From an uncultured Succiniclasticum sp. (GTDB lineage: Bacteria; Bacillota; Negativicutes; Acidaminococcales; Acidaminococcaceae): DNA of 63,412 nucleotides. The stretch is from contig CAJOKZ010000010.1 of NCBI GenBank assembly GCA_905235335.1, positions 1 through 63,412 on the forward strand. Direction: 5' to 3'. Positions within the stretch are counted from its first letter, which is position 1. Each line of letters begins with the position of its first letter. Positions 1-63,412 of this stretch are shown here, one piece after another. A model generated the notes under the pieces. It was not told the DNA's origin. It did no database searches and worked only from the letters and a program-made list of their open reading frames with translations. Both the position numbers and the translations under genes were made by a program.

Positions 1-320
1 ATGTCGGCGGTCACCGAAGGCTTTGGATAGCTCTCTTTCGCATATTCCTCAAGAAAAAGCTGGGCCGTCTCTTGGTCAATAAAGGCTCGCGCATGGTCCT
101 CACTCGGAAAATCTTGTTCGGACACAAGGATGTCTAAACCAGCCATATCGTCTGCAGCGGTAAGGGTATCGGCAGATATGTCCTCGGATGAAACTTCTGC
201 TTCAGCCTCTGCCTCTGGCTTGGGCTCTAAAGTAGAACTCAGATCTGCAGCAAGCGATGCGAGCTTCTCTGCCGCATCCATCTTGCGCTTTTTCTTCTTG
301 CCTTGCGAATGCTTGGCCAT
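1..320 (-). CDS. Partial hypothetical protein with Lys-rich N-terminus
   Basis: A minus-strand reading frame begins with ATG at 318-320, preceded by a GGAGG ribosome binding site (rc of 326-330), and runs off the left edge after about 106 codons. The start reads MAKHSQGKKKKRKM, a strongly basic stretch. An acidic Ala/Glu-rich linker follows (EPKPEAEAEAEV), then a segment ending near SYPKPSVTAD. I do not recognise a family. There are no membrane segments and no signal peptide. It lies in the first ~625 bases, whose codon use differs from the rest of the window, so it may come from another genome or another part of this one. That it is coding rests on the clean start and the absence of stops. 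Confidence 0.55.
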   Translation of the reverse strand, partial: MAKHSQGKKKKRKMDAAEKLASLAADLSSTLEPKPEAEAEAEVSSEDISADTLTAADDMAGLDILVSEQDFPSEDHARAFIDQETAQLFLEEYAKESYPKPSVTAD

Positions 321-467
321 TCGTGCCTCCTTCGAAACGTACAATGGGCACATTACAAGGATACACCGAGAGCCCCTCGAGCTTGTTCAGATTTTGTGCA
401 GACCGCGTGTAAGAAAAGATGAACGGAGAGCCCTCAATGTTGCCACAAAGGCGACTTTTGCCTGCGA

Positions 468-662
468 TTATGCCTCTTCTTGATTACCTTTGCTCAGCGA
501 AACAATGGCAATAGTAACCACCATAAGCACCAAGCCCGCCCAATCGGCGCCCGTAAATAAGGTCCCCAACCACAAGGCACTAAACAAAGTGGCACTCACG
601 GGTTCAATGGCACCCAAAAGCCCTCCTGCCACACCGCCCACTATTAAAATACGTTTACCCAC
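468..662 (-). pseudogene. Chimeric ORF: flavoprotein N-terminus joined to EamA transporter C-terminus
   Basis: A GTG at 660-662 with an AGGAGG site 8 bases upstream starts a frame reading GKRILIVGGVAGG, the FAD-binding start typical of CoA-disulfide reductase/NADH oxidase-like flavoproteins. Directly after the second Gly pair the protein becomes LLGAIEPVSATLFSALWLG plus one more membrane helix and stops at 468. That is the last third of an EamA/DMT-family drug/metabolite transporter. No full-length member of either family looks like this 64-residue product. The join lies at about 618-628. Leu codons change from CTG-rich to TTG-rich across it. I infer a recombination scar or an assembly chimera, not a working gene. 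Confidence 0.7.
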
Positions 663-690
663 AGTGTATTCCTCCTGTTTGGACCACATT

Positions 691-726
691 GATAAAATAC
701 CGGTATCAGCACGGACTGATACCGGT
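691..726 (-). terminator. Rho-independent terminator after the redox-protein gene
   Basis: There is a perfect 11-bp stem, ACCGGTATCAG (699-709) with CTGATACCGGT (716-726), and a 6-base loop. On the minus strand it is followed by ATTTTATC. It starts 7 bases after the stop codon at 733 and closes that transcript before the chimeric ORF. Confidence 0.85.
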
Positions 727-732
727 TTGCTT

Positions 733-1245
733 TTATTTCTTCAAGGCTGCCAGGGTTGCCTGCTTAGCGCAGAAGCCGATGATTTTTTTACAGTTGCGGG
801 CCCGGTCTTTGGCTCCTTCCTTGGTGGATTCGTCAAAGGGGAAGCAGAGATCGCGGCACTCGATGGTGCCGTATTCGGTGATGCATTTTTTGACGTAATC
901 GCCGTGGCGGGGATAAATGCCGGTGCCTTCGTGATGCAGTTCGTCAACCCGCTCTGCGAAGGTTTCTTTTGCATAGGGATTTTTTCGGCCCTGCCTGCTG
1001 CCGATGACGACCATGCCGGCGTTTACTGCACCGCAGGTATGTTTGGTGAAGCCCATGCCGCCGCCCATGCCGGAAACCAGCGCGATGATCTCGGGCGGAT
1101 ATTCGCTTATGCCAAGGTCAAGAAAGCCCTGTAATACGCATTCGCCGCAATTCAGGCCGTGCCTGAAATGTTCCATGGCATTCTGCGATGCCTTTTCTGC
1201 CAGTTGTTCCATTTCTTCTTCCGTGTAAATTTTCTTTTCTTCCAT
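733..1245 (-). CDS. C_GCAxxG_C_C family redox-active protein
   Basis: 170 aa. The segment NCGECVLQGFLD, followed by Gly-rich GMGGGMGF and HTCGAVNAGM, then paired Cys further on (KKCITEYGTIECRDLC and NCKKIIGFC), matches the C_GCAxxG_C_C family. These are small cytoplasmic proteins of anaerobes with conserved Cys pairs thought to be redox-active; their substrate is not established. The ATG at 1243-1245 has a GAGGAGG site just upstream. The gene has its own extended -10 promoter about 110 bases upstream and a strong terminator. It seems monocistronic. The flavoprotein fragment beyond its terminator suggests that the intact genome carries a CoA-disulfide reductase-like gene next to it. Confidence 0.8.
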   Translation of the reverse strand: MEEKKIYTEEEMEQLAEKASQNAMEHFRHGLNCGECVLQGFLDLGISEYPPEIIALVSGMGGGMGFTKHTCGAVNAGMVVIGSRQGRKNPYAKETFAERVDELHHEGTGIYPRHGDYVKKCITEYGTIECRDLCFPFDESTKEGAKDRARNCKKIIGFCAKQATLAALKK

Positions 1246-1351
1246 GATGCGTTCCTCCTCGCCAAATAATGTGAGCCTGTGAATGTTGAATCGGGTTGCG
1301 GTCTTTTTACATTGTATCTGTAAACCGTAGGGCCGTTATTATTTATAACTT

Positions 1352-1360
1352 ATTATACCA
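1352..1360 (-). promoter_or_regulatory. Extended -10 promoter for the C_GCAxxG protein
   Basis: On the minus strand this reads TGGTATAAT, a full extended -10. No good -35 is present at 16-18 bases, which is common with extended -10 promoters. The rest of 1246-1571 holds only the leader and AT-rich sequence; I see no gene there. Confidence 0.6.
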
Positions 1361-1570
1361 TGAATTCCTGTAATTTGTAGGGAATTCGGACGAGCTGTGG
1401 AAAAAATTACGGTTTTATTTTTTTGAAATCCAAAAAAACAAATTCAGCAAACGTCTCCATGTTGGCTGCAAAAGCGTATCAAGATCGGAAAATGATTGCC
1501 TGGTTAACGGCATGCGATATTATCTGCAAAAAGGAGGAATGCATCCAGCGTCCCAAGATGGTTTCATCAT

Positions 1571-1615
1571 TAAAAAAAGCGGTCCTGTAAGCCATATAGC
1601 AGGCATACAGAACCG
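1571..1615 (-). terminator. Terminator of the secreted His-rich protein gene
   Basis: On the minus strand CGGTTCTGT pairs with ACAGGACCG (one G-U pair), with an inner GCC/GGC pair. It is followed by CTTTTTTT (plus-strand A-run at 1572-1578). It lies 27 bases past the stop of the minus-strand gene at 1642. Confidence 0.85.
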
Positions 1616-1641
1616 TTCCGTTCAGTATTCGGGCAAAAATA

Positions 1642-2529
1642 TTATCTTCGCGGACAATGGCGGCCGCCATGGTGGTGTGGCGGCGGTCCTCCGCGATGAT
1701 GGTGATAGCGCCCTGGGCCCCAGCCCCATTCCATGCCGATAAAGATGGGGATGGGCGCATAGTCCCTGCGGGCTTCATAAGCCGCAATGTCCCGTTTGTC
1801 CATGACGGCAAAACGGAGCTTGGTGCTTTTTACATAGCCACCGATCTCCACTTCAGCAAGGATATCCGCATAACCCCGGGCATTTCCGACAATGCTCAGC
1901 TGGCCGTTTTCTTCTTCGATCGTCGCGATAGTTTCATTTAAGCTGGTCAGGGTCAGATCATAGGGAAGGTTACCCGGAACCCGGACCAGCGTTTTACCCT
2001 TGCCGTCTAACGGAATGATGGTACTGGCAGGATAAATTTCCACTTTTTTCATCAGCTTTTCCGTGGAACCTTCCAGCAGTTCAAAGTCCCCGCTTTCGGC
2101 AAAACGGCGGAACAGGCAGCTGTTATCCTTTGCCAGGTAATATTCTCCGTGGAGCGTTTCCATATCCGTGGAGAAAGCCTTTATGTGGTGAAAGTAGTTT
2201 CCGTAAAGGGTCTTATCCATACGGTAAAAATACGGTGTTTTCCGGTCCAGACCCGTTTTTTCAGACGGCAGTCCTTCCAACAGGGCCACGGCTTTTTCCA
2301 GTTTCGGCCCGCTGGTGATATAAAAGTTTGATAAGGCCTGTTCTTTGGCGGCGGTACGCATCGCTTCGGAACGGGATGCCGAAAATACGGAACCGTTTTT
2401 ATATTCCGTGGCTGACGTCGCTGTTTTCTGGTTTACGGCTTTCGCTTCAGCCACAGGCGAAAACGCAATACCTGCTGTAAAAACGGATACAGCCAGAAAT
2501 CCGGCGGCTGCTTTTTTCCATGTTTTCAT
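1642..2529 (-). CDS. Secreted protein of unknown function with His-rich C-terminus
   Basis: 295 aa. The N-terminus has a classical signal peptide (MKTWKKAAAG, hydrophobic core, likely cleavage after AEA near residue 29), so it is exported. The middle part (residues ~165-245) has alternating hydrophobic strands, with LVRVPGNLPYDLTL, GQLSIVGNARGYADI and LRFAVMD. This resembles a bacterial Ig-like fold, but that is only a guess. The last 30 residues are rich in His, Gly and Pro (YHHHRGGPPPHHHGGRHC) and could bind metal. The start ATG has an AAGGAGGAGG site. It has its own terminator and no operon partner. I do not recognise the family. Confidence 0.75.
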   Translation of the reverse strand: MKTWKKAAAGFLAVSVFTAGIAFSPVAEAKAVNQKTATSATEYKNGSVFSASRSEAMRTAAKEQALSNFYITSGPKLEKAVALLEGLPSEKTGLDRKTPYFYRMDKTLYGNYFHHIKAFSTDMETLHGEYYLAKDNSCLFRRFAESGDFELLEGSTEKLMKKVEIYPASTIIPLDGKGKTLVRVPGNLPYDLTLTSLNETIATIEEENGQLSIVGNARGYADILAEVEIGGYVKSTKLRFAVMDKRDIAAYEARRDYAPIPIFIGMEWGWGPGRYHHHRGGPPPHHHGGRHCPRR

Positions 2530-2622
2530 AAGTGTGGCCTCCTCCTTACATGATTTTCTTAATAATTACTATACAAGATAAATTTGGCAAATTTATGACA
2601 AATTGTGTGATCGATCAATGAT

Positions 2623-2651
2623 TTTACTAAAAACAGAAAATCGGTTACAAT
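2623..2651 (+). promoter_or_regulatory. Promoter for the two phosphoesterase genes
   Basis: TTTACT (2623-2628), a 17-base spacer and TACAAT (2646-2651): 4 of 6 and 5 of 6 consensus bases. It lies between the divergent secreted-protein gene and the phosphatase gene and points to the latter. Confidence 0.5.
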
Positions 2652-2819
2652 AAAGCCAACAGAACGGTTAGGGAATGGTGATTAATGGAAAATTGCTTTT
2701 TGTCGGATACGGACGGAAGACCGTCATCCCCAAAAAGAAAGTGAAAATCTGGCGGACAGGGTGCGCCTGTGATTGATTCGGATGGCCCGGTGTTCGGCCG
2801 GGTACGGAACGGGGCAGAT

Positions 2820-3533
2820 ATGGTGATAGGAAGCAGGATACTGGCCGTGGGCGATGTCCATGGTATGTACGATAAATTAAAAATGCTGATGCGGCGGGTC
2901 AGGTTTGACCCGGAAATGGACCGGCTTGTTTTTTTGGGCGATCTCATTGACCGGGGGCCGGAATCCCTGCAATGCTTTGATTATGTGATGCGTCTGCAGA
3001 AAAAATATCCGGAACGTGTCATCTGCCTGATGGGCAACCATGAACGTCAAATGCTGGATTATTTTGACGCGCTGGCAAAGACAAAGGACGACTTGGATGT
3101 ACGGTTGCTGAATCGCACCAGTGAGTGGCTGGTCTACGGCGGGGATAAAACTCTTCCCCAGCTGGAGAAGCTGGGGGCAAAAGCGCTGCGGTTCCGACTG
3201 GACTATGCCAGGAGGCTGCCGTTGTATTACCGTATCGGGGACTATTTTTTCTGTCATGCGGGAGTGGATCCGGAGATACCGTTGGACAGGCAGCAGGAAA
3301 AGGACCTGATCTGGATCCGGGAAAAATTTTACAATCATTACCGCGGGAAGGAAACCGTCGTGGTGGGGCATACGCCTATCCAGAATCTGCAATATATGTT
3401 TAAGGATATCACTTGGGACATGTATCCGGTGATCCGGGATAACCGGATCATTTTGTGCGATACGGGGGCCTGTCTGGAAGGCGGGCGTCTTTCCTGTATC
3501 GACGTGATCACCAAATACGTGTGGCAGGCCTGA
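2820..3533 (+). CDS. PPP-family metallophosphatase (ApaH/PrpE-like)
   Basis: 237 aa from ATG 2820. The three metal-binding blocks of calcineurin-like phosphatases are in order: GDVHGMY near residue 11, GDLIDRGP near 40, and GNHERQ near 73. The later His blocks are FFCHAGVDPE and VVGHTPIQ. These residues hold a two-metal centre that hydrolyses phosphoesters. Related enzymes act on phosphoproteins or dinucleoside tetraphosphates, and the substrate cannot be read from the sequence. Starts upstream in the same frame (e.g. 2769) are possible, but family members begin a few residues before GDxHG, which favours 2820. The ribosome binding site is weak. It is followed 30 bases later by a second metallophosphoesterase, probably in one transcript. 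Confidence 0.8.
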   Translation: MVIGSRILAVGDVHGMYDKLKMLMRRVRFDPEMDRLVFLGDLIDRGPESLQCFDYVMRLQKKYPERVICLMGNHERQMLDYFDALAKTKDDLDVRLLNRTSEWLVYGGDKTLPQLEKLGAKALRFRLDYARRLPLYYRIGDYFFCHAGVDPEIPLDRQQEKDLIWIREKFYNHYRGKETVVVGHTPIQNLQYMFKDITWDMYPVIRDNRIILCDTGACLEGGRLSCIDVITKYVWQA

Positions 3534-3563
3534 CAGTTTTAGACGGGCAGAAAGGGGTGCTCC

Positions 3564-5039
3564 ATGAAGCATCTTAAAAAACTCACGTTGCTTCATTCCA
3601 ATGACTTGCATGGCGATTTTCTTGTGGAAAAAATCAATGATAAGCTGATTGGCGGTGTTTCCATGCTGTCCGGGTACGTGAACAAGGTGCGCCGTGAGGA
3701 AGAGAATGTGATCTATGCCGTTGCCGGCGATATGTTCCAGGGTTCCCTTATCGATTCGGAATACAGGGGCATCTCGACCATTGAGATCATGAACCTGCTG
3801 GCGCCGGATGTGGTGACCATCGGCAATCACGAGGTGGATTACGGGCTGGCACATCTGCTGTTCCTGGAAAAATGCGCCAATTTTCCGATCATTAATGCCA
3901 ATTTGTACCTGAAGTCCAATGGGAAACGTTTATTCAACTCCCATAAAATTCTGCACATCGGTGGAATGAAAGTGTTGTTCATCGGAATTCTCACGGAAGA
4001 GGTGCTGCAGAAGACGAAACTGGAAAAACTGATCGGCACACTGGTAGACGTTAAGGCGGCAGCGGATGAAGTGGGCCGCATCTGTGATTCCTACCAGACG
4101 GAAGACATCGATTTTACGGTGCTGTTGACACATATCGGCATTGAAGCGGACAAGGAACTGGCTTCCATGTTGGATCCCCGCTGGGGTGTGGACCTGATCA
4201 TCGGGGGACACAGCCACACCCTGCTGGAAAAACCTGTGGAAATCAATGGAATACCGATTGTGCAGGCGGCATCCGGCACAGACCAGGTGGGACGCTTTGA
4301 TATCATGGTGGATACCGATCTGAACACCATCGACAGCTATACCTGGCAGCTGATTCCCGTGAATCCGGAAAATTGCCCGGAAGACGAAGCCCTGAAGGAG
4401 GTCATCGAAAAATATCACACCATAATGGAATCCAAATACAACCGGATCCTGACACGCTTTGCGGAACGTTACACCCATCCCAGCCGCCATCAGGAGACAC
4501 AGGTGGGGAAGATTTTTGCCGATGCCTTCAAGGAATCCCTGGGTCTGGACATTATGCTGGAAGCGTCGGGCAGCTTGCGCAATTCGTACCTGGGACCCGT
4601 TATGACGCTGAAGGATATGCAGGAGATGCATCCGTTTGATGAAGAAATATATCGTTACAAGGTGACCGGCAGGCAGTTCCGCCGCATGATGGAATATATG
4701 CTGCGGGATGAAGCTTTTGACGGGCTTTCCCATACGGAATTTTATCAGTTTTCCGAAGGTATGCGGATCATTTACAGTAAAAAACAGAAAAAAATCCTCA
4801 GTTTTACCCTGTATGACCGGGAAGTGGGGGATGATGAAATGCTCCGGGTAGGTATGCACCAGTTCCATTTTAAGAACCTGCAGACAGGTCTCAACATTTC
4901 GGAAGCGGAAATCACCCGCAACGGCATGCCAAAGGTCATCGCCACCCAAAGCCACAGCGTGCTGGAAGAATATTTTACGGCCCATCCACAGCTGTCCGCA
5001 CCGGAAGAGACCCGGCTTGTGTTTGCGGATGAACTGTAA
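3564..5039 (+). CDS. 5'-nucleotidase/2',3'-cyclic phosphodiesterase family protein (UshA-like)
   Basis: 491 aa, start with an AGAAAGGGG site. The N-terminal metallophosphoesterase domain shows HSNDLHGD (~11-18), GDMFQGS (~56), GNHEVDYG (~93), LLTHIG (~187) and GGHSHT (~214). A C-terminal nucleotide-binding domain follows (residues ~300-480), with ASGSLRNSYLGP and the DGLSHTEFYQFSEG region. This is the UshA/YfkN two-domain architecture, which removes phosphate from nucleotides. Unlike the periplasmic members it has no signal peptide, so it probably works in the cytoplasm. It ends before a bidirectional terminator shared with uppP. Confidence 0.85.
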   Translation: MKHLKKLTLLHSNDLHGDFLVEKINDKLIGGVSMLSGYVNKVRREEENVIYAVAGDMFQGSLIDSEYRGISTIEIMNLLAPDVVTIGNHEVDYGLAHLLFLEKCANFPIINANLYLKSNGKRLFNSHKILHIGGMKVLFIGILTEEVLQKTKLEKLIGTLVDVKAAADEVGRICDSYQTEDIDFTVLLTHIGIEADKELASMLDPRWGVDLIIGGHSHTLLEKPVEINGIPIVQAASGTDQVGRFDIMVDTDLNTIDSYTWQLIPVNPENCPEDEALKEVIEKYHTIMESKYNRILTRFAERYTHPSRHQETQVGKIFADAFKESLGLDIMLEASGSLRNSYLGPVMTLKDMQEMHPFDEEIYRYKVTGRQFRRMMEYMLRDEAFDGLSHTEFYQFSEGMRIIYSKKQKKILSFTLYDREVGDDEMLRVGMHQFHFKNLQTGLNISEAEITRNGMPKVIATQSHSVLEEYFTAHPQLSAPEETRLVFADEL

Positions 5040-5240
5040 GATTGATCTGTGCTGGATTATGACCGGAACATCGGAATTCATTTCCCGCCTGCCCGGTTGA
5101 AAGTATCACGGCATTAGTTCCGGATACACGAAAGACATTGCTGAAATATTGTCTGATAACATGCAGATTGTAAAATTTCATCGAGCCGTGAGATAATTTT
5201 AGTAATGCGGGGATGGACGGACCCTATAAAGAAATAAAAA

Positions 5241-5280
5241 GCCCCCTGGCTGTTTCTACAATCAGCCGGGGGAAAATTTT
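5241..5280. terminator. Bidirectional terminator between the nucleotidase gene and uppP
   Basis: CCCCTGGCTG (5243-5252) pairs with CAGCCGGGGG (5263-5272), one G-U pair and a 10-base loop. The plus strand continues AAAATTTTTAT. The minus strand continues CTTTTTATTTC, the better T-run. It serves the convergent genes on both sides. The rest of 5040-5348 contains nothing else I can assign. Confidence 0.85.
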
Positions 5281-5348
5281 TATACTGACATTGTTTAACT
5301 TAATTACATTGCCCGTTATGGAAAACTTTTTTCGTAACCAATGCGCGT

Positions 5349-6188
5349 TTAATTTAATAACTTAAAGTAAATCAGGACTACCATGCCCAATGCGATACGG
5401 TAGTAGCCGAAGGGCACAAAAGTGTGCTTTTTGATATAGCTCATGAGGAAGCGGATGACGAGGATACTGACCACAAAGGCCACCAGGCTGCCGACAGCCA
5501 GCAAAATCAGTTCGCTGCTGTTAAATGTAAAGCCCATCCGCATAATATATTTGACCAGTTTCAGCAGGGAGGCTCCGATCATGACTGGAATCGCGAGGTA
5601 AAAGGTGAATTCAGCCGCAACGCTGCGTTCCAGTCCGATGAGGAGTCCCCCCATGATGGTAGAACCGGACCGGGAAGTGCCGGGCACCAGTGAGAACAGC
5701 TGGAAGACGCCTACTTCAAACGCTTTCCTGTAGGAAATATCTTCGACCGTTTTCACGGATCTTGATCCGAGATTGTAATTTTCGATGATGGCAAACAGGA
5801 AGCCGTAGGCAATCAGGGTAATTGCCACAACCTCCGGTGTAAAAAAATGTTCTTCCATCCAGTCGTTGAACAGGATGCCGATAACAGCAGCAGGGAGGCA
5901 TGCTACGATAATCTTCCCCCACAGATCCAGGGTGGCGCGGTCAAGCGTAAGCACGCCATCCTTCTTTTTTATGGGCCATATCCGGTCAAAATATAGGAGG
6001 ATGACCGCAAGAATGGCACCCAGCTGGATGACGACCTCAAACAATTTGTAAAATTCGGCGCTGACATCAAGATGGATCAGTTCATCCAGCAGGATCATGT
6101 GGCCGGTAGATGAAATGGGAAGCCACTCGGTCACGCCTTCCACAATACCGAACAAAACGGCTTTTAATAATTCAAGAAAAGCTGGCAA
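5349..6188 (-). CDS. uppP: Undecaprenyl-diphosphatase UppP/BacA
   Basis: 279 aa integral membrane enzyme with about eight hydrophobic segments. The two family motifs are present: EGVTEWLPISSTGH (residues ~17-30) and PGTSRSGSTIMGG (~168-180), which form the active site. It dephosphorylates undecaprenyl pyrophosphate to recycle the lipid carrier for peptidoglycan and other surface polymers, and its loss raises bacitracin sensitivity. Length is normal for the family. The start ATG follows a GAGGAG site. It is a single gene between its own promoter and a terminator. Confidence 0.95.
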   Translation of the reverse strand: MPAFLELLKAVLFGIVEGVTEWLPISSTGHMILLDELIHLDVSAEFYKLFEVVIQLGAILAVILLYFDRIWPIKKKDGVLTLDRATLDLWGKIIVACLPAAVIGILFNDWMEEHFFTPEVVAITLIAYGFLFAIIENYNLGSRSVKTVEDISYRKAFEVGVFQLFSLVPGTSRSGSTIMGGLLIGLERSVAAEFTFYLAIPVMIGASLLKLVKYIMRMGFTFNSSELILLAVGSLVAFVVSILVIRFLMSYIKKHTFVPFGYYRIALGMVVLIYFKLLN

Positions 6189-6223
6189 AATAAATTCTCC
6201 TCACTGTGGTGTAATACCTCATT

Positions 6224-6232
6224 ATTTTACCA
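6224..6232 (-). promoter_or_regulatory. Extended -10 promoter of uppP
   Basis: On the minus strand this reads TGGTAAAAT, an extended -10 about 36 bases before the uppP start. I see no clear -35. Confidence 0.45.
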
Positions 6233-6504
6233 TATTTTTAAAAAATAGCTATAAGGAAACGGATTTCATGAAAATAATAAGAGGATAAATTTTGGCAAAG
6301 TCATTACGTTGGGTTCAAGTTTGACAGACTTGCGGCTGGACCTTTCTCTTTTTGTCCAAAACCAAGGAAGAGAACGGAACTGTTTTTCCATAAAAAGTAC
6401 CGGACGGCTAGGATGCGATTTTCTTTGCAGGTATGGGTCGGATACCATCATAAATCATAGTAAAATAGTATATATAATATATATTTTTATGCGGATTATT
6501 TTAA

Positions 6505-6533
6505 TAAACAGAATAGAAAATTCATGGTATAAT
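6505..6533 (+). promoter_or_regulatory. Promoter of the sufC-sufB pair
   Basis: TAAACA (6505-6510), a 17-base spacer ending in TGG, and TATAAT (6528-6533). This gives a perfect extended -10, about 50 bases before the sufC start. The upstream stretch 6260-6500 is AT-rich with no gene. No obvious IscR- or SufR-like palindrome overlaps the promoter. Confidence 0.65.
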
Positions 6534-6584
6534 ATAAAACTAGAATGAAATTACAAAAGAAATCAGAAAATTTATGGAGGAATT

Positions 6585-7325
6585 ATGCTCGAATTACGGG
6601 ATATCAGTTTCAACGTCCGTGATGAGGATAAAGAGAAAGAAATTATCCGGCATCTGGATCTGAAAATGGAAGACGGGACATTTATGGTCGTAACCGGTCC
6701 CAACGGCGGAGGAAAATCTACTATGGCCAAACTCATTGCCGGGATCGAAATGCCATCGGAAGGGAAAATTTTTCTGGACGGGGAAGATATTACCGGGAAA
6801 AACATAACCGAACGGGCCAATCTCGGTATCAGCTTTGCTTTCCAGCAGCCGGCCCGGTTTAAAGGGATCACGGTGCTGGATCTGCTGCGCATTGCGGCGG
6901 CCAAGCAGCTGTCTGTCAGCGCCTGCTGCGAATATTTGTCGGAGGTGGGCCTGTGCGCCCGCGACTACATCAACCGGGAAGTAAATGCGTCCCTGTCCGG
7001 AGGGGAACTGAAACGGATCGAAATTGCGACAGTGCTGGCAAGGGGATCCCGGCTGGCGATTTTTGACGAGCCGGAAGCAGGCATCGACCTTTGGAGTTTC
7101 CAGAACCTGATCCGCGTATTTGAACGGATGCGTACCGATCGCACCCGTTCTATCCTGATCATTTCCCATCAGGAACGGATCCTCGAAATTGCAGATGAAA
7201 TTGTGGTGCTGGCCAATGGCCGGATCGCAAAGCATGGGTCAAAGGAAGCGATCCTTCCGGAACTGCTTGGGACGAATGACGCGGTGGAGGTGTGCAGCTG
7301 CCTGAAAAGGAGGGATGACCTGTGA
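6585..7325 (+). CDS. sufC: SufC-type Fe-S assembly ATPase (minimal SUF/SMS system)
   Basis: 246 aa ABC-type ATPase. Walker A is GPNGGGKST (~39-47), the Q-loop region reads FAFQQPARFKG, the signature is LSGGELKRIEIA, and Walker B is LAIFDEPEAGIDL. The PARFKG block and the EPEAGID form are typical of SufC and not of transporters. It would power Fe-S cluster assembly on its SufB-type partner in the cytoplasm. Start ATG has a GGAGG site. Its stop overlaps the next gene's GTG by four bases, so the two are translationally coupled. No sufD, sufS, sufU or sufA lies nearby. Confidence 0.9.
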   Translation: MLELRDISFNVRDEDKEKEIIRHLDLKMEDGTFMVVTGPNGGGKSTMAKLIAGIEMPSEGKIFLDGEDITGKNITERANLGISFAFQQPARFKGITVLDLLRIAAAKQLSVSACCEYLSEVGLCARDYINREVNASLSGGELKRIEIATVLARGSRLAIFDEPEAGIDLWSFQNLIRVFERMRTDRTRSILIISHQERILEIADEIVVLANGRIAKHGSKEAILPELLGTNDAVEVCSCLKRRDDL

Positions 7326-8242
7326 TTGACGCAATCCAGAAAAGGCTTCTTGCAGAAATTGCGGAGCTTCATTCGGTACCCGCGGGAGCCTATAATATAC
7401 GGGCGAACAGTAAAATGGCGGCCCGGAACACGACAGCCAACATTGATATCGTATCCAAGTCAGACGTCAGCGGCATCGATATCCGCATCCGGCCCGGCAC
7501 GAAAAATGAAAGTGTGCATATTCCCGTGGTGATCAGCGACAGCGGTATCCAGGAAACTGTATATAATGATTTTTATATTGGGGAAGACAGCGATGTGGTC
7601 ATCGTAGCCGGCTGCGGCATCCATAACTGCGGCGTGCAGGATTCCCGGCACGACGGTGTCCATCGTTTTTTTATAGGAAAAAACAGCAAAGTAAAATATG
7701 TCGAAAAACATTACGGCGAAGGGGACGGCCGTGCCAAGCGCATACTGAACCCTGTTACGGAGGCATATCTGGATGAAGGCAGTTCTATGGAAATGGAGAT
7801 GGTCCAGATCAAGGGCGTGGATTCTACGATCCGCAAGACGAAGGCTGAACTGGCAGCAGGCGCTTCGCTGGTCGTGCGGGAACGGCTGATGACGCATGGG
7901 AGCCAGACGGCGAAAAGTATCTATGAAACCTGCCTGAACGGAGACGGTGCTTCGGCGGATGTGGTATCCCGCTCGGTGGCCCGGGAGGAATCCTTTCAGG
8001 AATTTTCCTCGCGCATTACAGGAAATGCGGCCTGCAAAGGCCATACAGAATGCGATGCCATTATTATGGATAAAGCCCGCGTGCTGGCGATTCCCCAGCT
8101 GGATGCCAATCACGTTGACGCTGCCCTGGTGCATGAGGCGGCGATCGGGAAGATCGCGGGGGAACAGCTCGTCAAGCTGATGACACTGGGTCTGACACAG
8201 GAGCAGGCGGAGGAACAGATTATTAACGGATTTTTAAAATAA
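7322..8242 (+). CDS. SufB/SufD-type scaffold protein, short form
   Basis: 306 aa, GTG start at 7322 inside the sufC stop (GTGA overlap). The right-handed beta-helix core of the SufB/SufD family is visible: DFYIGEDSDVVIVAGCGIHN, FIGKNSKVKYVEKH, and the C-terminal CKGHTECDAIIMDKA...AIPQLDANHVDAALVHEAAIGKI. The last block is the best family marker. It is much shorter than SufB (~470 aa) and lacks the long N-terminal region. A two-gene SufC plus short SufB arrangement is the minimal SUF-like system (SMS, SmsCB) described in archaea and anaerobic bacteria. It would serve as the cluster scaffold with SufC. Confidence 0.85.
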   Translation: MIDAIQKRLLAEIAELHSVPAGAYNIRANSKMAARNTTANIDIVSKSDVSGIDIRIRPGTKNESVHIPVVISDSGIQETVYNDFYIGEDSDVVIVAGCGIHNCGVQDSRHDGVHRFFIGKNSKVKYVEKHYGEGDGRAKRILNPVTEAYLDEGSSMEMEMVQIKGVDSTIRKTKAELAAGASLVVRERLMTHGSQTAKSIYETCLNGDGASADVVSRSVAREESFQEFSSRITGNAACKGHTECDAIIMDKARVLAIPQLDANHVDAALVHEAAIGKIAGEQLVKLMTLGLTQEQAEEQIINGFLK

Positions 8243-8318
8243 AGTTGATTAGACGTCGGTCGTAAACCGGCGTGCGGTATGTGCAAACAGCTATAATGAA
8301 AAATAAAACGGGAAAAGA

Positions 8319-8350
8319 GAATGGATTCGTAACCGGGTTCATTCTTTTTT
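8319..8350 (+). terminator. Terminator of the sufC-sufB transcript
   Basis: GAATGGATTCG (8319-8329) pairs with CGGGTTCATTC (8334-8344) over 11 bp including three G-U pairs, with loop TAAC. It is followed by TTTTTTC. Confidence 0.8.
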
Positions 8351-8367
8351 CTTTTTTAGATAGATTG

Positions 8368-8376
8368 TGTTATAAT
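8368..8376 (+). promoter_or_regulatory. Extended -10 promoter for the miaB-mutS-mutL region
   Basis: TGT followed by TATAAT (8371-8376), 54 bases before the miaB start. The -35 region is a T-rich tail of the preceding terminator and has no good match. Confidence 0.5.
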
Positions 8377-8429
8377 AACTTATTAAGCTTTTTGAAAATT
8401 GATATTGTTGGTATCAGACGGAGTGACGA

Positions 8430-9894
8430 ATGACTGTTGATCGAAATGCGGATGAAAAAAATAAACAGTTTTATGCCATTTTGAATTATGGCTGCCAGAT
8501 GAATGAAAGCGACGCGGAGCATTACGCCGGTCAGCTGGAAGAATTGGGATACGTTCGGACGGAGGACCTGATACAGGCTGACGTGGTGCTGGTGAATACC
8601 TGCTGCGTGCGGGAAAGTGCCGAACTGCGGATCCTGGGAAAGATCGGGGAGCTGAAGCGTGTGAAGGCCATGCATCCGGGACAGGTTATCTGCGTGGCCG
8701 GCTGTATGGCCCAAAAGGATGGGGCCCTGTTGGCAAAAAAATATCCCCAGATCGACCTGTTGCTGGGGACGTCCTACGTCAATTCCTTTAAGCAGATCCT
8801 GCAGGAATATTTGGAAGAAAGGCGAAGGGGCGTCTTTACCAGTCTGGAGGTACAGAGCAGCGAATTCGAGGGACACCGTGTGCGGGAAAGCGGGTTCAGC
8901 GCCTGGATCCCCATCATGTACGGCTGCAATAATTTCTGCACGTACTGCATCGTTCCTTATGTCAGGGGACGGGAACGTAGCCGCAGCATCGAAAACATCC
9001 TGGAAGAAGTGCGGACGGCTGTGGCCAATGGATACAGGGAGATCACCCTGCTGGGACAGAATGTGGATTCCTACGGAAAAGATTTCTTGCGGAACCGGGA
9101 AGAAGAAAAGCTTCTTTCCGTCAGCAGCGCCGCCGGAAAAGAGATGACGGAAACGCTGCGGGCCGCTTTTGAAAGCGGTGGACCGGGTACCGGGTGTGGA
9201 ACGGGTCCATTTTATGACCAGCCACCCCCGGGATATGACGGAGGAAGTGATCCGGACCGTGGCCAACGGTACTCATCTTTGCGAACATTTCCATGTGGCG
9301 CTGCAAAGCGGCAGCAACCGGATATTAAAAGCTATGAACCGGGGATATACAAGGGAACGATTCCTGGAACTGGTGAGGCTGATCCGCAGTTACATCCCGG
9401 AGGCTTCCATTACGACTGATATCATTGTAGGCTTCCCGGGAGAGACGGATGAAGATTTTGCTGACACCTGCAGCCTCGTGGAAGAGATTGGTTTCGACTC
9501 CGCGTTTACCTTCATCTATTCCAAGCGAAGCGGTACGCCGGCGGCCCGTATGCAGGAACAGATACCGGAAGAGTTGAAGCATGCCCGCCTGCAGAAGCTG
9601 ATGGAGGTCCAAAATGCCCGGTCCCTCTGCATCAACCGGAAATATGCCGGTAAGACGGTAGAGGTCATGGCGGAAGGGCCGACGGAGAAGCATCCGGAAA
9701 CCTGGAGCGGCCGTACCCGCGGTAATAAGCTGGTGCTGTGGCAGCAGAATGCCGTTATTAAAAATACAGACGGAAGCGGGACTTTTGTCCGGACGGATAC
9801 GGGCTGCGATCTTCCCATCCGGCCAGGCCAACTGGTCCGGATACAGATCGAAACGGCCCAGACCTGGCTGGTAAAAGGGACGAGGATCGATTAA
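8430..9894 (+). pseudogene. miaB: tRNA-2-methylthio-N6-adenosine synthase MiaB, with a frameshift
   Basis: MiaB is a radical-SAM methylthiotransferase that modifies i6A37 in tRNAs. The N-terminal part has the family marks NYGCQMNESDAE, NTCCVRE and VAGCMAQKDG, which carry the first cluster's Cys. The radical-SAM motif is GCNNFCTYCIVPYVRGRERS. Around residue 244 the frame breaks. Reading GCC at 9162-9164 and then skipping the G at 9165 restores LLKAVDRVPGVERVHFMTSHPRD and everything to the TRAM-domain end at 9894. The total of 1465 bases equals 3n+1, which fits one extra base. The corrected protein would be 487 aa, normal length. This may be a sequencing error or a true inactivation. The gene leads the mutS-mutL-miaA-hfq block. 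Confidence 0.9.
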
Positions 9895-10007
9895 AAACAG
9901 CCTGTTCCGTTGCAGCGCACTGCTGTGGCGCAATGCGGAAGATGGCATAGATAATGGCGGAAGGGCATCCCACATGTAATGTCCTATGGGACGATACGGG
10001 AGGAATT

Positions 10008-12611
10008 ATGGCGAATGCGTTGACACCGATGATGCAGCAGTATCTTGAATTCAAGGAACAGCACAGGGACGAGCTGCTGTTTTATCGGATCGGTGATTTT
10101 TACGAAATGTTTTTTGACGACGCAAAAGTTGCGTCGCGGGAGCTGGGCCTGACACTGACCGGAAGGGACGGCGGTCTGGAAGACCGGATTCCCATGTGCG
10201 GGGTGCCTTACCATTCTGTTGAGCCCTATATCGCAAAACTGATAAAGAAAGGGTACCGGGTGGCCATCTGCGAGCAGGTGGAGGATCCCAAACTGGCAAA
10301 AGGGCTGGTAAAGCGTGAGGTCATCAAGATCATCACGCCGGGTACGGCATTGAACGAGGCGCTGCTGGAAGAATCCGGTAACCGGTATCTGGTCTGCCTG
10401 CAGGAAGATGATGGGGTGCTTTGCCTGACGGTGGCGGATGTGTCCACCGGAGAATGCCGCTGGTATACCGCTAACGGAAGCGAGCGCCTGCAACTGGTGG
10501 AAGAGCAGATGTTCCGTCTGCAGCCTTCGGAAATCGTGCTGAAGAGCGGAATAGAGCAGTGGGATACGCTGGAAAGCTGGATCAAAGCCAAATTGCCGGA
10601 CTGCATGTATTCGTTTTACGAACCCGACGGAACCGGCGGGGACCTGGTGACGCGCCATTTCGGGGCCCTGACGCTGGACCCGCTGGTTCGTGCCTGTGTG
10701 CAGCGCATGCTGGCCTATCTTCACGAAACGGTGAAGGCAGATCTGTCCCAGATCAACCGTTTGGACCGGATCACGGCGGAACAGTTCATGAATCTGGATG
10801 CCACGGCGATTCGGAATCTGGAGCTGATCAAAAATATGCGGGATGGCAGCAAACGGGGCACCCTGCTGGACATCCTGGACTTTACCGGGACCTCAATGGG
10901 ATCCCGCTGCCTGCGCAACTGGATCGAGTGCCCGCTGCTGGATATCCTGAAAATCCGCGAGCGCCAGGACGCCGTGGAAGAGCTGGTGATGAACCCCGGA
11001 CTGCGTGACGGCCTGCAGGAAAGCCTGAGAGAGGTCTACGACTTGGAACGGATCTTATCCCGCCTGGAGGTGGGAAGCGCCAATGCCCGGGACATGGTGA
11101 GCCTGAGGGCATCCCTTGCCGCGCTGCCGGCGTTGAAGGAAAAGCTGCAGGCGGCTAGATCGGGACTGCTGCAAAAATTATCCTCCCTCGTCCACATGCA
11201 CCGGGAGATCCACGACACGCTGGAAGCGGCCATTGTGGATGAACCGCCCTTTACGGTCCGGGAAGGCGGGATGATCAAAGACGGGTACGACCTGGAACTG
11301 GACGAGCTGCATGATATCGCCCGGAACAATTCCCGCTGGATGTCAGATTTCGAACAGAGGATCAGGGCGTCTACCGGCATAAAAACTTTAAAGGTAGGGT
11401 TCAACAAAGTTTTCGGGTATTACATTGAAGTCAGTAAGGGCCAGTCCTCTTCCGTGCCGCCGGAATTTGTGCGGAAGCAGACACTGGTCAACGCGGAACG
11501 GTATATCGTTCCGGAACTGAAGGATTTTGAGAATAAAATATTAAGCGCCAAGGAAAAGATTGAATCCCTGGAATATTATCTTTTCAACAAGATCCGGGAG
11601 GAAATCCGGAAGGATATTCCGGAAATACAGGATACAGCCCACGCACTGGCCCGGCTGGATGTATTGGCGTCACTGGCGCTGGCGGCGTTCAGGTACGATT
11701 ACCACCGGCCGGGGCTGAACGACCGGGGCGAGATACGCATCATGGACGGCAGGCACCCCGTGGTGGAGCGCCTGCTGGATAAGGAGATCTTTGTGCCGAA
11801 CAATGTGACCCTGAATTCCACGGATGAACGGATGGTGATCATCACCGGGCCCAATATGGCCGGCAAGTCCACGTATATGCGTCAGGTAGCCCTGTTGGTG
11901 CTGATGACACAGATGGGCAGCTTTATTCCGGCCCAGAGCGCGGACATCTGTGCTGTGGACCGCATCTTTACCAGGGTGGGGGCCAGTGATGATCTTGCTA
12001 CCGGGCAAAGCACCTTTATGATGGAAATGAATGAAGTGGCCCAGATTTTAAAATATGCCACAAAGCAGTCGCTGATCATCCTGGACGAAGTGGGCCGGGG
12101 CACCAGCACCTATGACGGCATGTCCATCGCCCGGGCCGTTATGGAATACATCCAGACAAAGATCAGGGCGAAGACCCTGTTTGCCACCCACTACCACGAA
12201 CTGATCTCCATGGAAAATGTATTGGAGGGTATTAAAAACTATTCCGTCGCTATCAAGGAGCGGGGCAATGATATCGTGTTCCTGCGCCGCATTGTGCGGG
12301 GCGGCACGGACCGGAGCTATGGCGTGCATGTGGCCCGGCTGGCAGGACTGCCGAAGAAGGTCATTGACCGGGCGGATGAAATCTTGCAGGAATACGACAG
12401 GAATAAAGGCTTTGTTTGCGAGGAAGCGAAGAACGTGGGCGCGGAAGCCAAAACAGAACCGCCCGCGGACATGGGGATGGGTTCGCTGTTTATGAGTGCG
12501 CTGCAGGCAGAGTTGCTGCAGATGGATGTTATGAGCATGACGCCCATCGAAGCCCTGAATGCGCTGTACAGGCTGCAGCAGGAAGCGAAGAAAGAAAGCG
12601 GTTCGACATGA
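10008..12611 (+). CDS. mutS: DNA mismatch repair protein MutS
   Basis: 867 aa. It recognises mismatches and recruits MutL. The mismatch-wedging Phe-x-Glu lies in GDFYEMFF (~29-36). The ATPase has Walker A GPNMAGKST (~614-622), the DEVGRGTSTYDG block and the ATHYHEL His switch. The start ATG at 10008 follows a GGGAGGA site; an upstream in-frame ATG at 9954 lacks one and would add 18 residues unlike the family. The C-terminus keeps the short tail used for tetramer or clamp contact. mutL follows 87 bases later. Confidence 0.97.
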   Translation: MANALTPMMQQYLEFKEQHRDELLFYRIGDFYEMFFDDAKVASRELGLTLTGRDGGLEDRIPMCGVPYHSVEPYIAKLIKKGYRVAICEQVEDPKLAKGLVKREVIKIITPGTALNEALLEESGNRYLVCLQEDDGVLCLTVADVSTGECRWYTANGSERLQLVEEQMFRLQPSEIVLKSGIEQWDTLESWIKAKLPDCMYSFYEPDGTGGDLVTRHFGALTLDPLVRACVQRMLAYLHETVKADLSQINRLDRITAEQFMNLDATAIRNLELIKNMRDGSKRGTLLDILDFTGTSMGSRCLRNWIECPLLDILKIRERQDAVEELVMNPGLRDGLQESLREVYDLERILSRLEVGSANARDMVSLRASLAALPALKEKLQAARSGLLQKLSSLVHMHREIHDTLEAAIVDEPPFTVREGGMIKDGYDLELDELHDIARNNSRWMSDFEQRIRASTGIKTLKVGFNKVFGYYIEVSKGQSSSVPPEFVRKQTLVNAERYIVPELKDFENKILSAKEKIESLEYYLFNKIREEIRKDIPEIQDTAHALARLDVLASLALAAFRYDYHRPGLNDRGEIRIMDGRHPVVERLLDKEIFVPNNVTLNSTDERMVIITGPNMAGKSTYMRQVALLVLMTQMGSFIPAQSADICAVDRIFTRVGASDDLATGQSTFMMEMNEVAQILKYATKQSLIILDEVGRGTSTYDGMSIARAVMEYIQTKIRAKTLFATHYHELISMENVLEGIKNYSVAIKERGNDIVFLRRIVRGGTDRSYGVHVARLAGLPKKVIDRADEILQEYDRNKGFVCEEAKNVGAEAKTEPPADMGMGSLFMSALQAELLQMDVMSMTPIEALNALYRLQQEAKKESGST

Positions 12612-12698
12612 GCGGCCCTGCTGTCTGGTGTTTGCATGATGGGATTATGCGTGTGTGGGGCGACACTGTCTTGTGAAAAAGAAGGAGGTCCCCTTTTG

Positions 12699-14858
12699 AT
12701 GCAGGCAGGAAGAACGGAGAAAGATATGACACAGGAAGCAGAAGTCCGTTTACTGGATACCAACACATCCAACCAGATCGCTGCCGGAGAGGTTGTGGAA
12801 AAACCCGCCTCCGTGGTGAAGGAACTGGTGGAGAACGCATTGGATGCCGGGGCGGACAGCATAGAGGTAACGATTTATGAAGGCGGGACGGAATATATCC
12901 GTGTGGCTGATAATGGCAGCGGGATGACGGAGCCGAACGCCCGTATGGCATTAAAGCGTCACGCCACCAGCAAGATCCGCGCGGTGGATGATCTGCGAAG
13001 CCTGCATACATTAGGATTTCGCGGTGAGGCACTGCCCAGTATTGCTTCCGTTTCCCGGTTTGAACTGCTGACGAGGACGCGGGAAGAAGAGATGGCTGTT
13101 TCGATCAAAGTAAGCGGCGGCGAGGAAGAAGGCTGTATCCAAACAGGCGGTCCGTTGGGCACGACCGTTATCGTGCGGGATTTGTTTTATAATGTGCCGG
13201 CCCGCCGCAAGTTTTTAAAGACAGTAACTACGGAAGGCCGTTATATCACGGAAATGCTGACGCGGATCGCGCTGGCCCGCCCGGACGTCAGATTCCGTCT
13301 GACCAGCAACGATAAAGAGGTCCTGGTGACGCCGGGACTGGACAACCTGAAGGATACGATCACCGCGCTGTACGGAAAAAAAGTTTCTGCCGATCTGCTT
13401 CCGGTACAGTCGGAAGGTGTGTTTGCGGATATTTCTGTGAACGGGTTTATCGGAAAACCGACGCTGCTGAAAGGAACCCGAGGCTGGCAGACCGTCCTTG
13501 TGAACGGCCGCAGCGTGAACAACCTGATGATCAGCAAGGCTATTGAACACGCCTACCAGTCCCAGATACCGAAGCGGGGTTTTGCTTTTGCGGTACTGGA
13601 TATCCGGGTGGATCCGGCTTCTGTTGATGTGAATGTGCATCCGCAGAAAAGCGAGGTAAAGTTCAGTGATGAAAGCGTTGTCTATAAGGCGGTTTACCGC
13701 GCCCTGACCGAAGCGCTGACAAAACCCATGCAGGCGGGAAACAGCGGAGGATTGGAAGAACAGAACAGGAAGGCTCTGGCTTCCATCCTGCAAAAGGCGG
13801 AAAACGCTCCTGCATTGCCGGCGCAAAGCGGCGCGACAGGAGAGACTGTACGGTTGTCGCCGGACGGATCGGATGCGGCTGGGGAAGGTCGTCTTGGTTC
13901 TGTACCGCAGCCCGGGGCAGGTCAGCAAAACATGTTTGGGGAAATCACTGACATTGGAAGACAGGGACACCTGAACCGGGATTTTGAGGAAGGTGCCCCG
14001 TATGGCGGGCGTCTCGGGTATGGAACCGGTTTCGGCGCCGGTGTATCCGGCAGGGATTTTGAAAGCAGGCGTGGAGGCGCTTCCCGTTCAGCCGGTGACA
14101 TCTGGAAACGTCCGGACAGGGTATATGGGGAAGAGACGCCGAAGGAACCGGTCTACAGCCTGGGAGAAACAAGACAGAGGATGGAGGAAGAGGCCGCATT
14201 TTACGGAAACAGATCCATTATGGTGCAGGCCGCCGGACAGGAAACGCTGGAGACCATCTGGCCCATCGGCCAGGTTGACAAGACCTTCATTATCGCCCAG
14301 TCGGAAGATACACTGTACCTGATTGACCAGCACGCGGCCCATGAACGGATCCTGTATGACCGTCTGGTGCTTACGCATAACGAGATTCCCGCCCAGCAGC
14401 TGCTGATTCCGCTGTACATCACGTTGGATGCGGAAGAGGTGGATCTCTTGGAGCGTTATCATGACGAATTTTACAAATTAGGGGCGGACATCACCACCGC
14501 GGGGGAAAATTCCGTGCGGGTGGCGAGCCTTCCCAGCGACATACGCAATGAAGACGCCGAAGATTTTATCAGGGAGATTGCGCAGTACCTGCGGGAACAT
14601 CGCACGCCGCAGGCCAGCGAGCTGCGGCAGGATATGCTGCATATGACAGCCTGCCGGGCGGCAATCAAGGCCGGCGAGGTACTCAATATGCGCCAGATGC
14701 GGCAGCTGATCATCGACCTGTGCAACACGACGCATCCGTTTACCTGCCCCCACGGGCGGCCTTGCATGATTGCGGTGACCAGTGATGAGCTGTATAAAAT
14801 GTTCAAGCGGACAGGGTTTGACCTGCCAGGGAAAAACGAAGCACCCTATGACAGATAG
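12699..14858 (+). CDS. mutL: DNA mismatch repair endonuclease MutL
   Basis: 719 aa from ATG 12699, which has an AGGAGG site (12683-12688) 10 bases upstream. The GHKL ATPase half shows KPASVVKELVENALDAGA, DNGSGM and TLGFRGEALPSIAS. A variable linker (~residues 345-500, Gly/Arg-rich) follows. The C-terminal half has the endonuclease motif DQHAAHERILYD, then ACRAAIKAGEVL and CPHGRP metal-site blocks. This is the nicking type of MutL used by bacteria without MutH. The last acid of DQHA(X)2E(X)4E is Asp instead of Glu, a conservative change. It lies in one transcript with mutS. Confidence 0.96.
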   Translation: MQAGRTEKDMTQEAEVRLLDTNTSNQIAAGEVVEKPASVVKELVENALDAGADSIEVTIYEGGTEYIRVADNGSGMTEPNARMALKRHATSKIRAVDDLRSLHTLGFRGEALPSIASVSRFELLTRTREEEMAVSIKVSGGEEEGCIQTGGPLGTTVIVRDLFYNVPARRKFLKTVTTEGRYITEMLTRIALARPDVRFRLTSNDKEVLVTPGLDNLKDTITALYGKKVSADLLPVQSEGVFADISVNGFIGKPTLLKGTRGWQTVLVNGRSVNNLMISKAIEHAYQSQIPKRGFAFAVLDIRVDPASVDVNVHPQKSEVKFSDESVVYKAVYRALTEALTKPMQAGNSGGLEEQNRKALASILQKAENAPALPAQSGATGETVRLSPDGSDAAGEGRLGSVPQPGAGQQNMFGEITDIGRQGHLNRDFEEGAPYGGRLGYGTGFGAGVSGRDFESRRGGASRSAGDIWKRPDRVYGEETPKEPVYSLGETRQRMEEEAAFYGNRSIMVQAAGQETLETIWPIGQVDKTFIIAQSEDTLYLIDQHAAHERILYDRLVLTHNEIPAQQLLIPLYITLDAEEVDLLERYHDEFYKLGADITTAGENSVRVASLPSDIRNEDAEDFIREIAQYLREHRTPQASELRQDMLHMTACRAAIKAGEVLNMRQMRQLIIDLCNTTHPFTCPHGRPCMIAVTSDELYKMFKRTGFDLPGKNEAPYDR

Positions 14859-14987
14859 ACCCTTGAAACCGCCGGCTGCTGATCTTTGTGGGGAACCGAA
14901 TGTTTGCCTGTATGATTGCGGGGACGGTTTCGACCATACGGAAATTTCCGGAATGGACGGGAGTATGGCGGCGGGACGGAGAAAGGT

Positions 14988-15779
14988 ATGCGAACAGAAA
15001 TAAAATTTGCGGCGACATGCAACAAAAACGGAACCCGGAAACTGGAAAGGCAGGCAAGATCCTGGGCCCTGCAGCTGGGCGTACCCTACGTTGAACGCTA
15101 CGAAAACGGTTCTCTGGACGCCATGTTGCAGGATTTTCAGCTGGATGCGCTGCTGATTGCGGGAAAAAACGGTCCTCAGCTTTATACGCGGGAAGGTATG
15201 CTGCTTTATCATCCGGGACTGGGAAAAGTGCGCTGGCAGCGGGTCATGCAGCGGCATGAGAAAGATAATTTTCTGACAGCAGCGGCAATCCGCCCCGGAC
15301 AACGGGTGTTGGACTGTACCGTCGGCCTGGCCGCAGACGCGCTTCTTGCGTCCTGCGCCGTGGGAGAGGGCGGAACGGTCATCGGCCTTGAGGCTTCGCT
15401 TCCCCTGTGGTTTCTGACGAGCCGGGGCATTTCCGGATACAGGGGGATGATTCCGGAACTGGCCCGTGACCTGCGCCGGATCGAGGTGATACATGCCGAG
15501 GCATCCGTGTATCTGGCATCGCTGGCGGAAAACTGCTTTGATGTGGTGTGTTTCGATCCCATGTTCCGCCAGCCTGTGCGGAAGTCTTCCGAGATGACGC
15601 CGTTGCGGCCGCTGGCATGCTGTGAACCGCTGACAATACAGACCGTAGAGCTGGCCCTTCGTGCCGCGCCCCGCGTGGTGATCAAGGAACGCAGCGTGGA
15701 AATTTTGCGGGAGTACGGCTGCACGGAATTTGTTGGGACAAAATACAGCGCAGTGCGGTTCGGCATACGAAGGCGCTGA
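14988..15779 (+). CDS. Class I SAM-dependent methyltransferase (RsmJ-like)
   Basis: 263 aa from ATG 14988, which has a GGAGAAAGG site. The SAM-binding motif I is VLDCTVGLAADALLAS (~105-120), motif II is VIGLEAS, and the catalytic-type motif is CFDPMFRQP (~187-195). The DPMFP-like form and the acidic SAM loop place it near RsmJ/UPF0341 16S rRNA m2G methyltransferases. The N-terminal 90 residues (FAATCNKNGTRKLERQARSW and an FQLDALLIAGKNGP block) are typical of the Firmicute branch of this group. It sits between mutL and miaA, which fits an RNA-modification role. The exact target is not known. Confidence 0.75.
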   Translation: MRTEIKFAATCNKNGTRKLERQARSWALQLGVPYVERYENGSLDAMLQDFQLDALLIAGKNGPQLYTREGMLLYHPGLGKVRWQRVMQRHEKDNFLTAAAIRPGQRVLDCTVGLAADALLASCAVGEGGTVIGLEASLPLWFLTSRGISGYRGMIPELARDLRRIEVIHAEASVYLASLAENCFDVVCFDPMFRQPVRKSSEMTPLRPLACCEPLTIQTVELALRAAPRVVIKERSVEILREYGCTEFVGTKYSAVRFGIRRR

Positions 15780-15899
15780 CGGACTGTTTTTTTGCTAAAC
15801 GTCGTGTTTGTTTGTAAAAGGTCCTGTCGGGATGGTTTGTAAAACCCGGGGGACGGTTGTTAAGGTCATAAATTTTTTTGAAAAGGAAAGGAAACGGTC

Positions 15900-16832
15900 G
15901 TGCCAAAAGAAATGTTAGCGGTGGTCTTGGGGCCGACGGCTACCGGAAAAAGCCATTGTGCTATTGAGCTGGCCCGCCGGTTTGGCGGGGAGATTATTTC
16001 CGGCGACAGCATGCTGGTCTACCGCCAGATGGATATCGGCACGGCCAAACCTTCGGAAGAGGAACTTCAAACGGTTCCCCATCATCTGGTCAATATCCTT
16101 CCGCCGGACGCGGAATACAGCGTGGTGGATTTCCAGCAGCAAGCGGCAGAACTGGTCCGTGACATTTCGGGCCGGGGAAAGCTTCCGGTTTTGGCCGGCG
16201 GCACAGGATTATACATCAAAGCGCTGCTGGAAGATTACCGGTTCAGCTGCGTGGAGGGCGATGCGGAGCTGCGAAAGAAACTGGAACGCATTGCAGAAAC
16301 CGACGGCGCCCTGGCATTGCATGAACACCTGCGGCAAACCGATCCTGCAGCCGCACTGCGTCTTCACCCCAATGACGTAAGACGTGTCGTCAGGGCGTTG
16401 GAAACCGCCTTGTCGGGAGAAAGCGTTTCCCGGGAAAGACAGGACGGGCTTCGTTATGACGCTGTAGTCTTCGGATTGCGCATGGAGAGGGATTTTTTAT
16501 ACGAAAGGATCAACCGGCGTGTGGACAGGATGCTGGAAGACGGATTGGAAGAAGAGGTGCGTTCCCTGCTGAGGGGGGGCGTATCGCCGCAGTGCCTGTC
16601 CATGAAAAGCCTGGGTTACCGGCAGATGGCAGAGTATCTGTTGGGACAGTGTGATTACAGTACTGCGGTCGATAATATAAAAAAAGGCACCCGCCATTTT
16701 GCGAAAAGGCAGCTCACCTGGTATAAAAAGATGCCGTATATTCAATGGTACGAAGTAGAAAGGGATCTGGACTATGAAAAAATTGTGTCGGATATGGCGG
16801 ACACCCTTGAGAAAAAATTGAAAAGGTTGTAG
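15900..16832 (+). CDS. miaA: tRNA dimethylallyltransferase MiaA
   Basis: 310 aa. It adds the isopentenyl group to A37 of tRNAs reading UNN codons, making the substrate that MiaB then methylthiolates. The P-loop is GPTATGKSH (~11-19), followed by SGDSMLVYRQMDIGTAKPS, the dimethylallyl-PP and tRNA-binding block. VLAGGTGLYIKALLEDY and the C-terminal KRQLTWYKK follow. The start is GTG 15900 after AAAGGAAAGG; the ATG at 15912 would cut the first strand. Its presence with miaB in the same block supports a functional ms2i6A pathway if the miaB frameshift is an error. Confidence 0.95.
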   Translation: MPKEMLAVVLGPTATGKSHCAIELARRFGGEIISGDSMLVYRQMDIGTAKPSEEELQTVPHHLVNILPPDAEYSVVDFQQQAAELVRDISGRGKLPVLAGGTGLYIKALLEDYRFSCVEGDAELRKKLERIAETDGALALHEHLRQTDPAAALRLHPNDVRRVVRALETALSGESVSRERQDGLRYDAVVFGLRMERDFLYERINRRVDRMLEDGLEEEVRSLLRGGVSPQCLSMKSLGYRQMAEYLLGQCDYSTAVDNIKKGTRHFAKRQLTWYKKMPYIQWYEVERDLDYEKIVSDMADTLEKKLKRL

Positions 16833-16901
16833 AATTTAATATACCTGTTCAAAGGAATGAAATGGAATACCGGAAAATGCAGCACGCTGAAACGTGATGT
16901 G

Positions 16902-16928
16902 TTGCGAATACAGAAGCATTAATATAAT
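16902..16928 (+). promoter_or_regulatory. Possible promoter of hfq
   Basis: TTGCGA (16902-16907), a short 15-base spacer and TATAAT (16923-16928), 60 bases before hfq. The -10 is perfect, but the spacing is below optimum. Confidence 0.4.
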
Positions 16929-16987
16929 AAACAGGCAATTAAATAAGTTAAATAATTATCGGACGAAACAGAAAAGGAGTTAATGGT

Positions 16988-17257
16988 ATGACGAATACAG
17001 CGAGCAACAAGACCATGATGAATCTGCAGGACAGTTTTTTGAACCATGTGCGCAAAGAGAACCTTTCGGTGGTGATCTATCTGGTGAATGGGTTCCAGAT
17101 CCGCGGGATGGTGCGGGGATTTGATAATTTTACGGTGATCATAGAGAATGAGGGAAAACAGCAGCTTGTATACAAGCATGCGATTTCCACGATTTCCCCT
17201 GTCGCAAATATTACTATTATGCAGCCGGAAAAGGCGGAAAAGAAAGAGCAGCTCTGA
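16988..17257 (+). CDS. hfq: RNA chaperone Hfq
   Basis: 89 aa. Sm1 motif: [20 protein letters not shown], with the conserved Gln of the proximal RNA face, followed by [19 protein letters not shown]. Sm2 motif: [14 protein letters not shown], with the YKH signature of Hfq. It forms a hexamer that pairs small RNAs with mRNAs or protects RNA. The AAAAGGAG site is 8 bases before ATG. hfq directly after miaA is a widely conserved order. The candidate small RNA at 57902-58020 could be one of its clients. Confidence 0.97.
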
Positions 17258-17386
17258 TAACAAGGAACAGGGTGTTGGAGCGGCTGCCTGTTTTCCCGGA
17301 TATTCCCGATACGGATCCATCATGGAAGGGTTGCGTTCCCTGTACAGGATCATTGATGGGATGACTGGTTGAAGAGGATAAAGGAC

Positions 17387-18274
17387 ATGGATTACATTTC
17401 ATTGTTCATGGAATACCTGCAGGTCGAGCTGGGACTTGCTGAGAATACGCGGCTGTCCTACCGGCGTGACCTGCGGATCTTCTGCAAGGCGTTAGCAATA
17501 TCGGAAGAAGGGCTGGCGCAGGTCCAGCGGTCACAGGTCATCAATTATATAACGTCCCTTAAACTGCAGGGCAGGACGGCATCCACGATCGCCAGAAAAC
17601 TGGCGGCTATCAAGGCGTTTTACCGTTTTATGATTACGGAAAATTATCTGCAGTCCGATCCGTCGGAAGCCGTGGAGGCGGGAACCAAAGGCATACATCT
17701 TCCCAAAGTTTTGACGGAGGCAGAAGTGAAGGCACTGCTGGAAGCCCCGGACTGTTCCACGGCAGAAGGCCTTCGGGACAGGACGATGTTGGAGATGTTG
17801 TACGCTACAGGGATGCGCGTGTCAGAGCTGGTTACTGTTAAAGTGGCCAACGTCAACCTGGACATGCGTTATGTGATAGCCTTCGGAAAAGGCTCGAAAG
17901 AGCGGATCGTCCCCATTGGGGGTGTGGCTGTATCATATCTGCAGAAATATCTGGCAGAAGCCAGGAATCAGTTTCTTGCGGAAAATGAAAAAGATGCCGA
18001 AATATTGTTTTTGGGGCTGGGCGGACAGGGACTGACCCGTCAGCGTGTCTGGGAAATTATAAAACAGTACGGAAAGCAGGCGGGGATATCTAAACAGATA
18101 TCGCCCCATGTATTGCGGCATTCTTTTGCAACGCACCTGCTGGACAATGGTGCGGATCTGCGCAGCGTCCAGGAGATGCTGGGGCATGCCGATATTTCCA
18201 CGACGCAGATTTATACGCACCTGACCAATAAAAGGCTGCGTTCAGTTTACGAAAAGGCCCACCCGCGAAAATAG
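17387..18274 (+). CDS. xerD: Site-specific tyrosine recombinase XerD-like
   Basis: 295 aa. The N-terminal SAM-like DNA-binding domain (FMEYLQVELGLAENTRLSYRR) is followed by the catalytic domain with the RKHRH-Y set: Arg in ATGMRVSELV, Lys in GKGSKER, His-x-x-Arg in SPHVLRHSFATHLL, His in LGHADISTTQ, and the Tyr nucleophile in QIYTHL. XerC/XerD resolve chromosome dimers at dif. The N-terminal sequence is closer to XerD, but sequence alone does not exclude XerC. The ATG at 17387 has an AAAGGA site and is preferred over the TTG at 17369. There are no attachment-site repeats or phage genes around it, so it is a housekeeping recombinase. Confidence 0.88.
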   Translation: MDYISLFMEYLQVELGLAENTRLSYRRDLRIFCKALAISEEGLAQVQRSQVINYITSLKLQGRTASTIARKLAAIKAFYRFMITENYLQSDPSEAVEAGTKGIHLPKVLTEAEVKALLEAPDCSTAEGLRDRTMLEMLYATGMRVSELVTVKVANVNLDMRYVIAFGKGSKERIVPIGGVAVSYLQKYLAEARNQFLAENEKDAEILFLGLGGQGLTRQRVWEIIKQYGKQAGISKQISPHVLRHSFATHLLDNGADLRSVQEMLGHADISTTQIYTHLTNKRLRSVYEKAHPRK

Positions 18275-18299
18275 CGGGGGACGGAAATGAGGGCAGGAT

Positions 18300-18884
18300 A
18301 TGCAGGAGCTTCAGGATTCCCGCCAGACCAGCCGTGGCGGCGCAGGAATTTTTATATTGTTTATCGTAGTACTGTTGCTGATTGCGGGTGCGGCAGGTAT
18401 GTTTTACGGTTCCCGTATTCAGGAGAAGCCGAAGGATCTGACAGATACTTCGGTAAAATCCTTTGATCTGATCGAAGAATCCAAGATTGCGCACAGGGTG
18501 TTGGACGAAGTCCTGCTTATGAAACGGGAGAACTGGCAGCTGCGGGACTCGGAACGCCATGCGCATAAAGATGTCCTGGAGTCTACCGGCGCCGATATTG
18601 TCTGGACGGACCGGGAAATCGCGGTGGGCGTGCCGGTTACGACAGAGCTGGAAGGCGCAGCCCGGTGGGTCAGACAGCATCTTAAAGGTACGGATGTCAA
18701 ATTTATCAGTGAAAAAAAATCAGAATGGCACGGAATGGATGCCTATCAGCTGGTGCTGGGGATAGCCGTCCAGTCCGGAAAAGACAGTGAAAAAAATTTC
18801 ATTACTGATACGGTCTACTTTTTCCATCACGGGAACCTGACTAACCGGGACAGGGACATCCCCCGGCAGGAAGCGTCCAGATAA
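18300..18884 (+). CDS. Unknown single-pass membrane protein
   Basis: 194 aa. One N-terminal membrane segment (residues ~17-38, GIFILFIVVLLLIAGAAG) is preceded by a short Arg/Ser-rich tail. An extracytoplasmic domain of ~150 residues follows. This domain is mixed, with a helix-rich start and VPVTTELEGAARWVRQHLKG and DAYQLVLGIAVQS later on. No Cys, no lipobox and no motif that I recognise. It sits 25 bases after xerD and 15 bases before the aminotransferase gene, so all three may be one transcript. Residues after ~160 (TVYFFHHGNL) look like a beta-strand end. Confidence 0.7.
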   Translation: MQELQDSRQTSRGGAGIFILFIVVLLLIAGAAGMFYGSRIQEKPKDLTDTSVKSFDLIEESKIAHRVLDEVLLMKRENWQLRDSERHAHKDVLESTGADIVWTDREIAVGVPVTTELEGAARWVRQHLKGTDVKFISEKKSEWHGMDAYQLVLGIAVQSGKDSEKNFITDTVYFFHHGNLTNRDRDIPRQEASR

Positions 18885-18899
18885 AAGAGGAGGTTGGCG

Positions 18900-20141
18900 A
18901 TGAATCCGGAAGAGATCATGGAGAAATATGAAAGATATATCAATCCGTCCTCTACAAGGCTGTTCCGCTTTATGGGGCTGTCCAGTGTGGAAGCCCGGGC
19001 GGAAGGCTGGACCATCACCGATACGGCAGGAACGGAATTCATTGACTGTCTGGGCGGGTTCGGCATGTTTGCCGTGGGACACCGGCATCCTAAAGTGGTG
19101 GAAGCGGTGGAACGGGAACTGCACAATATGCCTATGTGCGGCAAGGTGTTATTCAACAGTCCGGCGGCCCTGCTGGCGGAAAAGCTGGCGGAGATCACAC
19201 CGGGCGGGCTGCAGTATAACTTTTTCTGCAACAGCGGCACGGAAGCGGTGGAAGGCTGCCTGAAGGTTGCGCGCCTGGCCACCGGCCGGAAAAAATTCGT
19301 GGCAGCGCAGAACGCATTCCATGGAAAGACCTTTGGCTCCCTGACCGCTACCGGGCGGGACCTGTACCGGGATCCCTTCCGTCCCCTGCTGGATGGATTT
19401 ACACACGTTCCCTTCGATGATATTGCGGCGCTGGAAACGGCTGTGGATGAAGATACGGCGGCAGTGATCCTGGAACCGGTCCAGGGCGAGGGCGGCATCA
19501 ATGTCCCTGCGGACGGATACATGAAGCAGGCTGAAGAAATTGCCCACAGACATGGCGCGCTGCTGATCGCGGACGAAGTGCAGACCGGGATCGGTCGGAC
19601 CGGCGCCTGGTTTGGCGTGGACCATGACGGGGCGCGGCCGGACCTGATGGCGGTTGCCAAGGCGCTGGGCGGCGGTATTATGCCGGCAGGGTCTGTGATT
19701 GGTACGGAAGAGGCCTGGAAAGGACTGATTGAAGCGCCGTTCCTGCATACCTCGACCTTTGGCGGCGGACAGATGGCTTGCGCCGCAGGTCTTGCTACCA
19801 TCCGTGTCATTGAAGAGGAAGATTTGCTGCAACGGGCCGCGAATACCGGGGCATTCCTTAAAAAGGGGATTGAGTCCATTGCGAAAGAGTTTCCCCAAGT
19901 GATACGGGAAGTGCGCGGACGGGGTATGATGATCGGTATGGACCTGACGAAGGAAGGGGCTGGCGGCATGCTGATGGCCCTGATGATCGACCGTCATGTG
20001 ATTGTCGCCTACACCTTGAACAACCCGAAGGTGATTCGCATCGAACCGCCGCTGATTATGCCGGAGGCGGTGGCTGCGCAGGTTCTGGAAGTACTGCGTG
20101 ATTGTGTGAGGCAGGTAGCGGATGCGATTGATGACCTGTAA
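18900..20141 (+). CDS. patA: Class III aminotransferase, putrescine aminotransferase-like
   Basis: 413 aa PLP enzyme. The blocks FIDCLGGFGMFAVGHRHP, FFCNSGTEAVEGCLK, AFHGKTFGSLTATG, VQGEGGIN, LLIADEVQTGIGRTG and the PLP lysine in AVAKALGGG match class III aminotransferases. The DCLGGFG and FFCNSGTE wording is closest to putrescine aminotransferase (YgjG), which moves the amino group of putrescine to 2-oxoglutarate. An ornithine or other diamine substrate remains possible. The start ATG 18900 follows AGGAGG by 6 bases and is preferred over the TTG at 18894. Confidence 0.82.
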   Translation: MNPEEIMEKYERYINPSSTRLFRFMGLSSVEARAEGWTITDTAGTEFIDCLGGFGMFAVGHRHPKVVEAVERELHNMPMCGKVLFNSPAALLAEKLAEITPGGLQYNFFCNSGTEAVEGCLKVARLATGRKKFVAAQNAFHGKTFGSLTATGRDLYRDPFRPLLDGFTHVPFDDIAALETAVDEDTAAVILEPVQGEGGINVPADGYMKQAEEIAHRHGALLIADEVQTGIGRTGAWFGVDHDGARPDLMAVAKALGGGIMPAGSVIGTEEAWKGLIEAPFLHTSTFGGGQMACAAGLATIRVIEEEDLLQRAANTGAFLKKGIESIAKEFPQVIREVRGRGMMIGMDLTKEGAGGMLMALMIDRHVIVAYTLNNPKVIRIEPPLIMPEAVAAQVLEVLRDCVRQVADAIDDL

Positions 20142-20179
20142 CGGACTGTTCGGGAAGTATGTCGAAGGAAGGTGGGCTA

Positions 20180-20614
20180 ATGCCGTTTGTGAAATCAGAG
20201 ATTGTTATCAATGGGGACAAGCAAAAAATTTTTGATGTTATCCGGGATATGGAATCCTATCCTAAATTCATGAAAAATCTTGTCAGCGTTGAGGTTCTGG
20301 AAAAAGGCGGGGACTACGATATATCCCACTGGGTTTCCAACGTGGACGGGAGAAAGATCGTCTGGACCGAGCGTGATGAGTTTTTTCCGGAGACATTTAA
20401 AATTACCTATAAACAAACCGACGGCGACCTGAAGAAGATGGAAGGCGCTTGGGAACTTCTGGATACCGATGGGGGTGTCAACGTCTCCCTGTCTGTGGAT
20501 TTTGAGTTCGGAATTCCCATGATCGCAGGACTGTTGAACCCGATCCTGATCCGCAAGGTAAGGGAGAACAGCGAGGATATGCTGCGGGCCGTCAAGGGTG
20601 AAATTGAAAAATAA
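20180..20614 (+). CDS. SRPBCC (START-like) family protein
   Basis: 144 aa from ATG 20180 (GAAGGTGGG upstream). The start KSEIVINGDKQKIFDVIRDMESYPKFMKNLVSVEV is the first strand and helix pair of the polyketide cyclase/START-like fold. Alternating strands (ISHWVSNVDGRKIVW, FKITYKQTDGDLK) and the long C-terminal helix (IRKVRENSEDMLRAVK) follow. Such proteins bind hydrophobic ligands; the COG2867 branch includes RatA and CoQ10-binding proteins. No ligand can be assigned. The promoter of htpX is buried in its last codons. Confidence 0.75.
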   Translation: MPFVKSEIVINGDKQKIFDVIRDMESYPKFMKNLVSVEVLEKGGDYDISHWVSNVDGRKIVWTERDEFFPETFKITYKQTDGDLKKMEGAWELLDTDGGVNVSLSVDFEFGIPMIAGLLNPILIRKVRENSEDMLRAVKGEIEK

Positions 20615-20632
20615 CGGGGAATCTGCTATAAT
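20604..20632 (+). promoter_or_regulatory. Promoter of htpX
   Basis: TTGAAA (20604-20609), a 17-base spacer, and extended TGC-TATAAT (20627-20632). It overlaps the stop codon of the SRPBCC gene. Transcription would begin near 20639. That leaves no leader for the ATG at 20641 and supports the later start at 20668. Confidence 0.75.
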
Positions 20633-20667
20633 CTTATAGAATGGGTTGTAAGGAGTGTGTTGTTTCT

Positions 20668-21519
20668 ATGAGGACAGCATTTTTGATGACGCTGATGACG
20701 ATGCTGCTTGTAGCAGTAGGCAATTTTTTCGGCGGACAGCAGGGTATGGCGGTTATGCTCGTCATTTCTGTGGGGATGAATTTTTTTTCGTACTGGAACA
20801 GCGACAAAATAGTCTTGAGCCAGTATAAGGCACGGCAGGTGGACGAAACTTCTGCTCCTGCCCTGTACGGTATTGTAAAAGGGCTGGCGAAAAAAGCGGG
20901 CCTTCCTATGCCTAAGGTTTATATCATTGATGACCAGGTGCCCAATGCCTTTGCTACAGGACGGAATCCGGAGCATGCGGCAGTGGCGGTGACGACCGCC
21001 CTGATGAATTATCTTTCCCCGAAGGAGATCGAAGGGGTGCTGGGTCATGAACTTACCCATGTTAAAAATCGGGACATCCTGATCAGCACGGTGGCAGCCA
21101 GCATGGCCGGCATCATTGCGACCGTTTCCCGTTTTGCTTTCTGGTTCGGCGGCAGCCGGGACCGGGAGAACAGCAATCCGATTGCGGCTATCCTGATTGT
21201 GGTACTGGCGCCCATCGCAGCAGCGGTGATCCAGATGGCAGTTTCCCGCAGCCGCGAATATAAAGCGGATGAGGGTGGAGGTGAATTATGCGGTGATCCC
21301 AATTATCTGGCTGACGCATTGGAAAAAATTTCCATGTACTCCACTAGGCGGACCATGCGGAATGCGACGGAAGCCACAGCCCATATGTTCATCATGTGCC
21401 CCTTCAGTATGAAGGATATGCAGAAACTGTTCAGCACCCATCCGTCCACGGAAGAGCGTGTGAGGCTGTTGCGTGAGCAGGCCGCGGCTATGAAGCGGAA
21501 AGGAACATTGCGGTCATGA
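20668..21519 (+). CDS. htpX: Zinc metalloprotease HtpX
   Basis: 283 aa, M48 family membrane protease involved in quality control of membrane proteins. Two N-terminal membrane helices (~6-22 and 31-48) are followed by the zinc site HELTHVKN (~127-134). Two further helices come next (~143-165 and 177-197), and then the third ligand in SREYKADEGGGELCGDP. The usual form is ADEGGAEL; the change is minor. Start ATG 20668 has AAGGAG 12 bases upstream. The gene has its own strong promoter and may respond to envelope stress independently of the upstream genes. Confidence 0.93.
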   Translation: MRTAFLMTLMTMLLVAVGNFFGGQQGMAVMLVISVGMNFFSYWNSDKIVLSQYKARQVDETSAPALYGIVKGLAKKAGLPMPKVYIIDDQVPNAFATGRNPEHAAVAVTTALMNYLSPKEIEGVLGHELTHVKNRDILISTVAASMAGIIATVSRFAFWFGGSRDRENSNPIAAILIVVLAPIAAAVIQMAVSRSREYKADEGGGELCGDPNYLADALEKISMYSTRRTMRNATEATAHMFIMCPFSMKDMQKLFSTHPSTEERVRLLREQAAAMKRKGTLRS

Positions 21520-21596
21520 TGCTTTATGCCGGGTGAAGACCGTATTGATGCACAATGCAACAAAATTTATATATTATTTTTAAAGGAGAGAGAAAC

Positions 21597-22013
21597 ATGA
21601 ACCAGAAATCATTAGTATTAGTAAAGCCGGACGGAGTCCGCAAACACCTGATCGGCGAGATTATCTCCCGCTTTGAACGCCGCGGCCTGAAAATCTGCGC
21701 GCTGAAAATGCTGGTAATGTCCAAGGACCAGGCTAAATATCATTATGCGGAACATGTCGAGAAACCCTTTTTCCCGGAACTGGAAGATTTCATCACCGGC
21801 GGCCCGCTGGTTGCCATGGTAGTGGAAGGACCTAATGCCATTAAGGCGATTCGTACCATGATGGGTGCGACCGATCCCCTTGATTCTGCTCCCGGATCCA
21901 TCCGCAGCGACTTTGCGCTGGATAAAGGCGAGAACGTGATCCATGGCAGCGACAGTCCGGAAGCGGCAGAGAGGGAAATCAAAAACTTCTTTGCACCGGA
22001 AGAGATTTACTGA
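21597..22013 (+). CDS. ndk: Nucleoside diphosphate kinase
   Basis: 138 aa. It transfers phosphate from ATP to NDPs through a phosphohistidine. It starts [20 protein letters not shown], and the active His is in [16 protein letters not shown]. Length is that of the compact bacterial form. Start ATG with AAAGGAGAG 7 bases upstream. A terminator follows directly. Confidence 0.96.
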
Positions 22014-22022
22014 TGTATAAAC

Positions 22023-22053
22023 GCCCGGACGGTATTCTGTCTGGGCTTTTTTT
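22023..22053 (+). terminator. Terminator of ndk
   Basis: GCCCGGAC (22023-22030) pairs with GTCTGGGC (22039-22046), one G-U pair, followed by seven T. The stretch 22054-22299 holds no gene. It has a GTACCGTAACGGTAC palindrome at about 22256-22270 just before the next ribosome binding site. I see no cobalamin riboswitch signature there. Confidence 0.9.
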
Positions 22054-22299
22054 GGAGATATTGCAAGGGTGTGTTTTCCCGTCAGAATATTATGCCGGCT
22101 TTCTTACGGAAAATCCCCTGCAGGAGGCCTGCAGCATGCCGGGATCCTTTCTTCCTGCCTGCAGAGGCCGGTATCTTCCGAACCCCGTACTCTCATTTAA
22201 CCTGCGGGGATGTGATATTTTGTTGTACCATTTAGGGAATGGCAAAGTCATGTCCGTGTACCGTAACGGTACAAGTATTATTAAAGGAGGTTGTGAAGT

Positions 22300-22830
22300 A
22301 TGACAAAAAAAGCGGCAGTATATACCCGTACAGGCGATAAGGGGACGACCGGCCTGTATACCGGAGAGCGTGTGTCCAAATGCTCGGTCCGGGTTGAATC
22401 GTACGGAAATCTGGATGAAATTACTTCTGCGCTGGGGCTGGCCCGCGCCCTGGTAAAGCGGGATGATGTAAGAGAGGCGATCTTTAATGTGCAGAAGCTG
22501 TTGATGTCCATGATGGCGGATGTGGCCAGCCTGAACCTGCCGAAGCCTTATATTACGGAAGAACACGTCAAGCTCTTTGAAAGCACTATTGACAAGTTTG
22601 ATGCCATGCTGCAGCCCTTGAGTCATTTCATTATTCCCGGGGATACCCCAGGCTCCGCCGCCCTGGATATTGCCCGTACCACGACACGCCGTGCAGAGCG
22701 CCAGTTACTGCGCCTGAATGAAACGGAACCGGTGAATCCGCAGCTTTTGGTCTGTGTAAACCGTCTTTCCGACCTGTGCTTCATTCTGGCACGGGTAGAA
22801 TCGGAAGTGGGTGCGGAAGGGCCGAAATAA
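22300..22830 (+). CDS. Cob(I)yrinic acid a,c-diamide adenosyltransferase, PduO type
   Basis: 176 aa. It adenosylates cobalt of corrinoids using ATP. PduO-type marks: YTRTGDKGTTGLYTGERVSK at the N-terminus (ATP loop), the Arg-rich ARTTTRRAERQLL (~128-140), and VNRLSDLCFILAR at the end. Start ATG with a strong AAAGGAGG site. It opens the cobamide-finishing cluster that runs to 27701. Confidence 0.92.
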   Translation: MTKKAAVYTRTGDKGTTGLYTGERVSKCSVRVESYGNLDEITSALGLARALVKRDDVREAIFNVQKLLMSMMADVASLNLPKPYITEEHVKLFESTIDKFDAMLQPLSHFIIPGDTPGSAALDIARTTTRRAERQLLRLNETEPVNPQLLVCVNRLSDLCFILARVESEVGAEGPK

Positions 22831-22957
22831 CTCTCCTGTTCCGCGGCGGCGCCTGCCGGAAATACGTGCAGGTCTTACGGATGGGATGGCATAAGGCTGT
22901 GCCGTTGGCGCTATGGCAAGCCCATAACACTGCAATTGGGATAATTTTTTAATCACT

Positions 22958-22988
22958 GCTCCCTGACACATAGTCAGGGAGCTTTTTC
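22958..22988 (+). terminator. Terminator of the adenosyltransferase gene
   Basis: Perfect 10-bp stem GCTCCCTGAC (22958-22967)/GTCAGGGAGC (22973-22982) with loop ACATA, followed by TTTTT. Confidence 0.92.
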
Positions 22989-22990
22989 TA

Positions 22991-22999
22991 TGGTATAAT
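22991..22999 (+). promoter_or_regulatory. Extended -10 promoter for the SH3-like gene
   Basis: TGG-TATAAT immediately after the terminator T-run. The -35 position falls in the terminator stem and has no consensus. It would give a leader of about 130 bases to the ATG at 23137. Confidence 0.55.
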
Positions 23000-23136
23000 T
23001 ATAAAATATGAAGAGATGCCCGGCATTTGTCCGGACTGACAGGATTTATCCGACAGGTATTTTCTTACTGCTGTCGGCATGGATCAACTGTTACCGGGGG
23101 AAGAAAACCCCGATTTTTTTCAGGGAGATACCTTAT

Positions 23137-23379
23137 ATGGAAAAACCAAAAATAAAACCGGAAACAAAAAAAGCGTACATTGTCGGAACAAATGTCAAAT
23201 TCAGGAAAAATGCCGGTAAGGAGTATCCGCCGATTGGTTCATTTGAACCGAATGAGCAGGTGAAACTGATGAACACTGCACTGATTGATGGTGTTACCTG
23301 GCATCGGGTGAAGCGCAGCAACGGTCAGTTTGTCTGGGTGATTGATTATTACCTGCATGTACCGTTTCGGCAGTCCTGA
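23137..23379 (+). CDS. Small SH3b-domain protein
   Basis: 80 aa from ATG 23137 (GGGAGA site). After a Lys-rich start it has the bacterial SH3 pattern: GTNVKFRKNAGKEYPPIGSF (the VNVR-like strand), EPNEQVKLMN, and DGVTWHRVKRSNGQFVWVIDYYL. No signal peptide in this form. An in-frame ATG at 23008 would add 43 residues with a weakly hydrophobic stretch, but it would be nearly leaderless given the promoter at 22994-22999. Its role beside cobamide genes is unknown. Confidence 0.65.
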   Translation: MEKPKIKPETKKAYIVGTNVKFRKNAGKEYPPIGSFEPNEQVKLMNTALIDGVTWHRVKRSNGQFVWVIDYYLHVPFRQS

Positions 23380-23512
23380 TCAGGGGTCGGTGAGACACAG
23401 CCGGTCCTTTGCTTTTGCATGTACTTTTTATGTCAGGCCGGCGCGGGGTTTCGTTGCGTTTTATGTATACTGTTTGCAGGGACATATGTAGGGATGATAA
23501 CAGGAGGGCGCA

Positions 23513-24085
23513 GTGAACGGAGCAGGAAATATCATCTTGGTATTAGGCGGGGCGCGAAGCGGGAAAAGCGAGTTCGCGGAAAAATATGTGCTGCACGCGG
23601 GAGCGGTTTGCGGCTATATTGCTACGGCCGAAATACTGGATGACGAAATGGCGGAACGGGTCCGTCTTCACAGGGAGCGCCGCAGGAAACGGTGGATTAC
23701 TTTTGAAGCCCCGTACCGGGCCGAAGATGTTTTGTCCGAAGCCGGCGAACGTACAGACGCTATCCTGTTTGACGATATCACGATTTACCTGTGCAACATA
23801 TTGTATGGAAAAGATGCTCCGGAAGGGTCGACGGTGGAAAAGGCCTCCTTTGTAAAAGAACGGATCGGGGCGCTGCTGGACGCTGCTGCAAAATGCGGAA
23901 AGACTGTCGTCTTTGTTTCCAACGAAGTGGGCAGCGGGATTGTGCCTGATAATGCCATGGCCCGAGAGTACAGGGATATCTCCGGCTGGGTAAACCAGCA
24001 GGTCGGGGAGGCTGCCGCACAGGTTTTTTATGTAGTGGCCGGGCAGGCTGTTGATATCAAGCGGCTGGCATTTAAATTTGAGTAG
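23513..24085 (+). CDS. cobU: Adenosylcobinamide kinase/guanylyltransferase CobU
   Basis: 190 aa. It phosphorylates adenosylcobinamide and then attaches GMP, activating the aminopropanol side for ribazole transfer. P-loop GGARSGKSEFAEKY (~9-22), then CGYIATAEILDDEMAERVRLHRERR containing the guanylylated-His region, and VSNEVGSGIVPDNAMAREYRD. All are family hallmarks. Start GTG 23513 has GGAGGGC upstream. It is followed 10 bases later by a CobT-like gene. Confidence 0.93.
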   Translation: MNGAGNIILVLGGARSGKSEFAEKYVLHAGAVCGYIATAEILDDEMAERVRLHRERRRKRWITFEAPYRAEDVLSEAGERTDAILFDDITIYLCNILYGKDAPEGSTVEKASFVKERIGALLDAAAKCGKTVVFVSNEVGSGIVPDNAMAREYRDISGWVNQQVGEAAAQVFYVVAGQAVDIKRLAFKFE

Positions 24086-24095
24086 AAGGACGGGC

Positions 24096-25118
24096 ATGTG
24101 TATGCTTGAAGATTTATATATCGAAAAACCGAATCAGAGTATTCGGGAAGCGGTGATGAAGGACTGGGATTCCGTCATGTTCCCGGATGAGGATATGGGG
24201 ATTCTTTCGGAACTGACGGCCGACTACCTGATGATGACCGACGGCCGGGGCATTCGGGGACTGAAACCGGTCATGCTCCTTATGTGCGGAGATCACGGAA
24301 TCTGCAAATACGGTGTCAGTGCCTTTCCCCAGGAAGTGACACTGCAGATGATCAACGGCTACGGAAGAGGTACGGCAGGGGCCAATGTGCTGGCCCGTCA
24401 CGCCGGTGCCGAAATAATCGTGGTGGATGTGGGCACGAACTTTGACCTGCATTCTTTTTCCTATGTGCGGCAATGCAAGGTAGCCTGGGGCACCGAGGAT
24501 TTCACCAGGGGCCCGGCCATGACAGAAGCACAGGCGGTGGCTGCGCTGGAGGCCGGCATGCGCATCGCGGAGGAAGCGATTGACAACGGATGCAACCTGC
24601 TGGAGACCGGGGAGATGGGAATTGCCAATACGACATCTACCGCGGCCATTGCAGCCGGTTTCCTGGATCTGCCTGCAGAACTGACCACCGGCCGGGGCAG
24701 CGGGATCAACGATGAACGGATGAAGATCAAGACCGAAGTTGTCCGCAAGGGTTTGGCGGTCAACAAGCCAAGGCCCGGGGATGGCATGGATGTGCTTTGC
24801 AAGGTGGGCGGCTATGACCATGCCGGGTTGGCAGGCATGATGCTGGCGGGAGCTGCCCGGCATGTTCCCACGATGGTTGACGGGGTGAACGCGACGGCCG
24901 CGGCGCTGATAGCCTACGGTATTAATCCGGAGAGTGCCTCCTATATGCTGTGTTCCCACCTGTCATCCGACCTGAGTGCTAAAAAGATGCTGGAAGTATT
25001 GAAGCTCAAACCAATTGTCCACGCAGGGATGCGGCTGGGGGAAGGAACTGGCGCATCCCTGGCGATCAGCATACTCCGCTCGGCGTTGGACACGTATCGG
25101 AAGCTGACGGGAGAGTAG
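24096..25118 (+). CDS. CobT-like lower-ligand phosphoribosyltransferase, ArsA-like
   Basis: 340 aa. CobT attaches ribose phosphate from NaMN to the lower base. Most CobT blocks are present: CGDHGICKYGVSAFPQEVT, LETGEMGIANTTSTAAI (first catalytic-type Glu), TGRGSGIND, GYDHAGLAGMM, DGVNATAAALIA and RLGEGTGASLA (second Glu). The N-terminal lid block LDxLxKPxGSLxxLE of CobT is degenerate here (WDSVMFPDEDMGILSEL). The second CobT-like protein at 26095 keeps that lid but lacks the GEMG region. Paired, complementary CobT homologues are ArsA/ArsB, which in Sporomusa ovata activate phenol and p-cresol. Start ATG 24096 has AGAAGGA upstream; ATG 24102 is an alternative. Confidence 0.8.
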   Translation: MCMLEDLYIEKPNQSIREAVMKDWDSVMFPDEDMGILSELTADYLMMTDGRGIRGLKPVMLLMCGDHGICKYGVSAFPQEVTLQMINGYGRGTAGANVLARHAGAEIIVVDVGTNFDLHSFSYVRQCKVAWGTEDFTRGPAMTEAQAVAALEAGMRIAEEAIDNGCNLLETGEMGIANTTSTAAIAAGFLDLPAELTTGRGSGINDERMKIKTEVVRKGLAVNKPRPGDGMDVLCKVGGYDHAGLAGMMLAGAARHVPTMVDGVNATAAALIAYGINPESASYMLCSHLSSDLSAKKMLEVLKLKPIVHAGMRLGEGTGASLAISILRSALDTYRKLTGE

Positions 25119-25150
25119 TGTTCCGCGGACAGATAGTTGAGGAGAACAGC

Positions 25151-25999
25151 ATGGCTGAGGACGATTTAAAGACCAAAGGTACTGAAGTGGAAGAGGAAAC
25201 AGGCTTCTGGAACCGGCTGAACATCCGGCTTCCAGAACATTCAACCGGGCCATTCCGTTATCTGCGGGATTTTTTTACCTGTCTGGAGTTTTTAACACGG
25301 ATCCGGGTGACGAAACGGGAACTTTGGTTTCCGGATGATTTTGCCAGGTCCGTTCCGTATTTTCCCATCGTAGGCGGCATCATGGGGCTTCTCATGTGGG
25401 GGGCGGCCCGTGTCGGTATGGAGATGGGATTTTCCGGCAACGTGCTGGGGATATTCCTGGTTCTGGCGGAATTGTTTTTTATCGGTACCCTTATGTATGA
25501 TGGTTTTATGGATACGGCGGACGGGGTGTTCAGCGGAAGGACAAGGGAACGGAAGCTGGAGATCATGCAGGACAGCCATGTGGGAACCAATGCCGTCATC
25601 GGCGCTATCATCCTGATACTGGCCAAGGTGGCGCTGCTGGGTACACTACCGTCGGTATTTTTGGGACCGCTTCTGGTGACGATGTATGTGGTGACCCGGA
25701 CGCTGATGGTAATTTATATCCTGCGGTTTCCCAATGCCCGACCCGGTGGCCTGGGAGAAATGTTTTCAACCGGGGGGAAGCCGGTGTATCTTATATGTGC
25801 TGTCGTGATGTGTGTACTGACGGTCTGTTACCTGGGATCTGTATTTTGTAAGCTGGCCCTTGCCGCTTGTGTACCCTGTCTTGCCATTGCCTTGTATCTG
25901 AAGTGGGGCCTGGGCGGATTGACCGGTGACACCTTCGGCTTCCTGACGGAATGCGGCGATGTGATTATCCTGTTTCTGGCCGGCTGGCTGTTGCATTGA
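25151..25999 (+). CDS. cobS: Adenosylcobinamide-GDP ribazoletransferase CobS
   Basis: 282 aa membrane enzyme that joins the activated corrinoid to the alpha-ribotide. It has six or more hydrophobic segments. CobS marks include FLTRIRV, FPIVGGIMGLLMWG, LYDG-like LMYDGFMDTADGVFSG with its metal-binding acids, RKLEIMQDSHVGTNAVIG and the terminal GGLTGDTFGFLTECGDVIIL. The N-terminus has about 35 extra acidic or charged residues before the family core. Start ATG 25151 has GAGGAG six bases upstream; the GTG at 25118, overlapping the previous stop, is a weaker option. Confidence 0.93.
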   Translation: MAEDDLKTKGTEVEEETGFWNRLNIRLPEHSTGPFRYLRDFFTCLEFLTRIRVTKRELWFPDDFARSVPYFPIVGGIMGLLMWGAARVGMEMGFSGNVLGIFLVLAELFFIGTLMYDGFMDTADGVFSGRTRERKLEIMQDSHVGTNAVIGAIILILAKVALLGTLPSVFLGPLLVTMYVVTRTLMVIYILRFPNARPGGLGEMFSTGGKPVYLICAVVMCVLTVCYLGSVFCKLALAACVPCLAIALYLKWGLGGLTGDTFGFLTECGDVIILFLAGWLLH

Positions 26000-26094
26000 C
26001 ATAATGGCAAGGATGTACACGGTACCGTGCAGCAACAAAGAAATTCCTGTGCATTAAGTAAGCGAATGACAGAACGAAGCGAAGGTATTGAACT

Positions 26095-26958
26095 ATGCAT
26101 ATTGAAGAACTGGCTGTTAATATACAGCCGTTGAGTCAGGAAATTATCTGTGCGGCGCAGCTTCGGTTTGACCAGCTGATCAAACCGGTCGGCTCGCTGG
26201 CGCAGCTGGAAAGCATGACCAGCCGGTACGCCGGTATTATCGGGTCATCGGATAAACAGCTTGTGGTTATCCCGGAAAACCGGCTTCTTCTCGTCTGGGG
26301 CGATGTCAGGCAGTCGGCGAAAATCGAGCGGGCCATGAAATCAGAGAATCTGCTTTCTGTGTTTGCCGAAACAGTCCGGGCGAAAGTCATCCCCCTGTTA
26401 GTCACCGGGGAGAACGTTTACGATCTGCTGGAAGAAGGCGCCATGCTGACCGGGGAATATATCGGGGAGGAAAAGGCAGGGCTGGTCTGTCTGGGGGGTT
26501 ATGAAACAGCCCCGTTGGATTGCTGGCAGCAGTTTGCGGAGGAAGAGGATGGTCTGCTGTTCCTGGAAAAGCTCCGCTGTCCGGTGATTGCCGCCATGAC
26601 CGGTGCGATTCTGCAGGCTGCGGGCATGCGTATTCCCATTATGCTGGACGGGCTCGCAACATGCCTGGCCGCTTTTGCGGCTGCGAAATTCAATCCTCAT
26701 GTGCTTGCGTATTGTTTTGCCGGGGATGAATCCGGCGAAGACGGAAGCGCCGATTTGCTGCGCAGGCTGCAGCTGCAGGCTCCACTTCGGCTTTCCCTGA
26801 AAAGCGGGGAAGGTGTCGGGGCACTGGCCTGTCTCCAACTCTTCGACGCAGGGATCAAGGCTTATACGGAGATGGAAACATTCGAGGAAGCCGGGGTACA
26901 CAGCGAAAAGGAAGATTTCTCCCTGAAGGTTCAGGAAGACAGGAAACTCAAAAAGTAG
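26095..26958 (+). CDS. Shortened CobT homologue, ArsB-like
   Basis: 287 aa. The N-terminus QLRFDQLIKPVGSLAQLESM is a good CobT lid block. The C-terminus SGEGVGALACLQLFDAGIKA plus YTEMETFEEAGV matches the CobT end. In between, the GDHG, GEMGIGNTT and GRG blocks are missing or replaced. The central part keeps only LRCPVIAAMTGAILQAAG and IPIMLDGLATCLAA, recalling the CobT subdomain. It is thus a partial partner that complements the ArsA-like protein, one gene away across cobS. I infer a heteromeric enzyme for phenolic lower ligands. The alternative is a diverged, regulatory or dead CobT. Confidence 0.75.
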   Translation: MHIEELAVNIQPLSQEIICAAQLRFDQLIKPVGSLAQLESMTSRYAGIIGSSDKQLVVIPENRLLLVWGDVRQSAKIERAMKSENLLSVFAETVRAKVIPLLVTGENVYDLLEEGAMLTGEYIGEEKAGLVCLGGYETAPLDCWQQFAEEEDGLLFLEKLRCPVIAAMTGAILQAAGMRIPIMLDGLATCLAAFAAAKFNPHVLAYCFAGDESGEDGSADLLRRLQLQAPLRLSLKSGEGVGALACLQLFDAGIKAYTEMETFEEAGVHSEKEDFSLKVQEDRKLKK

Positions 26959-27095
26959 ATGCTGTCCGGTACGGAAACCGGGTGCATCGTGGCAGGCGAA
27001 AATGCGGTTAACGGTCCGTTTCATTATGCATAGCTGCGGGATACAGTAGTTGGAACCATCGGGACAGGGCTGCCGGGAGCAGAAAGGGGAATATT

Positions 27096-27701
27096 GTGGC
27101 TAAGCTGTATTTGATTCGTCACGGGGAAACAGATTATAATAATGCGATGCGGTTCCAGGGACAGACGGATATACCGCTGAACCAGACCGGAATCAGACAG
27201 GCGGAAAAACTGGCGGAATTCTTTCGAGCGATCCCGCTGGATGCCATTTACACCAGCAGTCTCCAGCGCGCGGCGAAGACGGCAGAGATTATCGCCGGGG
27301 CCAAAGGAATGGAAGTGATTCGGACAGATGCGCTGAAAGAGATGTGCTTCGGAGTCTGGGAAAATATGAACAGTGTTGATATCCAGAAAAAATTCGCTAA
27401 GGAGTGGAAGGAATTTTTTGCCCATCCGGCCAGCACGAGACTGCCGGAAGGAGAAAGCATGGCCGATGTGCAGAAACGCGCGTATCCGGAAGTTAAGCAG
27501 ATCCTGGATGCGTATCCGGAAGGTAATGTGGCCTTTGTGGCCCACGGCGGAGTGATCCGGGTACTGACCTGTACGATGCTGGGGCTGGATCTGGACCGCG
27601 CCTGGCATATCCATGCGGGTAACGCCTCGGTAACCTGTTTTTATTATTGGGGCCGGTCTTATACCCTTGATTTTTCCAATTTGACACATCATTTATCATA
27701 A
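27096..27701 (+). CDS. cobC: Histidine phosphatase family protein, alpha-ribazole phosphatase-like (CobC)
   Basis: 201 aa. The phosphohistidine motif LIRHGETDYNN is at residues 5-15, the YTSSLQRAAKTAEI block carries the second Arg, and the second catalytic His is in VAHGGVIRV (~150). In this setting, removal of the 5'-phosphate of the nucleotide loop precursor is the likely job. Start GTG with AAAGGGG 8 bases upstream. It ends the cobamide cluster. The family also includes phosphoglycerate mutase-like enzymes, so the call depends on context. Confidence 0.8.
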   Translation: MAKLYLIRHGETDYNNAMRFQGQTDIPLNQTGIRQAEKLAEFFRAIPLDAIYTSSLQRAAKTAEIIAGAKGMEVIRTDALKEMCFGVWENMNSVDIQKKFAKEWKEFFAHPASTRLPEGESMADVQKRAYPEVKQILDAYPEGNVAFVAHGGVIRVLTCTMLGLDLDRAWHIHAGNASVTCFYYWGRSYTLDFSNLTHHLS

Positions 27702-27711
27702 ATTCGCAAGA

Positions 27712-27739
27712 AGGCTCCTGCCTCTGCAGGCAGGAGCCT
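27712..27739 (+). terminator. Hairpin after cobC
   Basis: Perfect 11-bp stem AGGCTCCTGCC (27712-27722)/GGCAGGAGCCT (27729-27739). It lacks a T-run (GTTCAT follows), so termination may be weak or the hairpin may protect the 3' end. Confidence 0.6.
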
Positions 27740-27861
27740 GTTCATAATAAAGACGCGGTGTTCACTTCTTTGGAAAGCGGTTTCCGTGTTCCGACTGGAA
27801 AATGTGATACTGACCTGATTTTGAAGACGAGGGAGCCATCCGGGGAGCATAGAAAATGACA

Positions 27862-27909
27862 GCCGGGTATGCCAGACAGAGGAATGGCATGGCCCGGCAT
27901 TGCTTTTTT
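27862..27909 (+). terminator. Second terminator downstream of cobC
   Basis: GCCGGG-T-ATGCCA (27862-27874) pairs with TGGCAT-GG-CCCGGC (27885-27898), followed by ATTGCTTTTTT. The 120 bases between the cobC hairpin and this one contain no gene; they could be a 3' end or a short RNA of their own. I looked for riboswitch cores and saw none. Confidence 0.75.
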
Positions 27910-28030
27910 GAAAGTATTGCTTAGTGTTTTTTCAGTTTGAAAAAAATGATAAAAAGTGTTAAAAAAGTTACGGAAAAATCGCGATACTGAATTTTGTCAA
28001 AATTGCAACAAATTATATAACAAATTAGCA

Positions 28031-28058
28031 TTGACAAGTTTTCTTTTTTTGATATACT
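28031..28058 (+). promoter_or_regulatory. Strong promoter of the zinc-ribbon gene
   Basis: TTGACA (28031-28036), a 16-base spacer, TATACT (28053-28058). The preceding 27910-28030 is AT-rich like an UP element. The transcript has a leader of about 130 bases before the ATG at 28196. Confidence 0.8.
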
Positions 28059-28195
28059 TCACATTAGGATATCTCAAGGCCGGCTTGGTTCATTGTTTCG
28101 TTTTCTGGCTTATTTTCTAAGTACGTCAAGGGCAAAGCGGTACAGTAAGAAGTAAGTTGTTCCTATGGGGTACAAAGAAAAGGAGTGACTGTATT

Positions 28196-28489
28196 ATGTT
28201 TGAAGACAAGACACTGAAATGCGTTGAGTGCGGAAATGAATTTGTTTTTTCCGCTTCCGAGCAGGAATTTTATGCAGAAAAAGGCTTTACCAATGAGCCG
28301 AAACGCTGCCCGTCCTGCCGCGCTGCCCGTAAAGCCCGTATGAACGGGGCCCAGCCGCGGGAGATGTTCAAGGCTGTATGCGCCGAATGCGGCAAGGAAA
28401 CGGAGGTTCCATTCCGTCCTTCCGAAGACCGTCCGGTGTATTGCTTTGACTGCTTCAACAAGCGCAAAGCAGGCTATCATCACGAATAA
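28196..28489 (+). CDS. Zinc-ribbon domain protein with four CxxC pairs
   Basis: 97 aa. Two treble-clef-like units: CVECGNEFVFSASEQEFYAE with CPSC, and CAECGKETEVPFRP with CFDC. This is the small 'probable zinc-binding domain' type found in many Firmicutes, of unknown role; nucleic-acid binding is likely from the basic linker (RAARKARMNG). Start ATG 28196 has AAAGGAG. It is monocistronic with a strong promoter, a long leader and a strong terminator, which suggests high or regulated expression. Confidence 0.85.
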   Translation: MFEDKTLKCVECGNEFVFSASEQEFYAEKGFTNEPKRCPSCRAARKARMNGAQPREMFKAVCAECGKETEVPFRPSEDRPVYCFDCFNKRKAGYHHE

Positions 28490-28531
28490 AAAAAGAATGC
28501 CGGCTGACGCCGGTAAGATTCCGACAATCAT

Positions 28532-28567
28532 AACCGACTGCTTCACGGGCAGTCGGTTTATTTTTTT
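28532..28567 (+). terminator. Terminator of the zinc-ribbon gene
   Basis: AACCGACTGC (28532-28541)/GCAGTCGGTT (28549-28558), loop of 7, followed by TTATTTTTTT. Confidence 0.92.
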
Positions 28568-28764
28568 GGTCCGTACCTATTGTTTTTCCATATCCTGTTG
28601 CGGTTAATACAGTATCCAATCTGATCAGCCGGAAGTATTAGGGCCATGAAAGGTGAAGGAATAATTAGCCAGCACCGGAGATCTTGGCCGTCTTGTTCTT
28701 CCAATGCCCCATATCGGGCATATAACGATGGAACACAGGGCTCCTGAAGAGGCGGAACCCTGTA

Positions 28765-28793
28765 TTCACTATTGTATTTCTTTATGATATAAT
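28765..28793 (+). promoter_or_regulatory. Promoter of the DUF2156-acetyltransferase pair
   Basis: TTCACT (28765-28770), 17-base spacer ending in TGA, TATAAT (28788-28793). The leader of about 160 bases (28800-28958) contains no other gene; the part 28568-28764 shows nothing I can assign. Confidence 0.65.
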
Positions 28794-28958
28794 ATAAGAC
28801 AAAAATCAAAGGGCTTCTGTTCGTGCAGTTAGATGACTTAAACCCGTTGAACGGCAGGTTCGTTCGGATAGCGCATTCGAACACGGAACATCATCCGGCA
28901 TGAGGAACGAACAAGTCAGCCTTCGGCAAGAAATTATTTTTAAGAGAGGGGAATTTTT

Positions 28959-29840
28959 ATTTTAGAATTCAGGGAAGTAGCGGTCGGTGACCGTGAATTA
29001 TTCGAGTCATATCTGAACAAGCCGTACCATTACGGGTCTGAATGCGCATTCACCAATTTGTACATCTGGCGTGATTACTACCGGACCTGGTGGACGGAAA
29101 AATTCGGTTTTTTGCTGATTAAGGTGCAGTTGGAGGATGCAACCTTTTATCTGCAGCCCTTTGGCGGAAAGGACGAGGATCTGCCGCTTCTGGCTGCGGA
29201 AATAAAAGAGCATCATGGCGGCCCCTTTGAGTTCCGGGGTGTCTACGAATGTTCGCTGGACCGGCTGGGCCGGCTGGCTCCTGATGAAGATTTCACGGAG
29301 ACCCGGGACAGTTGGGACTATGTCTATCTGCAGGAGGATCTGGCGAATTTGAGTGGCCGCCGCTACCATGGGCAGAAGAACCATTACAATGCTTTTAAAA
29401 AAGAAAATCCCGATTACGTCTTTGAGATGATTAATCCGGAAAATTATGCGGAGTGCCTCAATTTCGGGGAAGAGTGGTGTAAGCAGCGTATGGAAACAGA
29501 TCCCAGCGTTTACTGGGAGCTGCGGGCGCTGCAAGAGGCCTTTGTGAACTTCAGCGCGTTGGGCCTTCGGGGCGGTGCTATCCGCATCGGTGGGAAGATA
29601 CAGGCCTTTGGCTTCGGAAAAGCGATTAACGACGAAGTCTGTGACGAAAATGTGGAAAAGGCAAACCACGAGATCCGCGGACTGTACACGGCGATCCAGA
29701 CGGAATGTGCGAAATACGTATGGCCGGACATGAAGTATATCAACCGGGAAGAGGATATGGGCGCCGAGGGCCTGCGCACGGCGAAGGAAGCATTGCATCC
29801 CGCCTTTATGGTGAAGAAGTACAGTCTGCTCATCAAATAA
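28959..29840 (+). CDS. DUF2156 (phosphatidylglycerol lysyltransferase C-terminal-like) protein with ATT start
   Basis: 293 aa. The N-terminus LEFREVAVGDRELFESYL and then SECAFTNLYIWRDYYRTWW match the usual start of DUF2156 proteins, which have a double GNAT-like fold related to the aminoacyl-transferase part of MprF. In frame, the only codon placed correctly behind the GAGAGGGG site (28944-28951) is ATT at 28959. The next NTG codons (CTG 29013, TTG 29058) would delete conserved residues. So this gene probably uses the rare ATT start, or has a point error. The Eis-like acetyltransferase gene follows 19 bases later in the same transcript. Function of this branch is not established. Confidence 0.8.
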   Translation: MLEFREVAVGDRELFESYLNKPYHYGSECAFTNLYIWRDYYRTWWTEKFGFLLIKVQLEDATFYLQPFGGKDEDLPLLAAEIKEHHGGPFEFRGVYECSLDRLGRLAPDEDFTETRDSWDYVYLQEDLANLSGRRYHGQKNHYNAFKKENPDYVFEMINPENYAECLNFGEEWCKQRMETDPSVYWELRALQEAFVNFSALGLRGGAIRIGGKIQAFGFGKAINDEVCDENVEKANHEIRGLYTAIQTECAKYVWPDMKYINREEDMGAEGLRTAKEALHPAFMVKKYSLLIK

Positions 29841-29859
29841 AAGAGAATCAGAGGATCAT

Positions 29860-31050
29860 ATGGACTGCAAACTTGTATCACAGGCAGAACTGCCACAGGT
29901 CATGGAGCTGTGGGATTACTGTTTTGAAAAGAAGGATGACCCGTTCTTCCGGTTTTATTTCAGGGATTACTGCCTGCAGCACAATCTGGTTGCAGGAGGG
30001 TTTTCCGGGGAGGATGGACATCTGCAGAATATGTTGCACCTGAATCCGTACAGCATCCTGTTGCGGGGACAGGAAGAAAATGTTCCCTATATCGTCGGCG
30101 TGGCGACAAACCCTGCCGACAGGGGAAACCATCTCACCAGGGAGCTGTTGCAGTACGCCTTCCGTCTGCTGCGGAAGAAGGACTGTTCCTTCGCGTTGCT
30201 GATGCCTGTTTTTGCGGGTATTTACCGGAATTATGATTTTGCGTTTTGCTACAATAAGCATGTGTATGAGATGCCGTTGGAGGATCTTACCGTTCCGGCG
30301 CCTTTGGGAAATCTGCAGGTGAAGCATTACGGCACCTATTCCAGGGAGTTGTTCCAGGATCTGTATGGGGCGCTGGCGGACGGCTATAACGGACTGCCGG
30401 TCCGAACGGATTTCCAGTGGGATAAGTTGCTGACAGTACACCAGCTGGAAAAACTGCAGGCCGCCGTTGCATATCACGGGGATGAGCCCCGGGGTTATAT
30501 GTTTTATCAGATCACAGAAGACAGGACTTTCTCCATTCAGGAACTTGTCGCCCTCACCCCGGATGCGAAGCGGGCGTTGCTGCACTATGCCAAAGGGCAC
30601 AGGTCGTCGGCTTCCAGGCTGTACTGGGAGGCGATGGAGGACGACCTGACATTTCTCGACCTGGCTGACGCGGACAGGGCAGGGCGGATCAAGCCGTTTA
30701 TGATGGCTCGTTGCTTTGATGCCGTCAACGCGCTGTACCGTTACGAAGTTCCGGAGAATTGCCCTGACGGGCAGGTTTCCGTACTGCTGCAGGACGGACT
30801 GCTGGAAGAAAATAACGGCCTCGTCACCCTTGCCGTGGATTCCGGCAGCTTATATCTGGAAAAAGGAACGGGGCGTCCGGACGCTGTCATATCCATGGCC
30901 GCCTTTACCCAGCTGTATTTTGGCGCCTATACCTTCAGCCAGCTGGTGGAGGCCGGAAAGATAAGGATGAATGCTTATGCGCCGGATATGCTGACCTTCC
31001 TCGACAGACTGTTTCCCAGATGTGTTAATTTTATCAATGAGTATTATTGA
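29860..31050 (+). CDS. Eis-like GNAT acetyltransferase with SCP2-type C-terminus
   Basis: 396 aa. The N-terminal GNAT domain has VGVATNPADRGNHLTRELL, the acetyl-CoA loop, near residues 80-98 and FALLMPVFAGIYRNYDF. A second GNAT-like half follows (HGDEPRGYMFYQI, FSIQELVALTP). The last ~110 residues (MARCFDAVNALYRY to LTFLDRLFP) form the sterol-carrier-like domain of the Eis family. Eis enzymes N-acetylate amines such as aminoglycosides or polyamines; no substrate can be given here. It is co-transcribed with the DUF2156 gene. Confidence 0.82.
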   Translation: MDCKLVSQAELPQVMELWDYCFEKKDDPFFRFYFRDYCLQHNLVAGGFSGEDGHLQNMLHLNPYSILLRGQEENVPYIVGVATNPADRGNHLTRELLQYAFRLLRKKDCSFALLMPVFAGIYRNYDFAFCYNKHVYEMPLEDLTVPAPLGNLQVKHYGTYSRELFQDLYGALADGYNGLPVRTDFQWDKLLTVHQLEKLQAAVAYHGDEPRGYMFYQITEDRTFSIQELVALTPDAKRALLHYAKGHRSSASRLYWEAMEDDLTFLDLADADRAGRIKPFMMARCFDAVNALYRYEVPENCPDGQVSVLLQDGLLEENNGLVTLAVDSGSLYLEKGTGRPDAVISMAAFTQLYFGAYTFSQLVEAGKIRMNAYAPDMLTFLDRLFPRCVNFINEYY

Positions 31051-31109
31051 AATAGCATACAATTACAGAAGTACCTTACAGTTAAATTTCACTACACGGA
31101 GGCTATGCC

Positions 31110-34100
31110 ATGAGTGACATCAGACGAATTTACGTTGAGAAGAAGGAGGCGTTTGCCGTTGAGGCAAAGGGTCTGCTGGCAGATTTAAGGAACAACTTGC
31201 TGATAGGCGGATTGGAGAAGGTCCGCATCCTGGCCCGATACGATGTGATGGGGCTTTCGGAAGAAGAGTTTGCCCAGGCCCTGCAGCTGGTTCTTTCCGA
31301 ACCTCCCGTGGATACTGTAAGGGAAGAGTTGACGCCTGCCGCTGATGAAAAGGTGTTCGCAGTGGAACTGCTGCCCGGTCAGTATGATCAGCGGGAGGAT
31401 TTCGCGGCGCAGTGCATCCAGCTGATCACCCAGAAAGAAAAACCGCTGGTGGCAGCGGCCAAGGTGTTCGTATTAAAAGGCTCCCTCACCGGGGAAGATT
31501 TTGAGAAGATAAAAAAATATTTGGTCAATCCCATCGAAGCCCGTGAAGCAGCGCTTGAAAAACCGGAGACGCTGGAGGATACCTGGGAAGAGCCTGCAGA
31601 TGTGGAACGGCTGGCGGGCTTTTTGGATCTTTCGGAAGAGGGCATCGCTTCCATGCAGAAAAATCTGGGACTTGCCATGAGCGTGGAGGATCTGCTATGG
31701 ATCCAAAAATATTTTAAGGAAGAAGAAAAACGGGTCCCCACTATCACGGAGATCCGTGTGCTGGATACCTATTGGTCCGACCACTGCCGGCATACCACGT
31801 TCATGACCAATCTGGACAAGGTGGAGATCGAGCCCGGTTACTATACTAAGCCCATTGAAGAAGCGTTTAAACAGTATCTTGCCATAAGGGACGAAGTGTA
31901 TGGGAAGGATACGGACCGTCCTATCACTCTGATGGACATGGCCTGTATTGCAACCAAAAAACTGAAAAAAGAAAACAAGTTCCCGGACAACGATGATTCC
32001 GAGGAGATCAACGCCTGTTCTATCGTGGTTCCCGTTGAAGTTGACGGGAAGAAGGAAGACTGGCTGGTGATGTTCAAGAACGAGACGCACAACCATCCTA
32101 CGGAGATAGAGCCTTTCGGTGGCGCGGCTACCTGTCTGGGTGGCGCCATCCGGGATCCGCTGTCCGGACGTGCTTATGTGTACCAGGCTATGCGCGTCAC
32201 CGGTGCGGGTGACCCCCGCACACCCATTGAACGGACACTGGCCGGCAAACTGCCCCAGCGTAAGCTGACTATTGGTGCGGCGGCAGGTTATTCGTCCTAC
32301 GGAAACCAGATTGGGCTGGCAACAGGGCAGGTTCGGGAGTATTACCACGATCGTTTTATTGCCAAGCGGATGGAAATCGGTGCGGTCATGGGCGCGGCAC
32401 CTAAACGTGCGGTGATCCGGGAACGGCCGTCGGCAGGCGACATCATCGTGCTGCTGGGTGGACGTACGGGCCGTGACGGCATCGGCGGTGCGACCGGTTC
32501 ATCCAAGGAGCATACGGTAGATTCCCTGGCGACCTGTGGCGCGGAGGTCCAAAAGGGCAATCCGCCTACGGAACGCAAGATTCAGCGCCTGTTCCGCAAT
32601 CCGGAGGTGACAGTGCTGATCAAACGTTGCAACGACTTCGGCGCGGGAGGCGTTTCCGTGGCTATCGGCGAATTGGCGGACGGACTGCGGATCGATTTGG
32701 ACAAGGTTACAAAAAAATATGCCGGCCTGGACGGTACCGAACTGGCGATTTCCGAATCCCAGGAGCGGATGGCGGTTGTGATCCGGAAAGAAGACTGGGA
32801 AAAATTTGCAAAATTCGCAGACGAAGAAAACCTCGAAGCAACGGTTGTTGCAGAGGTTACTGAGGAACCCCGTCTGGTGATGTACTGGCGGGGGGATAAG
32901 ATCGTAGACATTTCCCGCAGGTTCCTGGATACCAACGGGGTAGCCCAGCATGCGGAGGTTTTGGTACAGGATGTTGTCGGCAGTTCTGTCTTTGACAGGA
33001 CGCCGGATGTTGTTGAACGGGCGGCGGATCTTAAGGAAGCCTGGCTGAAAAACCTGGGCCGTCTGAACGTGTGCAGTGAAAAAGGGCTGAGCGAGCGCTT
33101 TGATTCCACTATTGGCCGGGCAACTGTGGAAATGCCCTTTGGCGGAAAACTGCAGCTGACGCCGGCAGAAGGTATGGTGGCGCAGATCCCTGTCCTGAAT
33201 GGGCACACCGATGCTGCTTCCCTTATGACACACGGATATAATCCGGATGTAGCCTGCTGGAGTCCTTTCCACGGCGCCATGTATGCGGTGACACAGTCGC
33301 TGGTGAAAGCCGTTGCCCTGGGCGCAGATCCCGATACCATACGCCTGACGTTGCAGGAATATTTCCAGGGCATGAAGGAAAAGGCGGACTGGGGGCTTCC
33401 TTTTGCCGCACTGCTGGGGGCCAACACCGTGCTGAACAGCATGGAAGTGCCGGCGGTGGGAGGCAAGGACAGTATGTCCGGAAGTTTTATGGATCTTCAT
33501 GTGCCGCCCACGCTGGTGTCCTTTGCAGTGAACGTCATCGACGGGAAAAAGGCGGTATCTGCCGAGTTCAAGGCGGCAGGGGATAAGGTGCTGTTCCTGA
33601 GTACACCGTTGCTGGAAGGGGATGTGCCTGATTTTACCATGTTGCGCAATAATCTGCGCCGTGTGCATGCGCTGATCCGGGAAGGACAGATCAGGGCGGC
33701 GGCCACAGTGGAAGAGGGCGGTATCGCAGCGGGTATTTCCAAAATGACGTTGGGCAACGCCCTCGGTTTTAAATTTGTGAAGCCCTTCCCCCATACGGAG
33801 AATCTGTTTACATTGCAACCCGGAGGTATGCTGCTGGAATTGGCAGCGGATGCCGATGCGGAAGCCCTGTTCGACGGGCTGGAATACCTGCCGTTAGGTA
33901 CTGTAACGGAAAAAGCGGAGATTATCATCAACGATACCGTAATCACCAACCCAGAACTGGTAAAGGCGTATACAGAGACACTGGAACCAATCTTCCCTGC
34001 CAAGGCGCCCCTGTCGGAGACTCCGACAGATCTGATGGACCAGCCTGTGTATCGTCGTGATCTGCCTCTGACCGCTCCAGTAAATATTGTGAGACCGAAG

Positions 34101-34889
34101 GTGTTCATCCCGGTATTTCCGGGACAGAACTGCGAGTATGACACAGCCCGCGCTTTTGATCTTGCCGGGGCGGAAAGCCGAGTGTTTATTATACGCAATC
34201 TGACAGCACAGGCCATTGAAGAGACGATACAGGCTATGGTAAAGGGGATAGAGGAATCCCAGATCATCATGATTCCCGGCGGTTTCAGTGCCGGGGATGA
34301 ACCGGACGGCAGCGGTAAATTCATTGCCACTATGTTCCGGAATCCGCGGATTGCCGAGGCTGTGAACAATCTGCTGCAAAACCGCGATGGTCTGATGCTG
34401 GGCATCTGCAATGGTTTCCAGGCGCTGATCAAGTTGGGACTGGTTCCTTATGGCGAGATCTGTCCGCTGGAAGCAGACTCTCCCACGCTGACCTTCAATA
34501 CAATCGGGCGGCATGTGTCCCAGATGGTCTACACGCGGATCACATCAAACAAATCCCCGTGGCTTAACCTGGTACAGCCGGGGGATGTGCACGCCATTGC
34601 GGTATCTCATGGGGAAGGAAGGTTCTATGCGCCAGAGGATACCATCCGCAGGCTCTTTGAAAACGGGCAGGTGGCGACGCAGTACGTGGGCCTTGACGGA
34701 TTACCGACTATGTCCAGTCCTGAAAATCCCAATGGATCCCTATACGCTATTGAAGGAATTACCAGTCCCGACGGGCGTATCCTGGGTAAGATGGGGCACA
34801 GCGAGAGATATATACCGGGTCTGTTGCAGAATATTTACGGCGAAAAGGACCAAAAAATTTTTGAAAGCGGCGTACAATACTTTAAATAA
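31110..34889 (+). CDS. purL: Phosphoribosylformylglycinamidine synthase, single-chain PurL/PurQ
   Basis: 1259 aa. It converts FGAR, Gln and ATP to FGAM in purine synthesis. The synthetase half shows TYWSDHCRHTTFMTN, FKNETHNHPTEIEPFGGAAT (active His), GGRTGRDGIGGATGSS and KRCNDFGAGGVSVAIGELAD. The C-terminal glutaminase domain (~residues 1000-1259) has PGGFSAGDEPDG, the nucleophile in GICNGFQALIKLG, and SHGEGRF. It is the fused form found in Clostridia-like and proteobacterial lines, with no separate purQ or purS. Start ATG with CGGAGG. No other pur genes adjoin it. Confidence 0.96.
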   Translation: MSDIRRIYVEKKEAFAVEAKGLLADLRNNLLIGGLEKVRILARYDVMGLSEEEFAQALQLVLSEPPVDTVREELTPAADEKVFAVELLPGQYDQREDFAAQCIQLITQKEKPLVAAAKVFVLKGSLTGEDFEKIKKYLVNPIEAREAALEKPETLEDTWEEPADVERLAGFLDLSEEGIASMQKNLGLAMSVEDLLWIQKYFKEEEKRVPTITEIRVLDTYWSDHCRHTTFMTNLDKVEIEPGYYTKPIEEAFKQYLAIRDEVYGKDTDRPITLMDMACIATKKLKKENKFPDNDDSEEINACSIVVPVEVDGKKEDWLVMFKNETHNHPTEIEPFGGAATCLGGAIRDPLSGRAYVYQAMRVTGAGDPRTPIERTLAGKLPQRKLTIGAAAGYSSYGNQIGLATGQVREYYHDRFIAKRMEIGAVMGAAPKRAVIRERPSAGDIIVLLGGRTGRDGIGGATGSSKEHTVDSLATCGAEVQKGNPPTERKIQRLFRNPEVTVLIKRCNDFGAGGVSVAIGELADGLRIDLDKVTKKYAGLDGTELAISESQERMAVVIRKEDWEKFAKFADEENLEATVVAEVTEEPRLVMYWRGDKIVDISRRFLDTNGVAQHAEVLVQDVVGSSVFDRTPDVVERAADLKEAWLKNLGRLNVCSEKGLSERFDSTIGRATVEMPFGGKLQLTPAEGMVAQIPVLNGHTDAASLMTHGYNPDVACWSPFHGAMYAVTQSLVKAVALGADPDTIRLTLQEYFQGMKEKADWGLPFAALLGANTVLNSMEVPAVGGKDSMSGSFMDLHVPPTLVSFAVNVIDGKKAVSAEFKAAGDKVLFLSTPLLEGDVPDFTMLRNNLRRVHALIREGQIRAAATVEEGGIAAGISKMTLGNALGFKFVKPFPHTENLFTLQPGGMLLELAADADAEALFDGLEYLPLGTVTEKAEIIINDTVITNPELVKAYTETLEPIFPAKAPLSETPTDLMDQPVYRRDLPLTAPVNIVRPKVFIPVFPGQNCEYDTARAFDLAGAESRVFIIRNLTAQAIEETIQAMVKGIEESQIIMIPGGFSAGDEPDGSGKFIATMFRNPRIAEAVNNLLQNRDGLMLGICNGFQALIKLGLVPYGEICPLEADSPTLTFNTIGRHVSQMVYTRITSNKSPWLNLVQPGDVHAIAVSHGEGRFYAPEDTIRRLFENGQVATQYVGLDGLPTMSSPENPNGSLYAIEGITSPDGRILGKMGHSERYIPGLLQNIYGEKDQKIFESGVQYFK

Positions 34890-35019
34890 TTCGGTAATTG
34901 CTGCGAAAGAGATTTAGGGAAGCAAGCGGTATACAACAAAAAGGTAAGTGCCGGGACTGCAGATTTCGGAAGGAAGAAAGCGGCCGGCAGCAACCATAAC
35001 AGGCAGAGAAAAAAGATAT

Positions 35020-35096
35020 GGCGCCGGAGCCACCCCTTTTTCTTCCCGGCCCAAACGCGGGAAATCGGTTAAAGGGCACGCTTCGGCGCCTGTTTT
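35020..35096 (+). terminator. Nested hairpin downstream of purL
   Basis: GGCGCCG (35020-35026)/CGGCGCC (35084-35090), with inner pairs CCCTTT/AAAGGG and TTCCCG/CGGGAA around 35034-35075, followed by TGTTTTCC. It may be the purL terminator or a structured 3' region. The rest of 34890-35269 has no recognisable gene. Confidence 0.4.
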
Positions 35097-35269
35097 CCTG
35101 ATATGCGGTTACGATGCGGTCATAACTTCGTGAACAGACGTTACATGAACTTATAGGATTCAGGATTTCTGTCCTCGCTGCAAAACGGGTGTGATTCCTG
35201 TTTGGCCGGGGCAGAGGGGTATGTTGCCGTATTTGTTGTGTATGAATACAGAAGTCCGCGCTAAAGTTT

Positions 35270-35560
35270 TTATTTGATGCGGAACAGTGCGGAACTGATG
35301 GGCCGGTTGCGCAACTGAGCCTGCTCTTCCAGACGGCGCAGTTCTTCCTTGTTCGTTTTAGTGCCGCGGAAACCGGGGCGGTCCGCTTCATCGATGTGGA
35401 TGCGTCCGCGCCTGTTTTCGAAATCATCGATGACCCACTTCAGGATCTGCTCGATCTCCTTGTTTACAGAGCGCCCGTTTGTTTCTGCGATATATTTCAT
35501 CTTCGCCATGACCAGCGGATGGATGCGTAATGTAAAGCGGGATTGTTCCATAGCACACAT
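35270..35560 (-). CDS. Arc-like ribbon-helix-helix DNA-binding protein
   Basis: 96 aa. The first 50 residues, SRFTLRIHPLVMAKMKYIAE and NGRSVNKEIEQILKWVI, are a ribbon-helix-helix domain with the Arc-type NGRSVNxEI turn. The C-terminal half is charged (RRGRIHIDEADRPGFRG) and of unknown role. It probably acts as a dimeric repressor. Start ATG 35558-35560 has AGGAGG 9 bases upstream. Two repeated sequences flank its promoter, pointing to autoregulation. The protease gene on the opposite strand shares this intergenic region and could be a target. No toxin partner is seen. Confidence 0.85.
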   Translation of the reverse strand: MCAMEQSRFTLRIHPLVMAKMKYIAETNGRSVNKEIEQILKWVIDDFENRRGRIHIDEADRPGFRGTKTNKEELRRLEEQAQLRNRPISSALFRIK

Positions 35561-35584
35561 GATAAGTTACCTCCTGAATCTGAC

Positions 35585-35640
35585 GTCAAATCAATGTCAT
35601 CTATAATTTTATTATAAAATAGAACTGTCATTAAATCAAT
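35585..35640 (-). promoter_or_regulatory. Promoter and candidate operators of the ribbon-helix-helix gene
   Basis: On the minus strand: TTGATT (rc of 35634-35639), 17-base spacer, TATAAT (rc of 35611-35616). Copies of AAATCAAT and TGTCAT occur on both sides of the -10 on the plus strand (35587-35599 and 35626-35640), as expected for paired binding sites of a dimeric RHH repressor. Confidence 0.6.
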
Positions 35641-35748
35641 AGGGATTCATTTAAATTTACTGCATTTGTCTTTGGACTTGACGAATTGTGAAATAATTTG
35701 TAATTTTTCTTAAATTCTCATTCTATGATTTGTAATGTAACCAATTTG

Positions 35749-35757
35749 TGGTATAAT
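35749..35757 (+). promoter_or_regulatory. Extended -10 promoter for the M16C protease gene
   Basis: TGG-TATAAT, with a poor -35 (TTTGTA) 17 bases upstream. It gives an AT-rich leader of about 195 bases, in which I see no gene. Confidence 0.5.
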
Positions 35758-35958
35758 CAAAAAATATAAAATAAGTACAATTGCCAATTGTGAAAGTAAT
35801 GGTGTCCGGCCAAATTTAGAAATATTAAAAGCGTATGTTACGGCAAAATGGTAAGGATCTTAAACTAAAATTGTCATAATCAAAAGCACGATGTGATAAG
35901 AATTTCATTAAGCGCATCCTGTTAATAAAAAGCATCATTCAGCGGAGGAAATGAAATT

Positions 35959-38874
35959 TTGGATACTGGAAAAATGTACAACGGATTTCGTGTCTGCAGA
36001 CAGGAATTTGTCAAAGAAGTGAATTCGACGGCCTACTTTATGGAGCACGAGAGAAGCGGTGCCCGTCTTTTATATTTGGCGAACAGTGATGACAACAAGG
36101 TGTTTTCCATCGCTTTCCGCACGCCTCCCTCAGACGATACGGGCGTAGCCCACATCCTGGAGCATTCCACACTGTGTGGCTCCCGGAAGTACCGGCTGAA
36201 AGAACCGTTCGTGGAACTGGTGAAAGGTTCCCTCAACACGTTCCTGAATGCCATGACCTATCCGGACAAGACGGTGTATCCTGTGGCCAGCCGTAACGAC
36301 AAGGACTTCCATAACCTGATGGACGTGTATTTGGACGCAGTCTTCTATCCGTTGATCGGTGAGAATCCTTTTACCCTGAAACAGGAAGGATGGCATTACG
36401 AGCTGGGAGATGCCGGCGATCCGCTTACTTACAACGGGGTGGTCTATAATGAAATGAAGGGCGTTTATTCCTCGCCGGATGCGTATCTGGAATATTATGG
36501 AAAAAAACTGCTTTTCCCCGATACCACCTACCGGTTTGAGTCCGGCGGATTGCCGTCCGCGATACCGAACCTGACACAGGAAGCGTTCCTCAATTTCCAC
36601 AAAACCTATTACAAGCCGGAAAATTCTTATATCTGTCTGTACGGCAACATGGACATTGATAAAACGCTTGCCTGTCTGGATGGGTATCTGAAAGATTTTC
36701 CCCGTACAGGGAACGTTCATTCTGAAATCCTCCTGCAGCAGCCTCTCCCGAAGACTGTTGAGTTTGACGGGACCTATTCGGTGCCGGAGGGGGAACCCAC
36801 GGAAGACATGACATTTCATGAGGTACAGATCGTGGCGGGGGACATGCGGGATCAGAAGACTGTTATGGCCCTTCGCCTCCTGGAAAATGTGCTGCTGGAA
36901 GCCGAATCCGCCCCGTTGCGTCGCGCGCTGCTGGATGCCGGCGTGGCCAAGGATATTTCCGGGAGCATGGGCGGCAGCATGCTGCAGAATATCTTCTCGG
37001 TACGGGCCAGCGGCAGCGAGCCGGAGCAGAAGGATGCATTTGTAAAGGCACTGTACCACAATCTGCAGAAGATTTCTATGGAGGGGATTGACAAGGAGTT
37101 GCTGGAAGCAGCCCTGAACAGTGCGGAGTTCAAGATGCGCGAAGCGGATTTTGGAACCTACCCCAAGGGGCTGATTTACATCCTTGCCGTGATGGATACC
37201 TGGATTTATGACATAGATCCCCTGAGTAGCCTTCGGTACGAAGCGATGCTGAAGGAGCTCCGGGAGGCTGTCCACACCAATTATTATGAAACTTTGATCG
37301 AGACGCAGCTGTTGGACAACACCCATCGGGTCATCCTTACGCTGGCTCCGGAACCGGGGAAAGAAGAACGGGAACAGGCGCGGCTGGCAGAACATCTGGA
37401 TGCTGTCAGAAAGGCCATGGGCAGGCAGGAACTGGAACGGTATGCGTCGGACTGCGCGGAACTGCATCGGCGGCAGGCTGCGCCAGATTCCGAAGATGCG
37501 CTGGCTTCCATCCCGTTGCTGGAGCGGAAGGATATCCGACGGGAGACGGAAAAGCTGACGGTGGAACGGGAAGAAACCGGTGGCGCAGTTCTGCTGTATC
37601 AGGCATTGCCGGTCAACAAGATTACTTATTTGAGTTGGTATTTCGATATGTCCGGCATCGAACCGGAACTGCTGCCGTACTGCAACCTGCTCAGCGATGT
37701 GCTGGGGAAACTTGATACGGAGGAGTATTCCTATGCGGATCTGTCAAAATATACGGATATGTACACCGGCGGCATCTCTTATCAGATGGAGGTCATGAGC
37801 CCGGATGGGAAACCGGATATCTATTCGGTGAAGTTCGCATTGGGAGCCAAATGCCTTACATCCAAACTGCCGGAACTTTTTAAGATTCTGAAGGCCATGA
37901 CACTGCATACACGGTTTACGGATAAAAAGCGTCTTAAGGAACTGGTGGAGCAGATTAAGACCGACTGGGACAACTCTTTTTTTGCCAAGGGGCAATCTGT
38001 GGCGGCATCTCGCCTGACCTCCTATTTTTCTGAAAAGGCCCGGGTGGCAGAGCAGGATTATTACAGCTACTACCAGTTTATTAAAAAACTGGCAGGGCAG
38101 TTTGATGAGGAAGCGGACCGGGTCGCCGGGATTATGCAGAAGCTGCTGCCCGTATTCTTCAACCGCAGCGGTTATGTGTTAAGCTATAGCTGTGACGAAG
38201 GGGACAGGGCGTCGGTACGTGAGATGGCCCAGGCATTTGCCGCTTCGCTGCCGGAAAGCGGGCTTGCCGGCAAAGCGCCCCGGCCGTTGCCTGTCCCGGA
38301 AAAAAATGAGGCGATCATCACCCCGGGTAAAGTCCAATATGTCCTGGCCGGCGGTGACTTCCGCCGTCACGGGTGTGAATTTAGCGGAAGCATGATGGTG
38401 CTGGCCACCATGTTGCGCTACGAATACCTGTGGACGAGGATCCGGGTGCAGGGAGGAGCCTATGGTGCCAATGCGGTGTTCAACCGAAACGGGGTCATGT
38501 ATTTTTCAACTTACCGGGATCCGCAGCTCAGGAACAGCCTGGATGCGTTCCGCGCCCTGCCGGACTGGCTGGAGGGGTTGGAGCTGACAGACCGGGAGAT
38601 GACAAAGTATGTCATCGGTACTATGAGCGGAGTTGATATTCCTCTTACCAACGCGCTTAAGGTTTCCCGCGCAGCTTTGCAGGAACTCTTGGAGATTTCG
38701 GATGATAACCGTCAGCGCGTCAGGAACCAGATTCTCGATGTAACACTGGAAGATATCAGAAAGCTGGCGCCTGTGATCCGTGCCGTGCTGGCAGATGATT
38801 ATGTCTGTGTAGTAGGAGGCCAGCAGGCCATCGAGGAAAGCAGGGACGAGTTCAATATTGTGCTGAAACAATAA
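35959..38874 (+). CDS. M16C insulinase-type metalloprotease (PreP-like)
   Basis: 971 aa. The inverted zinc motif HILEH is at residues 65-69, and the downstream Glu lies in the NAMTYPDKTVYPVASRN/DLMDVYLDAVFYP region typical of presequence protease (PreP) relatives. Four M16 repeats fill the length. The C-terminal half has VQGGAYGA and FSTYRDPQLRNSLDAF, the substrate-binding block. It degrades peptides in the cytoplasm. The start is TTG 35959 behind GGAGG (spacing 10); it gives MDTGKMYNGF, as expected for the family, whereas ATG 35974 lacks a binding site. A terminator-like hairpin follows. Confidence 0.88.
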   Translation: MDTGKMYNGFRVCRQEFVKEVNSTAYFMEHERSGARLLYLANSDDNKVFSIAFRTPPSDDTGVAHILEHSTLCGSRKYRLKEPFVELVKGSLNTFLNAMTYPDKTVYPVASRNDKDFHNLMDVYLDAVFYPLIGENPFTLKQEGWHYELGDAGDPLTYNGVVYNEMKGVYSSPDAYLEYYGKKLLFPDTTYRFESGGLPSAIPNLTQEAFLNFHKTYYKPENSYICLYGNMDIDKTLACLDGYLKDFPRTGNVHSEILLQQPLPKTVEFDGTYSVPEGEPTEDMTFHEVQIVAGDMRDQKTVMALRLLENVLLEAESAPLRRALLDAGVAKDISGSMGGSMLQNIFSVRASGSEPEQKDAFVKALYHNLQKISMEGIDKELLEAALNSAEFKMREADFGTYPKGLIYILAVMDTWIYDIDPLSSLRYEAMLKELREAVHTNYYETLIETQLLDNTHRVILTLAPEPGKEEREQARLAEHLDAVRKAMGRQELERYASDCAELHRRQAAPDSEDALASIPLLERKDIRRETEKLTVEREETGGAVLLYQALPVNKITYLSWYFDMSGIEPELLPYCNLLSDVLGKLDTEEYSYADLSKYTDMYTGGISYQMEVMSPDGKPDIYSVKFALGAKCLTSKLPELFKILKAMTLHTRFTDKKRLKELVEQIKTDWDNSFFAKGQSVAASRLTSYFSEKARVAEQDYYSYYQFIKKLAGQFDEEADRVAGIMQKLLPVFFNRSGYVLSYSCDEGDRASVREMAQAFAASLPESGLAGKAPRPLPVPEKNEAIITPGKVQYVLAGGDFRRHGCEFSGSMMVLATMLRYEYLWTRIRVQGGAYGANAVFNRNGVMYFSTYRDPQLRNSLDAFRALPDWLEGLELTDREMTKYVIGTMSGVDIPLTNALKVSRAALQELLEISDDNRQRVRNQILDVTLEDIRKLAPVIRAVLADDYVCVVGGQQAIEESRDEFNIVLKQ

Positions 38875-38887
38875 AAAGAACATGAGT

Positions 38888-38946
38888 GGCACCGGATGCC
38901 GCCTGCAATGCATTTGTGTTTAGGGCGCCTCCGGTGTCGTTATTTT
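38888..38946 (+). terminator. Terminator-like hairpin after the protease gene
   Basis: GGCACCGGA (38888-38896) pairs with TCCGGTGTC (38930-38938), one G-U pair and a long inner loop that can fold further, followed by GTTATTTTA. Confidence 0.6.
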
Positions 38947-38978
38947 ACAAAATTAGCAATCTATTTTCTGATTTTTGG

Positions 38979-39007
38979 TTGACCAAAAATACAACAAACT
39001 TTATAAT
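38979..39007 (+). promoter_or_regulatory. Promoter of pnp
   Basis: TTGACC (38979-38984), 17-base spacer, TATAAT (39002-39007), near consensus. The leader of about 145 bases can form a GCGCAA/TTGCGC long-range stem (39040-39095 region); pnp leaders are often structured and self-regulated, which is only an analogy here. Confidence 0.8.
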
Positions 39008-39158
39008 ATATTTATTGTGATGTTTTTTCATACCCCATTTTTATAGTTTGCGCAACACGGCCGGCAAATGCGGTTCGAACTGCCAGAGTTTGCGCTGGAG
39101 CAGGCCACCGGGGCGCAAAGGTAATTCGAGAGAGTGAAAGAGTATAGGAGGAAAAAAG

Positions 39159-41237
39159 ATGAACAGTTACACAATGGACCTGGGCGGCAGACCACTGACC
39201 CTGGAATTTGGCGAAGTCTGTAAACAGGCTAACTGCGGTCTGCTGGTACGGTATGGCGACACTGTGGTAGTGGTTGCAGCCACCGGTACCAAGACCCCTC
39301 GGGAAGGCGTGGATTTCTTCCCGCTGACAGTAGATTTTGAAGAGAAGATGTATTCAGTCGGCAAAATTCCCGGCGGCTTCATCAAACGCGAAGGCAGGCC
39401 CGGCACCCATGCCGTCCTGACCAGCCGTCTGATTGACCGTCCGATCCGTCCCATGTTCCCGGACGGGTATCATAATGATGTACAGATTGTAGCGACTGTT
39501 GTTTCCGTGGATCCTGACGACGCGCCGGATATCCCGGCCATGATTGGCGCTTCCGCTGCGCTGTGCGTATCCGATATCCCCTTTGAGGGACCTATCGCCG
39601 GCGTTCGCGTCGGACTGATCGACGGACAGTACATCATCAACCCGACGGTGGAACAGTTCAAGGTCAGCCGCCTGAATCTGGCGGTAGCCGGAACCTCCGA
39701 TGCCATCCTGATGGTGGAGGCGGGCTGCAAGGAAATCTCCGAGCAGGAGATGCTGGATGCGATTTTCTTTGCCCATGAGAATATCAAAAAGATCTGTGAA
39801 TTCATCAGTAATATCCGGGCGGAGATTGGCAAGCCTAAGATGGAAGTGCCGGTGTACAACCCGCCGGAGGATCTGGTCAAAGAAATTGAAGAGTTTGGCT
39901 CCGAAAAATTGAAAGCTGCCCTGATGGATGCTAACAAACTGGAACGGGAAGAAAATGTGGACCGCGTCAAGAAAGAGATTGCGGAAGCGTTTTTGGAAAA
40001 ATATCCGGACAACGGAACCGATGTGGCCTATATTACCCAGAAGCTTGTCAAGAAGATTGTCCGCCGCACCATCGCAGTGGATAAGATTCGTCCGGACGGC
40101 CGCGCCCTGGATGAAGTGCGTCCGGTAACCTGCCGTGTGGGCCTGCTGCCCCGCGTGCATGGTTCCTCCCTCTTTACCCGCGGCCAGACACAGATCATGA
40201 ACGCATGCACCCTGGCGCCACTGCGGGAAGCACAGGTGATCGAAGGCCTTGGGCCGGAAGAAATGCAGCGCTATATCCATCATTACAATTTCCCACCGTT
40301 CTCCGTGGGCGAGACAAAACCCCTGCGCAGCCCCGGCCGCCGCGAGATCGGTCACGGTGCGCTGGCGGAACGGGCATTGCTGCCGGTGATTCCTTCCGAA
40401 GATGAATTCCCGTATACCCTGCGCCTGGTATCCGAAGTTCTGGAATCCAACGGTTCTTCTTCCATGGGTTCCGTATGTGCCAGCACCCTGTCCCTGATGG
40501 ATGCGGGTGTCCCCATCAAAGCTCCGGTAGCCGGCGTGGCTATGGGCTTGGTAAAGGACGGAGACTTCTTTACGATCCTGACCGATATCCAGGGCCTGGA
40601 AGACGCCCTGGGGGATATGGACTTCAAGGTGGCGGGCACCGATAAAGGCATCACCGCCATGCAGATGGATATGAAGATCGACGGTATCAACAAGCAAATC
40701 TTCGAGCAGGCTCTGGCACAGGCCAAACGCGGTCGTGAGTTTATTATGGGAAAGATGATGGAATGCATCAGCGAGCCTCGCAAGTCCTTGTCCAAATGGG
40801 CGCCGAAGATTACATCCATCCTTGTGGATCCCGAAAAGATCGCCAAGATTATCGGCCCCGGCGGCAAGACCATCAAGAAAATCGTGGAAGAGACCGGTGC
40901 CAAGATCGATATCGACGATTCCGGAAAAGTTTATATCGCGTCCCCGGATTCCGATGCCATCGAACAGGCCATTAAAGCGATTGACGGCATAACTGCCGAG
41001 GCGGAAGTGGGAAAGACCTACACCGGTAAGGTTACCCGCATCATGAATTTCGGCGCGTTTGTGGAGATTTTGCCAGGAAAGGAAGGCATGGTTCACATCT
41101 CCCAGCTTTCCACCGAACGGGTAGAAAAGGTGGAGGACGTGGTTTCCGTAGGCGACGAGATCGCGGTGAAATGCGTAGAGATTGACAGCAAGGGCCGCAT
41201 CAATCTGTCCCGTAAAGCAATCCTGCAGGGAAGGTAA
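39159..41237 (+). CDS. pnp: Polyribonucleotide nucleotidyltransferase (PNPase)
   Basis: 692 aa. It degrades RNA 3'-5' with phosphate. Two RNase PH domains: the first with [21 protein letters not shown], the second with [25 protein letters not shown] and the catalytic [19 protein letters not shown] and [17 protein letters not shown]. Then KH ([19 protein letters not shown]) and S1 ([20 protein letters not shown]) RNA-binding domains. The length is normal, with a short C-tail. Start ATG with AGGAGG. It has its own promoter and terminator. Confidence 0.97.
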
Positions 41238-41336
41238 GCGAAGAAAGTCTGACTGTGTGTCGTATTTTTTCCAGATTGAAGGGTATCCGCATAAAAACCG
41301 GTGCCGTAAAAGTTGCTCGGTATTGGAACAAAATTA

Positions 41337-41371
41337 CTCCCTCTTGCAATTACGCAAGAAGGGAGTTTTTT
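41337..41371 (+). terminator. Terminator of pnp
   Basis: CTCCCTCTTGC (41337-41347) pairs with GCAAGAAGGGAG (41354-41365) with one bulged base, loop of 6, followed by TTTTTT. Confidence 0.88.
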
Positions 41372-41474
41372 GTTCGGATTTTTCAAAAACTGATGATATG
41401 GCGGTGGAGGATTTTTTATGTAAATAATTTTAATCAACCGTGGCAGAATATTTTTAGATAAAATCTACACAATA

Positions 41475-41483
41475 TGATATAAT
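41475..41483 (+). promoter_or_regulatory. Extended -10 promoter of dut
   Basis: TGA-TATAAT with TAGATA at the -35 place (17-base spacer), 37 bases before the ATG at 41520. Confidence 0.5.
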
Positions 41484-41519
41484 TAACTGATAAAGTATGC
41501 CTGAAGGAGAGTGGTACCC

Positions 41520-41977
41520 ATGAAAACGCGAGGATTGAAAAAATCAACAAATACAAAGAGGTTGATTTTCCCATGCCGGCCCGTAAGACGAAATCTTCTG
41601 CCGGGTATGATATCTGTGTGCCGGAAGACGTTGCGCTGCTGCCCAACCGGCTTGTGATGGTCCCGACGGGGGTAAAGGCCTATATGCAGGAGGACGAGTT
41701 TCTTGGCGTTCACATCCGCTCCGGCATTGCGGTAAAGAAAGGCATCCGGCTGGTAAATAATGTGGGGATCATCGATGCGGATTATTACAATAATCCTGAC
41801 AATGAAGGTCATATCATGCTGGCGCTTGTGAACACGGGTATACAGCCTCTGGTTTTGAAAAAAGGAGAGCGGGTGGCCCAAGGCATCTTTTATAAGTACC
41901 TTACGACGGATGACGATAGCGCTGTACAGAAAGTCAGCCGGAGCGGGGGCTTTGGAAGCACGGGCACCGAAAAATAA
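41520..41977 (+). pseudogene. dut: dUTP diphosphatase, with a frameshift near the N-terminus
   Basis: dUTPase hydrolyses dUTP to dUMP, keeping uracil out of DNA. ATG 41520 has a GAAGGAGAG site and encodes MKTRG, the normal start. The next codons then read out of frame. One missing T near 41535-41536 (GGATTG for GGATTTG) would restore FEKINKYKEVDFPMPARKTK and the rest without interruption. The remaining motifs are intact: SSAGYD, HIRSGIAVKKGI, NNVGIIDADYYN, the GERVAQGIF block and the C-terminal Gly-rich arm RSGGFGSTG. The corrected length is 152 aa, as for trimeric dUTPases. An internal start at ATG 41573 lacks a binding site. A sequencing deletion is likely, since the gene is usually essential. 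Confidence 0.88.
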
Positions 41978-42107
41978 CCGGCCAGGCCTGCAGAGGCGGC
42001 TGCATAAATTTGTTTGGCAGCATGAAACTGTTGTGAATCAGCCGGGTGTTCCTGAAGGGTGACTAAAAACAGATCTGGCTGTAAGTCAGACAGCCTGTTA
42101 GAGAGAA

Positions 42108-42116
42108 TGCTATATT
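42108..42116 (+). promoter_or_regulatory. Possible promoter of the ech-hyp operon
   Basis: TGC-TATATT, an extended -10 with no good -35, 50 bases before echA. A small hairpin (GGCTGT/ACAGCC, ~42077-42095) precedes it. Confidence 0.35.
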
Positions 42117-42166
42117 TACAGGATTTCTGTTTCATATACACAAATTAGAGAAAGAAGGACTGCTTT

Positions 42167-44071
42167 ATGATGTTACCTGCCTTATTGATCAGTGTCCCGC
42201 TGGCGGCGGCGTTGCTGGTATTCTGCCTGCGCGGCGGAGGTTCCCGCAACGCAATCGTGAAACTGGCGGCTGCAGCAATTGTGGTTTTAGCCGTCGGAAC
42301 TGCGGTGACAGGCCTCGGGCATCCGGCGATGCTGAAATTTTCCGGCACATTGCCGTCGACCCTCATACTGGTTGCGGATATTGTCGCGGCCATAGCCATC
42401 TTGTATTATACACTGGTAAAATTCAAACGGGTCTGGATCGCACTTTTGGAAATTGTGCAGCTTATTCTGATCCTGTGGTTTGAACAGGGCGTCGGTCATG
42501 GGATTGGTATCGGGGCGGATCTGTGTATCGATAATTTTGCTGTGATCATGGTGCTGATAGCGGGGATCGTCGGCAGCCTGATAGCGGTTTTCGCTTTGGG
42601 ATACATGGAAGAATTTCAGAAAGAACACCGGGACGTGGAAGACCGCCGTCCGTTCTTTTTCTTTGTCATCTTCCTGTTCCTGTCTGCCATGTTTGGCCTG
42701 GTTATTTCCAATAATCTTCTGATGATGTACACCTGCTGGGAGATCACCAGTTTTTGTTCTTTCCTGCTGATTGGCTATACGCAGACAGAGGAAGCGATTA
42801 ACAATTCTTTCAGGGCTCTTTGGATGAACTTGCTGGGGGGGCTTGCTTTTGCTGCAGCCATCGTGTGGCTTGGAATGAAATACAATACAGTGGAACTGTC
42901 TGTATTGCTGGAACTGGGCCGTAACGCGAAGCCGGTGGAACTGGTCGTGGCACTTCTGGTGTTCTGCGGCTTCACCAAGGCGGCCATGATGCCGTTTTCA
43001 GGATGGTTGCTGGGCGCAATGGTGGCGCCGACGCCTACATCCGCCCTGCTGCATTCCTCTACGATGGTCAAAGCAGGCGTGTTCCTGATCATTAAGCTCT
43101 GTCCTCTGCTGGGGGCGAATCATGCAGGCATCATGACCATGTTTGTCGGCGGGGCGACTTTCCTGTTTGCTTCCTTCGCCGCGATTTCCCAGTCTGACGG
43201 GAAGAAAGTGCTTGCCTACTCGACCATTTCCAACCTGGGCCTTATTGTTTGCTGCGCGGGGATCGGATCCTATGAAGCAGCCTGGGCGGCTGTCATGCTC
43301 GTAATTTTCCATGCGGTGGCCAAGAGCCTGATGTTCTTGTCCGTAGGCACGGCGGAACAGCAACTGGGCAGCCGGGATATCGAGAGTTTTGACGGCATGT
43401 TCTGCTCACTGCCTGGTTTGGCGCTCTGCATGGCCATCGGTATCTGCGGTATGTTCCTTGCGCCTTTCGGCATGCTGGTATCAAAATGGGCTGCCATGAA
43501 GGCCGTTGTGGATTCCGGTCATTCACTGCTGCTGCTGGTCCTGGTATTCGGTTCTTCTACTACGCTGTTCTATTGGACGAAATGGCTGGGCAAGATCACA
43601 GCCTGCATCCCGTCCCTGGAAAATAAGGAATCAGGGATTCACGGTGTGCAGTGGCTGACGCTTCGGACGCTGGGCGCCCTGGTCATCATAACCTGCGTGG
43701 CATTTCCGCTGATATCCTGTGCATGCGTGATTCCGTATCTGGAAGCCACGTATCATATTTCGGCTGATGTAATTGACCGAAGCAACCTGCTGATCATGTC
43801 CCTGATGGCTATCCTGCTGCTTATCCTGCCGCTGCTGTACGGAAAGGGAAGGAAGAAGAAACTGGTTGTTACCAACCTGGCCGGTGAAAACACCGGAAAC
43901 AATCTGTCCTACCGCGGTGTTGCCGGGCAGACTGTAACGGTCTCCCTGCGCAACTGGTATATGGAGAAATGGTTCGGGGAATCAAAGGTGAAGCTGTGCG
44001 GCTTTATCCTGTGCGGTTCCTGTCTGTTGATTGAATTTGCGATAATTTTCGGAGGTGCTTTCCATGTCTGA
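42167..44071 (+). CDS. echA: Ech-type hydrogenase membrane subunit EchA (NuoL/antiporter-like)
   Basis: 634 aa, about 15 membrane helices. The proton-antiporter core is clear: NNLLMMYTCWEITSFCSFLL with the conserved Glu, KAAMMPFSGWLLGAMVAPTP, SALLHSSTMVKAGVFLI, and KVLAYSTISNLGLI. These residues line the ion path in complex I NuoL and in the membrane subunits of group 4 hydrogenases. The gene order that follows (NuoH-, NuoB-, NuoC-, NuoD-, NuoI-like) is echABCDEF as in Methanosarcina barkeri. It would translocate H+ or Na+ as ferredoxin drives H2 formation, or the reverse. It overlaps echB by 8 bases. Confidence 0.9.
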   Translation: MMLPALLISVPLAAALLVFCLRGGGSRNAIVKLAAAAIVVLAVGTAVTGLGHPAMLKFSGTLPSTLILVADIVAAIAILYYTLVKFKRVWIALLEIVQLILILWFEQGVGHGIGIGADLCIDNFAVIMVLIAGIVGSLIAVFALGYMEEFQKEHRDVEDRRPFFFFVIFLFLSAMFGLVISNNLLMMYTCWEITSFCSFLLIGYTQTEEAINNSFRALWMNLLGGLAFAAAIVWLGMKYNTVELSVLLELGRNAKPVELVVALLVFCGFTKAAMMPFSGWLLGAMVAPTPTSALLHSSTMVKAGVFLIIKLCPLLGANHAGIMTMFVGGATFLFASFAAISQSDGKKVLAYSTISNLGLIVCCAGIGSYEAAWAAVMLVIFHAVAKSLMFLSVGTAEQQLGSRDIESFDGMFCSLPGLALCMAIGICGMFLAPFGMLVSKWAAMKAVVDSGHSLLLLVLVFGSSTTLFYWTKWLGKITACIPSLENKESGIHGVQWLTLRTLGALVIITCVAFPLISCACVIPYLEATYHISADVIDRSNLLIMSLMAILLLILPLLYGKGRKKKLVVTNLAGENTGNNLSYRGVAGQTVTVSLRNWYMEKWFGESKVKLCGFILCGSCLLIEFAIIFGGAFHV

Positions 44072-44939
44072 GATGGTTATCAACATTATTTCGGGGATAG
44101 CATACCTGATTCTGGCTCCGGTGATGGGGGGGCTCCTTGCGGGGATCGACAGGAAAATTTCCGCGCGGATGCAGCGCCGTGTGGGTCCTCCTGTCCTGCA
44201 GCCTTTCTACGATGTTTTCAAGCTGTTGGAGAAACAGACTGTAGCCGTGAATGAAACGCAGAGTTTTTACATTTTCGGATTCCTTCTGTTTGTTATCCTT
44301 AGCGGACTGTTCTTCTTCGCCGGAGGGGATATGCTGCTGGTCATCTTTACCCTGACGCTGGCCAGCGTGTGCTTTATTGTGGCGGCTTTTTCCTCCAATT
44401 CACCCTACAGCCAGATCGGGGCGGAGCGGGAACTTGTGCAGACCATGTCTTACGAACCGATGCTCCTGCTGGTGGCGATGGGATTTTACCTGCACTGCGG
44501 GACGTTCAGCATTGAGGGGATCCTGCAGTCTTCCCGGATGAATTTTATCTATATGCCGGGTATTTTTATCGGGCTGAGCTATATCCTGCTGATCAAATTC
44601 CGCAAATCGCCCTTTGATCTGTCAGCATCCCATGAAGCTCATCAGGAACTGATCCAGGGGATCCTGACCGAATATTCGGGACGGACGCTGGCAATGATCG
44701 AGGTGGCCCACTGGTATGAGAATGTGTTCCTGCTGGGTTTTGTATATCTGTTCTTTGCCTGGTCCGCACCATGGAGCCCGGTTTTGGGTCTGCTCATGTG
44801 CGCCCTGGCGTATTTTGGCGATATTGTGGTCGACAACTGCTGCTCCCGTGTAAAGTGGGAGCACATGCTGGCATCGACCTGGCTGGTTACGCTTGTGGCC
44901 GGATTTGCGAACATCGTGTTTCTGATGTATGTGAAGTAA
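44064..44939 (+). CDS. echB: Ech hydrogenase membrane subunit EchB (NuoH-like)
   Basis: 291 aa, about eight helices. It contains GGLLAGIDRKISARMQRRVG with the RRVGP loop of NuoH-type subunits, GAERELVQTMSYEP, and FRKSPFDLSASHEAHQELIQ with its charged cluster. This subunit anchors the hydrogenase arm to the membrane and links it to the ion channel. Start ATG 44064 with TCGGAGG seven bases upstream, inside the end of echA. Confidence 0.92.
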   Translation: MSEMVINIISGIAYLILAPVMGGLLAGIDRKISARMQRRVGPPVLQPFYDVFKLLEKQTVAVNETQSFYIFGFLLFVILSGLFFFAGGDMLLVIFTLTLASVCFIVAAFSSNSPYSQIGAERELVQTMSYEPMLLLVAMGFYLHCGTFSIEGILQSSRMNFIYMPGIFIGLSYILLIKFRKSPFDLSASHEAHQELIQGILTEYSGRTLAMIEVAHWYENVFLLGFVYLFFAWSAPWSPVLGLLMCALAYFGDIVVDNCCSRVKWEHMLASTWLVTLVAGFANIVFLMYVK

Positions 44940-45104
44940 CCTGCCGGCGGGCCGGCCACTGTGCCCGGCAGACAAAAGAACTCCGGCATCGGTTACGGAA
45001 TAAAGAGCAGACTGCGAACTTGCGCCGCACTAGATAGGTGCGGGAAGGCGCACAGACATAAATCAGTGGTTCCATGAACTTGGCAAGGAAAGGAAGCGGC
45101 TTAT

Positions 45105-45614
45105 ATGAGTTATATAAAAAAATCTCCCTGGCTGGTCCATTATGACGGTTCCAGCTGCAACGGCTGCGATATCGAGGTGTTGGCATGTCTGACGCCTTTA
45201 TATGATGTGGAGCGGTTCGGCATTGTCAATACCGGCAATCCCAAGCACGCGGATATCTTCCTCGTGACCGGCGGCGTGAACAACCAGAATCTGCCAGTGG
45301 TGAGACAGATCTACGAACAGATACCGGATCCGAAGGTGGTCATTGCCGTAGGAGCCTGTGCCTGCACCGGCGGGGTGTTCCACGACTGTTACAATATGAT
45401 CGGTGGCATGGACAAGGCCATTCCGGTGGATGTGTATGTCCCCGGATGCGCAGCAAGGCCGGAGGCGATCATTGACGGTGTTGTCAAAGGGCTTGCAGTA
45501 TTGGAAGAAAAGCAGAAGGCACTGGCGGTTCCGGTGCGGGATTCCCGTGCGTTGAGGGAATCGGAACTGGAGCCGGGCGTTGCCATCAACCAGAGTCAGG
45601 AGGCCGGAAAATGA
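45105..45614 (+). CDS. echC: Ech hydrogenase small subunit EchC (NuoB-like)
   Basis: 169 aa. Cys ligands of the proximal [4Fe-4S] cluster: SCNGCDIEVL (~17-26), GACACTGG (~86-93) and VPGCAARPEAI (~120-130). This fits the small subunit of group 4 [NiFe] hydrogenases, passing electrons from EchF to the Ni-Fe centre in EchE. A 165-base gap with a GCGCC/GGCGC hairpin precedes it. Start with AAGGAAAGGAAG site. Its end overlaps echD by four bases (ATGA). Confidence 0.93.
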   Translation: MSYIKKSPWLVHYDGSSCNGCDIEVLACLTPLYDVERFGIVNTGNPKHADIFLVTGGVNNQNLPVVRQIYEQIPDPKVVIAVGACACTGGVFHDCYNMIGGMDKAIPVDVYVPGCAARPEAIIDGVVKGLAVLEEKQKALAVPVRDSRALRESELEPGVAINQSQEAGK

Positions 45615-46120
45615 AACAGGAGATCATTCAGGTTCCGTCCAGCGATATTTTGGCCCGGGCGGCACAGTTTAAAAAAGACGGGTACCGTTTGGTGCAGATT
45701 CTTTGTACCCGCATCCCCGAAGGATACGAGCTGACATACAGCTTTGACAGGGACTACATCATGACAAACATGCGGGTCATTGTGCCCGGGGAAGGTTCCG
45801 TCCTGAGCGTTACCGGTCAGTTCTGGTACGCTTTTGTATGGGAGAACGAAATCCATGACCTGTTCGGTCTGAAGGTAGAATGCATCGCGCCGGAAGTGGA
45901 TTATGGCGGGCATTTTTTCCAGCTTGCGAAGGAAACACCCTGGCACGAACTGGCCAACGCGAAACCGCCGGCCGCGGCATTCAAGGTAAACATGCGCAGC
46001 GGGCTGGGCATCGATGCTACGGTGAAGCCTGCGGCACCCAACACGGGTGCAGCGGCTGTGAAGCCCGCAGTACCGAACACAGGTGCATCGGCGGCAAAAC
46101 CGGCGGAAGGAGGCAAATAA
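45611..46120 (+). CDS. echD: Ech hydrogenase subunit EchD (NuoC-like)
   Basis: 169 aa. The 30-kDa subunit signature is in YAFVWENEIHDLFGLKVECI, with the upstream YELTYSFDRDY strand. It supports docking of the large subunit. The last ~30 residues are a tandem repeat: VKPAAPNTGAAA then VKPAVPNTGASA then AKPAEGG, a Pro/Ala linker not found in typical EchD. One base separates it from the echE start. Confidence 0.88.
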   Translation: MKQEIIQVPSSDILARAAQFKKDGYRLVQILCTRIPEGYELTYSFDRDYIMTNMRVIVPGEGSVLSVTGQFWYAFVWENEIHDLFGLKVECIAPEVDYGGHFFQLAKETPWHELANAKPPAAAFKVNMRSGLGIDATVKPAAPNTGAAAVKPAVPNTGASAAKPAEGGK

Positions 46121-46121
46121 T

Positions 46122-47207
46122 ATGGGGAAAAATACAATCGTTCCGTTCGGTCCGCAGCATCCCGTATTGCCAGAACCGGTCCATCTGGATCTGGAACTGC
46201 AGGATGAAAAGGTCGTAAAGGCGGTCCCGTCCATCGGGTATGTGCATCGCGGCTTGGAAAAACTGGTGGAAAAACGCGGATTCCAGGAATATGTTTATGT
46301 GGCGGAGCGTGTCTGCGGAATTTGTTCCTTCGGCCATGGCTGGGGATACAGCAAGGCGGTAGAGGGACTGATGGAGATCGAGGTGCCGAAACGGGCCCAA
46401 TACCTGCGGACTATCTGGCATGAATTGTCCCGCCTGCACAGTCATTTGCTTTGGGCAGGCCTGGGCGCTGACGGATTGGGATTTGAAAGCCTTTTCATGC
46501 AGTCATGGCGTCTTCGCGAGACCATACTGGATATGATCGAGCAGACCACCGGAGGCCGTGTCATCTTTTCCGTCTGCAAGGTCGGCGGGGTACGCCGCGA
46601 TATTTCCGACGCGGATCTGAAAGATATTGTGTCCCGTCTGGGTAAGATGAAAAAAGATATCGACGGCCTGGTATCCCTGTTTTTGGAGGATGAGACAATC
46701 CATGCGCGGCTGAAAGGCGTAGGGACAGTGACGCTGCAGGAAGCAAAGGAACTGGGATGCGTAGGGCCGACGGCCCGGGGCAGCGGCCTGGCGCAGGATT
46801 ACCGACTGGGCGATGAAGGTGGCGCTTATAAAGAACTTGGATTTACGCCGGTCCTGGAAACGGATGGGGACTGTTTTGCAAGGGCAAAAGTCCGACTCCG
46901 TGAAATTTACCAGTCGGTGGATCTGATCAAAGCCTGTGTGGAGAACATACCGGCGGGGGATATCGCCGTACCGGTAAAGGGATTCCCGCCTGCGGCTGAA
47001 TACTTTGCCCGTGTGGAACAGCCCCGCGGGGAAGCGCTTTATTATGTCAAGGGGAACAAGACGAAAAACCTGGAACGGTTCCGCCTGCGGACACCGACCA
47101 ACGCCAATCTGGCAGTGCTGGTGAAAATGCTGCAGGGCTGCGATCTGGCTGATGTTCCCCAGATTATCCTGACCATCGATCCCTGTATCAGCTGTTGCGA
47201 GCGGTAA
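46122..47207 (+). CDS. echE: Ech [NiFe] hydrogenase large subunit EchE
   Basis: 361 aa. Both pairs of Ni ligands are present: ERVCGICSFGH (Cys ~65 and ~68) and DPCISCCER at the C-terminus, so this is a true hydrogenase and not a complex I NuoD. It begins FGPQHPVLPEPVHL and includes GYVHRGLEKL, both usual. The protein stops four residues after the second CxxC, at ER. There is no cleavable C-terminal extension, and no HycI-like protease gene is seen nearby, as in other Ech systems. Start ATG 46122 with GGAGG. Confidence 0.95.
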   Translation: MGKNTIVPFGPQHPVLPEPVHLDLELQDEKVVKAVPSIGYVHRGLEKLVEKRGFQEYVYVAERVCGICSFGHGWGYSKAVEGLMEIEVPKRAQYLRTIWHELSRLHSHLLWAGLGADGLGFESLFMQSWRLRETILDMIEQTTGGRVIFSVCKVGGVRRDISDADLKDIVSRLGKMKKDIDGLVSLFLEDETIHARLKGVGTVTLQEAKELGCVGPTARGSGLAQDYRLGDEGGAYKELGFTPVLETDGDCFARAKVRLREIYQSVDLIKACVENIPAGDIAVPVKGFPPAAEYFARVEQPRGEALYYVKGNKTKNLERFRLRTPTNANLAVLVKMLQGCDLADVPQIILTIDPCISCCER

Positions 47208-47362
47208 AATGTACAGCCATAAAGGATTTTGCGGAGAACAGATCCATGAGGCATCAGCTGATATGAACGGAAGGACGCGCACAGCGGCTTTCCGGTATAA
47301 ATCGAAATCCTGCTGCTAACGCAGGGATGCATAACATCACGAGATAAGGAGGAGGTCTGGCG

Positions 47363-47815
47363 ATGAGTTATCTGTCATTTGCCCGTGAGATGCTGGGCAA
47401 CCTGCTTAAACCGCCGGCAACCAGTGAATACCCCTTTAAGCCAAGAAAAGTATATGAAGCAGACCGGGGAAAAGTCATCAACGATATCAATAACTGTATC
47501 TTCTGCGGCATGTGCATGCGGAACTGTCCTTCGGATGCCATTACGGTAGACCGGAATGCCCGTACCTGGAAGATCAACCGCTTTGCCTGCGTGCAGTGCA
47601 GGGAGTGCGTGACCAACTGTCCGAAAAAATGCCTGAAGATGGATACGGAATATACGACGCCGGACACGAAGAAAACAGAGGAAGTCCTGCAGGGCCCGCC
47701 GCCTCCGCCCAAACCCCAGATCGTTCTGACGGAAGCACAGAAAGCTGCCATCGCCGCAGCACAGGCAAAGAAAGCTGCCGCCCAGAAAGCAGCTGCGGGT
47801 AAGCCAGATGCATGA
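47363..47815 (+). CDS. echF: Ech hydrogenase ferredoxin subunit EchF
   Basis: 150 aa. Two [4Fe-4S] motifs: CIFCGMCMRNCPSDAI (~44-59) and CVQCRECVTNCPKKCL (~74-89). It takes electrons from ferredoxin into the complex. The C-terminus has a Pro run (QGPPPPPKP) and an Ala/Lys/Gln-rich helix (EAQKAAIAAAQAKKAAAQ), a tail absent from standard EchF. A 155-base gap with no gene separates it from echE. Start ATG behind AAGGAGGAGG. It overlaps hypA by 8 bases. Confidence 0.93.
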   Translation: MSYLSFAREMLGNLLKPPATSEYPFKPRKVYEADRGKVINDINNCIFCGMCMRNCPSDAITVDRNARTWKINRFACVQCRECVTNCPKKCLKMDTEYTTPDTKKTEEVLQGPPPPPKPQIVLTEAQKAAIAAAQAKKAAAQKAAAGKPDA

Positions 47816-48182
47816 ATATCCGGTTACGGTACAGATTGTGGAAATCGCCTCGGAGACCGCGCGGAAACATCATGGCCGGGTGCGTGGTATCCATCTGGTA
47901 GTCGGGAAAGATTCCGGCTTTGTGGGCGAATCCATACAGATGTATTTTGATGTAGTTGCGGAAGGCACCCTTTGTGAAGGTGCGTTGCTGACCGTTGAAG
48001 GGATTCGTCCCAAATTGCGTTGCGAGTCCTGCGGCACCCTGTTTGAACGGCGGGCCTTTTCTTTCCGGTGCCCGGCCTGCGGGGGCGATGGGGAGCCGAC
48101 GGAAATCGGAAAAGAATTTTACATAAAAAGTGTAGAACTGGAAATTTCTGACGGGCCGCAGCAGGAGGAAGCGGAGGAATAA
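47808..48182 (+). CDS. hypA: Hydrogenase nickel incorporation protein HypA
   Basis: 124 aa. It starts MHEYPVTVQIV, where the N-terminal Met-His-Glu binds nickel. The zinc site is CESCG and CPACGG (~67-88). It delivers Ni to the large subunit together with HypB. The C-terminal tail is acidic (GPQQEEAEE). Start inside echF implies coupled translation. Confidence 0.93.
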   Translation: MHEYPVTVQIVEIASETARKHHGRVRGIHLVVGKDSGFVGESIQMYFDVVAEGTLCEGALLTVEGIRPKLRCESCGTLFERRAFSFRCPACGGDGEPTEIGKEFYIKSVELEISDGPQQEEAEE

Positions 48183-48188
48183 CATATT

Positions 48189-48839
48189 ATGCATATGATG
48201 AAAGCAGACGTGATGGTAGATATCCATGCACGGAACAACCATATCGCGGAACATGTCCATGAGTATCTGGCAGAACGCCGTGTTTTTGCTGTAAACCTGA
48301 TGGGCGCGCCGGGCACGGGAAAGACCACGACCCTGGAACACCTGCTTAAACATCTTGACGTGCGCGGGTATGTGATTGAGGGTGACATCGAGTCGGACAT
48401 TGATACGGAACGGCTGCGTAAACAGCAGATTGCCGCCAGCCAGATCAACACCTTCGGCGCCTGCCATTTGGATGCGCCGCTGGTGCACAATGCCATTCAT
48501 ACTATGCAGTTTGATGAACCTGGTATCCTGTTTATCGAAAATGTTGGCAATCTGGTCTGTCCGGCAGAATTTTCCATTGGGGAGGACATCAAGCTGCTGC
48601 AGGTCAGCGTGACGGACGGCAGCGACAAGCCGTACAAATATCCGCTGGCCTTCGAAAAAGCGGATGTGATCCTGCTGAACAAGACCGACCTGCTGCCCTA
48701 TATCGATTTTGACGAAGCCTTCTTTATGGATGGCATCCGCCATCTGAACAAAAAGGCGCCGGTATTCAAGGTCAGCGGAAAGACTGGCGAAGGCTTTGCG
48801 GAAGCTGCCGCCTGGCTGAAGCAGCGGGCGGGGTTTTGA
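48189..48839 (+). CDS. hypB: Hydrogenase nickel incorporation GTPase HypB
   Basis: 216 aa. P-loop MGAPGTGKTTTLEHLL (~38-53), switch acids in IEGDIESDIDTERL, metal-binding Cys-His in ACHLDAPLVH and Cys in NVGNLVCPAEF, and the base motif NKTDLLP. It lacks the His-rich nickel-storage N-terminus seen in some HypB. The block before CHLDA reads INTFG where many homologues have TGKG or TGGG. Start ATG 48189; the in-frame ATG at 48195 is also possible. GGAGG at ~48174. Confidence 0.92.
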   Translation: MHMMKADVMVDIHARNNHIAEHVHEYLAERRVFAVNLMGAPGTGKTTTLEHLLKHLDVRGYVIEGDIESDIDTERLRKQQIAASQINTFGACHLDAPLVHNAIHTMQFDEPGILFIENVGNLVCPAEFSIGEDIKLLQVSVTDGSDKPYKYPLAFEKADVILLNKTDLLPYIDFDEAFFMDGIRHLNKKAPVFKVSGKTGEGFAEAAAWLKQRAGF

Positions 48840-49047
48840 TAACGGGAATTTATACATTCGCATACCCGTCTGATGCCGCCTTTACATTGCGGCCGAACGC
48901 TTCGGTGCCTGATTGTCCGCATGTGCATGAGCCCGCGGAATCGCAATCGGTGACGGGGTTGCACAGTCTTTGCGCTTGTCGCACAAGGGAAGAACGGAAA
49001 AACCAAAGGTGGAATCAGACGGGCACATAAATCCCGATTTTTACTAT

Positions 49048-51771
49048 ATGATCATGACACAACAACAGACGATGAAAATAACTGTATACGGTAAAGTGCA
49101 GGGGGTCGGTTTCCGTCCCCTTGTTTGTCGTCTGGCGAAAAAAAACGGGTTGACCGGTTTTGTGCGAAATGCGGGAACACATGTGGAAATCGTTGCAACG
49201 GGTACGGCAGAAAATATTGACAGGTTGTGTGAAAGTTTAACACAGACTGAGCGCCCCATCCATGTGGATGAAATCCAACGCGAAACATTGTTTCTGTGCG
49301 AAGAAAAGAACGACGGTAAAGCAATACGCCCTGTTGGCAAAACGGTAGGGAACGAAAGGGGCGGGGCAACGGCAGAAGATTTTATTGCTGTTCCCAGTAC
49401 GGAAGCGGATGAGGTAAAGTGCGTTTCGGCGGATATCGGGCTGTGCCCGCATTGTTTGCAGGAAATTAAAGAAAAAGGAAACCGGAGGGAAGGGTATTCT
49501 TATATTTCCTGTGCCCAATGCGGCCCCCGTTATACGATCATCCGCAAGCTGCCGTATGACAGGATCAATACGACAATGGACGCGTTTGACCTGTGCGGAG
49601 GATGCGGGGCGGAATATCATGACATGCAGGATCGACGCGGTCACGGGGAAACCATATCCTGTTTCCGTTGCGGCCCGCAGTTGAAATGTTATGTCAAAAA
49701 ACTTCCTGAAACAAAATTTTTGCCGTTAAACGCCGAAAATATTTTTTTGGAATCAGACAAAAAAACGGTTTGTGTTTCCTGCGCGCAGGATAATAATTTC
49801 TTTTTATCCGCGACAGAAAAGGGATACGCGGCCTGTGTCGCCGACGCAAGCCTCGTGGGTCTTGCCTGTGAGATGCTGGAGAACGGGCAGATCATCATGG
49901 TGAAGGCCGTAGGCGGGTTCAACCTGCTGTGCCGGGCTGACCGGAGGGAGCCGGTCACCCGTCTGCGGGACCTGAAAAAGCGTATCTCCAAGCCCTTTGC
50001 GGTAATGGTGAAGGATGCGGGGGACGCGGAAAAATTTTCGTATGTGTCTCCTGCGGAAAAAGAATTACTGGAATCCGAAGCCCGTCCCATTGTGTTGCTG
50101 CAGAAAAAAAGTCCGGACATGGTGCTCGCGGAAAATGTGACGGATGTTTCGGATCAGGTTGGCGTGCTTCTTCCTTCCATGGGGTTTTATGCGTTGTTGG
50201 ATACTTCGTTCCCTGTTATCGTCACCAGCTGTAATTATGCAGGGGAACCAATCCTGCATCGGGATGACGAAGCGTTCCGATTTTTTGAAGGGCATGATGC
50301 CGTTGCCGCACTATTCACTTATGACAGGGAAATTTTACGCCCGGCGGACGACGGGGTGACCCGCGTGATCCGGAACAGGCCTCAGGTGTTGCGCCGGACG
50401 AAAGGATATATGCCGGAGGCGGCGGTAGTTCCGGACAAGGATGCTGTCCCCAAGGCCGAAGGAAACATTAAAACAGAAAAAATCTGTTTGCAGGGCGATC
50501 GTTACAAACATGTCCTGCAAACGGAAGGACCATATGGCGATGCTTTCCCGGAAGCAAAGATCCTGGCCGTGGGGGCAGAGATGAAACCTGGCTTCTGCCT
50601 CACTGCCGGCGGAAGATTCTACCCGGCGGAAATTCCCGGGGATATTACGTTGGAGTGCACGGAAAGATTTTATGAGGAAACCGTCGGGGACTGGATACAG
50701 CTTTTAGGGATCAGGCCGGAGGCCGTCACAGCCGATTTGCATCCCGGGTATGCAGGTACCCGGTGGGGACGGCATTTTGCAAAACAAAACGAGCTGCCCT
50801 TTTACCAGGTGCAGCATCATCATGCCCATGCCCTGTCTGTGATAGCGGAACATCGGCTGCAGGGGAAGGTGCTGGCCGCCTGCTTTGACGGCACCGGTCT
50901 TGGTACGGACGGGACCGTGTGGGGCGGAGAGTTCCTGCTGTGCGAAGGAACGGGCTGCAGACGCATCGGCCACCTGAAACCGGTGTCCATGCTGGGGGGC
51001 GACGCCTCCATGCAGCAGGCGTGGAAAACGGCGTTGTGTCATCTGGCTGCTGTGGGTGTGGTTTCCCCGGATCCCCGGTTTGCCGTGGTGAAGGCGGCGC
51101 TTCAAAGAAAGATCAACTGTATCGAAACAAGCAGTATGGGGCGGCTTTTCGACGCCGCTGCCGCTATCCTCGGGCTGGCGGATTTCAATTCCCACGAGGG
51201 GCGTTGCGCCATGGCGCTGGAGGCTGCCGCCCGCAAAGCTGTTGAAAAAAAGATCACGCCGTTGGCGATGGCGTTTGCGAAGGAAGAAGTAACCGGCGGC
51301 GATCCGGTTATCCGTTATACGGGAGAATCGGTAAATAAAAATTTAGAACCGGAAACTGCAGAAGCCAAACGCCGTTTGACAGAAGGGGAAAAAGAAATTA
51401 CCGAAACAGGCAGAATAGCTACTGAAACCAAAAGCACAGTGACAGAAGCCGCAAGAAAAGTTCTATACGATCCGGCGCCTTTATGGGAAGCTGTTACGAA
51501 CTTGTCCGTTGGGAATGAAGAATCGGTTTATGCTGCGGCGCTGGGATTCCATAATGCGGTCACCGACATAGTGACGGATATGGCGGAACGGGCCGGCATC
51601 GGGCAGGTCATTCTGGCCGGCGGCTGTTTTGCGAACCGCATCCTGCTGGAAAATTGCATCAGCGTGTTGCAGGAACGCGGCTTCCGGGTTTATTATAATG
51701 AAAAGGTTTCCCCCGGCGATGGTGGCATTTCTGTCGGCCAAGCCTTTTACGGGTCGTTGCGGAACCGGTAA
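49048..51771 (+). CDS. hypF: Carbamoyltransferase HypF
   Basis: 907 aa from ATG 49048; the true start is uncertain because no clear binding site precedes any candidate (49048, 49054, 49072). HypF makes the carbamoyl group for the CN ligands. Domains in order: acylphosphatase (KVQGVGFRPLVCRLA), two zinc-finger units (CPHCLQEI, CAQCGPRY; CGGCGAEYHD, CFRCGPQ), YrdC-like (MVKAVGGFNLLCRAD, KPFAVMVKD), and Kae1-like (QVQHHHAHALSVIAEH, DGTGLGTDGTVWGGE, ILAGGCFANRILLE). It is longer than usual: a charged low-complexity insert lies at ~residues 750-810 (RLTEGEKEITETGRIATE) before the last domain. The 208 bases between hypB and this gene show no gene. Confidence 0.93.
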   Translation: MIMTQQQTMKITVYGKVQGVGFRPLVCRLAKKNGLTGFVRNAGTHVEIVATGTAENIDRLCESLTQTERPIHVDEIQRETLFLCEEKNDGKAIRPVGKTVGNERGGATAEDFIAVPSTEADEVKCVSADIGLCPHCLQEIKEKGNRREGYSYISCAQCGPRYTIIRKLPYDRINTTMDAFDLCGGCGAEYHDMQDRRGHGETISCFRCGPQLKCYVKKLPETKFLPLNAENIFLESDKKTVCVSCAQDNNFFLSATEKGYAACVADASLVGLACEMLENGQIIMVKAVGGFNLLCRADRREPVTRLRDLKKRISKPFAVMVKDAGDAEKFSYVSPAEKELLESEARPIVLLQKKSPDMVLAENVTDVSDQVGVLLPSMGFYALLDTSFPVIVTSCNYAGEPILHRDDEAFRFFEGHDAVAALFTYDREILRPADDGVTRVIRNRPQVLRRTKGYMPEAAVVPDKDAVPKAEGNIKTEKICLQGDRYKHVLQTEGPYGDAFPEAKILAVGAEMKPGFCLTAGGRFYPAEIPGDITLECTERFYEETVGDWIQLLGIRPEAVTADLHPGYAGTRWGRHFAKQNELPFYQVQHHHAHALSVIAEHRLQGKVLAACFDGTGLGTDGTVWGGEFLLCEGTGCRRIGHLKPVSMLGGDASMQQAWKTALCHLAAVGVVSPDPRFAVVKAALQRKINCIETSSMGRLFDAAAAILGLADFNSHEGRCAMALEAAARKAVEKKITPLAMAFAKEEVTGGDPVIRYTGESVNKNLEPETAEAKRRLTEGEKEITETGRIATETKSTVTEAARKVLYDPAPLWEAVTNLSVGNEESVYAAALGFHNAVTDIVTDMAERAGIGQVILAGGCFANRILLENCISVLQERGFRVYYNEKVSPGDGGISVGQAFYGSLRNR

Positions 51772-51875
51772 ATGGTTTTGCGCAAAAAAATTATCGCATA
51801 CAGTGCGGGGGAATATTGCTCAGGAGAAAACGGAACAAGAAAGCCGCTTTGCATTTTTAATACAGGGAGTTTGAT

Positions 51876-52217
51876 ATGTGTGTAGCGTATCCGGGTAAAG
51901 TGCTGTCAATTGAAAACGATCACGCCCGCGTTGATTTTACCGGTTCTGTGGTGCCGGTGAATATTTCCATGGTTGCCGTGCAGCCGGGGGACTATGTGCT
52001 GGTCCATGCAGGCATGGCGATCCAGAAAGTGGAAAGGGAAGAGGCAGAGGACTGGATTGCGCTGTTTCGGGATCTGGAAGAGGCGGCAAATGAAATTTCC
52101 GGGGAATCCGTTGCATCTGCGTCAGCAGCAAATGACGAAAAGTGTGCTTCCGCATCGGAAGACTCCAACAAACTTGCATCGTCTGCATCAGGAACAGAGG
52201 ACATCCATCATGCGTGA
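51876..52217 (+). CDS. hypC: Hydrogenase assembly chaperone HypC with long tail
   Basis: 113 aa. It starts MCVAYPGKVLSI with the essential Cys2, and VDFTGSVVPVNISM and GDYVLVHAGMAIQKV complete the HypC core by residue ~75. The remaining ~38 residues are a Ser/Ala/Glu-rich low-complexity extension (SVASASAANDEKCASASEDS) not found in typical HypC. With HypD it carries the Fe(CN)2CO unit. Start after GGGAG; the end overlaps hypD by 8 bases. Confidence 0.93.
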   Translation: MCVAYPGKVLSIENDHARVDFTGSVVPVNISMVAVQPGDYVLVHAGMAIQKVEREEAEDWIALFRDLEEAANEISGESVASASAANDEKCASASEDSNKLASSASGTEDIHHA

Positions 52218-53253
52218 AAAAGAACTGGCTGCTTTTTTACAACAGTATAACGGCCGTCCGTTGAAGCTGATGGAAGTTTGCGGCACCCATACTTCTGCCC
52301 TCTACCGGACCGGGCTGCGGCAGTTGCTGCCGGAACGGATTGCCTTGTTGTCCGGGCCGGGCTGTCCGGTCTGCGTTACGCCGACGGCGTATATCGACAG
52401 GCTGGCGCAATACGCATTGACACCGGGCTGCCGTGTGCTGAGTTTCGGTGATATGCTGGCCGTTCCGGGAAGCCGGATATCCCTGGCGGATGCGCGGGAT
52501 CGGGGCGGGGCCGTGGATTTTTTTTATGGGCCGGAAGAGGTTCTGGCAAAAGCGGAAAAAAATCCGGGGATCAATTTTATTCTGGCGGCTGTGGGATTTG
52601 AAACAACGGCGCCGGTGTGGGCCACTGTAATTAGAACGGCGGCGGAAAGGAAAATTAAAAATATAAAATTTCTGACCGCGTTGAAAACCATGCCCCAGGC
52701 CGTATCATTTTTGTGCAGGCAAAACAAAATCGACGGCTTTTTATGCCCGGGACACGTGGCGGTGATCACCGGCAGCGAGCCCTTCAGGGAGTTAGCGGAA
52801 GCCTATGGGGAAACCATGGTCATCGGCGGTTTTTCACAGCCACAGCTGTTGCGGGCGATGGTCCGCCTCGTGCTGGAAAGCAGCAAGGGACACGCCGGCT
52901 TGTGGAATGAATATCCGTCCGTTGTGAAACCGGAAGGAAATGCGGCAGCGCAAAAGATCGTGGATGACACTTTTGAAGCCGGCGACGCAGTCTGGCGTGG
53001 AATCGGCTTGTTGCCGGGCTCCGGTTTGTACATAAAAGAAAAATACAAAGCATTTGACGCGGGCAGCCGCGGCCTGAACGAAGACAGGATCCCGGCCGGC
53101 TGTCTGTGCAGCAGAATTGTATTGGGGGACGCATTGCCGACGCAATGTCCTCACTTTGGCAGGCGTTGCACGCCGGAGCATCCGGTTGGGGCCTGCATGG
53201 TCAGCAGCGAAGGAACCTGCTGCATCACGTATCGTGAAGGTAATGCTGTATAG
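52210..53253 (+). CDS. hypD: Hydrogenase formation protein HypD
   Basis: 347 aa from ATG 52210, inside the hypC end. Conserved blocks: MEVCGTHT (Cys near residue 25 for Fe(CN)2CO binding), LLSGPGCPVCVTP, GFETTAP, CPGHVAVITG, and the C-terminal [4Fe-4S] Cys set in CLCSRI, QCPHFGRRCTPEHPVGACMV and EGTCC. It is the scaffold on which the iron with CO and CN ligands is assembled. Confidence 0.95.
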   Translation: MREKELAAFLQQYNGRPLKLMEVCGTHTSALYRTGLRQLLPERIALLSGPGCPVCVTPTAYIDRLAQYALTPGCRVLSFGDMLAVPGSRISLADARDRGGAVDFFYGPEEVLAKAEKNPGINFILAAVGFETTAPVWATVIRTAAERKIKNIKFLTALKTMPQAVSFLCRQNKIDGFLCPGHVAVITGSEPFRELAEAYGETMVIGGFSQPQLLRAMVRLVLESSKGHAGLWNEYPSVVKPEGNAAAQKIVDDTFEAGDAVWRGIGLLPGSGLYIKEKYKAFDAGSRGLNEDRIPAGCLCSRIVLGDALPTQCPHFGRRCTPEHPVGACMVSSEGTCCITYREGNAV

Positions 53254-53346
53254 TTTTTGGCAGCAGATAGATAGTTCATTAAAAATTACAAGAGCAACAG
53301 GGAAAACAGGTTATTTCTGCAATCAGAATTCAATGAGGAACTGTGT

Positions 53347-54325
53347 ATGAAAATCGCATTACGGCACGGGGCGGGCGGCGAAGAAACGGCACAACTGATT
53401 CACGACATTTTCGCTTTCCATTTCCAAAACGAAATTTTAAATAGAATGGAAGATGCGGCAGTGCTGCCGGAGATGAAAGGGGTTCCCATCTTCACTTCCG
53501 ACAGCTTTGTGGTTGAGCCGCTGTTCTTTCCCGGCGGGGATATCGGAAAACTGTCTGTCTGCGGCACGGTAAACGACCTGGCCTGCATGGGAGCAAAACC
53601 GCTGTATCTTACGGCTTCCTTTATTTTGGAAACAGGACTGGAAACCGAAGCGTTAGAAAAAGTTGTTGCTTCCATGGCCGCCACGGCAGAGGAAGCCGGC
53701 GTCACAATCGTGGCCGGGGATACAAAAGTGGTGGAAGGGAACGGAGGACTTTATATCAACACGGCGGGTATCGGGGTGCGTCCTGTTGGCTGCGGCATTT
53801 CCGCCGAGAATCTGCAAGCAGGTGACGCAATCATATTGACAGGCACGCTGGGCGATCATCACGCGACGATCTTAACGCAGCGGCTGGAAATGGAAACGGC
53901 GTTGCAAAGCGACTGCGCGCCCCTGAACCATATGGTGCAGGCCGTATTGGACGCAGGTGTTGCTGTCCATGCGATCCGCGACATTACCCGGGGCGGACTG
54001 GCAACGGTTGCCAATGAGCTGGCGGAAGCGTCCGGCTGCCGCATTAATTTGGAAGAAGAAAAGCTTCCCGTCAGCGAAGCCGTGAAAGGACTCAGCGGTA
54101 TTTTGGGACTGGATTCCCTGACCATGGGAAACGAAGGGAAGATGCTGATGGCTGTTCCGGAACAGGAGGCGGAAAAGGCACTGAGTATTTTGCAAAAAAA
54201 CAAATACGGAAAAGATGCGGCAATCGCCGGCAAAGTCACCGAAGGAAGTCTATCTGCAGACCGCCCTGGGCAGTTTCCGCAAAGTACTGCCACTGCGGGG
54301 GGAAGGGTTGCCGAGAATTTGCTGA
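53347..54325 (+). pseudogene. hypE: Carbamoyl dehydratase HypE, with a frameshift near the C-terminus
   Basis: HypE converts the thiocarbamoyl on its C-terminal Cys to thiocyanate for the CN ligands. The PurM-like core is complete: HGAGGEE, EDAAVLPE, FTSDSFVVEPLFFPGGDIG, CGTVNDLACMGAKP and DITRGGLATVANELA. At ~54241-54247 the frame is lost. As it stands the protein ends in unrelated sequence at 54363, without the essential terminal Cys. Removing one G there gives EEVYLQTALGSFRKVLPL followed by the canonical ending LPRIC and TGA at 54323-54325. The span of 979 bases (3n+1) fits one inserted base; corrected length 325 aa. Without correction the enzyme should be inactive. Confidence 0.92.
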
Positions 54326-54494
54326 AAAAGAATATGCGCATTTACTGTCAGTTACGGCGGTGACGCCTTTTCTTTTTTCTGTACAAGACTGTATTATACG
54401 CTTGCATCGTGGTAAATTCCAGTATGAATATCTGTAACAAACGTTTCAAAAACAGAAACAATTATTGAAAAATAAAAAAAGAGGTATTTTTTGT

Positions 54495-54523
54495 TTGACA
54501 AGAAAAACAAGCTAACATATAAT
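54495..54523 (+). promoter_or_regulatory. Promoter of the lysine riboswitch transcript
   Basis: TTGACA (54495-54500), 17-base spacer, TATAAT (54518-54523): a perfect consensus promoter. Transcription would begin near 54530, just before the aptamer. Confidence 0.92.
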
Positions 54524-54538
54524 ATTTCTAATAACAAT

Positions 54539-54708
54539 GATAGAGGAGCGGTAAACAAGAGTACCCTATGGAGAGGCATCTGGGAAGTGGGGGAAAGGGT
54601 GTGCCGCCGAAGGGCCGGTTCCGGCGGGAAACGGCTGCTGGGCCTGAGGTGAACAATTTCAGGACTGTCGTTGCGAATCAGCGTTTGCTGGTGCATCGGA
54701 GAGCTATC
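54539..54708 (+). promoter_or_regulatory. Lysine riboswitch (L box) aptamer
   Basis: The conserved lysine-aptamer blocks appear in order: GATAGAGGAGCGG at the 5' end, AGTA, GGGGGAAAGGGTG, GCCGAAG, GGCTGCTGGGCCTG, AGGACTGTC, GAATCAG and the closing GAGAGCTATC, which pairs with the 5' GATAG. Lysine binding should favour the terminator hairpin just downstream and shut off dapB-asd-dapA, the diaminopimelate/lysine branch. Confidence 0.95.
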
Positions 54709-54731
54709 TCAACTTAAGTAAAATTTGCTGG

Positions 54732-54759
54732 CCGTTGGGATAATTCTCAACGGTTTTTT
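54732..54759 (+). terminator. Expression-platform terminator of the lysine riboswitch
   Basis: CCGTTGGGA (54732-54740) pairs with TCTCAACGG (54745-54753), one G-U pair and loop TAAT, followed by TTTTTTATTT. It is placed as the lysine-controlled stop between the aptamer and dapB. Confidence 0.9.
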
Positions 54760-54817
54760 ATTTGCACAACATGTAGGAATAGGCTACGGGAAAATATCCA
54801 ATGCTTGGGCTAAACAG

Positions 54818-54846
54818 CTGACAAGGCTGCAAAATTAGTATATAAT
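54818..54846 (+). promoter_or_regulatory. Second promoter directly upstream of dapB, past the riboswitch
   Basis: CTGACA (54818-54823), 17-base spacer, TATAAT (54841-54846): 11 of 12 consensus bases. A start near 54853 would give a 46-base leader with the AGGAGG of dapB and would bypass lysine control. Confidence 0.7.
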
Positions 54847-54898
54847 AAAATGAAAACGCGAAAAAATTTAAAGTTAAGGAGAAACAGGAGGGTTTGTT

Positions 54899-55672
54899 AT
54901 GATCAAAGTATTAGTGAACGGCGCTTTCGGGCGCATGGGCAGCGAGGTGGTCCGCATGGTGACGGCCAACCCTGATCTGGAACTGGCAGGCGGGTGCGAC
55001 ATCCATGTGGAAGGCAGGTCGTTGCCCGGCGACAAACCTGTTTTTACAGATATCGCTTCAGCGCTGGAAGCGGCAAAGCCTGACGTGGTAGTGGACTTTA
55101 CCCGTCCGGACGTGGTGATGGATTCCCTGCGCATCATCCTGAAAAAAGGGGTCCGTGCGGTAGTGGGCACCACCGGGTTTACGCCGGAACGGCTGGCGGA
55201 AGTGAAGGAACTGGCAGAGGCCAACAACACGGCGGCGCTGATCGTTCCCAACTTTGCATTAGGCGCCGTGGTCATGGTAAAGCTGGCGGCGGAAGCTGCG
55301 AAATATTTTTCCGATGTTGAGATCATCGAAAAGCATCACGACCAGAAGCTGGACGCGCCCAGCGGCACGGCCATCCTGACGGCGCAGAAGATCGGTGAGG
55401 TCCGCAAGGCGCATAAGCAGGGTCATCCCAATGAAAGGGAGACGCTGGCCGGATCCCGTGGCGGTGATATCGACGGCATCCGCATCCACAGCCTGCGTCT
55501 GCCGGGGTATGTAGCTTCCCAGGAAGTTATCTTTGGCAGCCAGGGCGAAACCTTGAAGATCATCAACGATCCGGTCAACCGCGAATGCTATATGCCGGGT
55601 GTGGCGCTGGCCTGCAAAAAGATCGGTTCCCGTCAGGGCCTGGTATACGGCCTGGACCAGATCCTGGACTGA
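54899..55672 (+). CDS. dapB: 4-hydroxy-tetrahydrodipicolinate reductase DapB
   Basis: 257 aa. NAD(P)-binding VNGAFGRMGSEVV at the N-terminus, the GTTGFT turn, and the catalytic EIIEKHHDQKLDAPSGTA block (~142-159). It reduces the DapA product in the diaminopimelate pathway for lysine and peptidoglycan. Start ATG with CAGGAGGG. It is the first gene behind the lysine riboswitch. Confidence 0.96.
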   Translation: MIKVLVNGAFGRMGSEVVRMVTANPDLELAGGCDIHVEGRSLPGDKPVFTDIASALEAAKPDVVVDFTRPDVVMDSLRIILKKGVRAVVGTTGFTPERLAEVKELAEANNTAALIVPNFALGAVVMVKLAAEAAKYFSDVEIIEKHHDQKLDAPSGTAILTAQKIGEVRKAHKQGHPNERETLAGSRGGDIDGIRIHSLRLPGYVASQEVIFGSQGETLKIINDPVNRECYMPGVALACKKIGSRQGLVYGLDQILD

Positions 55673-55722
55673 TTTGAATAAGTCAATGTTAAAAGTAATA
55701 ATATGGAAAGGGAGCAGTTTGA

Positions 55723-56754
55723 ATGAAAAAGTACAATGTAGCAATTTTAGGCGCGACCGGCGCAGTAGGAACGGAGTTTTTAAAACTGATTGAGGAACGT
55801 GGGTTCCCCTTTGCGGAGCTGCGCCTTCTGGCGTCCAAACGCAGCGCGGGAACGGAGCTTACGGTGTGCGGCAAGACCTATGTGGTGCAGGAAGCCAGGG
55901 AAGATTCCTTTAACGGCATCGACATCGCCCTGTTCGCGGGCGGCAGTATCTCCAAGGAGTTTGCTCCCATCGCCGTGAAGGCCGGCGCGGTTGTTATTGA
56001 TAATTCCAGTACGTTCCGTATGGATCCGGAGGTTCCGCTGATCGTTCCGGAAATCAATCCCCAGGCGATCCTGAAACATAAAGGCATTATCGCCAACCCC
56101 AATTGCTCGACCATCATCATGTGCATGGCGTTGAAACCGCTGTACGACCTGGCGCGGATCAAACGCATCGTGGTTTCCACTTATCAGGCAGTCAGCGGCG
56201 CCGGCAAGGAAGGCATTGACGAACTGACCGACGAGACCAAGGCTTATGCGGAAGGACGCGAGATGATCCCGCACATTTTACCGTCCGCCAGCTTGAAGAA
56301 GCATTATCCCATTGCATTCAACCTGATTCCCCAGATTGACGTTTTCCTGGATAATCTGTATTCCAAGGAAGAAATGAAGATGGTGAACGAGACCCAAAAG
56401 ATTTTTGACGATTACGATATGCGCATCACGGCCACCACGGTCCGCGTTCCCGTGTACCGCAGCCATTCCGAATCCGTCAACGTGGAATTCGAGCATGACC
56501 TGGATCTGGCAGATATGCGCAAGGCCCTGGAAAATTTCCCCGGCGTGCAGGTGCAGGATGACCTGGAAGAGCAGATCTATCCGATGCCGTTGTACACTTC
56601 AGACAAAAACGACTGCTATGTAGGCCGTCTGCGCCGCGATTTCTCCAACCCCAATACCTTCAATTTCTGGGTGGTGGGCGACCAGATCCGTAAAGGCGCC
56701 GCGCTGAACACGCTGCAGATCGCGGAATGCATGATCGAAAACGGCTGGATTTGA
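55723..56754 (+). CDS. asd: Aspartate-semialdehyde dehydrogenase
   Basis: 343 aa. Nucleotide-binding ILGATGAVGTEFL, the catalytic Cys in IANPNCSTIIM (~130), STYQAVSGAGKEG, and the substrate Arg region TTVRVPVYRSHSE. It makes aspartate semialdehyde, the branch point feeding DapA. Start ATG with AAAGGGAG. It lies 50 bases after dapB in the same operon. Confidence 0.96.
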   Translation: MKKYNVAILGATGAVGTEFLKLIEERGFPFAELRLLASKRSAGTELTVCGKTYVVQEAREDSFNGIDIALFAGGSISKEFAPIAVKAGAVVIDNSSTFRMDPEVPLIVPEINPQAILKHKGIIANPNCSTIIMCMALKPLYDLARIKRIVVSTYQAVSGAGKEGIDELTDETKAYAEGREMIPHILPSASLKKHYPIAFNLIPQIDVFLDNLYSKEEMKMVNETQKIFDDYDMRITATTVRVPVYRSHSESVNVEFEHDLDLADMRKALENFPGVQVQDDLEEQIYPMPLYTSDKNDCYVGRLRRDFSNPNTFNFWVVGDQIRKGAALNTLQIAECMIENGWI

Positions 56755-56943
56755 TTCGTTGTATAACATGCCTGCGGTATTTTTGGTAACGCCGCCACGT
56801 TGAAAGACGGTTTCTGGCGGTAACGCAAAAAACTGTTGCGGCAGACAGCTGCGGGTAACTGCGTATCAGGTAAAAGAAAACGGAAACGATTTGTTAAACG
56901 GCTGAAACTGTCCATAGTTAATTTTATAAAGGAGAGGAAAGAA

Positions 56944-57837
56944 ATGAAGAATCCGTATTTTGGAAGAGTATTGACTGCGATGATTACACCCTTTGCCGCT
57001 GACGGCAGTTTGAATCTGGAAGCGGTTAAACAGCTTGTGGAATGGTGGATCTCACACGGCACGGATGCGCTGGTGGTGACCGGTTCTACTGGCGAAGCTG
57101 CGACGATGACCATGGAAGAGAAAAAAGCTATCTGGTCTACCGTTGTAAAACAGGTCAACGGGCGTATCCCCGTAATCGCGGGCACCGGCTCCAATAATAC
57201 TGCCAACAGCGTAGAAACCACGAAGATCGCCGATGAAATCGGCGTGGACGGTTTCCTGATCGTAGGTCCGTACTATAATAAGCCTACCCAGGAAGGGTAT
57301 TATCAGCACTTCAAGGCTATTTCCGAGTGCACGGAAAAACCCATCATCCTGTATAATGTGCCCGGACGTACCGCGGCTAACATCCCGCCTGCGACCGTAG
57401 CCCGCATCGCAAAAGACTTTAAAAATGTCGTGGCGATCAAAGAGGCGGCCGGCAATGTGGCCCAGGTAGCCGAACTGTTCCGCATCCTGCCTGCTGATTT
57501 CACCATTTACAGCGGCGACGACGGACTGTTGCTGCCCTTCGCGTCGGTTGGCGCCACCGGCATTGTTTCCGTACTGTCTAATATCGGCGGCGGGATCCTG
57601 CAGGATCTGATGAATGCTTATGAAAGCGGTAATGTAAAAGAGGCGGCGGAAATCAACAAGCGCATGGTGCCGCTGGCCAATTCCCTGTTCATTGAAACCA
57701 ACCCGATCCCGGTGAAGGCTGCAGTCACCCTGGTGACTGGCATTGACGCAGGTGCGCCCCGCCTGCCGCTGACACCTATGACGGAAGGCGCAAAAGAAAA
57801 GATGAAAGCCATCCTGAAGGAAAACGGCCTGATCTGA
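56944..57837 (+). CDS. dapA: 4-hydroxy-tetrahydrodipicolinate synthase DapA
   Basis: 297 aa. VTGSTGEAATM (phosphate/Thr block), the catalytic Tyr in IILYNVPGRTAANI, and the Schiff-base Lys in VVAIKEAAGN (~165). It condenses aspartate semialdehyde with pyruvate. Start ATG 56944 behind AAAGGAGAGG; a longer in-frame start at 56836 has no site. It completes the three-gene operon. A 189-base gap before it shows no clear promoter. Confidence 0.96.
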   Translation: MKNPYFGRVLTAMITPFAADGSLNLEAVKQLVEWWISHGTDALVVTGSTGEAATMTMEEKKAIWSTVVKQVNGRIPVIAGTGSNNTANSVETTKIADEIGVDGFLIVGPYYNKPTQEGYYQHFKAISECTEKPIILYNVPGRTAANIPPATVARIAKDFKNVVAIKEAAGNVAQVAELFRILPADFTIYSGDDGLLLPFASVGATGIVSVLSNIGGGILQDLMNAYESGNVKEAAEINKRMVPLANSLFIETNPIPVKAAVTLVTGIDAGAPRLPLTPMTEGAKEKMKAILKENGLI

Positions 57838-57866
57838 GGCTCATGATTAAAAATTTTAAAAAAAGT

Positions 57867-57895
57867 TTGCATTTCACCCAACTTTAGTTTATAAT
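57867..57895 (+). promoter_or_regulatory. Promoter of the candidate small RNA
   Basis: TTGCAT (57867-57872), 17-base spacer, TATAAT (57890-57895), about 30 bases after the dapA stop. Confidence 0.7.
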
Positions 57896-57901
57896 TTTGT
57901 C

Positions 57902-58020
57902 ACAAACTGATACAGACATCTGCCTGACCTGTTTTGGGAGAACTCGGGAAAGGCAGATGCCGGGATCAGATTAAATTAAGCGTATTCTTTAGCCGCAAGG
58001 TTATTGAATACGTTTTTTTT
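57902..58020 (+). ncRNA. Candidate ~119-nt small RNA of unknown class
   Basis: Between a good promoter and a terminator lies a non-coding stretch with two hairpins. The first: CTGAT (57907-57911)/ATCAG (57965-57969) enclosing CATCTGCCT (57917-57925)/AGGCAGATG (57951-57959). The second is an intrinsic terminator: CGTATTC (57981-57987)/GAATACG (58006-58012) with an inner AGCC-GCAA-GGTT, followed by eight T. No reading frame with a ribosome binding site is present. It could be an Hfq-bound sRNA or a terminated regulatory leader. I could not match it to 6S, SRP RNA, a T-box or a riboswitch class. Confidence 0.6.
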
Positions 58021-58032
58021 ATGCGCTATAAT
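58004..58032 (+). promoter_or_regulatory. Promoter of the NlpC/P60 gene, overlapping the upstream terminator
   Basis: TTGAAT (58004-58009), 17-base spacer, TATAAT (58027-58032). The -35 lies in the 3' arm of the terminator stem and the spacer contains its T-run. Confidence 0.65.
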
Positions 58033-58046
58033 TGAAGCATAGCGTA

Positions 58047-58112
58047 TTGTCCGGTCTAGCGCCGGAAACTGTCGCACGAGGATCGAAAGGGTAACTGTCG
58101 GCGCCGGGCGGA
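58047..58112 (+). promoter_or_regulatory. Structured leader upstream of the NlpC/P60 gene
   Basis: GCGCCG (58059-58064) pairs with CGGCGC (58099-58104), with outer pairing of TGTCCG to CGGAACA. The loop holds two copies of AACTGTCG. It is the 5' leader of the wall-hydrolase transcript. Such genes are often controlled by the c-di-AMP (ydaO) riboswitch, but I do not find that riboswitch's conserved blocks here. Confidence 0.4.
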
Positions 58113-58180
58113 ACATGAAAGTTGCGAAAGACGTTTGATACAATCTCTGGATTGTTATTTCATTCGATAAGACTATAGAT

Positions 58181-58346
58181 TTAAGGAAACGCTGATTAAT
58201 TCGTCTGCACGCTGACCGGTGCTTTTTGTGACTGACTGCGTCAATGTCCCTCAACGCATCTACGGCTGCGCCTTCGGGCCATTTTCTTGTCAGTTGCAAA
58301 AAGCCCTCGGTCATCGCACAAACTCATTTAATCAGCATCTCCTTAA
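58181..58346. repeat. Palindromic 166-bp element (imperfect inverted repeat)
   Basis: The left arm (TTAAGGAAACGCTGATTAAT at 58181, then GCTGACCGGTGCTTTTTGTG to ~58235) recurs inverted in the right arm (~58291-58346). The right arm's reverse complement begins TTAAGGAGATGCTGATTAAA and contains GATGACCGAGGGCTTTTTGC. The centre (58236-58290) holds a GC-rich part (GGCTGCGCCTTCGGGCC). No reading frame for a transposase is inside. It looks like a miniature inverted-repeat element, or a very long hairpin in the leader of the next gene. Confidence 0.7.
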
Positions 58347-58407
58347 GTTTTATTCCGGCTGGCGGGAATGCGTCAAGGATTTTTGTTTTAAGCGAAGGGA
58401 GCGCATC

Positions 58408-59706
58408 GTGGACGTTAAAAAGAAATTTCTCATACCCTTCCTGCTTTCTTTTTTGTTTTCCGCTTCCGCCCTGGCAGGCATCGTGGATTCCGGTGCGCTG
58501 ACAGAGGCTTCGTATTGGACATCACATAATCCGGAAGGGGATCGGGTGATTCTGGATGAAACCGGGGTCAGGGAGTTCAACCGTAAAATTTATAACGCAG
58601 GCCTGGATGTCACCGATATGAAAACGCTGCCGGCTTCCATTCCGGTCAGGGAATTCCTGCCGTGGATCTCCAATACCTGGGCGATGAAGGGCACTGTGTA
58701 CCGCAAAGGCAAAGAGCTGACAGAAGAGGAAAAAGAGCAGATCAGGGAAAACGTTTCCCTGGGGACGCTTCCCCCGGAGGGCGGATTCGTTCCGCTTCGT
58801 TACGGTGTCACGGTCCGCCACGCCATGATCCGCAACCTGCCGCTGGCGGACGGGATCTTTGAATCGGCGGACGATGTATATTACGATAACGTGCAGGATT
58901 CTGTGCTGGAAGCCGGGGAACCGGTGGCCATCCTCCATGAGTCCCGGGATGAAAAATATTATTTTGTAAGGCTTTACAATTTGTTCGGGTGGATTGCAAG
59001 GGAAGATGTTGCCCTGTGTTCCCGGGCACAGTTCGAACGGTATGCCGACCCGGAGAATTTCCTGGTCGTGACAGGCCGCGATTATCTGGCCCGGACCTCC
59101 GGGGAAAATGTATTCCATCTGATGGGTGCGCGCTTGCTGTTGCTTCAGGAAAAGAAGGACCGATGGCAGGTGGCGCTGCCGTATAAGGATGACAAGACCG
59201 GGCAGCTCCGCGAGAAAAATGTCTGGTTGAATAAAGGAGCGGACCTGCACAGGGGCTATCTGCCTTACACTTCCAACCAGGTGATCCGCCAAGCCTTCAA
59301 GTTCCTAGGTTCGGTCTACGGCTGGGGCGGTGCCATGCAGAGCGTGGACTGCTCTTCGCTGGTGGGTTCCGTGTACAGCACCATGGGCATCTGGTTGCCC
59401 CGGAACACAACCCGGCTGAAGCGGATGCCGGGGCAGGTGACCGGCTTCGAGGGTTTGGACACGCCGGAACGTCTCCGGCTTTTTGCAAAGTTGCAGCCGG
59501 GATCCGCGGTATCGTTAGCGGGCCACATCATGCTGTATCTGGGGATGGAAGACGGCGCACCCTATGTAATTCATTCCAGCAGCAGTTATTATGTAAAAGA
59601 CCGGAAGATTTATGTGCGCCGGGTTCTGGTCAGCGATCTGGAGCTGCATCGGAAATCCGGGCTGACCTTCCTGGACAGCGTGATCAACGTCATAACCTAT
59701 CAATGA
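58408..59706 (+). CDS. Secreted SH3-NlpC/P60 cell-wall hydrolase
   Basis: 432 aa from GTG 58408 (GAAGGGAG site). A signal peptide (KKKFLIPFLLSFLFSASALA) is cut near residue 24. An N-terminal NlpC-associated region comes first (REFNRKIYNAGLDVTDM, YRKGKELTEEEKEQ). SH3-like modules follow (PLRYGVTVRHAMIRNLP; VRLYNLFGWIAREDVAL; DYLARTSG). The C-terminal NlpC/P60 domain has the catalytic Cys in SVDCSSLVGSVYSTMG, His in LAGHIMLYLG, and VIHSSS. It probably cleaves peptidoglycan stem peptides in the periplasm. Earlier in-frame starts fall in the palindromic element and would remove the signal peptide from the N-terminus. Confidence 0.9.
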   Translation: MDVKKKFLIPFLLSFLFSASALAGIVDSGALTEASYWTSHNPEGDRVILDETGVREFNRKIYNAGLDVTDMKTLPASIPVREFLPWISNTWAMKGTVYRKGKELTEEEKEQIRENVSLGTLPPEGGFVPLRYGVTVRHAMIRNLPLADGIFESADDVYYDNVQDSVLEAGEPVAILHESRDEKYYFVRLYNLFGWIAREDVALCSRAQFERYADPENFLVVTGRDYLARTSGENVFHLMGARLLLLQEKKDRWQVALPYKDDKTGQLREKNVWLNKGADLHRGYLPYTSNQVIRQAFKFLGSVYGWGGAMQSVDCSSLVGSVYSTMGIWLPRNTTRLKRMPGQVTGFEGLDTPERLRLFAKLQPGSAVSLAGHIMLYLGMEDGAPYVIHSSSSYYVKDRKIYVRRVLVSDLELHRKSGLTFLDSVINVITYQ

Positions 59707-59747
59707 AAATCAAATAAACCGAATACGATGGAAACCGGAGAACGATC

Positions 59748-61358
59748 ATGGAAAAATTTATTAATCTGAAATGCAGCAGGGAAAATGCTGCGCTGTATGA
59801 AAAAGCGGAAGCAGTGGTTTTGTTTTTGTGTCGTGAGTGCGTGGATCATATCCGCTCGCTCCGTCTGCCGGAAGAAATTTTTGAACTGATCGCCTATCAG
59901 GCGGAAAAGCAGGGTTACGGCTTTACGGAAACAGGAAGCGTGACTGGCATACTGGTGAAAACGAAAGCAGGATATCAGCGGGTGATCCTGGCCGGTATCG
60001 GGGCAGGCAGGGAGTGTACGCCTGCCCATTTCCGCATGGCGGCCGGGACTGCCGTCCGGGAACTGCGCAAAAATAAAATTTCGGACGCGGTGGCTGCTGC
60101 CCCGATCCTTGCAAATCCGAAACGCGGCCATTACCTGAAAGCCGTGGCGGAAGGACTGCTGCTGGGCAGCTACGAATTTAACAAATATAAAAGCGATGGC
60201 GGCGCAAAAGATGGAATGGCTGCCGGTCCTTCCCAAAATAAAACTGAAAATAAAATCGCAAACGTAAACGGGGCGGCGGATGAAATAAAAGAGGGCACAT
60301 TCCCCGGCAAAAATAAATCATCAGATTTGGCAAAAAAAATAACCGTCACTGTTTTCAGCGAGGTTTCAGAGGCAGAAGTGATCGTGGCGGATGCGGAAAA
60401 AGTCTGTGCGGCCATTTGTCATGCCCGGGATTTGGCCAACGAACCGGGCAATGCGATGTATCCCGGCAGTCTGGCGGAAGAAGCGGTAAAGACGGCGCAG
60501 CATTTTAATTTGGAATCCGAAGTGTTATCGGCGGAAGAGATGCGCGGGCTTGGAATGAATGCGATCCTTGCCGTAGGACAAGGCAGTGCCCGTGAACCCA
60601 GGATGATTACACTGAAATATGCGGCAGGCGGGGAGAAACCTTTTATCGCTTTTGTCGGGAAGGGCATCACTTTTGACAGCGGCGGCATCTCTATCAAGCC
60701 GTCGGACGGGATGGGTGAGATGAAGGACGATATGAGCGGCGCGGCCGCCGTGTTGGGCGCGATGGAGGCCATTGCCGCTCTGCGGCTGCCGGTGAACGTC
60801 ATAGGCATTATGGCCTGTGCGGAAAACATGCCGTCCGGTTCGGCGCAGCGTCCCGGGGATATCGTCCGTGCTGCCAGCGGCAAAACCATCGAGGTGGTCA
60901 ACACGGATGCGGAAGGGCGCATGGTGCTGGCAGACGCTGTCTGGTATGCCTGCCGGAAAGGCGCGCGGCAGGTCGTGGATATTGCGACGCTGACCGGCGC
61001 GGTGATCATTGCTTTAGGTGAGCATACTTCCGGCATCATCTCCAATGACGACGCCCTGGCGGAAGAGATAAGAAAAGCCGGCCACCGTGTCGGGGAATCA
61101 TGGTGGCGCCTGCCTATTGTGGAAGAAGCGAAAGAGATGATCAAAAGCAGCTGTGCCGATGTAAAAAATTCGGCGGGCAGGCCTGCGGGAACCATCACAG
61201 GGGGCGTGTTTATCGGAAGCTTTGTGGATAAAGGAGTTCCCTGGGCCCATCTGGATATCGGCGGTACATCTACCGCCAGGAAAACGGAAGGGCATATTCC
61301 CGAAGGCTGCACGGCCTTCGGTACGGCAACGCTGATAGAATTTGCCCGCACGCTGTAA
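59748..61358 (+). CDS. pepA: Leucyl aminopeptidase (M17)
   Basis: 536 aa. The two-metal catalytic half is complete: ARDLANEPGNAMYP, FVGKGITFDSGGISIKPS (Lys and Asp), MKDDMSGAAAVLGAM, and the M17 signature VVNTDAEGRMVLADA with Arg. The N-terminal domain is followed by a charged, Lys/Asn/Gly-rich insert at ~residues 148-195 (SDGGAKDGMAAGPSQNKTEN) that makes the protein longer than usual (~500). It removes N-terminal residues from peptides in the cytoplasm. Start ATG after CGGAGAACG. It follows the NlpC/P60 gene by 41 bases. Confidence 0.93.
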   Translation: MEKFINLKCSRENAALYEKAEAVVLFLCRECVDHIRSLRLPEEIFELIAYQAEKQGYGFTETGSVTGILVKTKAGYQRVILAGIGAGRECTPAHFRMAAGTAVRELRKNKISDAVAAAPILANPKRGHYLKAVAEGLLLGSYEFNKYKSDGGAKDGMAAGPSQNKTENKIANVNGAADEIKEGTFPGKNKSSDLAKKITVTVFSEVSEAEVIVADAEKVCAAICHARDLANEPGNAMYPGSLAEEAVKTAQHFNLESEVLSAEEMRGLGMNAILAVGQGSAREPRMITLKYAAGGEKPFIAFVGKGITFDSGGISIKPSDGMGEMKDDMSGAAAVLGAMEAIAALRLPVNVIGIMACAENMPSGSAQRPGDIVRAASGKTIEVVNTDAEGRMVLADAVWYACRKGARQVVDIATLTGAVIIALGEHTSGIISNDDALAEEIRKAGHRVGESWWRLPIVEEAKEMIKSSCADVKNSAGRPAGTITGGVFIGSFVDKGVPWAHLDIGGTSTARKTEGHIPEGCTAFGTATLIEFARTL

Positions 61359-61378
61359 ATCAGGATTTGCGAGGTAAT

Positions 61379-62161
61379 ATGAGCAATATCATAAGGCTGA
61401 ATGAAACAGCACCAAATGAGGAATGGATCGTCATGTCCAATCAGGGAACAGACTGTTTTCTTGATCTTTTGATTACTTCGGCAGACGATTTTGAAAAGAC
61501 TGAACAACAGCAGGAACTGATCTCATTTCTGAAGGATCAGAAAGACATCAACGCTGTCGCTCCGGGAACGGCAGGCTTTGATCTGAATGAGATGGTTTGG
61601 CAGGAATCAACTTTGAAGGAAGACGTCGAGTTTCTTATCCGTGTAACTGAAGGAGCTCAAAAAGAAAGAACATTTAGGAAACTCCCTTATGAAGTAAATA
61701 CATGTATCGTACTCCCCTGGCTGGAACGATTTGCGTTACTGATCGACCACATGACAGCGGAAAATCTGAGTGTCAAACCGGAGTTTGAGAGGATAAAGAT
61801 GATAAATGAAAGAGTACAGAACTATATAGAAAATAACTCTTTCTGTTCAGAATATTTATTCAAGGATTGGGAATCCTTTCTTGATCTTCTTTATGCTGAA
61901 GGGGGGCGAATCTCATCCATCCTTTGGTGGGATCACTGCACAAAAAAGCAGCTGCGCGAATCTGTAGGAAGCGGCGGATACAAAGATCCCGAAAACGAAG
62001 AGTTCATTTATGCTGAGACTCAGTTGTATAAAGAAGGCCTGGAAACATATACTCTTGAAGAAATAAAGGAATATATTGGTCACGAGAGAAAAACAGGTTT
62101 CCAGTATGGCAGCAAATACAGGAGCCACGATCTGGTGCCTTCTTTCTATTTGGCAGATTGA
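61379..62161 (+). CDS. Unknown protein, N-terminal domain shared with next gene
   Basis: 260 aa from ATG 61379 (GAGGT site), 20 bases after pepA. Residues 1-90 align without gaps to the next gene's product: SNIIR, MSNQGTDCFLDLL, ELISFLK, APGTAGFD and TLKEDVEFL are shared. The rest is unrelated: a helix-rich middle (FCSEYLFKDWESFLDLLYAE) and an end with WWDHCTKKQLRESVG, YTLEEIKEYIGHERKTGFQ and DLVPSFYLAD. No signal peptide or membrane segment. I do not recognise the family. Pairing with a SUKH-like neighbour suggests an immunity or toxin-neutralising role, by inference only. Confidence 0.75.
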   Translation: MSNIIRLNETAPNEEWIVMSNQGTDCFLDLLITSADDFEKTEQQQELISFLKDQKDINAVAPGTAGFDLNEMVWQESTLKEDVEFLIRVTEGAQKERTFRKLPYEVNTCIVLPWLERFALLIDHMTAENLSVKPEFERIKMINERVQNYIENNSFCSEYLFKDWESFLDLLYAEGGRISSILWWDHCTKKQLRESVGSGGYKDPENEEFIYAETQLYKEGLETYTLEEIKEYIGHERKTGFQYGSKYRSHDLVPSFYLAD

Positions 62162-62226
62162 CTTTGGATTATCAGGTGGATGACCGCGTCAACCACGGAT
62201 TAAAAGATTCCGGAAGGGCAGAGAGC

Positions 62227-63412
62227 ATGAGTAACATTATCAGAGTAAAATCTGCGAAACCAAAAGAAAAGACGCTTTCTATGTCCAATCAGGGCACGGA
62301 TTGTTTTCTGGAGCTGTTACTCCTGTCCGCCGCCGATGTAGACATGACACCAAACCAAAAGGAACTGATCGGTTTCCTGAAAGAACGCAGAGAGATCAAT
62401 CAGAACGCTCCCGGAACGGCTTCCTTTGACATCAGACAGATGCCGTGGAACAAGGAAACGTTAAAGGAAGATGTGCAATTCCTGATGAAGATTGTCGGAA
62501 ATGCAGGAAAGCCGGAAGTATACGGAAGGCTTGATTATCGCCCGGATATAAGGATCGTCACTCCATGGTTAAGACAATTCGGGGAAATGATCTATGGTCT
62601 GGATAAGGACTACATATATGGAACAGAGGAAGTCGAAATCGTAAAAGGCGGCCTCGCATCGATCTATACGGTCTTACATGGGAATGATACGGGAGCGAAA
62701 CGGCGGCTGCTGTACTATCTGGACCGGTATCTCGATCCGTATTATGAAAATGATCTGAGCAACCTGTACGAACCATTAAAGGAAATGCTTCAGGATGTTG
62801 TGATCCGGGAAAAAGAAGATGATGTCAGGGAAGAGGCTTTACATCTTCTGGAAGCGTATACGGATGCTCCGTATGACATTTTTGAAGAAAACATAAATGC
62901 TGTTACGGGACCGTTTCTTTCCGAAGTAAAATACCTGATCAAAACAGGAGAACCGGAAAGGATCGAATTAAACGGTACGCTTATGCAAAAGGTCGAAGAA
63001 GCCATACGTTTGATATTAACGGAAGTGAGTCAGGAAGAAGTTGACCGATTCCGTGAGGTATACGAGGCAGCAAACGTCAGACTGCTTCCTTCCGCGATCA
63101 GTTTCTTTAAGGAATATGGCGGGGCTTTTCGTGACAGTTATATAGAATTGAATGAACCTAAACATAATAATGATGTCTTTTTGGATTGTTACGGTATCCC
63201 ATATATCCGTTATACCGGTACAAATCCAAAAGGCAAATTACAGGAACAGGTAAGAGAACTTGGGTGGGCGGCAAACTCTATCGAGGATGTAAAGAAGTTT
63301 GCCGGGCAGGACGTGTGTCCGATTGCCGAGATCGGATATTATTTTCAACCGGATGTTTACATCGGAGAAGACGGGACATTATACTGCGTATACGAATTCC
63401 AGGAAGAAATAG
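62227..63412 (+). CDS. Partial protein: shared N-terminal domain plus SUKH-like C-terminus
   Basis: An open frame of 395 codons from ATG 62227 (GGAAGGG site) to the end of the window; the stop lies outside. Residues 1-92 repeat the domain of the previous gene (SNIIR, MSNQGTDCFLELL, ELIGFLK, APGTASFD, TLKEDVQFL). The middle (~95-270) is acidic and helical. From ~275 the sequence resembles SMI1/KNR4-SUKH proteins: LLPSAISFFKEYGGAF, then CPIAEIGYYFQPDVYIGEDG and LYCVYEFQ. SUKH proteins are frequent immunity proteins of polymorphic toxin systems. The SUKH call is moderate and rests on this pattern alone. Confidence 0.7.
   Translation, partial: MSNIIRVKSAKPKEKTLSMSNQGTDCFLELLLLSAADVDMTPNQKELIGFLKERREINQNAPGTASFDIRQMPWNKETLKEDVQFLMKIVGNAGKPEVYGRLDYRPDIRIVTPWLRQFGEMIYGLDKDYIYGTEEVEIVKGGLASIYTVLHGNDTGAKRRLLYYLDRYLDPYYENDLSNLYEPLKEMLQDVVIREKEDDVREEALHLLEAYTDAPYDIFEENINAVTGPFLSEVKYLIKTGEPERIELNGTLMQKVEEAIRLILTEVSQEEVDRFREVYEAANVRLLPSAISFFKEYGGAFRDSYIELNEPKHNNDVFLDCYGIPYIRYTGTNPKGKLQEQVRELGWAANSIEDVKKFAGQDVCPIAEIGYYFQPDVYIGEDGTLYCVYEFQEEI

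Follow-up and report, generated by a model that had tools for sequence, protein, structure and literature searches.

In the pseudosymmetric ArsAB heterodimer of Sporomusa ovata, ArsA alone is catalytic, as reportedly found by Newmister et al. 2012. Like the pair described here, ArsAB (PDB 4hdk, 4hdm, 4hdn, 4hdr, and 4hds) consists of two CobT homologues with the same fold, in which A keeps both catalytic glutamates while B keeps the lid and the C-terminal tail and has a damaged active site; the TGRG block is missing from S. ovata ArsB. ArsAB activates phenol and p-cresol. The published definition of arsAB is two tandem cobT homologues, each of 300-800 aa (PMC6461909). CobT of S. enterica (SeCobT; PF02277/TIGR03160), the NaMN:5,6-dimethylbenzimidazole phosphoribosyltransferase, is a homodimer with a lid, a tail, and an active site on each subunit. 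In SeCobT, both chains contribute to the base pocket, and E317 acts as the base (PMC9561151). The locus analysed here resembles CobT in fold and in the NaMN-binding and catalytic blocks of its subunit A, and differs in dividing lid, tail, and active site over two genes. It differs from ArsAB in that A lies outside the ArsA clade and lacks Y80/T84, B is about 60 aa shorter with more of the catalytic middle gone, and cobS stands between the two genes.

The window, the whole stretch of 63,412 nucleotides that was analysed, comes from an uncultured Succiniclasticum sp. and contained a cobamide cluster in the order ATR-cobU-A-cobS-B-cobC, all on the + strand (Table 1). The first-pass annotation had described two CobT homologues in one cobamide cluster with cobS between them; both proteins were found to match PF02277, and the gene coordinates placed cobS as described. 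The start of A was an ATG at 24096 with the ribosome site AGAAGGA upstream. The cobS start was an ATG at 25151 preceded by AGGAG, with an alternative GTG start at 25118. A small ORF (23008-23379) directly before cobU has, on visual inspection, the look of an SH3-type domain protein. The window yielded no cobalamin riboswitch, and a lysine riboswitch (RF00168, 93 bits) was located at 54533-54714 (+). No PF02277 genes besides A and B were found in the genome (2.08 Mb, 96% complete). The closest loci to B were in an Acidaminococcaceae MAG (82%), in Succiniclasticum ruminis DSM 9236 and related MAGs (73-76%), and then in Phascolarctobacterium; these identities and the origins of the MAGs point to the rumen as the probable habitat.

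Table 1. Features of the cobamide cluster and of subunits A and B (positions in the window)
Feature	Position	Strand	Length	Remarks
PduO-type cob(I)alamin adenosyltransferase (ATR)	22300..22830	+	176 aa	PF01923 E 2.4e-53; TIGR00636 above cut-off; upstream cluster member
cobU, adenosylcobinamide kinase/guanylyltransferase	23513..24085	+	190 aa	PF02283 E 9e-55; NF004469 above cut-off
Subunit A, putative catalytic CobT/ArsA-like phosphoribosyltransferase	24096..25118	+	340 aa	PF02277; lid and tail degenerate
A, degenerate N-terminal lid segment DSVMFPDEDMGILSELTADYLMM	24168..24236	+		motif table; family conservation 0.52
A, GEMG block	24609..24620	+		Glu is the SeCobT E174 equivalent, codon 24612-24614
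A, GEGTG block	25038..25052	+		Glu is the SeCobT E317 (catalytic base) equivalent, codon 25041-25043
cobS, adenosylcobinamide-GDP ribazoletransferase	25151..25999	+		PF02654 E 7.7e-44
Subunit B, shortened CobT/ArsB-like protein	26095..26958	+	287 aa	PF02277
B, intact lid motif DQLIKPVGSLAQLE (KPVGSLAQLE)	26170..26211	+		near invariant in 38 sequences
B, remnant GEGVG	26806..26820	+		Glu varies among B relatives
B, intact C-terminal tail YTEMETFEEAGVHSE	26863..26907	+		near invariant in the same alignment; conservation 0.84
cobC, alpha-ribazole phosphatase	27096..27701	+	201 aa	TIGR03162 above cut-off

Subunit A matched the Pfam family DBI_PRT (PF02277) over its full length (E 9.9e-108, 360.7 bits, gathering cut-off 22.6) and scored 341.5 bits against the CobT equivalog TIGR03160, above the NCBI cut-off of 319.3. 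Its top PDB sequence match was S. ovata ArsA (4hdk_A, E 3.6e-72), and a fold search with its AlphaFold2 model (pLDDT 92.9) ended in a tie of CobT and ArsA at Z 49. The blocks GDHG (ADHG-type), GPAM, GEMG, TGRG, VGGY, DGV, SHLS, and GEGTG were all kept, and the E174 and E317 equivalents were invariant in the A alignment (A4). The motif table thus agreed with the earlier description of the first homologue as keeping GEMG and GEGTG without the KPxGSLxxLE lid, since the segment reads DSVMFPDEDMGILSEL where CobT has that motif. The C-terminus of A ends ahead of the EMxTFxxAGV tail, a loss that adds to the earlier description. A homodimeric CobT has its own lid and tail on each subunit, and A has neither.

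Subunit B matched PF02277 in two stretches (E 3e-40, 138.9 bits, cut-off 22.6) and scored 123.6 bits against TIGR03160, under the cut-off of 319.3. The ADHG, GEMG, and TGRG blocks were absent. The first-pass annotation had assigned to B a lid and a GEGVG-to-tail end without the central blocks; lid, tail, and the missing blocks stood, while GEGVG was not part of the conserved set. Its Glu position is occupied by R, C, Q, A, S, or T in many B relatives, and because of this variation GEGVG is not evidence of B activity. The AlphaFold2 model of B (pLDDT 90.2, 38 sequences) had ArsB (4hdr_B) as its best fold match (Z 32.5, rmsd 2.8, 265 aligned), with ArsA and CobT trailing by about 1 to 2 Z. The dN/dS of B against congeners was about 0.06-0.22, rough values because dS is near saturation, and by these ratios B is under purifying selection. 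B may have functions beyond lid donation, because 287 residues and a good fold have been retained.

A total of 50 A/B pairs from several families and many genera of Negativicutes were collected through their similarity to the window proteins, a choice that could enrich for lid-bearing Bs, and lid and tail were scored by regular-expression match. Both catalytic glutamates (E174 and E317) were kept in A in 50 of 50 pairs, and the lid and C-terminal tail were kept in B, again in all 50. The lid motif survived in 10 and the tail in 4 of the 50 A proteins, while a full catalytic set was present in B in 3 of the 50; because of common ancestry among the pairs, the counts do not represent independent events. 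Lid loss in A was associated with catalytic loss in B (Fisher p 0.006, 50 pairs, uncorrected for relatedness). Family conservation was reciprocal (lid 0.52, catalytic loops 0.87-0.95, and tail 0.52 in A; lid 0.82, middle 0.43-0.49, and tail 0.84 in B), and canonical Bacillota CobT retained both parts (lid 0.77, catalytic loops 0.70-0.91). As judged from these alignments, the complementary loss is a genuine and widespread pattern, well past chance. Not every A has lost its lid: a few A relatives keep the motif beside a degenerate B partner.

Among the sampled Acidaminococcaceae genomes, clusters of the type found in the window (window-type) repeatedly had the order cobU-A-cobS-B-cobC, so that cobS between A and B is the rule in this family and no peculiarity of a single genome. 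Allowing for contig ends, B was present wherever A was found in these genomes. Pairs of the ArsA lineage had A and B side by side or fused, mostly with no intervening cobS. A and a B-like half were fused in one ORF in 8 of 61 sampled genomes, plus locus L174. The fused loci (L056, L060, L062, L066, L068, L071, L072, L073, and L174) encode 626-685 aa, come from several Negativicutes families, and all belong to the ArsA lineage, none to the window-type lineage. Family f15 seems to use the fused form, because most of its listed matches sit in ORFs of 600-664 aa. Fused ORFs such as L060, L071, and L174 have the same complementary anatomy as the window pair and indicate that the A and B halves belong together, differing in being a single ArsA-lineage polypeptide of about 630-690 aa and not two window-type genes. 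The Acidaminococcaceae genome G026 carried both systems, a window-type locus (L047, G026:C22) and an adjacent ArsAB-type locus (L048, G026:C43) whose B is likewise short (286 aa); because both occur in one genome, the window-type and ArsAB pairs are distinct paralogous lineages. The window-type B profile exceeded 330 bits in family f1 only. Within f1, a B profile match was absent from 8 of 8 sampled genomes of genus g13, and CbiD was absent from both g13 genomes tested. Genome G028 (98% complete) had CbiD, and a PF02277 gene was not found in it. A degenerate CobT homologue without a lid motif was observed at L058 (G043:C46, 1098-2123); no A partner lay in the stretch examined, and an ordinary CobT was also present in G043.

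Phylogenetic analysis by a careful IQ-TREE search on 77 full-length rows placed S. ovata ArsA and all fused A halves in an ArsA clade of 19 rows (support 100/99) and the window-type A proteins in a clade of 20 rows (100/95), the two joined as sisters (100/99). The window A had been expected to fall in the ArsA clade; the tree puts it instead in its own clade beside it. Full-length B proteins formed one group (98/90), which included S. ovata ArsB and the G042 partner of a window-type A. The short window-type Bs, which are long-branched, gappy sequences, were separate from S. ovata ArsB, and their placement relative to ArsB is uncertain because of the long branches. The tree fits a single shared duplication behind both pair types, with the window pair as sister to ArsAB and not a member of it. 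In G042, the lid, tail, and catalytic set are kept in both proteins, which suggests that the complementary losses may have been later and parallel in the two lineages.

Because of the reciprocal conservation and the natural fusions, the best reading of the locus is an obligate heteromer with one A-type site closed by B. Very probably, A and B together form a heteromeric nicotinate-mononucleotide:base phosphoribosyltransferase in which neither subunit suffices, with the B lid over the A site, sister to ArsAB. We infer a physical A:B heteromer and a dead B site and, by homology, a B lid placed over the A active site. In such an enzyme, A would give the Rossmann-type catalytic domain, with NaMN binding and both glutamates (SeCobT E174 and E317 equivalents), and B, its working active site gone, would keep the small domain that the N-terminal lid helices form with the C-terminal tail and that would close the A base pocket across the dimer interface. 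Each subunit of an ordinary CobT serves its neighbour in both roles; here, one of the two symmetric sites would have been given up. The pair would be the only lower-ligand-activating enzyme detected in the genome and would trace back, like its sister Sporomusa ArsAB, to one CobT duplication common to both. The alpha-ribotide would be joined to AdoCbi-GDP by CobS and then dephosphorylated by CobC, and the resulting cobamide would probably be used by the methylmalonyl-CoA mutases of the genome. The ArsA/ArsB-like division of labour in an obligate heteromer that the first-pass annotation had suggested is backed by the constant co-occurrence, the fusions, and the reciprocal conservation. It is very improbable that A works alone as a homodimer beside a decaying, dispensable B, as the shortening of B and the loss of its catalytic blocks might imply: the lid and tail of B are near invariant, its dN/dS is low and its fold confident, and A, without a lid and tail of its own, is accompanied by B in all sampled Acidaminococcaceae that carry A, allowing for contig ends. 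The conserved A-cobS-B gene order would also suit a B whose chief role is regulation or tethering (to membrane CobS, for instance) and not lid donation; this is unlikely, since what B conserves is precisely the lid and tail that A has lost, and since cobS does not usually separate A from B in the ArsA lineage, where the two are neighbours or fused.

The phenolic lower ligand suggested for this obligate heteromer in the first-pass annotation was unsupported as stated, with A outside the ArsA clade, CobT-like residues at SeCobT positions 80 and 84 (F80 and V84 in the window A as in ordinary CobT; Y80 and T84 in the ArsA clade), and a non-discriminating pocket. We know of no requirement for Y80 and T84 with phenolics. 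The SeCobT triple mutant with bound p-cresol is altered at positions 80, 88, and 175 (4kqj title); the F80-M88-M175 pocket was dropped as a phenolic marker because it is widespread in ordinary Bacillota CobTs and thus fails to discriminate. Specificity-determining positions in the window A were 3 ArsA-like, 3 CobT-like, and 2 neither. The genome contained CbiD (de novo corrin ring) and 3 methylmalonyl-CoA mutase matches; BluB was not found in it, no BzaD-type or ThiC-like Bza proteins scored above cut-off, and TIGR04385 gave many weak radical-SAM matches in the genome, none above cut-off. There is slightly less than an even chance that the pair works just as S. ovata ArsAB does, yielding p-cresolyl or phenolyl cobamides. 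The sister position of A to ArsA and the lack of BluB, BzaD, and ThiC-like Bza matches speak for this, as does N266 (beside D263-G264), which occurs in 100% of ArsA and 100% of Acidaminococcaceae A, with Ile in 96% of Bacillota CobT; a review also puts phenolyl cobamides at 20-34% in the bovine rumen, with only S. ovata and V. parvula as known producers (PMC8123684). However, basal window-type clade members have Ile266, Y80/T84 are replaced by F80/V84, the pocket is ordinary for Bacillota CobT, and no ThiH scored above cut-off in the genome, so that there is no obvious endogenous p-cresol source. A generalist or purine/benzimidazole heteromer, with pseudocobalamin (adenine) or cobalamin from salvaged DMB as its natural product, is a serious candidate that likewise stops just short of probable. 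The base loop of the window A (SAFPQEVTLQM) is CobT-like and unlike that of ArsA (SAYPIETTIHM), A scores above the NCBI CobT equivalog cut-off, the pair is the sole base-activating enzyme found in the genome, and ArsAB itself was crystallised with DMB (4hdr title); against this, the nearest relatives of known function activate phenol, and no benzimidazole synthesis was detected in the genome. Phenolics, adenine, and salvaged benzimidazoles are all possible bases.

The division of labour is already known for ArsAB, and what is new is a sister clade whose B is short and whose two genes are separated by cobS. With cobS in between and a B of 287 aa, the window pair lies outside the published arsAB definition, and window-type pairs were probably missed by earlier genome surveys because a filter for tandem genes of 300-800 aa would reject the pair (PMC6461909). 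Acidaminococcus, Phascolarctobacterium, and Succiniclasticum are unnamed in a review listing predicted ArsAB genomes (PMC8123684). Phascolarctobacterium faecium, for which a complete B12 pathway has been predicted and which has been proposed as a corrinoid supplier to Bacteroides (PMC7568257), carries a window-type pair (L108), judged by the same layout. A literature search found no paper naming the P. faecium cobamide and nothing relevant on Succiniclasticum cobamides. It can be put forward tentatively that the window-type pairs constitute, beside their sister ArsAB, a second class of split transferases for base activation that serves as the sole lower-ligand enzyme of the succinate-to-propionate gut and rumen genera Succiniclasticum and Phascolarctobacterium and makes a distinctive cobamide. 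On this view, the two subunits decayed in complementary fashion in both classes in parallel, catalysis always being kept by A and the lid always by B. With its gradation from full pair through damaged B and short B to fusion, the family lends itself to studies of the passage from homodimer to obligate heterodimer. Lower-ligand identity determines which microbes can use a shared cobamide, and, if the proposal is true, the distinctive cobamide of these organisms may be part of the rumen's unassigned phenolyl cobamides.
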